Virus record (IMG/VR): IMGVR_UViG_3300042566_000110
Location: 1 to 36,855 of that record
Strand: one strand, 5' to 3'
From: a virus
DNA length: 36,855 nucleotides
The number at the start of each line of letters is the position of its first letter. Position 1 is the first letter of the stretch. The position numbers and the translations under genes are program-made. The notes under the pieces are model-generated. The model saw nothing but the letters and a program-made list of their open reading frames with translations. It was not told the origin of the DNA and did not search any database. This document shows positions 1-36,855 of this stretch, one piece after another.

Positions 1-702
1 CCGCTGATCAGCGCTCACATGGTCAATGAGAACTCCAACATGGCCGTGCAGGTGGTCGTCGCCATGCTGCGCAAGCTGGCCAGAGAGACAGGCGCATCCG
101 TCCACCCAGTACACCACATCCGCAAAGGCAACGGGGACGATGCAACAGTCGATAGCGTCAGAGGCGCCAACGCCCTCATCGGCGCAGCCCGTGCAGCCAG
201 AGTACTCAACAAGGTCAGCGAAGAAGCCGCCGAAAAGCTGGGCCTCGAAGGCGATGCAGGCAAAGGCATCTTCAGAGCCGACGATGCCAAATCAAACCTC
301 GCAGCACCGGCAGACAAAGCCACCTACATGCAAACCATCGGCGTGCAAATCGCCAACGGCGAACACATCGCAGTCGTGCGCACCGTCAACCTGCCAGATG
401 CCTTCGAAGGCGTCACAGCAGAGGCCGCAATGAAGTGCCAGCGTGCCATCGGAAAAGCAGCCGAAGACGAACCACTCAGAGAAAGCTCACAAGCAAAAGC
501 ATGGGTCGGCCACACCATCGGAGAGATCCTCGACATCGACACCACAGAGAAGGCAGGCAAAGGCCGCGTCACTGCCATCCTCAAGCAGTGGGTCAAGACA
601 GACGTGCTGCGGGTCGAGAAGATGCCAGACCCACGACAAGGACGAGAGATCTCAGTGGTGGTCGTAGGCACATGGATCAACCGCGATGAGGCCGGATTGT
701 GA
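1..702 (+). CDS. Primase-helicase fusion, C-terminal part (continues from 35365-36855)
   Basis: This is the C-terminal 233 residues of a gene cut by the window edge. It is open from base 1, so the first Met at 19 is internal. The first residues (Pro-Leu-Ile) complete a Walker B of the form hhhhD-PL begun at the right edge. Next comes VHPVHHIRKG (about residues 531-540 of the joined protein), the HH-x-R-K-G motif of RepA-like hexameric helicases (AAA_25). An Arg-Gly-Ala segment (SVRGANALIGAARAARVL) is also typical of this family. The last 80 residues look like a winged-helix tail. The role is unwinding the phage replication fork, fused to a primase. Family assignment is confident; the tail function is inferred. 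Confidence 0.9.
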   Translation, partial: PLISAHMVNENSNMAVQVVVAMLRKLARETGASVHPVHHIRKGNGDDATVDSVRGANALIGAARAARVLNKVSEEAAEKLGLEGDAGKGIFRADDAKSNLAAPADKATYMQTIGVQIANGEHIAVVRTVNLPDAFEGVTAEAAMKCQRAIGKAAEDEPLRESSQAKAWVGHTIGEILDIDTTEKAGKGRVTAILKQWVKTDVLRVEKMPDPRQGREISVVVVGTWINRDEAGL

Positions 703-727
703 GCCAGAAAAGCGTGATAAATATGCA

Positions 728-754
728 TCCTCACCTGCTGTTTTTAGGTGAGGA
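728..754 (+). repeat. 9-bp hairpin with GGTGAGG arms
   Basis: TCCTCACCT (728-736) and AGGTGAGGA (746-754) form a perfect 9-bp inverted repeat around a T-rich 9-nt loop. It begins 26 nt after the primase-helicase stop. It could act as a weak transcription end or as a paired protein-binding site made from two repeat units in opposite orientation. Confidence 0.55.
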
Positions 755-806
755 AAAGGTGAGGAAAGGTGAGGAAGAATACCACCTGAACCTTACCTCC
801 TCACCC

Positions 807-820
807 CCCCTATATAGGGG
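807..820. repeat. 14-bp perfect palindrome with TATATA centre
   Basis: CCCCTATATAGGGG is self-complementary over 14 bp. It is flanked by longer imperfect arms: 791-806 reads as an approximate reverse complement of 818-834. The AT core inside GC arms, centred in the GGTGAGG cluster, could be a dyad of an origin or an operator. Confidence 0.55.
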
Positions 821-888
821 TGAGGAAGGTGAGGAGGTGAGGAAGGTGAGTGAGGTGGTGAGGTGAGGAAGACAAGAGGAGAGGCATC

Positions 889-1470
889 GTGACAGAACAG
901 AGACCGCAAAAGCCAAAGCGTGAGAGGAAGTCGGATCGGCTCATCCATCCAGGCGCAACGGCGACCCAGATCAAGTGTGACTTCGCACTCGCACCGTTTG
1001 ATAAGATCGCCCGTGACATGGACCACAAGTGGGGCATCGATCGGCTCGTCGAGCTGGTGCCGGCAGATGTCGCGGCAAAGTACGGCTCAGCAATGGCCAA
1101 GCTCAACGCTGCGATCGATGCGCAAGATCCTGATGAGGTGGCGACCAGAGCGTCGGTTTGCGTGAGAGGGATGCAGGCTATGGATCAGATAGCCTCGCAG
1201 GCTCACGGAGAGCCTCCTACAGCGCAGGTGTGGGTCGTTGAGGCAGATGGGTATACCTTCGGCCTGATGCGCGATCCTAGGGCCTGGCAGAGAGCGCAGG
1301 AGGCGTACCCAAAGCTGGAGCTGATCACAGAGCGTGAGATGGTCCTGGCGCTGACCATGTACCGACGCAGCCTCGCCAAAGAAATGATCGACGCAGCCAA
1401 AGCAGCTTTCCCAGGCGCAGAAGTCACAGCCATCAGAGATCAGGAGCTGGAAGATGACATACCTTTCTGA
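889..1470 (+). CDS. Unknown 193-aa protein with SSB-type C-terminal tip
   Basis: The start is GTG, chosen because AGGAG (877-881) lies 7 nt upstream and no better ATG exists. The N-terminus is very basic (about residues 3-17). The body is predicted mainly helical, and no OB-fold is obvious. The last residues are QELEDDIPF, nearly the DDDIPF tip with which bacterial SSB recruits repair and replication partners. The gene follows the primase-helicase and the GGTGAGG cluster and overlaps the next gene by 17 nt, so a replication role is likely. It may be a divergent ssDNA-binding protein, or a protein that mimics the SSB tail to dock on host SSB partners. The gene family is not recognised. Confidence 0.75.
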   Translation: MTEQRPQKPKRERKSDRLIHPGATATQIKCDFALAPFDKIARDMDHKWGIDRLVELVPADVAAKYGSAMAKLNAAIDAQDPDEVATRASVCVRGMQAMDQIASQAHGEPPTAQVWVVEADGYTFGLMRDPRAWQRAQEAYPKLELITEREMVLALTMYRRSLAKEMIDAAKAAFPGAEVTAIRDQELEDDIPF

Positions 1471-1630
1471 CCACGAGGCAATCATCACAACCGATACAGC
1501 CGTCATCCTCACCACAAGGCCAGACGGCGTCTACGTCTGGCAACACGGAACACCGATCGGCAAACTGCCAGCAACAGCCTGCATCAACTTCATCAGGCAA
1601 ATCCTCAACACAGTGGATCTCAAAACATGA
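1454..1630 (+). CDS. Small hypothetical protein, 58 aa
   Basis: The ATG lies inside the end of the 193-aa gene (17-nt overlap), and the TGA overlaps the next ATG by four bases (ATGA). That two-sided coupling supports a real gene. The sequence alternates short beta-like stretches (AIITTDTAVILTTR, GVYVWQHG) with a C-terminal helix. No motif is recognised. It may be an accessory of the replication operon. Confidence 0.65.
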   Translation: MTYLSDHEAIITTDTAVILTTRPDGVYVWQHGTPIGKLPATACINFIRQILNTVDLKT

Positions 1631-1890
1631 ACAAGCTCGAAGCTTGGCGCAAAGCCAAGAACCTCACATACGCAGACATGGCGCAGCGCCTAGGACATCC
1701 AACCACTGGCCTAGTCACCAGATGGTGCCTGCATCCGGAACACCAATCATACCTGAACCCAGAGCCTGAGCATCAAGTACACATCCAATTGATGACCCTG
1801 GGCGAAGTCACACCAAACACTTGGGTTGCTGGGCAGATTGATGTACCATCCACCAAACCCCAAGGAGGACGAAATGGGCGGAAACAATAA
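1627..1890 (+). CDS. Small helix-turn-helix-like protein, 87 aa
   Basis: The N-terminal half (LEAWRKAKNLTYADMAQRLG, about residues 4-23, then a recognition-like helix near TGLVTRW) resembles an XRE/Cro helix-turn-helix. The C-terminal half is unrecognised and basic at the end. It starts at an ATGA overlap with the upstream gene and runs 17 nt into TerS. That position suggests a regulator or DNA-binding helper at the replication-packaging boundary. Assignment rests on pattern only. Confidence 0.65.
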   Translation: MNKLEAWRKAKNLTYADMAQRLGHPTTGLVTRWCLHPEHQSYLNPEPEHQVHIQLMTLGEVTPNTWVAGQIDVPSTKPQGGRNGRKQ

Positions 1891-2335
1891 AGGCCATGTG
1901 GTCAAAGTCACAAAGGCCATCATGACAGAAGTCGCTGAACGCATGGCAATGGGCGAAAACCTCCTGCACATTGTGGAAGATCCACACATGCCATCCTATC
2001 GCGCAATCACATCAGCCGTCGCACGCGATGAGCAGATGTTCGACATCTACCGCCAAGGCCGCATCATGCAAGCCGAGTGGCACTCCGATCGCATCAACAA
2101 GCTGGCAATGGCCGAGCTGCCAAAGACACACGCAGACGGAACGCCATGCGATGGAAGATGGCTGGGCGCAGAGATCCAGCGCCGAAAGCTGGAAATCGAA
2201 ACGCTGCGCTGGACGCTGGCACGCAGCCAGCCAAACGGCATCAGAGACCGCAAAGAGGATGCTCCTGCGCAGCAGTCGATCACCATTAGTTGGGCGGGAG
2301 GAGATCACGCGGTTGATGCGAAAGCAGGTGAATGA
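1874..2335 (+). CDS. terS: Terminase small subunit
   Basis: The start at 1874 is chosen because AAGGAGG (1862-1868) sits at ideal spacing; the longer reading from 1826 has no such site. The 153-aa protein has an N-terminal HTH-like region (TEVAERMAMGENLLHIVEDP) followed by MPSYRAITSAVARDEQMFDI. This matches Sf6-type small terminases, which recognise phage DNA and deliver it to TerL. The C-terminal part is a long charged helix suited to ring assembly. It lies immediately before the structured gap and TerL. Its coding strand is rich in A/C-ending codons, unlike TerL. Confidence 0.8.
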   Translation: MGGNNKGHVVKVTKAIMTEVAERMAMGENLLHIVEDPHMPSYRAITSAVARDEQMFDIYRQGRIMQAEWHSDRINKLAMAELPKTHADGTPCDGRWLGAEIQRRKLEIETLRWTLARSQPNGIRDRKEDAPAQQSITISWAGGDHAVDAKAGE

Positions 2336-2421
2336 CCTATATATCAGACGCGCTGCCTGCCGAGTTACGCGCGGGTGGCGCGGCTGCTTTGGCATATTAC
2401 ATAATACGCCTTATCGGATAA
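2332..2421 (+). CDS. Possible 29-aa membrane-like ORF after TerS
   Basis: ATG overlaps the TerS stop as ATGA, and the ORF ends at TAA 2419-2421. It encodes a short protein with a hydrophobic C-terminal half (AAALAYYIIRLIG). Only AGGTGA very close to the start could serve as a ribosome site, so translation would depend on coupling. Its end lies inside palindromic DNA, so it may be incidental. Confidence 0.25.
   Translation: MTYISDALPAELRAGGAAALAYYIIRLIG
2391..2410. repeat. Imperfect palindrome
   Basis: GGCATATTA and TAATACGCC pair with a single mismatch around a 2-nt centre. This AT-rich dyad is an operator-like or origin-like element in the TerS-TerL gap. Confidence 0.45.
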
Positions 2422-2468
2422 TGGAATGCAGCGTTATCAATGGGTTAGCGATGGGCGGATTATCCGAT
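2413..2468. repeat. 10-bp inverted repeat, 36-nt spacer
   Basis: ATCGGATAAT (2413-2422) and ATTATCCGAT (2459-2468) are exact reverse complements. The spacing is long for a terminator and more like a paired protein-binding site. Confidence 0.5.
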
Positions 2469-2474
2469 GCGACA

Positions 2475-2514
2475 CCCCGACAGCTTGGCGTTATGAATGG
2501 CTCGGCTGTCGGGG
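2475..2514 (+). repeat. 10-bp perfect GC-rich stem-loop
   Basis: CCCCGACAGC (2475-2484) pairs exactly with GCTGTCGGGG (2505-2514) across a 20-nt loop. No T-tract follows, so it is not a canonical terminator. It could be a packaging-site structure or an mRNA leader element before TerL. Confidence 0.55.
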
Positions 2515-2685
2515 ATGTGCTGGCTGCAAAGCATACCCCCCTTGAATTTCCGCAGCAATATCAATGGCCTACCCGGCCTGGGCTGCCGAAATCCACGGCC
2601 CCGACCCCCCACCCCCCGCCAAACGACCCGCCGACCTATAGGGCGATATAACGGGTCTACGAAACATCCACACACTGAGGCTGCC

Positions 2686-3975
2686 ATGTCTTCCAAGAGC
2701 CAGAACATCGTTATCCCGTACGCCCCTCGGCCATTGCAGCGTGACTTGCACGCGGCGATGGATGCCAAGCGGTGGGGTGTGGTTGTGTGTCACCGCCGAT
2801 TTGGCAAGACGGTTTGGGCGATCAATCACATTTTGCGTGATGCGATCATGTCGCAGAAGTCGAATCCTCGGTATGCGTACATGGCGCCGACCTACAGGCA
2901 GGCGAAGAATGTTGCGTGGGATTATTTGAAGCAGTTTGCGGGTGCGATCCCTGGTGTGAAGTTTCACGAGACGGAATTGCGGTGTGACTTGCCGACGGGT
3001 GGTCGGATTAGTTTGCTCGGTGCTGAGAACCCCGACAGCCTAAGAGGCATTTACTTGGACGGCTGCGTGATGGACGAGGTTGCGCAGATGCCTGAGAATG
3101 TTTTCCCTGAGGTTATTCGACCGGCGCTGTCGGATCGGAAGGGTTGGGCTGTGTTTGTCGGCACGCCGAAGGGTCACAATGCTTTTTACGATTTGTATGA
3201 GCAGGCCAGCGGCAATGACGATTGGCTGTGCGTTGTGAACAAGGCGAGTGAGACGGGGATCTTGGACGAGGAGGAATTGACGGCTGCGCAGCAGACGATG
3301 ACGGACGACCAGTATCAGCAGGAGTTTGAGTGCAGTTGGAATGCGAACATTCCTGGTGCGATTTATGGGAAGGAGTTGGAGGCTGCGCAGGCTGGTGGTC
3401 GGATCTGCAAGGTTCCGTATGATCCTGCGCACAAGGTTGATACCTGGTGGGATTTGGGGGTTGGGGACAGCACGGCGGTTTGGTTTACGCAGACGGTTGG
3501 TCGTGCTGTTCATGTGATTGATTTTTATGAGGCTCGGAACGAGGGGTTGCCGCATTATTGTGAGGTGTTGAACAAGCGGGGATATTTGTACGGGACACAT
3601 AATGCGCCGCATGATATAGAGGTTCGGGAGTTGGGAAGCGGGAAGAGTAGGCGTGAGGTTGCCTGGGACTTGGGTTTGAACTTTCGGGTTGTGCCTAGGT
3701 TACCGATTGAGGATGGCATTCATGCGGCTCAGATGTTGATCCCGCGTTTGTGGTTTGACCGGGATCGGTGTAATGTTGGTTTGGAGGCATTGCGGTCGTA
3801 TCATCGTGCGTACAATGAGCGGACGCGGAGTTTTCGGGCGAATCCTGTGCATGATTGGACGAGTCATGCGTCTGATGCGTTTCGGTACTTTGCGGTTGGG
3901 TATAGAGAGGCTGGGCCTATGTTGAAGGCCCCACAACGGCAGGCGGAGATGGATTACGATCCGTTTGCGGCATGA
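2686..3975 (+). CDS. terL: Terminase large subunit
   Basis: This is the ATPase-nuclease motor that pumps DNA into the prohead and cuts it. The start at 2686 is chosen because TGAGG lies just upstream and homologous proteins begin near here; the open frame back to 2497 reads through the structured gap. The 429-aa protein has a Walker A-like CHRRFGKT (residues 35-42) and Walker B VMDE (128-131). Nuclease motifs are WWDLGVGDST with D256 and a C-terminal HDWTSHASDAFRY (389-401). Codons end mostly in G/T, in sharp contrast to TerS. Confidence 0.95.
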   Translation: MSSKSQNIVIPYAPRPLQRDLHAAMDAKRWGVVVCHRRFGKTVWAINHILRDAIMSQKSNPRYAYMAPTYRQAKNVAWDYLKQFAGAIPGVKFHETELRCDLPTGGRISLLGAENPDSLRGIYLDGCVMDEVAQMPENVFPEVIRPALSDRKGWAVFVGTPKGHNAFYDLYEQASGNDDWLCVVNKASETGILDEEELTAAQQTMTDDQYQQEFECSWNANIPGAIYGKELEAAQAGGRICKVPYDPAHKVDTWWDLGVGDSTAVWFTQTVGRAVHVIDFYEARNEGLPHYCEVLNKRGYLYGTHNAPHDIEVRELGSGKSRREVAWDLGLNFRVVPRLPIEDGIHAAQMLIPRLWFDRDRCNVGLEALRSYHRAYNERTRSFRANPVHDWTSHASDAFRYFAVGYREAGPMLKAPQRQAEMDYDPFAA

Positions 3976-3984
3976 GGTGACGGG

Positions 3985-4434
3985 ATGGCAATACGGGACA
4001 TAGTGCGCGATATTGGTCGTGCTTTGGGTTTGGGTGGTGGTAATGCCAGTGGTGCTGGTGGCACGACCCGATCGATCAGCCGGGACATTCAGGCTGCGCA
4101 GCAGCGATCGTCGATGCTGAGCCGCGCTGATCGTGACGGGCCGGATCGTCAGGCTATGGCTGCTGCTGCAGCGCCAGCACAACCCGCCCCTGCGCCGGTT
4201 GTTCAGCCTGTTGCGCCTCCGGCTGCGACCACGCCTGTACCGCCTGCTGCCCCTGCGCCGGTTGATTTGGCTGGTGCGACGACCAGTGAGGCCGAGGCTG
4301 CTGCGGTTGACAGCACCACTCGTGGCCGTGCGTCTACGGTTTTGACTGGGATGCAGGGTTTGTTGGCTGAAGAAGATCCTGAAGGTTTGCTGCGTCGTCG
4401 TCGTTCGCTGATGGGCGGGGGCTTGATCAAATGA
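3985..4434 (+). CDS. Ala/Pro-rich small protein between terminase and portal
   Basis: This 149-aa protein has a basic helical N-terminus, a long Ala-Pro-rich disordered middle (about residues 55-95) and a conserved-looking tail (RGRASTVLTGMQGLL, then RRRRSLMGGGLIK). Similar short proteins ending in an STxLTGxxGLL-type motif occur between terminase and portal in many podovirus-like phages; their function is unknown. Its stop overlaps the start of the next gene. A minor head or packaging accessory role is inferred. Confidence 0.75.
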   Translation: MAIRDIVRDIGRALGLGGGNASGAGGTTRSISRDIQAAQQRSSMLSRADRDGPDRQAMAAAAAPAQPAPAPVVQPVAPPAATTPVPPAAPAPVDLAGATTSEAEAAAVDSTTRGRASTVLTGMQGLLAEEDPEGLLRRRRSLMGGGLIK

Positions 4435-4634
4435 TGAATGGCAAGATGATTGCTGGTTTGATGGGCAAGAAGTCGAACCAGGTTGCCAAGGGCATGTCGG
4501 CTTCTGTTGACGTAGATCCGCTGGAGCGTTTGAACCAGAAGATGGCTGGTCGGATGGAGGGCGGTGCGGTTAAGAAGAAGACGAAAGAGGACCGGGCGCG
4601 TCGGTCTTTGATGTCGAGCTATGGGAGCATGTGA
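4431..4634 (+). CDS. Small basic hypothetical protein, 67 aa
   Basis: It starts in an ATGATG overlap with the preceding stop, and its TGA shares bases with the portal start. It is rich in Lys, Met and Gly, with a charged centre (KKKTKEDRARRS). There are no recognisable domains. Tight coupling on both sides in the head operon supports expression and suggests a small head-assembly or DNA-binding factor. Confidence 0.65.
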   Translation: MMNGKMIAGLMGKKSNQVAKGMSASVDVDPLERLNQKMAGRMEGGAVKKKTKEDRARRSLMSSYGSM

Positions 4635-6238
4635 TGCAGGTTGATCCGCTGGTTGCGAAGCTTGATCGTCGTTATCAGGACTTGTCGAATTCCCGGTCTA
4701 ACTGGGAGAAGCACTGGCAAGAGCTGGCGGATTACATGTTGCCGCGCAAGGCTGACATCACGAAGAAGCGTACTCAGGGTGACAAGCGCACTGAGTTGAT
4801 TTTTGACGGCACGGCCATTCACGCGGTTGAGCTGTTGTCGGCTTCGTTGCATGGGATGATGACCAGCCCGAGTACGCCGTGGTTTTCTCTGCGGTATCGT
4901 AACCCTGGCTTGCAGCGCAATGACGCTGCGAATGAGTGGTTGGAGGTGTGCATCGACCAGATGTACCAGGCGTTTCATCGCTCGAACTTCCAGCAGGAAG
5001 TGCATGAGCTGTACTATGACTTGGTGGTGTTTGGCACGGGTGCCATTTACCTGGACATTGACGGCGACAATCTGCGGTTTGGCACTCGGCACATTGCCGA
5101 GATTTGCATTTCTGAGGATTCGCAGGGTCTTGTTGATACGGTGTATCGCAAGTTCAAGATGACGGCTCGGGCGATGATGCAGCAGTTTGGGGACAAGTTG
5201 CCCACTGGCGTGCTGAATGACGTGAAGAACGAGCCGTACAAGGAGCATGAGATTGTCCATGTGGTTTACCCGCGTGGTGAGACCAAGGGCAAGGTTGCGA
5301 AGAACAAGCCGATTGCGTCGGTTTATTATCATAAGGCGACCAAGGCGCTGTTGTCTGAGAGCGGGTTTGACGAATTCCCGTTCATGGTGCCTCGGTTTGT
5401 GAAGGATTCGGTTTCGACGTATGGCCGATCGCCCGCCATGACGGCGCTGCCGGACGTGAAGATGCTGAACAAGATGTCGGAGACGACGATCCGTGCAGCT
5501 CAGAAGCAGGTAGATCCGCCTTTGATGGCGCCGGATGATGGGTTTATGCTGCCGATCCGCACGACGCCTGGATCGTTGAACTTCTACCGGGCTGGCACTC
5601 GCGATCGGATTGAGCCTTTGCAGATTGGCGCGAACAATCCGCTTGGTTTGAACATGGAAGAGCAGCGCCGGATGGCTATTCGCCAGGCGTTTTATGTGGA
5701 TCAGTTGCTGTTGGCGCAGGGTTCGGCGATGACGGCGACCGAGGTGTTGCAACGGAACGAAGAGAAGATGCGGTTGCTCGGGCCGGTTCTGGGCCGTTTG
5801 CAATCGGAGCTGCTGCAGCCTCTGATCTCTCGTGCCTTTGCACTGCTCCTCCGGGCGGGCCTTCTCCCCCCGGCCCCGGAGGAGCTACAAGGTCAGGACA
5901 TCGACATTGAGTATGTGTCGCCGCTGGCGAAGGCTCAGAAGTTGACGGATCTGCAGTCAATGCTGCGCGGGTTTGAGGTAATGATGCAGGTGGCTGAGAT
6001 CGCGCCTGTGATGGATTACTTGGATGCTGACAAGCTGGTGCAGTATCTGGTCGAGGTGACGGGCATTCCGGCGCGGGTTATCCGATCGGATGAAGAGGTT
6101 GCCCGTATTCGCCGGCAGGCTCAGCAGGCGCAGCAGCAGCAAGCGCAGATGGAGCGAGACATGATGGAGAGCGAGCAGGCCAAGAACGTGGCACCGCTCG
6201 TTAAGGCTGTCGGCGGTCTTCCTGGGGGTATGGCATGA
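4634..6238 (+). CDS. Portal (head-to-tail connector) protein, T7 gp8-like
   Basis: It forms the dodecameric ring at the packaging vertex through which DNA enters and leaves. At 534 aa it matches the usual length of the T7-type connector family (PF12236). The N-terminal region contains SASLHGMMTSPSTPWFSL, characteristic of these proteins. The C-terminus is Gln-rich and helical (RRQAQQAQQQQAQMERDMM), like the barrel/crown of other connectors. ATG at 4634 is preferred over GTG at 4631 because GGGAG (4623-4627) lies six bases upstream. It is followed by Bbp19-like, scaffold and capsid genes, as expected. Confidence 0.93.
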   Translation: MQVDPLVAKLDRRYQDLSNSRSNWEKHWQELADYMLPRKADITKKRTQGDKRTELIFDGTAIHAVELLSASLHGMMTSPSTPWFSLRYRNPGLQRNDAANEWLEVCIDQMYQAFHRSNFQQEVHELYYDLVVFGTGAIYLDIDGDNLRFGTRHIAEICISEDSQGLVDTVYRKFKMTARAMMQQFGDKLPTGVLNDVKNEPYKEHEIVHVVYPRGETKGKVAKNKPIASVYYHKATKALLSESGFDEFPFMVPRFVKDSVSTYGRSPAMTALPDVKMLNKMSETTIRAAQKQVDPPLMAPDDGFMLPIRTTPGSLNFYRAGTRDRIEPLQIGANNPLGLNMEEQRRMAIRQAFYVDQLLLAQGSAMTATEVLQRNEEKMRLLGPVLGRLQSELLQPLISRAFALLLRAGLLPPAPEELQGQDIDIEYVSPLAKAQKLTDLQSMLRGFEVMMQVAEIAPVMDYLDADKLVQYLVEVTGIPARVIRSDEEVARIRRQAQQAQQQQAQMERDMMESEQAKNVAPLVKAVGGLPGGMA

Positions 6239-6453
6239 AGCAGATCGATGATCTGAAGCTGGCGTATCGTCGGACGTTCAACACCGAAGACGGCCAGAAG
6301 GTATTGGCTGACCTCAAGTCGCGGTTTGCGTTTGAGGCCAGCACGTTTGTTCCTGGCGATCCTCACTATTCCGCCTTCAAGGAGGGGCAGCGTGATGCTG
6401 TGCTTTTGGTCGTCAGGATGCTCTCCGAGGGTGGGATTAGGGAAAACACATGA
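6235..6453 (+). CDS. Bbp19-like small head protein
   Basis: The 72-aa protein is coupled to the portal by an ATGA overlap and to the scaffold by another. The sequence from YRRTFNTEDGQKVLADL to the EGQRDAVLLVVRML segment matches the short Bbp19-type proteins found between portal and scaffold genes in podovirus-type phages. The family is recognised, but its role is not established; an assembly or packaging accessory is likely. Confidence 0.75.
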   Translation: MKQIDDLKLAYRRTFNTEDGQKVLADLKSRFAFEASTFVPGDPHYSAFKEGQRDAVLLVVRMLSEGGIRENT

Positions 6454-7256
6454 GCGAAGAGACAACCCAGGGCGCTGGATCTCAAGAAGTCGCGACCGCA
6501 GCTCCGGCTGCACCTGTCGGGTTCTTTGACAGCCTGCCAGATGATTTGCGGGCTGAGCCAAGCCTGCGCAATTTTACTGACCCTGTTTCGTTGGCCAAGA
6601 GCTATGTCCACGCGCAGCGGATGATTGGCGCGGACAAGATCCCGCTGCCAGGCAAGTCGGCCACGGATGATGAGTGGCGGCAGGTTTACAAGCGGCTGGG
6701 TGCGCCGGACAATCCCAAGGGCTATGAGCTGAAGGTTGGCCCTGATGTCATGCGCGATGCTGAGCTTGAGGCGTTTCGTGCTGCGGCCTTTGAGGCTGGG
6801 CTGAACGGCAAGCAGGCCAGCCGGATTGCTCAGTTCTTGGAAGGCACTGTGACGCAGTCGCGTGCATCTATGGAAGAGAGCCTGGAGGCATCTCGGCTTG
6901 AGGGTGAACAGGAGCTGCGCCGCGAGTGGGGCCAGGCGTTTGACCAGCAGGTGCAGCTTGCGCACAAAGCGGCTGTCACGTTCTTGGGCAACACTGAGCT
7001 GCTTGACACGGTTGAGCTGGCCGATGGCCGGCTGTTGGGCGACCATCCGGCGATCGTGAAGATGTTTGCAAACCTTGCGCGAGAGATCGGCGAGGACAAA
7101 TTGTTGGGCGAAGCAAGCGAGCTTGTGATGACCCCGACAGAAGCTCAGAGCAAGATCTCTGAGATTACTAGACAGGGAACCCCATATTGGGATAAATTCC
7201 ACCCTGAGCATCGTGCGTATGTCGATGAGGCTCTTCGCCTTAGAGAGTACATGTGA
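6450..7256 (+). CDS. Capsid scaffolding protein
   Basis: The 268-aa acidic, helix-rich protein lies directly upstream of the major capsid gene. The N-terminus has FFDSLPDDLRAEPSLRNF and then DPVSLAKSYVHAQRMIG, typical of T7-like scaffold proteins. The middle is charged and coiled-coil-like. The C-terminus (YWDKFHPEHRAYVDEALRLR) is the probable capsid-interaction end. Scaffold directs prohead assembly and leaves before packaging. Identification rests on this pattern plus gene order. Confidence 0.85.
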   Translation: MSEETTQGAGSQEVATAAPAAPVGFFDSLPDDLRAEPSLRNFTDPVSLAKSYVHAQRMIGADKIPLPGKSATDDEWRQVYKRLGAPDNPKGYELKVGPDVMRDAELEAFRAAAFEAGLNGKQASRIAQFLEGTVTQSRASMEESLEASRLEGEQELRREWGQAFDQQVQLAHKAAVTFLGNTELLDTVELADGRLLGDHPAIVKMFANLAREIGEDKLLGEASELVMTPTEAQSKISEITRQGTPYWDKFHPEHRAYVDEALRLREYM

Positions 7257-7387
7257 TGCAGCGGACAATCTTCGGACCCGCACGCCAAGCTTGTGAGACA
7301 GGCGGATTGACTGCCCAAGCAGTAAGCCCGACCCCGCATGGGACAATCGAGCGTAGCACCCTGAAACCTTTGTTGGAGTGAAGACAG

Positions 7388-8251
7388 ATGTCTACTCAAA
7401 TCACTACGGCATTCGTCAATCAGTTTTCCTCGAACGTCCAGATGCTGTCGCAGCAGATGGGTTCGCTGCTGCGCAATGCGGTAGACGTGGAAACTGTGAA
7501 CGGCGAAAAAGCCTTCTTCGACCAGGTCGGTAGCGCTGCTGCTGTCCTGCGCACCTCGCGTCATGCAGACACCCCCCTGATTGATACGCCGCACTCGCGT
7601 CGTATGGTCACCATGTCGGACTATGAATATGCCGACCTGATTGACGACCAGGACAAGGTTCGCCTGCTTGTCGATCCGACCTCGACCTACTCGCGTGCTG
7701 CTGCTGCAGCTATGGGTCGTGCGATGGACGACGTGATCATCTCGGCTGCCCTTGGCACCGCGTTGACCGGCAAAGACGGCGGCACCTCGACCTCGTTCGC
7801 CACCTCGACCAACCAGATCGCCGCTGGCGCCACTGGCTTGACGCTGGCGAAACTGATCCAGGCCAAGGAAATCCTTGACGCTGGTGACGTTGATCCGTCG
7901 ATCCCGCGCTACATCGCGGTCTCGCCGAAGCAGATCACGAACCTGCTGAACAGCACCACGGTTACCTCGTCGGACTTCAACACCGTCAAGGCCCTGGCGA
8001 TGGGCGAAATCAACAGCTTTGTTGGCTTCAACTTCATCGTCACCAACCGCCTTGGTGTTGATGGTTCGGCTGCTCGCCGTGTCTTCGCTTGGGCGATGGA
8101 CGGCATCAAGGTGGCTGTTGGCCGTGAGCCGACTGCCCGCATTGATGAGCGTGCTGACAAGTCGTATGCGACCCAGATCTACTATGCGATGACGCTTGGC
8201 GCCACCCGCATGGAAGAGAAGAAGGTCGTTGAAGTCCTCTGCACTGAATAA
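7388..8251 (+). CDS. Major capsid protein (HK97 fold expected)
   Basis: The 287-aa protein begins MSTQITTAFVNQFSSNVQML and contains a segment (HADTPLIDTPHSRRMVTMSD) and C-terminal strands typical of podovirus-type major capsid proteins. An unusual C-rich codon choice compared with the upstream head genes suggests high expression. A 131-nt leader (7257-7387) precedes it. The leader contains the small hairpin ACTGC-CCAA-GCAGT and two GGACAATC copies, with TTGGAGTG near the start as ribosome site. Confidence 0.92.
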   Translation: MSTQITTAFVNQFSSNVQMLSQQMGSLLRNAVDVETVNGEKAFFDQVGSAAAVLRTSRHADTPLIDTPHSRRMVTMSDYEYADLIDDQDKVRLLVDPTSTYSRAAAAAMGRAMDDVIISAALGTALTGKDGGTSTSFATSTNQIAAGATGLTLAKLIQAKEILDAGDVDPSIPRYIAVSPKQITNLLNSTTVTSSDFNTVKALAMGEINSFVGFNFIVTNRLGVDGSAARRVFAWAMDGIKVAVGREPTARIDERADKSYATQIYYAMTLGATRMEEKKVVEVLCTE

Positions 8252-8262
8252 GGAGAAGAGCA

Positions 8263-8724
8263 ATGGCTACTGTTTATTCTGCGCAGCGCACGAACACTCG
8301 TGCTAACCCGACCGTTAAGAACCAGGCCAACGAAATGGGTGGCCGTGTTCGCATCGCGCACGGGACTTATGAGGCTTCCTCGCTGGCTTCGGGCGATGTG
8401 ATTGAGATGTTTGTCCTGCCGGACAACGCTCGTCTCATCTCCGGCTTCCTGGCGAATGACGCTCTCGGCTCCTCGACCACCCTGTCGGTTGGTTACGGCG
8501 CCCACACCAACGCTGCTGGCACTGCTGTGTCGCTGTCGGCTGCCGCCTACCTGGCTGCCACTTCGACCTCTTCGGCTGCTAAGACCCAAATCTTGGCCAC
8601 TCTGGCCCTGGGTTCTGGCACTGAGGTGAATGCCAACGCAAACGGCATGCCGGTCACGGTGACGCTTGGCGGCGCTACTGCCAGCGGCACCATTGAGCTG
8701 ACCATCATGTACGCTCTGGACTAA
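8263..8724 (+). CDS. Probable head decoration/structural protein
   Basis: The 153-aa protein follows the capsid gene by 11 nt with an AAGGAGAAGAG ribosome site. It is rich in Ala, Ser, Thr and Gly and has beta-strand-like pieces (VIEMFVLPDNARLISGFL near the middle, TIELTIMYALD at the end). Genes of this size and place often encode decoration or head-fibre proteins. No specific family motif was recognised, so the role is positional inference. A stem-loop follows its stop codon. Confidence 0.7.
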   Translation: MATVYSAQRTNTRANPTVKNQANEMGGRVRIAHGTYEASSLASGDVIEMFVLPDNARLISGFLANDALGSSTTLSVGYGAHTNAAGTAVSLSAAAYLAATSTSSAAKTQILATLALGSGTEVNANANGMPVTVTLGGATASGTIELTIMYALD

Positions 8725-8730
8725 AAAAAC

Positions 8731-8756
8731 TAAGGGGGCGGGCAACTGCCCCCTTA
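8731..8756 (-). terminator. Stem-loop with terminator polarity on the minus strand
   Basis: TAAGGGGGC (8731-8739) pairs with GCCCCCTTA (8748-8756) over an 8-nt loop. The A7 tract (8723-8729) lies on the left side, so a canonical stem plus T-tract exists only when read leftward. On the plus strand it could partially attenuate or protect the capsid mRNA 3-prime end. Confidence 0.6.
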
Positions 8757-8776
8757 CCACCACAAGGGGCGATCCG

Positions 8777-9382
8777 ATGGCAAGTACAGTTGATATTGCG
8801 AACTACGCGCTCAACATGATCGGTGGCTCGAACATTTCTAGCCTTGATGAAAACAGCAAGGCAGGGCGCCTGGTCAACCAGCGCTATGAATCTGCCCGCG
8901 ATGCTGTGTTTCGCTCACATCCTTGGAATTGCCTGATCCGCCGCGCTGAGCTGGCCCAGGAGACGCAGGCTCCTGCGTTTGGGTATGCCTACCAGTACGC
9001 GCTGCCGACCGACCCGTACTGCTTGCGGGTGCTTGAGTTTAGCAATGGCGCGCTGTCCTACCCGCAAGACAACATGTTCTCCAATCGCGGAGGCCCGGTG
9101 TTTGTCATTGAGGGTCGTAAGCTTCTTACGGACGAAGGCACGGCTCGGATCAAATATGTTGCGCGGGTAACTGACCCGCAGGAATACGATGCCAGCCTGG
9201 TTGAGGCTTTGGCTGCGCGTCTGGCGATGGAGATCGCCTATGCTGTCACTGGATCGACCACCGTCGTGCAGCTTGTGACCGCGCTCTATGATGAGAAGCT
9301 GCGCGAGGCTCGGTTCGTTGATGCGACCGAAGGTGCGCCGCAGAAGCTTGAGGCAAGTGACTTTATCGAATCGAGGTTCTGA
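8777..9382 (+). CDS. Tail tubular protein A (T7 gp11-like adaptor)
   Basis: The 201-aa protein is the ring that joins portal to tail nozzle. The N-terminus (VDIANYALNMIGGSNISSL) and the following RYESARDAVFRSHPWNCLIR are highly typical of gp11-like adaptors. Length matches the family, and the tail nozzle gene follows with a one-base TGATG overlap. A strong GGGGCGATCCG leader sits before the ATG. Confidence 0.92.
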   Translation: MASTVDIANYALNMIGGSNISSLDENSKAGRLVNQRYESARDAVFRSHPWNCLIRRAELAQETQAPAFGYAYQYALPTDPYCLRVLEFSNGALSYPQDNMFSNRGGPVFVIEGRKLLTDEGTARIKYVARVTDPQEYDASLVEALAARLAMEIAYAVTGSTTVVQLVTALYDEKLREARFVDATEGAPQKLEASDFIESRF

Positions 9383-11385
9383 TGGCTCGTTCAGCACCGG
9401 CTTTAAGCTCATTCACTGCAGGCGAGATCTCGCCACGGCTTGAGGGCCAGATCACTCTTGAGAAATACCGCCAGGGTCTGTCAGAGCTGACGAACATGGT
9501 GGTCATGCCGCACGGTGGTGTGACCCGCCGGCCAGGCACTGAGTTCCTTGGGGAGGTCAAGAACAGCGCAGCCAAGGCTCGCCTAATCCCGTTTCAGTTC
9601 AAGACCAGCGACACCTACATCTTGGAGTTTGGGCCAGAGACGATGCGGGTGTACCGCAATGGCCTGCAGGTTCTGACCGGCTCGGCCAAGACGATCACGG
9701 GTGTGACGAAGGCCAACCCTGGTGTGATCACGTCTAACTCGCATGGCTTCAGCGATGGCGAAGAAATCTACATCACCGGCGTTGGTGGCATGACGCAGTT
9801 GAATGACCGCAACTACATTGTGGACAACGCGACGACCAACACCTTTACGCTGACCGATCTGTTCGGTGCGGCGATCGATACGACCGCGTTTACGACGTTC
9901 ACCTCGGGCGGCACGGCTGACAAGATCTACGAGATCTCGACCCCGTATGTTGAGGCCGATCTGTTCAACCTGCGCTATGCGCAATCGGCTGACACGATGT
10001 ACATCGTGCATCCCAGCTACGACATCCGCGTGCTGTCGCGCACTGGGTCTGCGGCTTGGACGTTGTCCACCGCAACAATCTCTGGCTCGCCTACGCCTGG
10101 CCTTAGCGGCTCAAATAACCGCCCCAGCGTGGTGACCTTCTTTGAGCAGCGCCTGGTGTTTGCGAACACCAACAACAACCCGCAGACGCTCTGGTTCTCA
10201 AAGAACGGCGACTACCTGAACTTCACGGTCGGCACGGCTGCCGATGACGCGCTGATCTACACGATCGCCTCCAACCAGGTAAACGCGATCCGCTATCTGT
10301 CGGCCACCAGGGTTCTGACCCTTGGCACCTCTGGCGGCGAATACGTCGTGACGGCCACCAGCGATGGGCCTGTGACACCGACCACGACACTGATCCGCAA
10401 GTACTCGAACTATGGCACTGCGCCGATCGAACCTGTGCAGGTTGCCGACGTGACGCTGTTTCTGCAGCGCGGCAATCGCAAGATCCGCGAATTCAAGTAC
10501 GTCGGTGACATCAACGCGGACGCTTATCAGGCGCCCGACATGTCGATCTTGGCTGAGCATATCACCGAGGGCGGCATCACGCAGTTTGCCTACCAGCAAG
10601 AGCCTGACAGCGTGATCTGGATGGTGCGCAATGATGGCACGCTTGTCGGCATGACCTACCGCCGCGAAGAGCAGGTGGTCGCGTTTCACAAGCATGTGAT
10701 CGGTGGCAGCTTCGGCGAAGGCCAGGCGGTTGTTGAAAGCGTTGCCACGCTGCCGACCGACACTGGCGAAGACGAGCTGTACATGGTCGTCAAGCGCACG
10801 ATCAACGGCGTGACCAAGCGGTACATTGAGCTGATGAAGCCGTTCAGCTTTGGCGGTGTGACCACCGGCGCTTTCTTTGTAGACAGCGGCCTGGCCTACA
10901 GTGGCAGCGCCGTGACCACCCTGTCTGGCCTGCACCACCTGCAGGGCGAGACGGTGTCGATCCTGGCCAACGGCGCAAGCCACCAAGACAAAACGGTGGC
11001 CAATGGGGCTGTCAGCCTAAACGTCTCCACCACGGTTGCGGCTATCGGCTACGGCTACAGCAGCGTGATGGAGACCTTGCGCCTGGAGGCTGGATCTGTT
11101 GACGGCACGAGCCAAGGCAAGCCGAAGCGCATCCACGCCATCACGGTTCGACTGCATGAGACTGTCGGCGCTGAGATCGGAAGCGGCTCGGACAAGCTTG
11201 ACCGCATCTACTTCCGCGACAGCTCCATGTCTATGGACCAGGCTGTACCGTTGTTCACCGGCGACAAGGATGTTGAGTTCGAAGGCGGCTTTGACGATGA
11301 CGATCGCATCTATGCGCGGCAAACTCAGCCGCTCCCACTAACTGTTCTTGCGCTCTTCCCGCGCATGAACACCTTCGACAAATGA
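9382..11385 (+). CDS. Tail tubular protein B (T7 gp12-like nozzle)
   Basis: The 667-aa beta-rich protein forms the hexameric tail nozzle under the gp11 ring. The N-terminus (SFTAGEISPRLEGQITLEKY, then MVVMPHGGVTRRPGTEF) is the signature of this family. Later segments show repeated beta-propeller-like strands. It is slightly shorter than T7 gp12 but within the range of marine podovirus homologues. It is coupled to the gp11 gene and followed by internal virion proteins. Confidence 0.92.
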   Translation: MARSAPALSSFTAGEISPRLEGQITLEKYRQGLSELTNMVVMPHGGVTRRPGTEFLGEVKNSAAKARLIPFQFKTSDTYILEFGPETMRVYRNGLQVLTGSAKTITGVTKANPGVITSNSHGFSDGEEIYITGVGGMTQLNDRNYIVDNATTNTFTLTDLFGAAIDTTAFTTFTSGGTADKIYEISTPYVEADLFNLRYAQSADTMYIVHPSYDIRVLSRTGSAAWTLSTATISGSPTPGLSGSNNRPSVVTFFEQRLVFANTNNNPQTLWFSKNGDYLNFTVGTAADDALIYTIASNQVNAIRYLSATRVLTLGTSGGEYVVTATSDGPVTPTTTLIRKYSNYGTAPIEPVQVADVTLFLQRGNRKIREFKYVGDINADAYQAPDMSILAEHITEGGITQFAYQQEPDSVIWMVRNDGTLVGMTYRREEQVVAFHKHVIGGSFGEGQAVVESVATLPTDTGEDELYMVVKRTINGVTKRYIELMKPFSFGGVTTGAFFVDSGLAYSGSAVTTLSGLHHLQGETVSILANGASHQDKTVANGAVSLNVSTTVAAIGYGYSSVMETLRLEAGSVDGTSQGKPKRIHAITVRLHETVGAEIGSGSDKLDRIYFRDSSMSMDQAVPLFTGDKDVEFEGGFDDDDRIYARQTQPLPLTVLALFPRMNTFDK

Positions 11386-11393
11386 GGTGAGTG

Positions 11394-11915
11394 ATGTTCC
11401 AGATCTTAGCCCTTGGAGCCTCCCTGCTTGGTGGAGCGCAAGCCAAGCGCTCATCTGACAAGGCCGCTGCGGCAGCGCAGCGTGCAGGCGAGTTCAATGC
11501 CAAGATCATTGAGCGCGACATCGACCTGCTTGAGCGTCAGCGCCAGATCTTCAATGCAAACTTCCTGACCCAAGCTGAGCGCAGCAAGAGAGCGTTTGAG
11601 CGAGACGTGCAGGGCGGAGTGCGGGCTGGCTTTGGTTTTGCCGGCATTGACATTTCTCAAGGCTCTCCGCTGCAAATACTGCGTGAGAATGCTCGCGAAT
11701 TCCAGTATGAACAGGATGTGGCCGAGTTCAACAGAGAGATTACGAACATGCAGATCTCAGACGAACAAGAGTCGGCCAGACTGAATGCAGAGCTTTCCCG
11801 CATGGGCGGTCAGGCTCAGGCGTCTGGGCTACGCGCAGCAGGAACGGCAAGCCTGATCGGCTCGGTCGGCCAAGCTGCTCAGATTGGCTACGAATATAAA
11901 CTGTTTGGCAGGTAA
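11394..11915 (+). CDS. Internal virion protein, T7 gp14-like
   Basis: ATG at 11394 is preferred to GTG at 11391 because GAGGTGA ends just upstream. The 173-aa protein has a short hydrophobic N-terminus (FQILALGASLLGGAQA), a long charged helix, and a GVRAGFGFAGIDISQGSPL motif common to gp14-like proteins. In T7, gp14 leaves the capsid first and forms the outer-membrane part of the DNA ejection channel. Position between nozzle and the large internal proteins agrees with this. Confidence 0.82.
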   Translation: MFQILALGASLLGGAQAKRSSDKAAAAAQRAGEFNAKIIERDIDLLERQRQIFNANFLTQAERSKRAFERDVQGGVRAGFGFAGIDISQGSPLQILRENAREFQYEQDVAEFNREITNMQISDEQESARLNAELSRMGGQAQASGLRAAGTASLIGSVGQAAQIGYEYKLFGR

Positions 11916-11918
11916 TCC

Positions 11919-13688
11919 ATGCGCATCCCGGTCTTCCGCTCTGAAGCTGCCGCAACATCAGAAGCGCCTGGCGCAAGCATCAGGGCGCGAATGGACCCCA
12001 ACGTCTTTGTGCAGGCAGAGCTGCGCAAGGGTGAGGTGCTTGGGGAAGCTTTCACCCAGGTGAACAAGTACGCTTTGGCTCGGGCCGAAGCGGAAGCCAA
12101 GATTGAGTACAATGAAGCACTGCTTGGCGCTGAAGAGCAGATGCGCAATCTTGCCGATAGCCTGAAAGAAAGCTCGCGTCTCGGAGACGTTCTGAACGAA
12201 AAAGGCACGGGCGCTTGGCAGGTTTCGATCAAGGAAATGCGTGAACGCCTGACGGATGGATTGTCCAGCCGATCGATGACTGACGCATTCAACGCCCGCT
12301 TTAACCAGCAAGAACTAACGATGCGGTTCCAGTTGCGTGATGCGGTTGAATCCAACATCAAGGCCAGAGCTGCTGCTTCTGCAAAGGCTCGGCAGGATGA
12401 ATTGGTCAATACTCTTAGCGATCCCCGCACGAACCCAGAAATGGCTTCCATGCTTTTGACTGCTCAAACAGTTGAGACCGAGTCGGACATCCGCGCTGGG
12501 ATTATATCGCCAGAAGTGGCGGCGGTTGTGAATACGGAGATGCTCAATAAGATCGTTGACAACGTGACACTTGGTTACGTTGGCGGAGATCCTAGCAAAG
12601 CCTTATCACTTGCCGCTGCTCTTGAGTATCAAGCGCTGGTTAATGCTGGAGAAATGACCGCTGAAGAAGCTGCAGAACTCTCTGGTCTTGGACCTGATGG
12701 GTCTTACACTCTGACCGTTCTTGGCATGGCCAGACCAGACATTGCAGCAAAGGCGCTTGGCGAAGCACTGACCAATGCCAACAAGATCGATGGTGCGCTT
12801 GACGAGATGCGCACTGAATTTGAGGCTCGCGTCACTAAGCAAAATGGCGATCTGTACAATTCAGCGTTTGGCGTTTCTGTCACTGCGGAAGCCAGTGCAG
12901 ATCTCACGGCTCGTCTTGTTGGGATGATGACGGCAAAAGACTTGCAGCTTTTTAAGATTGACCCGTCTAAGGAGATCAATGGCAAGCAATATCTTGATGT
13001 GGTTACCAGGATATTAGATAGCCGCAACGCCATGAGCCAAGAACAGCGCCAGAGCCTCGAGACGCACAAGAACCCCAACACTCTTGGCCCGTTTGCTGCT
13101 GAAACAAACCCAAGTGTTTATGCGTCCTTGATCCAAAAGGCGGACACCGGCAACTTGACCCAAGCCACTCTCAACGCATCGCAGGGTGACCTGACGTTGA
13201 AGGATTGGAAAGAACTGACCGCTAGTATCCAAACCGAGGCGGACGAAGCCTTTCGTGCGGTCGATGATCAGGTGGCTACAGCCTTTAAGTACAACAAGGC
13301 TGCAGGCGCTAATGATGCTGCATCGAAAGAAGCTGAAGCTGCATGGTTTTATGTCAGCTCTAAGCTTCGGGAAGAGACAAACCGCAGAATATCTGAGGGC
13401 GACAGGATGACACGCGAAGAGACTTCGCAGCTCTCGCAGCAGCTTATCGAAGAGCGCATGGTCACATTTCGAGTCAAATTGCAAAATCAGTTGCAGGAAT
13501 ACCTTCAGGATCAATCGCACAGGTTCATTGCTGGCAATATTCCAGACTTTCCCCCAGGCAACGAGCTGCAATCTCTTGAGGCATGGTACTCTTCACTCCT
13601 CCCAGAGCCGACACAGGCGCAAACCAGTGTTTACAATAGCGTTAAGGGTGAGATCATCTACATGATGCAAATGATGGGGAACCAGTAA
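11919..13688 (+). CDS. Internal virion protein (gp15-like by position)
   Basis: The 589-aa protein is almost entirely predicted helix, rich in Ala, Glu, Gln and Leu, with no membrane span or enzymatic motif. By analogy with T7 gp15 it would be a core protein ejected with DNA to build the periplasmic tunnel. Support is the position after the gp14-like gene, the length and the helical composition. The stop overlaps the next ATG (TAATG). Sequence-level homology to gp15 is not claimed. Confidence 0.75.
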   Translation: MRIPVFRSEAAATSEAPGASIRARMDPNVFVQAELRKGEVLGEAFTQVNKYALARAEAEAKIEYNEALLGAEEQMRNLADSLKESSRLGDVLNEKGTGAWQVSIKEMRERLTDGLSSRSMTDAFNARFNQQELTMRFQLRDAVESNIKARAAASAKARQDELVNTLSDPRTNPEMASMLLTAQTVETESDIRAGIISPEVAAVVNTEMLNKIVDNVTLGYVGGDPSKALSLAAALEYQALVNAGEMTAEEAAELSGLGPDGSYTLTVLGMARPDIAAKALGEALTNANKIDGALDEMRTEFEARVTKQNGDLYNSAFGVSVTAEASADLTARLVGMMTAKDLQLFKIDPSKEINGKQYLDVVTRILDSRNAMSQEQRQSLETHKNPNTLGPFAAETNPSVYASLIQKADTGNLTQATLNASQGDLTLKDWKELTASIQTEADEAFRAVDDQVATAFKYNKAAGANDAASKEAEAAWFYVSSKLREETNRRISEGDRMTREETSQLSQQLIEERMVTFRVKLQNQLQEYLQDQSHRFIAGNIPDFPPGNELQSLEAWYSSLLPEPTQAQTSVYNSVKGEIIYMMQMMGNQ

Positions 13689-16606
13689 TGGCTTACACGC
13701 TGAACAATGACACCGACCTTGAGATGACCCGCTACAATGAAGCGGCTCGAATCAAGGCATACTCAGGCGTTTCAATCAATAACGTGCGTGGTGGTTACGT
13801 TGTCAGCAACCCCAACCGCAACACGGAGTCGGTTTACATTGATCTGCCGTCTGGCGGCAGGATGCGCGTGGGCGATCGGCTTGTGACGCCGAAGCAAATG
13901 GCAGAGACGGATGTTGCGGTTGCCGCAGACGTTCCAGCTTCAGAAGACATCGATACTTTTTCAAAAAACTTTAAGAGCAATCCAAGCAATATTGGCGGCA
14001 AAGATCCAAGTTTTGACGACTATGACATGGCTGGGTATTCTCAAGCAGAAATTTTGCAGTATGAGAAATCCCGCAATGAGCAATACATGGCGCAGCCCAA
14101 CATCCTTAATGCGATGAAGCTGACGCCAGACCAGATGGCGCAGTATGCGCAGCAGCCTGGCGCTGAGATGATCATGCCACGGGAAACAAGCTTGCGTGAG
14201 AATGTGCAAGGCGCAATTTCCAACACGCTTGATCCCAACCGAGAGCCTACTGGAGCTATTGGCGATGCGATCAGTTCAGCATTGCAAAGCCTAATTGGCC
14301 AAGAAAACCTGGACGACCCAAGCGATGTTCGTGCGTTTTCCAAACTCTTCACCGATTTCGCAGGTGTCACGGTCCCTGCGTATGGCGGGGCAGAGACCGT
14401 AGACGAGGGCGCTCGCACCTTCAATTCTGGCTACAAGATGATCAGCGATGGTATCGCATCTGGCGACACAAACATGATGAAGATTGGCGCGATTGATGCG
14501 GCAATCGGGATTGGTCTAACGACACTTGGCGTTGCTGAATTCGTGCCACTTGTTAACAGCCTCACCGATCCTGCTAAAAACCTGTTGCGAGAGGCATCCC
14601 CTTTCGCAAAGAACATGCTTGCCGACGCGATCGGCACCAGCCGTGCCATCGCCCAAGGCGACAAGGACATGCTGATGGAGATCTTCCAGCCTGCCGGCAC
14701 GCCGCGCAGCTTGAGTGCGGCTGCAACTGGCGGCCCAACCCCTCCAGTTGCTGGAAGCACTACTCCATTGCGCGAAGGCGGCGTTGAGAACGAGCAAGCG
14801 CGGCAAGCAGTTGTCTCCATCGCCGCGCAGAGAGACCCATCGCGGGACAAGCCTCTTGTCCGGATTGATGACATTGCATCGTTCCATGAACAAAACCATG
14901 TGGCCAAGTATGGGCGGAAGCTTGATCAGTACAACGATCAAGACTTCAACACAGCCATTGACGCAACAACCGATGAGGTTCGGTATCAGCTCAATCAATC
15001 CGTCTCTGGCAAGGGTTGGTACGACAGTGACGTGAAGAAAACTTTTGAGATTGCGTCACGCATTCCTGGTTTGGAAAGCTTGGCAACAAGCGAAACGGAC
15101 CGTGTGATCATGTCGGCCATTATGGCGCCGACCTCAATTGGTCAACTCGTCACCAACAACACTCGCGCTGCCATCGCAGCCATGCTGCAGTACAAGCGCA
15201 CTGGGAAAGTTCCGACAACGCCACCACCTGCTGGCTCTGTTACTGAAGGCATCAAGAATGCTGGGTGGGGCTTCAAGCAGGGAAGTGTCGCTGCGAACAT
15301 GCAGGTCATTTCTCACCTTGTTGAAAAACTTGGTCCGGATGGTTTTGCCGATTGGTGGCTTTCCCCTCACACTCTTAAAGAACTTGGCGATGTTAGAAGA
15401 GAGGCAGGCCTCTCTGGAGACCCAAGTGGGTTGAGCGGCGGCCAAAACAGCATGCACCTGGGCGCCATGGTGATCGGCGACAAAACCGGCAGGTTCTCTC
15501 TCAACATCAACGGATATGAAGGCACCACAAAAGACGTGTGGTTCAGCCGCTCGTACAATCGCCACTTTGGCGACATGAGAGATAACAAAGGGGAGCTTGC
15601 CGGCGGACCCAGAAATACAGTAGAGCGTCGTCGCATGGAGGAATTCACGCGGCAAGTGCGTGACCGCCTGCAAGATCAAGGTTTAAGCGAACAAGATGTT
15701 CAGGCCATTCTGTGGTACTACGAGCAGAACTTGATGACAGATCTTGGCGTGCAATCACGCCCTGGTGCATTTAGCGAGGAGGCGGAGAGGATCTATGGAC
15801 AACTACGACCAGGAGTTCGCGCAGGCGATGCAACTGAAACTGCGGTTGAACCGGGAGGCATCGAAGGCTTCCGTGGCATCAGCGCAACCCAACGAGCAGT
15901 CCGCGCCGAGCGGAGACTTCCGGAGCGGGTTGATCCAAGAAATCCTCAAGGACAAACCGGGCCTTACACGCGAGGAGCTGGATCAGGCGATGCAGGAAAT
16001 GGGCTTCTAGTTCTCCAGCCTAATCCGCAGTCACAGGCGCGTTACAGTGAAGCTGGGCTAACCCTGCCCGTCATTCGTGAAGTTCCGGCACAGCAATCAG
16101 CTTCGCAGTACAATGCGGACATGACTGAGGCGATGCGGGGCCACAAATTTGGCGCTCAGGTAGAGATAAAGTCGGCTGAAGAGTTGGCGCAAGCTCGTCT
16201 GTTCAGAACAGAAGATGGCAGCGGTTTTGCAATCAAGCCAGATGGAGACATCGTCGCTGTCTTTGCGGGTAAACAATCTGCAAAAGGCGGTGGCTACTCA
16301 ATGTTGCAGGCGGCTGTTGCTGCCGGCGGCAGAAAGCTTGATGCCTTCGACACATATCTCCCCAAGATATATGAAACAGCCGGCTTCCGCCCTGTAGCTC
16401 GTCTGCCGTGGAATGATGAGTTTGCTCCTCCCAATTGGGACAAGGGCGCATTCTCTAAATTCAACAACGGAGAGCCGGATGTAGTTTTCTTTGTTTACGA
16501 TCCAGACTATTATGGCGGCGCCGTAGACGTTCCGACATTCGGCAGTTACGACGAGGCTGTGGCTGAACAAGACAAGCAGCTACAAACTCTTGGAGGACGC
16601 AAGTAA
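13688..16606 (+). CDS. Large internal virion protein with GNAT-like C-terminal domain
   Basis: This is a 972-aa multi-domain protein. Visible parts are a Gly/Asn-rich N-terminus, a hydrophobic amphipathic stretch near residues 266-290 (IGAIDAAIGIGLTTLGVAEF), a Pro-rich linker near 345-365, and a central folded region (about 390-690). A disordered Arg/Gly/Pro-rich linker (about 703-790) follows, then a C-terminal domain (about 818-945). The C-terminal domain carries AVFAGKQSAKGGGYSMLQAA and IYETAGFRPVARLPW, resembling GNAT acetyltransferases. It is likely ejected with the DNA. No lytic transglycosylase domain like that of T7 gp16 was seen. The linker region is overprinted by another ORF. Confidence 0.78.
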   Translation: MAYTLNNDTDLEMTRYNEAARIKAYSGVSINNVRGGYVVSNPNRNTESVYIDLPSGGRMRVGDRLVTPKQMAETDVAVAADVPASEDIDTFSKNFKSNPSNIGGKDPSFDDYDMAGYSQAEILQYEKSRNEQYMAQPNILNAMKLTPDQMAQYAQQPGAEMIMPRETSLRENVQGAISNTLDPNREPTGAIGDAISSALQSLIGQENLDDPSDVRAFSKLFTDFAGVTVPAYGGAETVDEGARTFNSGYKMISDGIASGDTNMMKIGAIDAAIGIGLTTLGVAEFVPLVNSLTDPAKNLLREASPFAKNMLADAIGTSRAIAQGDKDMLMEIFQPAGTPRSLSAAATGGPTPPVAGSTTPLREGGVENEQARQAVVSIAAQRDPSRDKPLVRIDDIASFHEQNHVAKYGRKLDQYNDQDFNTAIDATTDEVRYQLNQSVSGKGWYDSDVKKTFEIASRIPGLESLATSETDRVIMSAIMAPTSIGQLVTNNTRAAIAAMLQYKRTGKVPTTPPPAGSVTEGIKNAGWGFKQGSVAANMQVISHLVEKLGPDGFADWWLSPHTLKELGDVRREAGLSGDPSGLSGGQNSMHLGAMVIGDKTGRFSLNINGYEGTTKDVWFSRSYNRHFGDMRDNKGELAGGPRNTVERRRMEEFTRQVRDRLQDQGLSEQDVQAILWYYEQNLMTDLGVQSRPGAFSEEAERIYGQLRPGVRAGDATETAVEPGGIEGFRGISATQRAVRAERRLPERVDPRNPQGQTGPYTRGAGSGDAGNGLLVLQPNPQSQARYSEAGLTLPVIREVPAQQSASQYNADMTEAMRGHKFGAQVEIKSAEELAQARLFRTEDGSGFAIKPDGDIVAVFAGKQSAKGGGYSMLQAAVAAGGRKLDAFDTYLPKIYETAGFRPVARLPWNDEFAPPNWDKGAFSKFNNGEPDVVFFVYDPDYYGGAVDVPTFGSYDEAVAEQDKQLQTLGGRK
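15795..16010 (+). CDS. Nested (overprinted) 71-aa protein inside the 972-aa virion gene
   Basis: It lies wholly within the larger gene in the +1 frame. GAGAGG is four bases before the ATG, after a GGAGGCGGAG purine run. The product is protein-like: N-terminal helix DNYDQEFAQAMQLKLRLN, Ser/Ala/Gln linker, then LIQEILKDKPGLTREELDQ and a final AMQEMGF. A hand count gives about four fifths of its third positions G or C, versus well under half for the host frame over the same bases. The host frame there is Arg/Gly/Pro-rich linker. This suggests a real second gene, perhaps a small virion or assembly protein. A longer open frame from 15744 lacks a good ribosome site. Confidence 0.7.
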   Translation: MDNYDQEFAQAMQLKLRLNREASKASVASAQPNEQSAPSGDFRSGLIQEILKDKPGLTREELDQAMQEMGF

Positions 16607-19600
16607 TGGCAGTCGATCCCCAGCAACTCGCAACCGAGCAAGCCCAACGCCAGGCCATCACGCAGATGGGCGCACCAACTGAGTTTGCAGGTGCGCCTGA
16701 GCAACTGACGCGGGTCGCGCAGGGTGGGGCATTCAAGGAGCTGCTGCAAAAGCTTGGCCGCAGCGTGATTGGCGAAGTGCCGCCAGCCGCTGCGCCGCCT
16801 GCAACGGGCATGGCAGATCCGCGCTTTGCGCCTGCTGTTGGTCCGACCATTGGCGCAGGCGTGGTTCAGCGGATACCTACGCCGCAAGAGCGTCGTCTGT
16901 TGGCTGACAGCGGAGACTTTTCTGAGCGGGCAGCCCAGGAAGCCTTGGCCCCGCAGGTGCTGTCGCCGGAAGGCGTGCAGCGGTTTCAGGAGCGCGGGCT
17001 GCAAGCGCCAGGCGTCAATGCGCCGCCGGCACCAGTGGCACCAGACGTTCTGCAATCGGCCACCGATGCGCTGAACCAACAGGCCATTGATGCCGCCGCA
17101 GGCGCAGAGGCTATCCGCACCGACGCGCAGAAAGCCCTGACCGCTGATGTCCGAGGCTTCCGCGCCGAAACGGCAGTTGCTCCCGAAGCGATCACCGACC
17201 CTGTTCTTGATGCTCTGTCCCAGCGCGACCTAGAGATCAAGAGCCTGCAGGATGGCGGTGACTTCAACTTCGACTACATGAACACCACGGATGATGTGAA
17301 GGCTACCATCACTGCCGTTGGAGAAACCCTTAAAGATCAACAGCTTGCTGTTACCCGTGGGGTGATTTCCAACAACACAACGATCGAAGACGCGGCAAAG
17401 CTTGCGGCTGATGAAATAGGCCTGTCGCGCACGTTGCTTGCCCGCAAGGTCGGCGAAGGTTCGTTGAATGCAGCCGAGATGGTTGCGGCCCGAGATCTGC
17501 TGGTGCGCAGCGCAACCAAGCTGGCAACTATGGCCGAGTCGATCAAGACGGGTGCGGCCACATCAACCGATCGGTTGGCCTTCCGCCGTCAGCTTGCGAT
17601 CCATGCCGGCATTCAGCTCCAGCTCAAAGGTGCGCAGACTGAGGCGGCTCGTGCGCTGCAATCCTTCCGCATTCCTGTGTCTGGTGAGCTGAACGCCCAG
17701 CGCTTGAGCGAAGAAGCGAAAAACTTCTTGCGCGACTCAGGCACTGATGACGCGACAGACGCTCTGGCTGAGCGCATCTTGTCCTTCGGAAAACTCCCAG
17801 AGGGTGAGAAGCTTAAAGCAATCAATGACATGTCGCAGCGTGGTTTTCTTGCCAGAACCTCAGACGTTGTCTCAGAGCTTTACTTGGCTGGCTTGCTATC
17901 TTCGCCGAGAACGCAAGCGAAAAATATCATCGGAACGATGGGCTTCATGGCCGCGCAGTTGCCAGAGGAAATGTTGGCCGGAGCCTGGGGCGCAGCAATC
18001 AGAAAAGTGAAAGGCAAGAATACCCCATACAATCTGCGCGAGGATCAGGTCTACATGGCCGATGCTATGTACCGGGTAAGGGGTTGGCTTGAGAGTGCCA
18101 GCGACGCATTTAAAATTGCGGGCAAAGCTTTCAGAACAGAAATCCCGACAGATCAGATGAACAAGCTGGAATACAGCGTTGGCGCGATCAGGTGGACGGG
18201 AGAGAACAGTGGCACGCTCTATGCGCGTGCAATCGACAACTTCGGCAAAATGACTAGAATCGGTTTCCGAGCATTGCTGGCTGGAGACGAATTCTTCAAG
18301 ACAATTTCGCAGCGTGGCGAACTGTACGTCGCAGCGCATCGGCGCTATCAGGCTGGGTTGCGTGCTGGTGAAGATTCGCAAAAGGCTCTTGATGAAGCAG
18401 GCATGGTTCTTCTTGATCCGCGTGCTGTGTCTGAAGATCTAATCTACAAAGCACGCTATGACACCATGACCTTGGACGCAGGCGTTCTCGGAAAACTCGC
18501 GTCACAGTTTCAACAAATTCCGTTTCTGGGCAGGATTGTCGTGCCTTTCTCAACGGCCCCAACAAACGAAATCCTGCGCGTCTTGGAGCGACTGCCAATC
18601 CCCGGCAGAATCCAAGTGTACAAAGATATGTTGGGCTACAACGGCCCGAAGGCGCAGCAGCTTGCGCTTGGCCGTTGGAGCGTGGCTGGGATGACGATGG
18701 GCGTGGTTGCAAACATGGCCCTTGAAGGCAGGATCACAAGCTCAACCCCTTTCGATGCAAAAGAACGCCAGGCTCTGCCTCCTGGCTGGCAGCCTTACAG
18801 CTTTGTCTTCCGTGGCAAAGACTTCCCGGTTGATCAAGACGGTGATTTTCTGCCGCTTTACGATGAGTATGGCCGACCGAATGGTCCTCTTGACTATGTC
18901 AACTATTCGGGCTTTGGCGTTTACGCTTCCATAATCGGGTTGGGCGCTTCGATACCTGATGCTTGGAAGGCAGCAAATGACATTACAAAGGCTCAGACTA
19001 TGGCTGGGGCTATGATTGGATCTGTCGCTGAGTACTACAAAGAGCTTCCAATGTTGGAGGGCATTTCTCAGCTTTATGATGCCTTCTCGTATCAAGATCC
19101 TATGCGGATTTTGAAAAGCCCAGCATATGCAGCTACTCCAGCAGGAGTACCTAGCCCTGTGAGTTCTTTGCAGCGTAGCATTGAAACAACTCTTGATCCT
19201 ACAAAGGTCGAACCGCGTGACGACGTAGAGTATTACACAATGGTCGATGTGGAGACTGCTCACGCAGCAGGCGATCCCAACTTCACAGACAGAGATGGCA
19301 ACCCAAGGTATGATGTTATTGGTCTGCCAAAGGCCGATTCTGGCAGGATGATGCTTGAGGCATTTACTACTTTGCGTGCGTTTCAGCAGCAGGACAGCAT
19401 GTTTGCCGATGAGCGAGATCTGAACGCCATTCAGTACGACACGCTCGGCAACGCGATCGGCGCAGAGGATACAAGCTTTTGGGCGCGTCCAGGCTTGGCG
19501 CTTTGGAACTTGACCAGCGGCATGACCATCAAGCCAGGACGGGAACTGAACGTCGTTGAAAGCGAGCTGATGCGTCTGGCGCAAGATGCTAGTGGCTGGC

Positions 19601-19926
19601 CACTTAACAACCCTGAAACCGTCGGAGGCATCAAGCTTAGCAACGGAGCCAAGTCTGATTGGGTGCGGATTGCCAAGAACGAAACGCCGTTAAATCTTCA
19701 TGGTCGCGGCGTAGCCTACTTCCGCGAGTCGTTGGAGCAATTGATCTTCACTCGCGAGTACACTGCAGCGTCTGACGATCAAAAGAAATTAATGGTGAAA
19801 AGGCTCAACCGCGCATTTATGGATGCCGGCTTAGAAAAATTGCTGAGCGAACCGCAGTATGCTAACTTGGCGCAGGCCTATCGAGACCTGCAAGACAGGA
19901 AAGCTCAAGAGGAAAATCAGGAGTGA
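16606..19926 (+). CDS. Large internal virion protein, 1106 aa
   Basis: The N-terminal 200 residues are Ala/Gln/Pro-rich and probably flexible. The middle and C-terminal parts are helical. They include LYLAGLLSSPRTQAKNIIGT (from about residue 424), a segment recurrent in very large phage virion proteins, and hydrophobic stretches near 690-705 and 770-785. By position it would be the gp16-like protein that spans the inner membrane during DNA ejection. No transglycosylase motif was recognised. It begins in a TAATG overlap with the preceding gene. Confidence 0.78.
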   Translation: MAVDPQQLATEQAQRQAITQMGAPTEFAGAPEQLTRVAQGGAFKELLQKLGRSVIGEVPPAAAPPATGMADPRFAPAVGPTIGAGVVQRIPTPQERRLLADSGDFSERAAQEALAPQVLSPEGVQRFQERGLQAPGVNAPPAPVAPDVLQSATDALNQQAIDAAAGAEAIRTDAQKALTADVRGFRAETAVAPEAITDPVLDALSQRDLEIKSLQDGGDFNFDYMNTTDDVKATITAVGETLKDQQLAVTRGVISNNTTIEDAAKLAADEIGLSRTLLARKVGEGSLNAAEMVAARDLLVRSATKLATMAESIKTGAATSTDRLAFRRQLAIHAGIQLQLKGAQTEAARALQSFRIPVSGELNAQRLSEEAKNFLRDSGTDDATDALAERILSFGKLPEGEKLKAINDMSQRGFLARTSDVVSELYLAGLLSSPRTQAKNIIGTMGFMAAQLPEEMLAGAWGAAIRKVKGKNTPYNLREDQVYMADAMYRVRGWLESASDAFKIAGKAFRTEIPTDQMNKLEYSVGAIRWTGENSGTLYARAIDNFGKMTRIGFRALLAGDEFFKTISQRGELYVAAHRRYQAGLRAGEDSQKALDEAGMVLLDPRAVSEDLIYKARYDTMTLDAGVLGKLASQFQQIPFLGRIVVPFSTAPTNEILRVLERLPIPGRIQVYKDMLGYNGPKAQQLALGRWSVAGMTMGVVANMALEGRITSSTPFDAKERQALPPGWQPYSFVFRGKDFPVDQDGDFLPLYDEYGRPNGPLDYVNYSGFGVYASIIGLGASIPDAWKAANDITKAQTMAGAMIGSVAEYYKELPMLEGISQLYDAFSYQDPMRILKSPAYAATPAGVPSPVSSLQRSIETTLDPTKVEPRDDVEYYTMVDVETAHAAGDPNFTDRDGNPRYDVIGLPKADSGRMMLEAFTTLRAFQQQDSMFADERDLNAIQYDTLGNAIGAEDTSFWARPGLALWNLTSGMTIKPGRELNVVESELMRLAQDASGWPLNNPETVGGIKLSNGAKSDWVRIAKNETPLNLHGRGVAYFRESLEQLIFTREYTAASDDQKKLMVKRLNRAFMDAGLEKLLSEPQYANLAQAYRDLQDRKAQEENQE

Positions 19927-19929
19927 GCC

Positions 19930-21333
19930 ATGACCGTCAGCAGCAGCACCAGTAGGGTACAGTTTAACGGCAATGGCTCGACCACTGTCTTTGCTTACTC
20001 GTTCAAGATCTTTGACCAGGATGACCTGACCGTCATCGTGCGCTCGGCCACTGGCACTGAGACTGTCAAGACGATCACCACGCACTACATTGTCAGCGGT
20101 GTCGGCAACGCAGGCGGCGGCAACGTCACGATGCTGACGGCGCCGGCATCTGGTGAGACGCTGACCATTCTGCGTGAGCAGGATCTGGTGCAAGAGCTGG
20201 ATCTGGTTGAGAACGATCCGTTCCCGGCTCAGTCGCTGGAAGACGCCTTGGACAAGCTGACGTTCATCGTGCAGCAGCATGACGAAGAGCTGGGCCGATC
20301 GATCAAAGCATCGCGCACGAACACGATCGGCTCGACCGAATTCACTGTGTCGGCTGCTGATCGCGCCAACAAGATCTTTGCCTTCAACAGCTCGGGCGAG
20401 CTGGCGGTCACCCAAGAGCTTGGCACCTACCGCGGCAACTGGGCCACCAGCACGGCCTTTGCGCAGCGCGACATCGTCAAGGACACGTCGAACAACAACA
20501 TCTACATCTGCGTGACGGCGCACACCTCCACTGGATCTCAACCGATCAGCAGCAACGCTGACGTGGCGAAGTGGGCGCTGCTTGTGGATGCGGCATCGGC
20601 CACGTCTTCTGCATCTGCCGCAGCGGCATCTGCTTCGGCGGCTGCTACGTCTGAGACCAACGCGGGCAACTCTGCCACGGCTGCGTCTGGATCTGCCAGC
20701 GCTGCGTCTTCGTCGGCCTCGGCTGCATCGTCCTCTGCGTCTGCAGCCAGCGCGTCTGCCAGCGCTGCCCTGGCGGCGCTTGACAGCTTTGACGATCGAT
20801 ACCTTGGCGCCAAGACCAGCGATCCGACTGTTGACAATGACGGCAACGCCCTGGTTGCCGGCGCTCTGTACTTCAACTCTGTTGACGGCGTGATGAAGCT
20901 TTACACAGGCTCAGCCTGGGTGGCCGCCTATGTTTCCGGCGTTGCCTCTTCGATCGGCTTTACGCCTGCTGGCGACATTGCAGCTACGAATGTGCAGACT
21001 GCCATTCAAGAACTGGACAGCGAGAAGGTTCCGCGCACATCAACCACTGGCGCTGCGGTTATCCCAACTGGGACAGAGGCCCAGCGGCCCACGCCTGCAA
21101 CTGGTCAGCTTCGCTTCAACACCGACGCCACATCCTTTGAGGGCTACAACGGCACGGAGTGGGGATCGATCGGCGGCGGTGCTACGTCTGACGCGATCTA
21201 TGAGAACTCGGCTACGATTGCTGAGAACATCACGATTGTCACTGGTCGCAACGGAATGTCCACTGGCCCAATAACCATCAACTCTGGTGTGACCGTGACG
21301 GTCGAATCCGGCGCAAGATATGTGGTGATCTGA
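19930..21333 (+). CDS. Tail fibre with T7 gp17-type N-terminal domain
   Basis: The first 140 residues (NGSTTVFAYSFKIFDQDDLT, VENDPFPAQSLEDALDKLT, VQQHDEELGRSIK) match the T7 tail-fibre N-terminal family (PF03906), which attaches fibres to the tail. An Ala/Ser heptad-like rod follows (about residues 220-290; repeats of SASAAS), forming a long trimeric shaft. The C-terminal domain ends GVTVTVESGARYVVI and is short, so the receptor-binding tip is probably supplied by the following genes. It overlaps the next gene by one base. Confidence 0.9.
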   Translation: MTVSSSTSRVQFNGNGSTTVFAYSFKIFDQDDLTVIVRSATGTETVKTITTHYIVSGVGNAGGGNVTMLTAPASGETLTILREQDLVQELDLVENDPFPAQSLEDALDKLTFIVQQHDEELGRSIKASRTNTIGSTEFTVSAADRANKIFAFNSSGELAVTQELGTYRGNWATSTAFAQRDIVKDTSNNNIYICVTAHTSTGSQPISSNADVAKWALLVDAASATSSASAAAASASAAATSETNAGNSATAASGSASAASSSASAASSSASAASASASAALAALDSFDDRYLGAKTSDPTVDNDGNALVAGALYFNSVDGVMKLYTGSAWVAAYVSGVASSIGFTPAGDIAATNVQTAIQELDSEKVPRTSTTGAAVIPTGTEAQRPTPATGQLRFNTDATSFEGYNGTEWGSIGGGATSDAIYENSATIAENITIVTGRNGMSTGPITINSGVTVTVESGARYVVI

Positions 21334-21965
21334 TGAGCAAAATCGCACTAACCCCTAACGCTTCTGGCACCGGGACGTTTACCTTTGCCGCCCCCAACTC
21401 AAACTCGGATCGGACGCTGACGCTGCCGGATGCCTCGGGGACGCTGGCTCGGACTGCTGACATCCCAACGGTCAACCCGTTTACCCTCGGCACGGCTATA
21501 GCTTCCACCTCTGGCACGGCCATTGACTTCACGGGCATCCCTTCGACTGCGAAACGTGTGACTGTGATGTTGAGTGGGGTGTCGTTCAGCGGTAACCCCT
21601 TATCGTTGCTTTTGCGGCTTGGAACTTCCGCTGGCTTTGACACAACTTCTGACTATGACACTTCGGCCTCAAACATCAGCTCAGCAGTTGCCACAAGCAG
21701 CGCTATTGACAGTATTTTTTACGTTACAGGCTTAGCTACTTTTGGCGCTACAACTATATTTTCTGGGGCAATCGTCCTTTCTAAAGTGTCTGGGAATACA
21801 TGGGTGCTTTCAGGATCACTTGTGTCTCTCAATGTTACTAGCGCGACAATCGTTTCAAGCGGTAGGAAGGCTTTGTCTGCTGACTTGGACAGAGTTAGGA
21901 TTTTTCCTAATGCTGGTGGGGTAAACTTCGACGCTGGCACCATCAACATCAGCTATGAGGGCTAA
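21333..21965 (+). CDS. Tail fibre tip or fibre-associated protein
   Basis: The 210-aa, Ser/Thr/Gly-rich, beta-strand protein begins SKIALTPNASGTGTFTFAAP and then PNSNSDRTLTLPDASGTLAR, a module very common in phage tail-fibre proteins. The C-terminal part is a variable-looking beta domain. It starts on the stop codon of the T7-type fibre (TGATG), which argues for a subunit of the same fibre. The base composition is more AT-rich than its neighbour, hinting at modular exchange. Confidence 0.75.
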   Translation: MSKIALTPNASGTGTFTFAAPNSNSDRTLTLPDASGTLARTADIPTVNPFTLGTAIASTSGTAIDFTGIPSTAKRVTVMLSGVSFSGNPLSLLLRLGTSAGFDTTSDYDTSASNISSAVATSSAIDSIFYVTGLATFGATTIFSGAIVLSKVSGNTWVLSGSLVSLNVTSATIVSSGRKALSADLDRVRIFPNAGGVNFDAGTINISYEG

Positions 21966-21966
21966 G

Positions 21967-22146
21967 ATGGAGCGCATCGAAGTCAACCTTGAGACAGGTG
22001 AGGTTAAGGTGATCCCCTTGACCCCAGAAGAAATCGCCGAGGCTCAGGCTCGTCAGGCTGAATGGATGGCTGGTGAAGAAACCCGCAAGGCCGAACAGAT
22101 TGCTCAGCTTGAAGCCCAACTTGCCGCCTTGAAGGAGGCTAACTGA
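21967..22146 (+). CDS. Small coiled-coil protein, probable fibre chaperone
   Basis: The start at 21967 is selected because GAGGGC lies six bases upstream; an in-frame ATG at 21955 falls inside the previous gene. The 59-aa product is acidic, with VNLETGEVKVIPLTPEEIAE followed by a coiled coil (EQIAQLEAQLAALKEAN). Short proteins with this layout occur beside tail-fibre genes. A chaperone or connector role is inferred. Confidence 0.7.
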   Translation: MERIEVNLETGEVKVIPLTPEEIAEAQARQAEWMAGEETRKAEQIAQLEAQLAALKEAN

Positions 22147-23114
22147 TGTCCGAAATTCGCGCAAACTCGATCACCAACGTAGCTGGCAATGGTGCGCCTA
22201 ACTTCCCGAATGGGGCAAGTGGTGCCTTCGCTACCAACGTGCAGGAGTTCACCACGTCCGGCACTTGGACGATGCCAGCCAACGCCAAGATCGTCTACGT
22301 TGAGATTTGGGGTGGTGGTGGTGGGGGCGGTTCTGGTCGTCGTGGTCCCAATACTGATCCGGTAAGTGGCGGTAGCGGTGGTGGCGGTGCGGCTGGCGTC
22401 TTCTATCAGTTCCGCGCAAGTGAATTGACCTCTACCGTTTCTGTGACCATTGGCGCAGGAGGAACGGGTGGGGCGGCGGTTACGGTAAATGCCACCAACG
22501 GAAACAATGGAACCGACGGCGGAAACAGCACTTTTGGCGCATTTCTACAAGGAACTGGCGGGGGCTTGGGCTCTGGCGGGACTACTACCGCAGTGGCCGG
22601 GGGGACTGGTTCTGGCTGGACACAAATTTCTCAAAATGCCCCCATTACGGCAGTTGAACCTTTGTCTCCATATGCGGGTCGGGCTGGTGGTGGTTCTTAT
22701 TATGGCTACAACGTCTTTGGTGGGGCTGCTGGTGGTTTTACATTTAACGGCAACAACGTCGCTGCGGGTGGCGACATCTTGAAACCCGGAACAGGGGCTG
22801 CTGGCGGTGGCGGCGGTGGTGGCTTCAATGGCACAACACTTGCAAATGCTGGAATTGCTGGAGTGCGCTGGGGATCAAACATCATTGCGCCAGATAGAAC
22901 TGGCGTTGGTCTCGGCGTAAACGGCGCAGCAGGATCAGGCTTCGGCAATGGTGGCGCTGGCGGTGGTCACGGACGTACAGCTAACGCAGGCAACGGTGGC
23001 GCAGGTGCTACTGCCGCAGGCGGTGGTGGCGGCGGTGGTTCTGCCAACGGCTTTACATCCGGCGCAGGCGGCGCAGGCGGCAACGGCTTCTGCCGTGTAA
23101 CGACATACTCTTGA
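22146..23114 (+). CDS. Glycine-rich tail adhesin 1
   Basis: The 322-aa protein has a short N-terminal fibre module (SEIRANSITNVAGNGAPNFP), a beta segment (QEFTTSGTWTMPANAKIVYV), and then a long Gly-rich domain with many GGGG and GGAGG runs to the C-terminus. This is the architecture of Gly-rich phage receptor-binding tips, where Gly-rich helices expose variable loops. A strong ribosome site (AAGGAGG) is present. It likely determines host recognition, and shares this style with the protein at 23826. Confidence 0.8.
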   Translation: MSEIRANSITNVAGNGAPNFPNGASGAFATNVQEFTTSGTWTMPANAKIVYVEIWGGGGGGGSGRRGPNTDPVSGGSGGGGAAGVFYQFRASELTSTVSVTIGAGGTGGAAVTVNATNGNNGTDGGNSTFGAFLQGTGGGLGSGGTTTAVAGGTGSGWTQISQNAPITAVEPLSPYAGRAGGGSYYGYNVFGGAAGGFTFNGNNVAAGGDILKPGTGAAGGGGGGGFNGTTLANAGIAGVRWGSNIIAPDRTGVGLGVNGAAGSGFGNGGAGGGHGRTANAGNGGAGATAAGGGGGGGSANGFTSGAGGAGGNGFCRVTTYS

Positions 23115-23124
23115 GGAGACTGAC

Positions 23125-23433
23125 ATGAAGTTTGCAATCATTGAGAATAATGTCGTCACCAACGTGGTTGTGGCTGACGAGGCGCTCGAAAGTAACTGGG
23201 TCCAGACCGATCAGGCTGGCCCCGGTTGGCTCTACGACGGCTCCAGCTTCTCGCCACCGCCTCCTGTTGTCCCGACCAAGGCGGAGCAGGAAGCCAAGCG
23301 CAAGGCGGCATACACCGCAGAGGCTGACCCCCTGTTCTTCATGAGCCAGCGCGGCGAGGCCACTGTCGAAGAATGGCAGGCCAAGGTCGCTGAGATCAAG
23401 GCGCGCTATCCCTACCCGACCGAGGAGATCTAA
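23125..23433 (+). CDS. Tail fibre assembly-like protein
   Basis: The 102-aa protein begins KFAIIENNVVTNVVVADEAL and continues QAGPGWLYDGSSFSPPPP. This pattern is widespread in small proteins next to tail-fibre genes (tail assembly chaperone-like). The C-terminus is a charged helix. GAGGAGACTGAC provides the ribosome site. It probably helps fold or attach the adjacent adhesins. Confidence 0.78.
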   Translation: MKFAIIENNVVTNVVVADEALESNWVQTDQAGPGWLYDGSSFSPPPPVVPTKAEQEAKRKAAYTAEADPLFFMSQRGEATVEEWQAKVAEIKARYPYPTEEI

Positions 23434-23436
23434 GCC

Positions 23437-23826
23437 ATGTCAGTCGTTATTAACGGAACTACGGGCATCGACTCGCCGGGATATGACGGAACGGTTGATG
23501 GATCAAACCCCGTTGGGTTCCGCAACCTTCCTCCTGTCGGCACCAAAACTACAAGCTACACTTTGCAGATTGCTGATGTTGGGAAGTATGTTCAGGTCGG
23601 AAGCGGCGGAAGCGTGACTGTCCCAGATGCTACTTTCTCAGAAGGAGACGCTGTAAGCATCTTTAACAACACGTCTGGTAACATCACGATTACTTGCTCA
23701 ATCACCACGGCGTACATCGCGGGCGCTAACTCTGATGTGTCTTCTGTGACGCTGGCCACACGCGGTGTTGCAAACGTCTTGTTCATTAGCGGCACCGTTG
23801 CTGTTCTCACAGGGAACATAAGCTAA
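23437..23826 (+). CDS. Tail fibre module protein, 129 aa
   Basis: The protein begins SVVINGTTGIDSPGYDG, a start seen in many phage fibre-associated proteins. A Gly/Val/Thr beta domain follows (YTLQIADVGKYVQVGSGGSV, then SIFNNTSGNITITCS). The stop overlaps the next gene's ATG by one base (TAATG), so it is probably co-assembled with the Gly-rich protein that follows. Its specific function is unknown. Confidence 0.72.
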   Translation: MSVVINGTTGIDSPGYDGTVDGSNPVGFRNLPPVGTKTTSYTLQIADVGKYVQVGSGGSVTVPDATFSEGDAVSIFNNTSGNITITCSITTAYIAGANSDVSSVTLATRGVANVLFISGTVAVLTGNIS

Positions 23827-24608
23827 TGTCTGGGATCACGCAGGCTTTTGTCGGCGGCACCCATGCGGCGCCAAGGTTTGAATTTGCCGTCTCCACCAAT
23901 CAGACAAACTTTAATTTGGCCACCGCTGCCACTGCAGCAGGCTGGAACGGTTCGTCAAAAATTTCAGTGACCGTCAACTCGGGAGTGATTATTAGCTCCA
24001 ATAGTACAGGAACCGCCGCGTTTACCGTTGGAAGTTCTGTCCCTTCCGGCTCTCAGCTTATTAACAACGGGACCATCGTTGGTATGGGCGGCTATGGTGG
24101 GGGCGGTGGTTGCTCTGTCTCGTTTGGTTCGCCGGGTGAGGCCGGAGGAACAGCGCTTGCCGTTCAGTCTCCTATTTCTGTCACGAACAACGGAACACTG
24201 GCAGGTGGTGGCGGTGGCGGTGGAAGTAGCGGAAGTCAGGCGAACACTGCATTGACACGCGCATGGTTTTCTGGACCCGGTGGCGGCGGAAGGTCTAGCT
24301 TTGCTGCCAACTCGGCAGGCGGCTCTGGCTGTAGCTACACAGGCGGTTCTGGGACGTATTCTAGCGCAGGTGGTGGGAACTTAAGCTCACCATTCGGTGG
24401 AGGGTATAGCACTCAACTTGTAGGCGGCAGCGGCGGTGATTGGGGGGCTACAGGTTCCGCTGGGCAGACGGGTGGAACTGGAAGCGGATTCTATGCCAAC
24501 GGTGTATACGGCACTGGCGGCGCTGGCGGCGCTGGCGGCTCGGCTGTTTCTGGAAACTCAAACGTCACATGGGTGACAACTGGAACTCGATTTGGAGCGC
24601 TGACATGA
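23826..24608 (+). CDS. Glycine-rich tail adhesin 2
   Basis: The 260-aa protein has an N-terminal beta region (PRFEFAVSTNQTNFNLATAA) and a glycan-binding-like or fibre strand region (VTVNSGVIISSNSTGTAAF). A Gly-rich domain follows from about residue 90 with repeated GGGGG and GGSGG. It is a second Gly-rich receptor-binding candidate in the same cluster, with a different N-terminus from the one at 22146. The last four bases overlap the next gene (ATGA). Confidence 0.77.
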   Translation: MSGITQAFVGGTHAAPRFEFAVSTNQTNFNLATAATAAGWNGSSKISVTVNSGVIISSNSTGTAAFTVGSSVPSGSQLINNGTIVGMGGYGGGGGCSVSFGSPGEAGGTALAVQSPISVTNNGTLAGGGGGGGSSGSQANTALTRAWFSGPGGGGRSSFAANSAGGSGCSYTGGSGTYSSAGGGNLSSPFGGGYSTQLVGGSGGDWGATGSAGQTGGTGSGFYANGVYGTGGAGGAGGSAVSGNSNVTWVTTGTRFGALT

Positions 24609-24880
24609 CACAATTCACCTACGCCTACGAGATTACCTCGGTAGACCCAGAACACAAAGTGATGACGGTTGTTTACACCTCAGACACTTTTGGCACTTTA
24701 GAGGTGTGCGCCAGATTGCCGTATGAAGGCGAGTCCCTTGAAACTGTTCTGTCCGCATACTCTCCTGCCGCTGGGTGGGCCAGATCGCTGCTTCCTGTTG
24801 CATCTGTATCCGCAGGAGTTTCAGGGGAGTTGACTTACACGTCTTCCGCAGATGGTGACGTAGCTTATGTTGCGGAGTAA
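24605..24880 (+). CDS. Small protein following adhesin 2, 91 aa
   Basis: ATG at 24605 is selected because it forms an ATGA overlap with the adhesin stop; a longer open frame back to 24440 is an out-of-frame shadow of the Gly-rich gene. The product is acidic and beta-rich (AYEITSVDPEHKVMTVVYTS). It may be a fibre chaperone or clamp. No family is recognised. Confidence 0.65.
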   Translation: MTQFTYAYEITSVDPEHKVMTVVYTSDTFGTLEVCARLPYEGESLETVLSAYSPAAGWARSLLPVASVSAGVSGELTYTSSADGDVAYVAE

Positions 24881-24883
24881 ACC

Positions 24884-25114
24884 ATGAGCAACGAGATGCT
24901 CCTGAACATCGGCCTGTCCACGGTCCTTGCCATCTTCGGCTGGATACTCAAGAGCCATGTGGACGAGGTAAAGCGGCTGCAAATTCTGCTCAACCGCACT
25001 CGCGAAGACTATGCCACGCGGGCCGACGTTCATTCTGACATCAACCGGGTGCTGGCGCGGATCGACACCTTGGACCAGAAGATGGATCGACTATTGCAAG
25101 GAATGGCAAAATGA
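24884..25114 (+). CDS. Membrane-anchored coiled-coil protein, 76 aa
   Basis: One N-terminal membrane span (NIGLSTVLAIFGWIL, about residues 8-22) is followed by a charged coiled-coil (EVKRLQILLNRTREDYA and RIDTLDQKMDRLLQ). This topology resembles inner spanin or holin-accessory proteins. It overlaps the lipoprotein gene by four bases, an i-spanin/o-spanin-like arrangement. The spanin role is inference from topology and neighbour. Confidence 0.65.
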   Translation: MSNEMLLNIGLSTVLAIFGWILKSHVDEVKRLQILLNRTREDYATRADVHSDINRVLARIDTLDQKMDRLLQGMAK

Positions 25115-25326
25115 GACTAGCACTCGTCCTCTTGGTCGCTGGCTGCGGCCCTGTTACTGTGTCCTCGGTGGCTTACACAACGGCCTGCCCCAAGGGAGAC
25201 CGCCAGTGCGAGATCAGACAGAACGCAGAGACGCTTTACTACATGGCGCACGGCGACGCGGCCAACGAGCTGCTTTGCTCTGGCGACACGCGGGATGTTA
25301 TGGGGGCGCTCTGCTCTGTCTACTGA
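25111..25326 (+). CDS. Small lipoprotein, possible outer spanin
   Basis: The 71-aa protein has a very short signal (MRLALVLLVAGC) with lipobox V-A-G-C, so it should be lipidated at Cys12. Four further Cys residues (in TACPKGDRQC, LLCSGD and ALCSVY) could form disulfides in the periplasm. It follows a membrane coiled-coil protein by an ATGA overlap, as spanin pairs often do, but it lacks the Pro-rich body of classical Rz1. Its end is overlapped by another exported-protein frame. Confidence 0.65.
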   Translation: MRLALVLLVAGCGPVTVSSVAYTTACPKGDRQCEIRQNAETLYYMAHGDAANELLCSGDTRDVMGALCSVY

Positions 25327-25988
25327 CAGCCACCGCCAGCGCCCAAGTCAGCGGTGATCTGAACACCAACAGCGGCAACACAAACTCCACCATCGACAGC
25401 GGCAACGTCTCCACCAGCGAGACGAAGAACTACAACGGCTCAGGTTCTGCGCCGTTCAGCACGCCTGTGCCGACTGCTGCTGCACCGACAGTCATGGGCG
25501 GCGGCGGCAATGATAGCTGTCTTATCCCGACGCAGAGCGCCTTCCAGATCAGCATACTCGGTCGCGCCAAGGGCAGCATGGAGCAAGACCCTGAGTGCAA
25601 TCGGCGCAAGGATGCGAGGCTGCTCGGCACACCGCAGGAGCAAGGCGGGCTGGGCCTGCAAGTCAGCGGCATCTCGGTCATGTGCGACAACCCGGCAATC
25701 TACAAGGCGATGGCTTTGGCATCAACGCCCTGCCCGATTTATAGCATTGAGACGGGCAAGCTGCTGGTAGGCCGAGAGGGCTATCTGGCCATGCGTGACA
25801 GGCCCCACATTTATGTGGTAGGATACGCCCAAGATCAGTCCTTCTGGGACACCTTCCTGATGATCGGAGAGGAACTGCCCGATGTCCTACCTGAAACAAG
25901 CAGCGGCCCTACTCTGTCTGAGCGTTTCCGCCGCTCACGCCGATCCGACGATGACGGACCTACAGGGGTCGGCCCAGACAATCCTTAA
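25275..25988 (+). CDS. Exported protein in overlapping frame (start uncertain)
   Basis: The frame is open from 25011, but the coding-like part begins with a signal peptide ending LLCLLTATASA before QVSGDLNTNSGNTNSTIDSG. No ATG precedes the signal closely, and TTG at 25275 is the nearest usual start. The mature part is Asn/Ser/Gly-rich, then has a Cys-containing domain (GNDSCLIPTQSAFQISILGR; SVMCDNPAIYKAMALASTPC). Similar exported proteins with an Asn-rich start are known in marine phages, function unknown. It overlaps the lipoprotein gene by 52 nt at the front and the next exported gene by 107 nt at the end. Confidence 0.6.
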   Translation: MLWRHAGCYGGALLCLLTATASAQVSGDLNTNSGNTNSTIDSGNVSTSETKNYNGSGSAPFSTPVPTAAAPTVMGGGGNDSCLIPTQSAFQISILGRAKGSMEQDPECNRRKDARLLGTPQEQGGLGLQVSGISVMCDNPAIYKAMALASTPCPIYSIETGKLLVGREGYLAMRDRPHIYVVGYAQDQSFWDTFLMIGEELPDVLPETSSGPTLSERFRRSRRSDDDGPTGVGPDNP

Positions 25989-26631
25989 CCAGCTTTCTGC
26001 GGCGCAGGGTCTAACGGCTGGCGCAGTCTACAGTGCTGGCCAAGGCGACATCCTTGCTCCCGGCATCATGCAGACGGCGACCATCACTGAGCAGATGCGG
26101 GTTGATTACAACGCTGATGTGCAGGGGGTGATCGACGCGACGTACTACAACGCCGAACTCCTGTTTCAGGATAACTACATTGCAACGATGGCAAATCTCG
26201 ATACGGCTGTCGATCAACTCGTTACCGCAACTGCGGTTTTGATGGAGGTGCAAGCGGTTGCCAACATGGCTGCCAACGCCGACACGGTGCAGGAGCAAAT
26301 GGCCGTGCAGGCCGTCTTGTCCAGCAACGACATGACCATCACGGCTGCGGACGTGAGCAACTACAATAACGCTCTCGGCGCTGTGCAGTCCTACGCCCGC
26401 GATGCTGGTGCCTTCTTGGCTGCCTCGCGCAACACGACCATGACCAGTTCGGTGGACAGCCTCGCGGCAACCACAAGCACAAGCCTGTACGGTGCTAATG
26501 TGGCCTATTCTGCCACGGCTGACATCATGAATATCAGCGCGGGGCAGGTCTTCGGCATCGGCCTGCAAGGGCTGCTTGGCGCTGACACTGTGACGCTGGC
26601 CGACGTGTACGCTGCGGGCTACGGTTCGTGA
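25882..26631 (+). CDS. Exported Ala-rich helical protein, 249 aa
   Basis: A Sec-type signal peptide is visible (SYLKQAAALLCLSVSAAHA, cleavage before DPTM). The mature protein is long, helical, and rich in Ala, Thr and Met, with no Cys. A ribosome site GAGAGGAAC precedes the ATG, so this frame is real although its first 107 nt also encode the C-terminus of the preceding gene. The last bases form a GTGA overlap with the next gene. It is probably periplasmic; function unknown. Confidence 0.7.
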   Translation: MSYLKQAAALLCLSVSAAHADPTMTDLQGSAQTILNQLSAAQGLTAGAVYSAGQGDILAPGIMQTATITEQMRVDYNADVQGVIDATYYNAELLFQDNYIATMANLDTAVDQLVTATAVLMEVQAVANMAANADTVQEQMAVQAVLSSNDMTITAADVSNYNNALGAVQSYARDAGAFLAASRNTTMTSSVDSLAATTSTSLYGANVAYSATADIMNISAGQVFGIGLQGLLGADTVTLADVYAAGYGS

Positions 26632-27059
26632 GCGAGGAGGCTGAAACCACTGGCCTGCGGATCGCGGGCTTTGACGTGAAGGGATGGTGGTTCGCCGCCG
26701 CCCTGCCCGTCCTGTCTGGTATCAGCGGCACGATCTACTACGGCTACGATGTGGTCAATCGGTTCTGGGGCGTGGAGGAAAGCGTTGCCGAAGTTCTGGA
26801 TGTGGTCAGCCGGGTGCAAACTCTTGAGCAAGCGATCCAAGACAACGATGTGCGCGGCCTTGCCCCTAAGCTGTCGGCCATCAGCACGCAGATGGCGGGC
26901 ATCCTTGAGCAACAGAAAGAGTTGATGGATCTGCGGTCTATGGTCGAGAAGTCAGACAGCGTCAGCAGCGGCCTCGCAGGCAAGCTGGAGAAGTACGACG
27001 CTGAGATCGAAGACCTGTGGAAAGCAATGGATGACCTGATAAGGAACCCGATGCAATGA
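26628..27059 (+). CDS. Membrane protein with coiled coil, 143 aa
   Basis: The GTG start is fixed by the GTGA overlap with the upstream stop; a GAGG-rich sequence follows rather than precedes it, so translation is probably coupled. One membrane span lies at about residues 21-42 (FAAALPVLSGISGTIYYGY). Long heptad-like helices follow (VAEVLDVVSRVQTLEQAI; LEKYDAEIEDLWKAMDDL). It could be an inner-membrane spanin-like or holin-regulatory protein. Confidence 0.65.
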   Translation: MSEEAETTGLRIAGFDVKGWWFAAALPVLSGISGTIYYGYDVVNRFWGVEESVAEVLDVVSRVQTLEQAIQDNDVRGLAPKLSAISTQMAGILEQQKELMDLRSMVEKSDSVSSGLAGKLEKYDAEIEDLWKAMDDLIRNPMQ

Positions 27060-27253
27060 GGACAGAACATTTTGTCTGGGCGGCCTTTGTCTGTGCAATT
27101 GTCGCAATCTTTGTCCTCTCCGGCGATGGCAGATACCGCTATCCCTGTCAGGATTATCGCAACTGGTCTTCGGCTGAATGCCAGCCGCCGATCTGCACCG
27201 CAACTCGGACCTGCCCGTCCGACCTAACAGGAGGCGTGAATGTCTCGGAATGA
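27056..27253 (+). CDS. Small single-span membrane protein, 65 aa
   Basis: The N-terminal span (FVWAAFVCAIVAIFVL) is followed by a short Cys-rich periplasmic-like tail (PCQDY, AECQPPICTATRTC). The first ATG forms an ATGA overlap with the preceding gene. The end overlaps the putative holin by 14 nt. Position in the lysis cassette suggests a holin accessory, antiholin or spanin piece. No family is recognised. Confidence 0.6.
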   Translation: MRTEHFVWAAFVCAIVAIFVLSGDGRYRYPCQDYRNWSSAECQPPICTATRTCPSDLTGGVNVSE

Positions 27254-27521
27254 TCCTGACGTGATGGAAGCCAAGCTGCGCTACACTATCGGCCTTGCCT
27301 TGGTGGTTATTTTGGGCGGCATCATCTTTGCCATCCTCTACAGCTTGGTCTTCGTGACGCAGCCTATGGGTGAGAGTTCTGAAAACGACCGCCGCTTCTT
27401 TGAACTGCTGGCCCCGATTGCCTCGTTTATTGTGGGTGCGCTGGGCGGTGTAATGGCTGCTGGCAATGGAAAGCAAAAGGGTGGCAACGATGAGCCGCCG
27501 ACACAGGAGTACACCGAATGA
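27240..27521 (+). CDS. Probable holin, two membrane spans
   Basis: The 93-aa protein has spans at about residues 15-37 (IGLALVVILGGIIFAILYSL) and 55-73 (LAPIASFIVGALGGVMAAG), separated by a short polar loop, and a charged tail (GKQKGGNDEPP). Its size, two spans and position a few genes before the endolysin fit a class II holin, which times lysis. A near-perfect GGAGG ribosome site precedes the ATG. The holin role is inference. Confidence 0.7.
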   Translation: MSRNDPDVMEAKLRYTIGLALVVILGGIIFAILYSLVFVTQPMGESSENDRRFFELLAPIASFIVGALGGVMAAGNGKQKGGNDEPPTQEYTE

Positions 27522-27757
27522 TGAACTTTGGAGACGCGCTTGCCGCGCTGAAGGACGGAAAGCGTGTTGCTCGCTCCGGCTGGAACGGCAAGGGGCTGTG
27601 GCTTGAGTTGCAGAGACCCGACGCGCACAGCAAAATGACACTGCCCTACGTTTACTTGAACTATCCTGCTGATGCCGCCAACACTCCCGGCGCGCGGGTT
27701 CCGTGGCTGGCCTCGCAGACAGACATGCTTGGCGAAGATTGGGGGATTGTGGAATGA
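27518..27757 (+). CDS. tad2: Tad2-like anti-Thoeris protein (DUF2829 family)
   Basis: The 79-aa protein carries the full DUF2829 pattern: NFGDALAALKDGKRVARSGW at residues 3-22, WNGKG, a LPYVYL strand at 42-47, and VPWLASQTDMLGEDWGIVE at 61-79. Characterised Tad2 proteins of this family bind and sequester the Thoeris signal gcADPR so that the effector is not activated; some also bind cyclic nucleotides. It starts in an ATGA overlap with the holin and ends in one with the next gene, so it would be made late unless another promoter exists. Family is confident; activity here is inferred. Confidence 0.85.
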   Translation: MMNFGDALAALKDGKRVARSGWNGKGLWLELQRPDAHSKMTLPYVYLNYPADAANTPGARVPWLASQTDMLGEDWGIVE

Positions 27758-27969
27758 TCGGACGCATGGTTGGAATGCTCATTGGCCGGAAGGCTAAGGA
27801 GAAGGTGGTCGATGCTGTGCTGGACAAGGTGAACCTGCCTGACCCGGTGGAGGCTGCAATCAAAGTTGCCGCCACTGGCAACGTCGGTGACCTGCTCGGT
27901 GGCATGGGCAAGGACGTGGCGCAGGAGGCTGTGTTGGGCGCGGTCCTGAAGAAGAAGCCTAAGAAATGA
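27754..27969 (+). CDS. Small basic hypothetical protein, 71 aa
   Basis: ATG 27754 forms an ATGA overlap with the Tad2 gene; a longer frame from 27703 is a shadow of it. The protein is amphipathic, Gly/Val/Ala-rich with a Lys-rich end (KKKPKK). The N-terminus (IGRMVGMLIGRKAKEK) could lie on a membrane. It ends in an ATGA overlap with the nuclease gene. No function is recognised. Confidence 0.6.
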   Translation: MIGRMVGMLIGRKAKEKVVDAVLDKVNLPDPVEAAIKVAATGNVGDLLGGMGKDVAQEAVLGAVLKKKPKK

Positions 27970-28367
27970 AATGGCTGGCCTTGCTCCTGCTGACGGCTGC
28001 GCCTGCTCATGCTTATGAAATCACCAGAGTGATCGACGGCGACACGGTAGAGATTGCGGTGGACTTTCTGCCAGAGCCTCTGCCGCCTAAGCTGTCGATC
28101 CGCGTGATTGGCATCGACACGCCCGAGAAGGCACCTCGCGCTCAATGCGACGCGGAAGCAGCTTTGGCTAAGAAAGCCAGCGCCTTTACAAAAGACGCGG
28201 TCGCCAATGCGCTTGAGGTCGATGTCAAGATCTTGAAGTGGGACAAGTACGGTGGCCGTGTGCTGGGCGAGGTCTATCTGGACCACCAGAGCCTAGCCCA
28301 AAGCCTGATTTCCGCGGGCCTAGCCCGTCCATACAAAGGTGACGCCAAGCAGTCTTGGTGCGAATAG
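27966..28367 (+). CDS. Secreted staphylococcal-nuclease-like (SNase) enzyme
   Basis: The 133-aa protein has a signal peptide (KWLALLLLTAAPAHA, cut before YEIT). The SNase motifs follow: VIDGDT with D24 and D26, IRVIGIDTPE with R46, D51 and E54, and YGGRVLGEVYL with R98. The residues matching the calcium and catalytic Arg/Glu set of the family are all present. It would hydrolyse DNA or RNA in the periplasm or outside the cell. It lies just before the endolysin. Possible roles are clearing host DNA at lysis or degrading DNA of competing phages. Confidence 0.87.
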   Translation: MKWLALLLLTAAPAHAYEITRVIDGDTVEIAVDFLPEPLPPKLSIRVIGIDTPEKAPRAQCDAEAALAKKASAFTKDAVANALEVDVKILKWDKYGGRVLGEVYLDHQSLAQSLISAGLARPYKGDAKQSWCE

Positions 28368-28377
28368 GAGAAACTAA

Positions 28378-29232
28378 ATGACCCTTCTGACCGAAGCCCA
28401 ACTTGCGGCCATGATCCCGACCAACAAAGAGGTTGGCGCCTGGTGCGAGGAGCTGAACAAAGCCCTGCCCAAATACGACATCACAACGCCGCAAAGGATC
28501 GCTGGCTTCGTGTCTCAGTGCGCCCATGAGTCAGGCGAATTCAACCAACTGATTGAGAACCTCAACTATTCCCAGCAATCTCTTGAGCGCGTCTTCCCTC
28601 GGTACTTCGGACCAGGCAAGCGCAACGCTGCAGAGTATGCTCGGAACCCTGAGAAGATTGCGAACTACGTCTACATGGACGAGAACCGCACCAGCAAACT
28701 TGGCAATACGCAGCCTGGGGACGGTGCAAGATTTATTGGCCGAGGTCTTAAGCAATTGACCGGGCGTGACAACTACACTCGCTTTGCCAAAGACTACGAC
28801 ATGACAGCGGAGCAAGCCGCCGAATGGTTGGAGACTAAGGAAGGCGCATTGGCCTCGGCTCTCTGGTTCTGGAACACCAAGAACCTGAACGCAGTTGCTG
28901 ACACCGGCGACGTGGTGCGGATGACCAAGATCATCAACGGCGGCGACATCGGCCTGGCCGATCGGCAAGCTCGGTATGAAAAGGCAATGGCTGTGCTGAC
29001 GGGCAAGATCCCCTTGCGTGCAGCCAACAGCGAAGCAGCTCCGACAGGTGGCACCCTGCGCCGGGGATCTAAGGGCGAAGAGGTCAAGCGCATGCAGGCC
29101 AAGCTCGGCCTGTCTGCAGATGGTGACTTCGGCCCAGGCACTGAGGCTGCGCTCAAGAAGTGGCAAGCCGCCAATGGCCTCACGGCTGACGGTGTGGCTG
29201 GTCCGAAGACACTTGCGAAACTCTTGGGGTGA
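28378..29232 (+). CDS. Endolysin: GH19 chitinase-like domain plus peptidoglycan-binding domain
   Basis: The 284-aa enzyme cleaves peptidoglycan to release progeny. The GH19-type catalytic domain covers about residues 1-210, with AHESGEF carrying the candidate catalytic E51, followed by FIGRGLKQLTGRDNY and MTKIINGGDIG motifs typical of phage GH19 lysins. A C-terminal peptidoglycan-binding type 1 repeat (GSKGEEVKRMQAKLGL and DGDFGPGTEAALKKWQ) occupies about 222-284. AGGAGAAAC precedes the ATG. No signal peptide is present, so release depends on a holin. Confidence 0.92.
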   Translation: MTLLTEAQLAAMIPTNKEVGAWCEELNKALPKYDITTPQRIAGFVSQCAHESGEFNQLIENLNYSQQSLERVFPRYFGPGKRNAAEYARNPEKIANYVYMDENRTSKLGNTQPGDGARFIGRGLKQLTGRDNYTRFAKDYDMTAEQAAEWLETKEGALASALWFWNTKNLNAVADTGDVVRMTKIINGGDIGLADRQARYEKAMAVLTGKIPLRAANSEAAPTGGTLRRGSKGEEVKRMQAKLGLSADGDFGPGTEAALKKWQAANGLTADGVAGPKTLAKLLG

Positions 29233-29237
29233 TGACC

Positions 29238-29384
29238 ATGAAAAAGCCTGGGCTGTATGCCAACATGAACGCACGCAAAGAAGCCGGCACGTCTCGCGAC
29301 AAGGACGACAGCACGATCGACAAGAAGACCTACTCGCTGATGACCCGCAAGGCTGGGCCATTCAAGGAGAAGAAGAATGCCTAA
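29238..29384 (+). CDS. Conserved small basic phage protein, 48 aa
   Basis: The start at 29238 is chosen because GGGGTGA is correctly placed; an in-frame ATG at 29232 overlaps the endolysin stop. The sequence KKPGLYANMNARKEAGTSR, then STIDKKTYSLMTRKAG, matches tiny Lys/Arg-rich proteins found near structural genes in many phages. Function is unestablished; a DNA-associated or virion component is possible. It overlaps the next gene by 8 nt. Confidence 0.75.
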   Translation: MKKPGLYANMNARKEAGTSRDKDDSTIDKKTYSLMTRKAGPFKEKKNA

Positions 29385-29679
29385 GTCTGCAGCCTGGCAG
29401 CGCAAGGAAGGCAAATCAGAAAGCGGCGGCCTGAACGAAAAGGGCCGTCGCTCCTATGAGCGTGAGAACCCAGGCTCGGATCTGAAGGCGCCGGTGAAGT
29501 CTGGTGACAACCCGCGCCGCGCAAGCTTCCTGGCGCGTATGGGTAACATGCCTGGGCCGGAGCGCGACAAGGACGGCGAGCCGACCAGGCTGCTCAAATC
29601 CCTGATGGCCTGGGGCGCCAGCAGCAAGGCTGACGCCAAGAAGAAGGCGTCTGCAATCAGCGCAAGGAATAAAGAATGA
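29377..29679 (+). CDS. DUF6321-like conserved phage protein
   Basis: The 100-aa basic protein has the family pattern GKSESGGLNEKGRRSYEREN, then DNPRRASFLARMGNMPG, then LLKSLMAWGASSKADAKKKA. This family occurs near late genes of many tailed phages, usually beside the KKPGLY-type small protein as here, and has no established function. AAGGAGAAGAAGA is the ribosome site. A role in virion DNA or head assembly is guesswork. Confidence 0.8.
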   Translation: MPKSAAWQRKEGKSESGGLNEKGRRSYERENPGSDLKAPVKSGDNPRRASFLARMGNMPGPERDKDGEPTRLLKSLMAWGASSKADAKKKASAISARNKE

Positions 29680-30437
29680 CCGACCTAGAGGCACACCATA
29701 GCTGGCAGCTCCACAAGGAGATGCCGTTTAACCTGCGTGCCTCTATGGGGCATGTGTCGAATGGCACGCCCGTCTTTGTCTACGGCAACAACCCAGATGT
29801 GCAGACAGCCGAAGAGACGATCTGGTATGGCGGCGGGATCTACCAGTACCCGGCATCCGCAATCCAAATGAAAGTGTCGTCTGACGACGCAGCGGCCACC
29901 AGCCAGATCATAATCAACGGGCTGGATGCGAACTACAACCCGATCACTGAGATGATCTCGGTCACGGGTCAGACGCCTGTGACCACGGTCAAGAGCTACC
30001 TTCGCCTGCAGAATGCCTATGTGATTGCCAACCCAACGGATGACAACATCTACATCGGTGATGGCACTGTGACGGCTGGCGTGCCGGCAACGGTGTACGA
30101 GCGGATCTACAACGGCCACAACCGCACTGAGAGCGGGCGCTATACGGTGCCGGCAGGTCGTACCTTCTACATCAGCCACGGCACGATCTCGCACGGGTCT
30201 GACAGCAGCAATGCCTTTATGACTGCACGCCTGATCTATCGGCTGCACGGGCTGCCGTTTCAATCTGCGGCGATCGTGAACCTGAACAACAAGTTCATCG
30301 ACTTCTGGTTTGATTACCCGATCGCGTTGCCTGAAAGGTCGGACATTGAGACCAGGGCATTCTGCTCTAAGAGCCAGGTGAACGCGGTGTCTACATCGAT
30401 CGAAGGCATCCTGATCACAGAGACGCAGCCGGTGTGA
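29676..30437 (+). CDS. Phage structural protein, 253 aa
   Basis: The soluble beta-rich protein has conserved-looking segments (ANYNPITEMISVTGQTP; FYISHGTISHGSDSSNAF) and ends SIEGILITETQPV. Similar proteins are annotated as structural in marine podovirus-like phages; their exact location in the particle is not settled. The start forms an ATGA overlap with the DUF6321-like gene. It is the last rightward late gene before the convergent junction. Confidence 0.7.
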   Translation: MTDLEAHHSWQLHKEMPFNLRASMGHVSNGTPVFVYGNNPDVQTAEETIWYGGGIYQYPASAIQMKVSSDDAAATSQIIINGLDANYNPITEMISVTGQTPVTTVKSYLRLQNAYVIANPTDDNIYIGDGTVTAGVPATVYERIYNGHNRTESGRYTVPAGRTFYISHGTISHGSDSSNAFMTARLIYRLHGLPFQSAAIVNLNNKFIDFWFDYPIALPERSDIETRAFCSKSQVNAVSTSIEGILITETQPV

Positions 30438-30439
30438 TG

Positions 30440-30531
30440 TCGCGAGGGGCGCTGATGGTGGATGATAAGCCGTAGCGCAGTCTGATCTTCGACCAATACA
30501 AAACCGCAGGTTCCGTATGCGCCCCTCGCGA
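30440..30531. terminator. 13-bp inverted repeat at convergent junction, probable bidirectional terminator
   Basis: TCGCGAGGGGCGC (30440-30452) and GCGCCCCTCGCGA (30519-30531) are exact reverse complements with a 66-nt spacer. Inside it ATAC/GTAT and AACC/GGTT form a nested hairpin (30496-30518). A TAGTTTT follows on the right. It lies between the stops of the rightward late operon (30437) and the leftward operon (30545), so bidirectional termination is the simplest reading. Confidence 0.6.
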
Positions 30532-30544
30532 TAGTTTTAGCTGG

Positions 30545-30865
30545 TCACTCTGTGGCCTGCAATCGCTTTCCGTTCTGGATCTTTTCAAGCGCACGTTCGA
30601 TCGCCCGAGGGCTGCACGACCAGGTCGGGCTGGTCTTGGGCTGGAGCGTCATGGCGTCAACGGCTTCCTTCCACTCGGGGCTGCGTCTCGACACCGCCTG
30701 CGGCGAGAACTTGTGCATCGGCAGCGAGATGCCGAAGCGCTCGCAGGCTGCGGTGACCGACGTGCGATGCACCCCGTAATGCCGCGACGTGGTAGTCGGA
30801 TCCCACTGCTTGGCCAGTGCTGCTTCCAGCATGTCTCTAGTAATTCTCTTTGACCCAAGGCGCAT
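30545..30865 (-). CDS. Small HTH-like protein, 106 aa
   Basis: This is the last gene of the leftward cassette. The N-terminal part (ITRDMLEAALAKQWDPTTTS) runs into RHYGVHRTSVTAACERFGIS, an apparent helix-turn-helix. The C-terminal half is basic and ends in a helix (PRAIERALEKIQNGKRLQ). AAAGGAGAG upstream of the ATG is a strong ribosome site. It overlaps the preceding gene by 29 nt. It may be a transcription regulator. Confidence 0.65.
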   Translation of the reverse strand: MRLGSKRITRDMLEAALAKQWDPTTTSRHYGVHRTSVTAACERFGISLPMHKFSPQAVSRRSPEWKEAVDAMTLQPKTSPTWSCSPRAIERALEKIQNGKRLQATE

Positions 30866-31025
30866 TCGCTCTCTCCTTTATTGCGTCGATGTCGTCTTTG
30901 TTCTGTTTAGCCATGTACTCTATCAACTCGAACTGCTCCTGCGTGACCCACCACGCAGGCAACTTGACGTAGCCCGCCAACCTCAACGCTCTCGCGCCGG
31001 GGCTGTTGCTGACTTCACGGGGCAT
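30837..31025 (-). CDS. Small hypothetical protein, 62 aa
   Basis: The product is charged, with PAWWVTQEQFELIEYMAKQN followed by DDIDAIKERANAP. The helical pattern with many acidic and basic residues suggests a small interaction protein. It lies 3 nt from the upstream gene. No family is recognised. Confidence 0.6.
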   Translation of the reverse strand: MPREVSNSPGARALRLAGYVKLPAWWVTQEQFELIEYMAKQNKDDIDAIKERANAPWVKENY

Positions 31026-31028
31026 TGG

Positions 31029-31337
31029 CTACACTTCCCAAAGATGCGGTTTGCCAGGCGCTTCCACAGTAAAAAAACCAAATGCGTTGTGGAAGTCATG
31101 CAAAGCGTTGATGTAGTCTCGAAGCCTCGCGTTCTCGACATTGGCCTCAGCCATACGCTCCATCATATCAATGATGCGTTTGGCCTCCTCTGCCCGCTCG
31201 TGCAACATGACCTTGAGATCATGCTTTGCAAGCCGCTTAGAAGGTCGGTCGAAGTAGACAGGATGCGGATAGGTGATGTCGCACAAGATTCGCTCCATCT
31301 CGCCTTTGGTCGTTCTGTATAGTTTTAGACTGCTCAT
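31029..31337 (-). CDS. Hypothetical protein with coiled-coil, 102 aa
   Basis: Helical heptad-like segments are present (KVMLHERAEEAKRIIDMMER and EANVENARLRDYINALHDF). The C-terminus (FHNAFGFFTVEAPGKPHLWEV) looks folded and hydrophobic. GGAGAGAAGGG gives a strong ribosome site, and the start forms an ATGA overlap with the Cys-rich gene upstream. Function is unknown. Confidence 0.65.
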   Translation of the reverse strand: MSSLKLYRTTKGEMERILCDITYPHPVYFDRPSKRLAKHDLKVMLHERAEEAKRIIDMMERMAEANVENARLRDYINALHDFHNAFGFFTVEAPGKPHLWEV

Positions 31338-31591
31338 CCCTTCTCTCCTTCAATCTCGGCCAGCGTGGCGCGCAACTTCAGATGCGCCTTGCACCGGGCG
31401 CAGCCGCACTCGGCCAACTCCGCCGTGGTGTCCTCGAAGGACGTGACCCGCTTTGCTATGCTCATCGCCTTCGCCAGATTGGCGGTCAGGGCTTCGATGC
31501 GGTCGGCGGATTGGCGGCACCAATCGCAAGCCTTGTCTTTGGTCGCGTGTATTGGATATCCGCAAGCGCCGCAGCAATTCTCATCACTCAT
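31334..31591 (-). CDS. Zinc-ribbon-like Cys-rich protein, 85 aa
   Basis: The N-terminus holds CCGAC and, 11 residues on, CDWC (C6/C7, C10, C22, C25), the four-cysteine pattern of a zinc ribbon. A second cluster (ECGCARC) follows later, joined by a helical middle (ADRIEALTANLAKAMSIAKR). Such small Cys-rich proteins can bind nucleic acids or host proteins. It starts in an ATGA overlap. Confidence 0.7.
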   Translation of the reverse strand: MSDENCCGACGYPIHATKDKACDWCRQSADRIEALTANLAKAMSIAKRVTSFEDTTAELAECGCARCKAHLKLRATLAEIEGEKG

Positions 31592-31749
31592 GTCTTCTCT
31601 CCCTCAAATACCTTCCGCCACTTGTAAACGCTCGGCACCGAGACGCGGTGCAGCGCGGCGGATTGCTTCACGCCTATGATCTCAGCGTCTTGGACGGCGG
31701 CTAGGCGAAGCTCGTCCGTCAGGCCGTAGTCTGGGTGGAAGTGGGTCAT
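31588..31749 (-). CDS. Small HTH protein, 53 aa
   Basis: This short gene is bounded by ATGA overlaps on both sides. The product contains LTDELRLAAVQDAEIIGVKQ followed by SAALHRVSVPSVYKWRKVFE, a clear helix-turn-helix of the transposase/IS-type or small regulator form. Alone at 53 aa, it is too short for a transposase. It may be a transcription factor of the cassette or a captured domain. Confidence 0.65.
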   Translation of the reverse strand: MTHFHPDYGLTDELRLAAVQDAEIIGVKQSAALHRVSVPSVYKWRKVFEGEKT

Positions 31750-31961
31750 CTCCGCCCCCGTTCCCAAGCCGCCCGCGACAGGCGGTTAGCCAGCGTGTCC
31801 ATGTCTTCGGTGCTGATCTGGCGGTTGGTGATGATGGCGTAGTAAACGAGGTCCATAAACCGCTTGGCTGGTAGAATTTGCGCGGCATTGTTAATGCCCA
31901 GTGCTGCTTCTGATTGGATGTCACGGTGCGGCATGACCTCTTTGCTTCTACGAAAGAACAT
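31746..31961 (-). CDS. Hypothetical protein, 71 aa
   Basis: A strong ribosome site (GAGGTAAGG) precedes the ATG. The product is helical and charged (RDIQSEAALGINNAAQILPA, then FMDLVYYAIITNRQIS). No motif is recognised. The last four bases overlap the next gene (ATGA). Confidence 0.6.
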   Translation of the reverse strand: MFFRRSKEVMPHRDIQSEAALGINNAAQILPAKRFMDLVYYAIITNRQISTEDMDTLANRLSRAAWERGRR

Positions 31962-31970
31962 TGCCTTACC

Positions 31971-32240
31971 TCAGTGTGCTGTTTGCTTGGTTGGGGTTGC
32001 GTCGTACATGTCTGCCGTCTTCCGCAGGCTAAGCGATATTGTTTTCTGGCTCATTCCATTGCTCTCGCCAAAGCAATAGATTGCGGTGATCAGCTCATGG
32101 ATTATTTTAGGTGTATCATCGATGAACGCGCTGTAGAGCGTCAGCGTCAGGGCGTACAATTCGGCCTCGCTCAACTCATCCGGCAGCGCTTCCATCACGG
32201 CTTGCAGGTGTTCTTCGGTCAGGTTGGGGCTGAGGCTCAT
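31971..32240 (-). CDS. Hypothetical helical protein, 89 aa
   Basis: The acidic helical product includes LTEEHLQAVMEALPDELSEA, then ELYALTLTLYSAF and KTISLSLRKTADMYD. Its all-alpha pattern is compatible with a small repressor-like or antirepressor-like protein, but no signature is present. It begins in an ATGA overlap with the gene upstream, supporting translation. Confidence 0.6.
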   Translation of the reverse strand: MSLSPNLTEEHLQAVMEALPDELSEAELYALTLTLYSAFIDDTPKIIHELITAIYCFGESNGMSQKTISLSLRKTADMYDATPTKQTAH

Positions 32241-32647
32241 GCCACATCCTCCGGCAGATCGAAGCAGGTCAGCCGCACCACACGCCCGGCTGCGACCAAC
32301 TCGGCCAGCTTGGCGGCGACGGCGGCGTCACTCATATTCATATCCTCGGCGATCTCTTCGACGGTGGCGCGGCCATCGGCTTGCAGGTTGCCCAAGATGA
32401 AGGCACCCAGCGTATCATTCCGTGATACAGGCGCGGCATCCTCCAGCGAGATCGCCAGCCACGGCGTCTTCTCCGGCTGGCTCATGTTCGGCACGATCTG
32501 CGCCATGATCTTCTGGCCGGGGCGCAGGCTGGCATCCAGCGCCAGCTTGGACGGGATGAACACGTTCTGCGTCATGTCGCTGGATAGGACGGCGAAGGTG
32601 GTGCCAGTGGCTAGCTTGTTAGTGATGATGATCTCAGTCGGCTGCAT
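32237..32647 (-). CDS. Possible OB/cold-shock-like plus winged-helix protein, 136 aa
   Basis: The first 70 residues are beta-rich (GTTFAVLSSDMTQNVFIPSK, then PGQKIMAQIVPNM) and resemble a small OB or cold-shock-like barrel. The last 55 residues (ATVEEIAEDMNMSDAAVAAK, then LVAAGRVVRLT) look like a winged helix. The combination suggests a nucleic-acid-binding regulator. It is the largest gene of the leftward cassette and overlaps its neighbours at both ends. Fold assignment is by pattern only. Confidence 0.6.
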   Translation of the reverse strand: MQPTEIIITNKLATGTTFAVLSSDMTQNVFIPSKLALDASLRPGQKIMAQIVPNMSQPEKTPWLAISLEDAAPVSRNDTLGAFILGNLQADGRATVEEIAEDMNMSDAAVAAKLAELVAAGRVVRLTCFDLPEDVA

Positions 32648-32819
32648 TGTTCTTTTCCAGTTCTGCTAATTGTTGCTCGGCGTCGCGCAGATAGAAGGAC
32701 AGGATGCCGATGTCCTCTCCGATAGCGGCAGATCTGACACCAGTTCCGTGCAGCCGCTCAAGATCGGCGATCTGCTGTTTCTTCAGTTCGATGTAACTGC
32801 GTAGGCTTTCGATGGTCAT
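32634..32819 (-). CDS. Small coiled-coil protein, 61 aa
   Basis: Two helices separated by a short loop are expected (IESLRSYIELKKQQIADLER; LSFYLRDAEQQLAELEKNN). It overlaps the gene downstream by 14 nt and starts in a TAATG overlap with the gene upstream. It is probably a small dimeric interaction protein. Function is unknown. Confidence 0.6.
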   Translation of the reverse strand: MTIESLRSYIELKKQQIADLERLHGTGVRSAAIGEDIGILSFYLRDAEQQLAELEKNNAAD

Positions 32820-33010
32820 TACATGATCCCCAATCTGTCCAATGCCAAAAAAGAAGCCTTGTACGACTTTATGAGGCGGTCAACGCTGCTGATCTTCTCC
32901 TCAATGTGCGGCGTGGGCCTAATGTCGTTAGAGATCGTCAGCGTCTCGCGATAATCCCACAGCGCGGTCAGCACGATGTGGGTGTCCATTGCTCCAAGTC
33001 TAACAGCCAT
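32819..33010 (-). CDS. Small helical protein, 63 aa
   Basis: The product is mostly helical (DTHIVLTALWDYRETLTISN; EEKISSVDRLIKSYKASFL). It is separated by one base from the preceding small membrane protein and overlaps the next gene by one base (TAATG). No family is recognised. Confidence 0.6.
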   Translation of the reverse strand: MAVRLGAMDTHIVLTALWDYRETLTISNDIRPTPHIEEKISSVDRLIKSYKASFLALDRLGIM

Positions 33011-33011
33011 C

Positions 33012-33110
33012 TCACCACCCCATCCCGAAGCCGAAGAGGAAGCCTGCGTACAGCAGGCCGAAGATGCACAGGATGCCGATCAGGTCGGCGGCTATGTCTC
33101 TGATACGCAT
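33012..33110 (-). CDS. Small membrane protein, 32 aa, first of leftward cassette
   Basis: ATG at 33110 is favoured because GGAG lies nine bases upstream; earlier in-frame starts extend into the divergent spacer. The product is almost one membrane span (DLIGILCIFGLLYAGFLFGF) with a short basic N-terminus. It could be a membrane-targeted host-takeover peptide or superinfection factor, but that is speculation. Confidence 0.5.
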   Translation of the reverse strand: MRIRDIAADLIGILCIFGLLYAGFLFGFGMGW

Positions 33111-33271
33111 GTTGGTAGTCTCCATAATTGCTAGTATGTCGTTCACGCAAACAACATGGGAGACACAATCACTCATGTCAACCCACCATTTTTGCGTTGG
33201 CGAAATATTTTTAGCTTGCCATCTGCCAGACAAAGGGCGCATAGATTGCGTCACCGAAACAGGAGGCCAGG
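33111..33271. promoter_or_regulatory. Divergent intergenic region controlling both operons
   Basis: The 161-nt region separates the leftward cassette from the rightward replication operon, so both promoters must lie here or just beyond. It contains the AT-rich GAAATATTTTTAG (33201-33213), but no convincing -35/-10 pair was identified. The rightward start at 33272 has an AGGAGG site. Confidence 0.5.
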
Positions 33272-33454
33272 ATGGTCTACACAATCAAGGAGCTGCGGCT
33301 GATGCTGGCCGATCGACCGCTGCAATCGGTCGCTGCAGCCGCCGGCGTCAGCCACGTCACGCTCTGGCGGCTGGTCAAAGGCCGGCAAGAGGCCAAGGAA
33401 ACGACGCTCATCAAGCTCACCGACTACGTCAACAAGGCGATGAACGATGGTTAA
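33272..33454 (+). CDS. Small helix-turn-helix DNA-binding protein, 60 aa
   Basis: The sequence ELRLMLADRPLQSVAAAAGV followed by SHVTLWRLVKGRQEAKETT has a clear helix-turn-helix with a Trp-containing recognition helix, like XRE/Cro-type regulators. It is the first gene of the rightward operon next to the divergent region. That makes it the likeliest control protein for the early promoters. AGGAGG precedes the ATG. It overlaps the resolvase gene by 8 nt. Confidence 0.75.
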   Translation: MVYTIKELRLMLADRPLQSVAAAAGVSHVTLWRLVKGRQEAKETTLIKLTDYVNKAMNDG

Positions 33455-33830
33455 TGGCAGAAACAAAGGCGCCAACTTTGAGCGCGAGATTGCCCAGCTT
33501 TTGTACCAGGAGCTGGGCATCAAGTTCGCCAGAGATCTGCGGCAGTATCAGCAGGCCGAGTACGGCGACCTGATCACCGACGATCCGGCTTGGCCCTACC
33601 TGCTGGAGCTGAAGCGCTACAGCGACGGCCCGATCGGCGGCCCCAACACCTGGTGGCAGCAAGCCTGCGCTGCAGCCGACAAGGCGCACAAGCAACCCGT
33701 CGTCATCTACAGGTACGATCGGCAACCGATCCGCTGCGTGCTGATGCTGCAAGGCGTCAGGGCCGACGTGAACTTTGATGACTTCTGCTACCTAGCAAGA
33801 GAAAGAATGGCCCATGACGCAATGCTCTGA
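33447..33830 (+). CDS. Holliday-junction resolvase-like PD-(D/E)XK nuclease
   Basis: The 127-aa protein has the Hjc-like order: NKGANFEREIAQLL near the N-terminus (E14 or neighbouring E), YGDL with D41, then LLELK with E54 and K56. The family cuts branched DNA. Here it would resolve recombination or replication intermediates before packaging. It is followed by a RecB-like exonuclease gene with a 17-nt overlap, so the two probably act together. Substrate is inferred. Confidence 0.75.
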   Translation: MVNGRNKGANFEREIAQLLYQELGIKFARDLRQYQQAEYGDLITDDPAWPYLLELKRYSDGPIGGPNTWWQQACAAADKAHKQPVVIYRYDRQPIRCVLMLQGVRADVNFDDFCYLARERMAHDAML

Positions 33831-34587
33831 CGGCTTTACGAAGCACAATATCGACCACCTGTCCGCATCCAGCATCAACCTCTGGGCCAACGCGCCAGAT
33901 GTCTGGGTCATGCAGTACCTGCACGGGAGGCGCACACCAATGGGACCAGCCGCATGGCGTGGCATCTGCACCGAAGACGCGGTGGCAGCCACGCTTCTGG
34001 GCAACCCCATCACTCAAGCCATTGATCAGGCTGTCGAAAAGTTTGACGGCAAGTATCGCATCGGTGACGAAGCCACCACCCGTGAGCGCGATCGCATTAA
34101 ACCCATGACCGAGCTGGCGGTGGCCGAGCTGGAAAAGTACGGCAAGCCACACTTCCCAGAAGTCGAGGAAGGCGACCACCACCAGAACAAGGTAGAGATC
34201 ACAGCCAAAGGCGACGGCTGGACCATCCCAGTGATCGGCTACCTGGATCTGGTCTACCCAGATCACGGCCTCGTCATCGATCTCAAAACCACTGGCCGCA
34301 TCCCAACCCAGATGTCGCCAGAGCATCAGCTTCAACGCGCCATCTACGCCAAGGCCAACGGCAACATGGCCGTCAAGTTCCTGTACGTCAGCGAGAAAAA
34401 GATCTCGCTGCTAGAAGACGGCGATCCGACCGAGCTGCTGGCCAAAGCGAAGGCCCAGATCTTCCGCATGGAAGCCTTCCTGGCCCGCTTGGACAAAGAC
34501 GAAGCCAAGGCGATCGTGCCGGTCAACCCGTCGTCCTTCTACTGGTCTGGCAACGAAGACCTGCGCAAAGAATTCTACGGCATCTAA
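33814..34587 (+). CDS. RecB/Cas4-like PD-(D/E)XK exonuclease
   Basis: The 257-aa protein has GYLDLVYPDHGLVIDLKTT (residues 142-160), with D145, D156 and K158 forming the metal site. EHQLQRAIYA with Q172 and Y178 follows, as in RecB-family (PDDEXK_1) nucleases. An N-terminal LSASSINLWANAP (17-29) is also typical. Such enzymes resect DNA ends for recombination with an SSB or annealing protein. Neighbours (resolvase, SSB-like protein, primase-helicase) fit that role. Confidence 0.85.
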   Translation: MTQCSDGFTKHNIDHLSASSINLWANAPDVWVMQYLHGRRTPMGPAAWRGICTEDAVAATLLGNPITQAIDQAVEKFDGKYRIGDEATTRERDRIKPMTELAVAELEKYGKPHFPEVEEGDHHQNKVEITAKGDGWTIPVIGYLDLVYPDHGLVIDLKTTGRIPTQMSPEHQLQRAIYAKANGNMAVKFLYVSEKKISLLEDGDPTELLAKAKAQIFRMEAFLARLDKDEAKAIVPVNPSSFYWSGNEDLRKEFYGI

Positions 34588-34597
34588 CCCGTAGCAT

Positions 34598-34639
34598 CCG
34601 AGCCTGCCGGCAGCAGGCATTCCTCGGCGCATATGCGCC
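34598..34639. repeat. Stem-loop and 14-bp palindrome upstream of the SSB-like gene
   Basis: CCGAG-CCTGC (34598-34607) pairs with GCAGG (34613-34617) and, after a short bulge, CTCGG (34623-34627). The sequence GGCGCATATGCGCC (34626-34639) is perfectly palindromic. Both lie just before the SSB-like gene. The palindrome resembles an operator; the stem could end or slow transcription from the nuclease gene. Confidence 0.5.
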
Positions 34640-34659
34640 CGACAAGAAAGGCACTACCC

Positions 34660-35274
34660 ATGTTTGCACTCGACACAGGCGGCAACGGCGCCAACGGTCC
34701 CTTCCTGCAGTGGTCCGCACGCGGCACACAGGACGGCGCGATCGGCCCGAAGTCCTTCTACATTCGCGGCACTGATGGCAAGACCGCATACGACGCCACC
34801 AAAGGCATGGTCCTTGATATCGAAAAGATGAAGACGGGCTGGCAGAAGTCGGAAGGCATTGCCGGCGTGGCACCCGAATGGAAGTGGAACCCCAGCCCAG
34901 CGCAGATGCTGCCCCCTCCCGGCGAAGATTGGAAGAAGGGCTTCAGCATCAACGTGGCAGTCGGCGGCGGCGAAACCGCAACCTGGGAACAGGCAGGCAC
35001 AGCCGCGTGGCAAGCCCTGACAGATCTGGCACCCAGCCTGCAGCAGCAGCCCGCGCCTGGCCAGCTCCCGCTCGTGCGCTTGGCCAACACCAGGGCCATG
35101 CAGTTCAAGCGCGGATCGACCATCAGCCCCGTGCTGGAGGTGATCAAGTGGGTGCCGCGCCCCGATTGCATGAAAGAAGGCGCAGCCGGCGGCATTGCGA
35201 TGGACCCGGCACCAGCTCCGAAGCCGCCAGCACCACCAGCTCCGCCACCCAAGGCTGACGACATGGAATTCTAA
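34660..35274 (+). CDS. Putative ssDNA-binding protein with acidic C-terminal tip
   Basis: The start at 34660 is chosen because AGAAAGG lies eight bases upstream; an in-frame ATG at 34633 falls within the palindrome. The 204-aa protein begins FALDTGGNGANGPFLQWSAR, then SFYIRG and a beta-rich body. A Pro/Ala-rich flexible linker (PAPAPKPPAPPAPPPK) follows, and it ends ADDMEF. A folded body, disordered linker and acidic tip ending in Phe is the layout of SSB and T7 gp2.5. The gene lies between exonuclease and primase-helicase. An OB fold could not be proven by eye. Confidence 0.65.
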   Translation: MFALDTGGNGANGPFLQWSARGTQDGAIGPKSFYIRGTDGKTAYDATKGMVLDIEKMKTGWQKSEGIAGVAPEWKWNPSPAQMLPPPGEDWKKGFSINVAVGGGETATWEQAGTAAWQALTDLAPSLQQQPAPGQLPLVRLANTRAMQFKRGSTISPVLEVIKWVPRPDCMKEGAAGGIAMDPAPAPKPPAPPAPPPKADDMEF

Positions 35275-35282
35275 AAGAAAAA

Positions 35283-35308
35283 GCCCCCAGCGCAGACACG
35301 CTGGGGGC
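35283..35308 (-). terminator. Perfect stem-loop, terminator polarity on the minus strand
   Basis: GCCCCCAGCG (35283-35292) pairs exactly with CGCTGGGGGC (35299-35308) around a 6-nt loop. The A-rich tract AAAAGAAAAA lies at its left, so the stem plus T-tract of an intrinsic terminator is read leftward. On the rightward strand it may still attenuate transcription between the SSB-like gene and the primase-helicase. Confidence 0.65.
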
Positions 35309-35364
35309 AAGTTATCCAGGCAGGATGAGTGTCAAACAGGCCAGGAAGCCACGGGAACAATACA

Positions 35365-36855
35365 ATGCAAGACAAACTACTGCAAGCACAGCCTGACCAG
35401 ATCGAAAGCTTCATCCGCTACATCACAGACGGATGGGATGAGGTCGGCCCAGCACAGATAGAGCTGCGCTGCATCTCAGCCACCAGGCAGGTCAGCGCCG
35501 CACGCTTCAAGCACACCGACATCAACGACGCAGTGCAGCACGCGCAGGCCATGAACGCTGCACACCAGAACGTCTACATGTGCATCAACCCAATCAGATC
35601 GGACGCCCAGATCCCGGCAGGCAAAGGCGCCAAGGACACCGACATCCTGGCCGCCCTCTACTGCTTCGCCGACGCAGACAGCGACAACTCCATGCGCAAC
35701 GTCATCGCCCTGGCAGGCCCGCAGTTCACCATGAGCGTGAAGACAGGCACGACACCCTATGTCCGAGGCCACGCATACTGGCGCCTCGAAGAGCCGTGCT
35801 ACAACCTCGACGCCTGGCGTGGCGTGCAGGCCAGCATCGCCGCCAGCCTCGGAACAGATCCAGCGGTCATCAACCCATCCCGCATCATGCGCGTGGCAGG
35901 TACGGTGTCATGGCCAAACGACGACAAGAAGAGCCGAGGCTACCAGCCCGAGCTGACAACCCTGCGCACAGAGTTCAGCACCGATCGTGATCCTGTCCCC
36001 TTCGAGCGCATGATGCGAGCCTTCCCGCCCACACAGCAGCGCACCACAGCGTCAGCAGACGCACCAGCCGGCACAGGTCTGCAGATCGATCTCGGCCAGC
36101 AAGCTATGGACCGCGCCCTCGCAGAAGCCGACATCCTGCAAGGCAACAACTGGCACGCCAACATCATCCGCCTGGTCGCCTCATACGTCGCACGCGGTCT
36201 GGCAGACAGCGAGATCCACGCCATCACCGATCGCCTAACCCTTACAGGCTACACCACCGAAGACACACGCAGAGAAGTGCAGCAGGCGATCGACGGTGCC
36301 AGAGCCAAAGGCTGGACACCGCAGCCCGATCCCGTCCAGCAAAAGATGGCTGACCAAGTGCCAGCCCAAACCTTTGACGCGCCAGCACCAGAACAACAGG
36401 CCGACCAGGCAACCTGGCCAACCCCGATCGAAGAATTCAACCCGCTCACCCTGCCACGCAGGCAGTGGATCTACGGTCGAACCTACATCAGGGGCTACGT
36501 CAGCCTCACAGCATCAGCCGGCGGCATCGGCAAGACCAGCCTCACAATGGTCGAAGCCGTCGCCATAGCCACAGGCCGCAAGCTCCTAGACCAAGACGTT
36601 CACGAGCGCACAAAGGTCTGGCTGGTCAACCTTGAAGACCCGCGCAGCGAAAGCCTCCTGCGCCTCGCAGCCGTCATGCAGCACTACAGCATCGCTCACA
36701 AAGATCTGGCAGGCTGGCTCTTCCTCGACGGGGAAGATGACATCCGCATCACCCTGGCCGCCGAAACAAGAGACGGCGTGACAGAGAACGATGCGCTGCT
36801 GAACTACATGATCAACAAAGTCAAAGCCTTGGGCATAGGGGTGATCCTCATAGAC
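35365..36855 (+). CDS. PrimPol-RepA helicase fusion, N-terminal part (continues at base 1)
   Basis: This is 497 codons, open to the window edge and in frame with base 1. The N-terminal primase domain (about 1-200) is AEP/RepB-like: YCFADADSDN with D103 and D105, GHAYWRL with H136, and NPSRIMRVAGTVSWPN (170-185). A linker rich in Pro/Gln follows. The RepA-like helicase has Walker A AGGIGKTS (385-392) and reaches the Walker B Asp at residue 497, the last base of the window. The enzyme would prime and unwind phage DNA; a separate polymerase must be supplied. ATG 35365 has only a weak GGGAA ribosome site. Confidence 0.9.
   Translation, partial: MQDKLLQAQPDQIESFIRYITDGWDEVGPAQIELRCISATRQVSAARFKHTDINDAVQHAQAMNAAHQNVYMCINPIRSDAQIPAGKGAKDTDILAALYCFADADSDNSMRNVIALAGPQFTMSVKTGTTPYVRGHAYWRLEEPCYNLDAWRGVQASIAASLGTDPAVINPSRIMRVAGTVSWPNDDKKSRGYQPELTTLRTEFSTDRDPVPFERMMRAFPPTQQRTTASADAPAGTGLQIDLGQQAMDRALAEADILQGNNWHANIIRLVASYVARGLADSEIHAITDRLTLTGYTTEDTRREVQQAIDGARAKGWTPQPDPVQQKMADQVPAQTFDAPAPEQQADQATWPTPIEEFNPLTLPRRQWIYGRTYIRGYVSLTASAGGIGKTSLTMVEAVAIATGRKLLDQDVHERTKVWLVNLEDPRSESLLRLAAVMQHYSIAHKDLAGWLFLDGEDDIRITLAAETRDGVTENDALLNYMINKVKALGIGVILID

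Follow-up and report, generated by a model that had tools for sequence, protein, structure and literature searches.

A circularly permuted phage genome carries GGTGAGG words in a probable iteron-type origin that may be read by the winged helix of its primase-helicase

In the IncQ plasmid RSF1010, the helicase RepA, the primase RepB', and RepC act at the iteron-containing origin oriV. The alpha protein of satellite phage P4 unites a primase, a helicase, and a C-terminal winged-helix origin-binding domain in one polypeptide, and the type I iterons of P4 begin with GGTGA. Primases (AEPs) of the PrimQH type occur in fusions with RepA/DnaB-type ATPases that end in a winged helix, and this helix was suggested, as a prediction without sites, as a possible origin-recognition element (Kazlauskas et al. 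2018, PMC5862659). In the PLE satellites of Vibrio cholerae, the RepA_N domain and the origin iterons co-vary and are exchanged as modules (PMC8263062).

The window analysed here is the whole stretch of 36,855 nucleotides of the IMG/VR virus record IMGVR_UViG_3300042566_000110. It is a circularly permuted genome, a point missed by the initial annotation, and therefore the gene of the primase/RepA-type helicase spans the window ends, with positions 35329–36855 joined to 1–702 on the plus strand. The 5' part (35329–36855) encodes the AEP-like half and the start of the AAA_25 ATPase, and the 3' part (1–702) corresponds to residues 510–742 of the intact 742-residue homologue found in locus L026. 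The N-terminus of the helicase is AEP-like, with a weak match to 6zp9 (E 0.003) and a match to phrog_906, whereas the middle is a RepA-type AAA_25 ATPase (RSF1010 RepA, PDB 1g8y, E 2.8e-9; AAA_25, E 4.9e-34). The C-terminal domain, encoded by positions 406–699 on the plus strand, was modelled by AlphaFold2 as a winged helix-turn-helix with a pLDDT of 90. In fold comparisons, it matches winged helices in general only (RecQ RQC, MarR, and PadR types), and a sequence search for solved structures gave no close relative of the domain. The P4 alpha protein is absent from the fold-search matches of the domain, an absence that carries no weight. A primase, a helicase, and a C-terminal winged helix are thus combined in one protein, with the primase half assigned from weak AEP matches.

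As in RSF1010, a primase and a helicase are associated with an iteron-type array, here a putative origin, and the homology of the helicase half to RepA predicts a hexameric helicase of the RepA family. Unlike in RSF1010, the primase and helicase form a single protein, which is proposed to read 7-mer words, as opposed to the 20-bp iterons of RSF1010, with a winged helix at its C-terminal end. No RepC-like protein was recognised nearby; P0002 and P0003, the proteins near the array, gave no family match. The locus shares with P4 alpha the three-part domain plan and words beginning with GGTGA, but its ATPase is of the RecA-type AAA_25 class, whereas P4 alpha is a superfamily 3 helicase, and no homology was seen between the C-terminal domains. 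The domain plan is also that of the PrimQH fusions; for the AEP half itself, the match is the weak one to 6zp9. As in PLE, the DNA-binding domain of the putative initiator co-varies with the iterons, and modules are exchanged. However, PLE has two module types and no residue-to-base rule, whereas the domain here is unrelated, many lineages are involved, and single letters are switched in every copy. The domain plan and the suggestion of a winged helix at the origin (PMC5862659) and the covariation of initiators with iterons (PMC8263062) are already known. The literature that we searched contains no description of such arrays, of a residue-to-base rule, or of frequent whole-array rewriting, and a search for GGTGAGG itself returned unrelated papers only.

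The array occupies positions 729–868 (unstranded), starts 26 nt past the helicase stop codon (702), and precedes the GTG start codon (889) of the gene of a 193-residue protein (P0002, 889–1470, plus strand). Exact copies of GGTGAGG begin at 747, 758, 768, 819, 828, 836, 857, and 862 on the plus strand and at 729 and 799 on the minus strand, and a near copy, GGTGAGT, lies at 845–851. Eight direct, two inverted, and one near copy placed directly after the primase-helicase gene, together with a perfect dyad and a 9-bp hairpin built from the same word, had been described in the initial annotation, and all these features were confirmed. The first hairpin (728–754, unstranded), in a layout common to many relatives, pairs the inverted word TCCTCACCT at 728–736 with the direct word AGGTGAGGA at 746–754. 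It is followed by two more words, a word-free spacer, the central dyad, and further words up to position 868. The central dyad (798–826, unstranded) has an inverted and a direct word as arms, and its perfect core CCCCTATATAGGGG at 807–820 lies inside the 10-bp inverted repeat TCCTCACCCC/GGGGTGAGGA at 798–807/817–826. The window dyad contains a TATATA core at 811–816, and dyad centres have a mean AT content of 61%, compared to 51% for arrays. As single-stranded DNA, the array region has a folding energy of -31.8 kcal/mol, compared to -15.5 kcal/mol for dinucleotide shuffles (z -6.0). Five more copies of GGTGAGG are scattered across the other 36.7 kb, with a chance expectation of 4.7 for the whole window, and apart from shifted versions of GGTGAGG, a scan of the genome found no 7-mer with more than four copies per 140 nt. 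The GGTGAGG array is real and far from chance. It has several direct repeats beside a putative initiator gene, as iteron origins do, and its words are 7 nt long and irregularly spaced, which sets them apart from 20-bp iterons. Host DnaA boxes are common at iteron origins, although not essential, and no DnaA box TTATNCACA was found near the array with up to one mismatch allowed.

Searches with the 193-residue protein and the 3' part of the helicase yielded 103 viral loci, which further scans extended to 235 related loci. An array was defined as at least four identical words per 200 nt and was looked for within 2.6 kb downstream of the helicase. Such arrays are present in 218 of the 235 loci and in none of 193 upstream coding controls, so that an absence of repeats from close relatives, which would have spoken against the origin suggested in the initial annotation, was looked for and not found. 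The layout of the downstream region is kept across the relatives, whereas the word is not: most copies inside one phage have the same word, and lineages differ. The first 103 loci contain GGTGAGG, GGTGTGG, GGTGCGG, GGTGGGG, ACTGTGG, ACTGCGG, and AGTGTGG, and the overall set is GGTG[A/C/G/T]GG, ACTG[A/C/T]GG, and AGTGTGG. Loci L071 and L080, which have near-identical helicases, differ in letter 2 in 10 of 10 copies and in none of the 60 other word letters, and their spacers are mostly the same. Therefore, the copies were rewritten in place and not solely swapped as a block.

In a first alignment of the loci, the residue X of the wing motif R-X-G-R tracked letter 5 of the word, and a Gln/Arg position before the second helix tracked the first letters. 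In the window, these residues are Q722 (codon 637–639, plus strand), which the AlphaFold2 model places in the turn of the wing, and Q673 (codon 490–492, plus strand), placed just before the helix formed by residues 34–41 of the domain; residue-letter matching pairs them with letters 5 and 1, respectively. The rule was frozen before any new loci were inspected, three further scans served as the test set, and lineages were defined as groups at 90% domain identity. For letter 5, the frozen rule was correct in 28 of 28 training lineages and in all 31 new lineages with a call, while three new lineages had wing residues outside its scope. For the first two letters, it was correct in 26 of 28 training and 30 of 34 new lineages. 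The combination of R673 and Q722, absent from the training loci, goes with ACTGAGG, a word not seen before, as the rule demands. Because the distinction of AC from GG was too strict for letters 1 and 2, as revealed by AGTGTGG lineages, the second version of the rule addressed letter 1 only; it also paired Asn with C, Lys before Arg with G, and Arg with G. This version, fixed and then applied to two more scans, assigned both letters correctly for every one of the 37 new domain sequences that have a clear array; these do not represent 37 independent events, because many of them are closely similar. The rule also holds for L258 and L259, two loci of a third collection that come from genome assemblies. 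In a reciprocal search that started from the DNA, 44 contigs contained a GGTGAGG hairpin array, and all 36 of those that hold the core domain have Q673 and Q722. In general, protein-DNA recognition matches Gln to A, Asp to C, Lys to G, and small side chains to T, and the pairings agree with this background.

The rule has exceptions. Loci L191–L193 have Q722 together with G as letter 5, and the start of their wing is changed from Asp to Ala. An arginine in the wing goes with T in L119 and L285/L286 and with G in L117, and it reads as ambiguous for letter 5. Letters 1 and 2 are less tightly set than letter 5, since AGTGTGG occurs with either Gln or Arg, and letters 2, 6, and 7 also vary, outside the rule. 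Seven loci of the third set had first been scored as lacking a cluster (L284, L285, L286, L288, L292, L303, and L312). Inspection of the sequences of all of these except L286 revealed arrays of variant words with a letter 5 that fits the rule in four, namely GGTGGGA in L284, L292, and L312 and GGTGAGG/CCTGAGG in L303; L285 has GGTGTGC with an Arg wing, which is off the rule, and L288 has no array. No array was found within 2.6 kb of the L059 helicase, for which ACTGCGG had been predicted, and the contig of L036 ends too early for its prediction to bear on the rule. A tally of TGNGG by its middle letter was dropped because coding sequence contributed false words, and counts of whole 7-mers were used instead.

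As candidate readers, the initial annotation had named the AEP, an HTH protein, and the 193-residue protein; the evidence instead favours the winged helix at the C-terminal end of the primase-helicase. A scan of 677 helicase columns and 191 columns of the 193-residue protein, without prior choice, gave residue 722 a score of 0.68 for letter 5 (next helicase column 0.35) and residue 673 a score of 0.84 for letter 1 (next 0.47; best P0002 column 0.22). In close pairs that differ in letter 5, residue 722 differs in all, compared to 7% of same-letter pairs. A tree built from columns outside the C-terminal domain requires a minimum of 17 changes of letter 5 and 15 of letter 1. Where branches are independent, the residue moved as predicted in 8 of 8 cases for A and Gln, in about 12 of 13 for T, and in 7–8 of 9 for letter 1, and never the opposite way. 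Locus L016 resembles the window in its AEP half, 193-residue protein (85% identity), HTH protein, and terminase, and has another ATPase/C-terminal region and the word TGTAGGA, while L421 differs in having a TOPRIM primase and is similar in its RepA-type ATPase, its winged helix, and its array. Therefore, the array follows the helicase and its C-terminal domain and not the primase type, the 193-residue protein, or the terminase.

These data bear on three other explanations. The 193-residue protein, which constantly adjoins the array and has no assigned function, would have to read the words as iterons or as a partition site. This is very unlikely, because its best column scores 0.30 for letter 5 and the protein is 85–97% identical between loci with different words, including pairs at 96–97%. 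Even less probably, the array is a pac or cos site that the small terminase TerS recognises to start packaging. Although the genes of the small and large terminases are nearby, the small one at about 1.8 kb, the best TerS column, from the 68 of 218 loci in which TerS was found, reaches 0.52 and 0.34 for letters 5 and 1, respectively, different words stand beside 98.7% identical TerS proteins, and L016 combines a similar TerS with another word. Both TerS and P0002 were rejected as readers after the column scans, in which they fall below the helicase residues. It is also scarcely credible that the match between residue and word reflects shared descent of co-inherited neighbours and has no functional meaning. 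The array does adjoin the gene and has at times moved with it (L016 and L085), but the residue followed the recurrent changes of letter 5, distant clades share residue-letter pairs, individual columns rise above the rest of the 677, an unseen word was predicted, and ten copies were rewritten in place.

We consider it highly probable, on the strength of these sequence comparisons, that the array is an iteron-type origin and that the winged helix binds its words, with residues 722 and 673 setting letters 5 and 1. The iteron-like origin recognised by an initiator, as suggested in the initial annotation, is thus strongly supported by the arrays of the relatives, by the prediction of letters from two residues of a DNA-binding domain, and by a change in the sign of the GC skew. 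The skew is negative over the 3 kb before base 500 and +0.16 in the 500-nt segment containing the array, with genes on both sides on the plus strand, and it is higher downstream of the array in 41 of 54 lineages, which are not phylogenetically independent; we regard it as modest, supportive evidence only. In the proposed mechanism, the primase/RepA-type helicase of the phage would itself bind the GGTGAGG words through its C-terminal winged helix. Residue 722 would set letter 5 (Gln for A; Asp or Asn for C; Thr, Ala, Ser, or His for T; Lys in KKGR-like wings for G), and residue 673, just before the second helix, would set letter 1 (Gln for G, Arg for A). Occupied words would load the hexamer of the helicase, for which opening or extrusion of the AT-cored central dyad would provide single strands, and the fused primase half would then begin synthesis. 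We strongly infer the code that links residues 722 and 673 to the letters of the word, and we infer replication from the array, melting of the AT core, physical contact of the winged helix with the words, and loading of the helicase. Alternatively, the array could be an operator through which the C-terminal domain or another protein controls transcription of the 193-residue protein and terminase genes, for example in a switch from replication to late expression, with replication starting elsewhere. The array directly precedes the 193-residue protein gene in nearly all relatives, and many iteron sites double as operators. However, the probable reader combines a replicative helicase with a primase, an operator needs less than an AT-cored dyad and up to ten words, and the GC skew changes sign at the array, which makes this explanation improbable, although operator function may be a second role of the array.

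Beyond the origin itself, the comparisons raise the possibility of a modular recognition code, in which one residue of the wing picks base 5 and one residue at a second site picks base 1 of every origin word. Lineages would repeatedly change the reader and every copy of the word in step. Closely related phages would thereby cease to have an origin in common, perhaps as an escape from relatives or parasites that make use of it or attack it. We see the chances for and against this broader proposal as evenly balanced. A likely origin and reader are named for a large, almost uncultured group of phages, and the question of which protein reads the iterons becomes a two-residue prediction that a single swap could test. 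The hundreds of natural reader-word pairs are rare data on the joint change of a DNA-binding protein and ten targets, and they also bear on why origin words diversify, with exclusion of co-infecting relatives or satellites as possible drivers.

Several loci depart from the common arrangement. The 193-residue protein family has members in 242 of the searched loci and is mostly helical by prediction; family and fold searches gave no known family and no convincing fold match, and the protein is perhaps a replication accessory protein. In L085 (3328–5051), GGTGCGG and ACTGCGG arrays follow one another with a relic of a helicase 3' end between them, as one reader-array module displaces another. The helicase with its GGTGCGG array lies upstream of the relic helicase end and the ACTGCGG array, and here the reader and array moved together. 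The assignment of ACTGCGG to L085–L091, an apparent breach of the rule, was rejected because this word belongs to the relic of the older helicase end and the imported helicase has GGTGCGG. Loci L013–L018 retain the phage backbone but differ in the ATPase/C-terminal region and have TGTAGGA words upstream of the 193-residue protein gene; they represent a putative second reader-word family. In L027 (5700–6490) and L008, close relatives of the window, the array is interrupted by an extra small open reading frame, and a long GC-rich hairpin flanked by words takes the place of the central dyad. Locus L425 has a GGTGAGG array at 3477 on a 4.9-kb contig with a terminase and without the helicase or 193-residue protein gene, and is either a fragment or a different element. 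The array of L139 (4354–4513) mixes ACTGTGG with AGTGTGG, while its near relative L130 has mainly AGTGTGG; the mixed array may be a transitional state in a change of word.

Nearly all the contigs come from metagenomes, and the only cultured phage matched was Rhizobium phage RHph_X2_26, with 36% identity over the ATPase and without an array. Because the named, more distant relatives are circular plasmids of Rhodoplanes, Methylobacterium, Microvirga, and Caenibius, several of them with phage genes, an alphaproteobacterial host is likely. These plasmids (L262, L263, L264, L265, and L267) carry arrays after a related helicase, some of which consist of other words (GGTGACGC, TTGCGGAAG).
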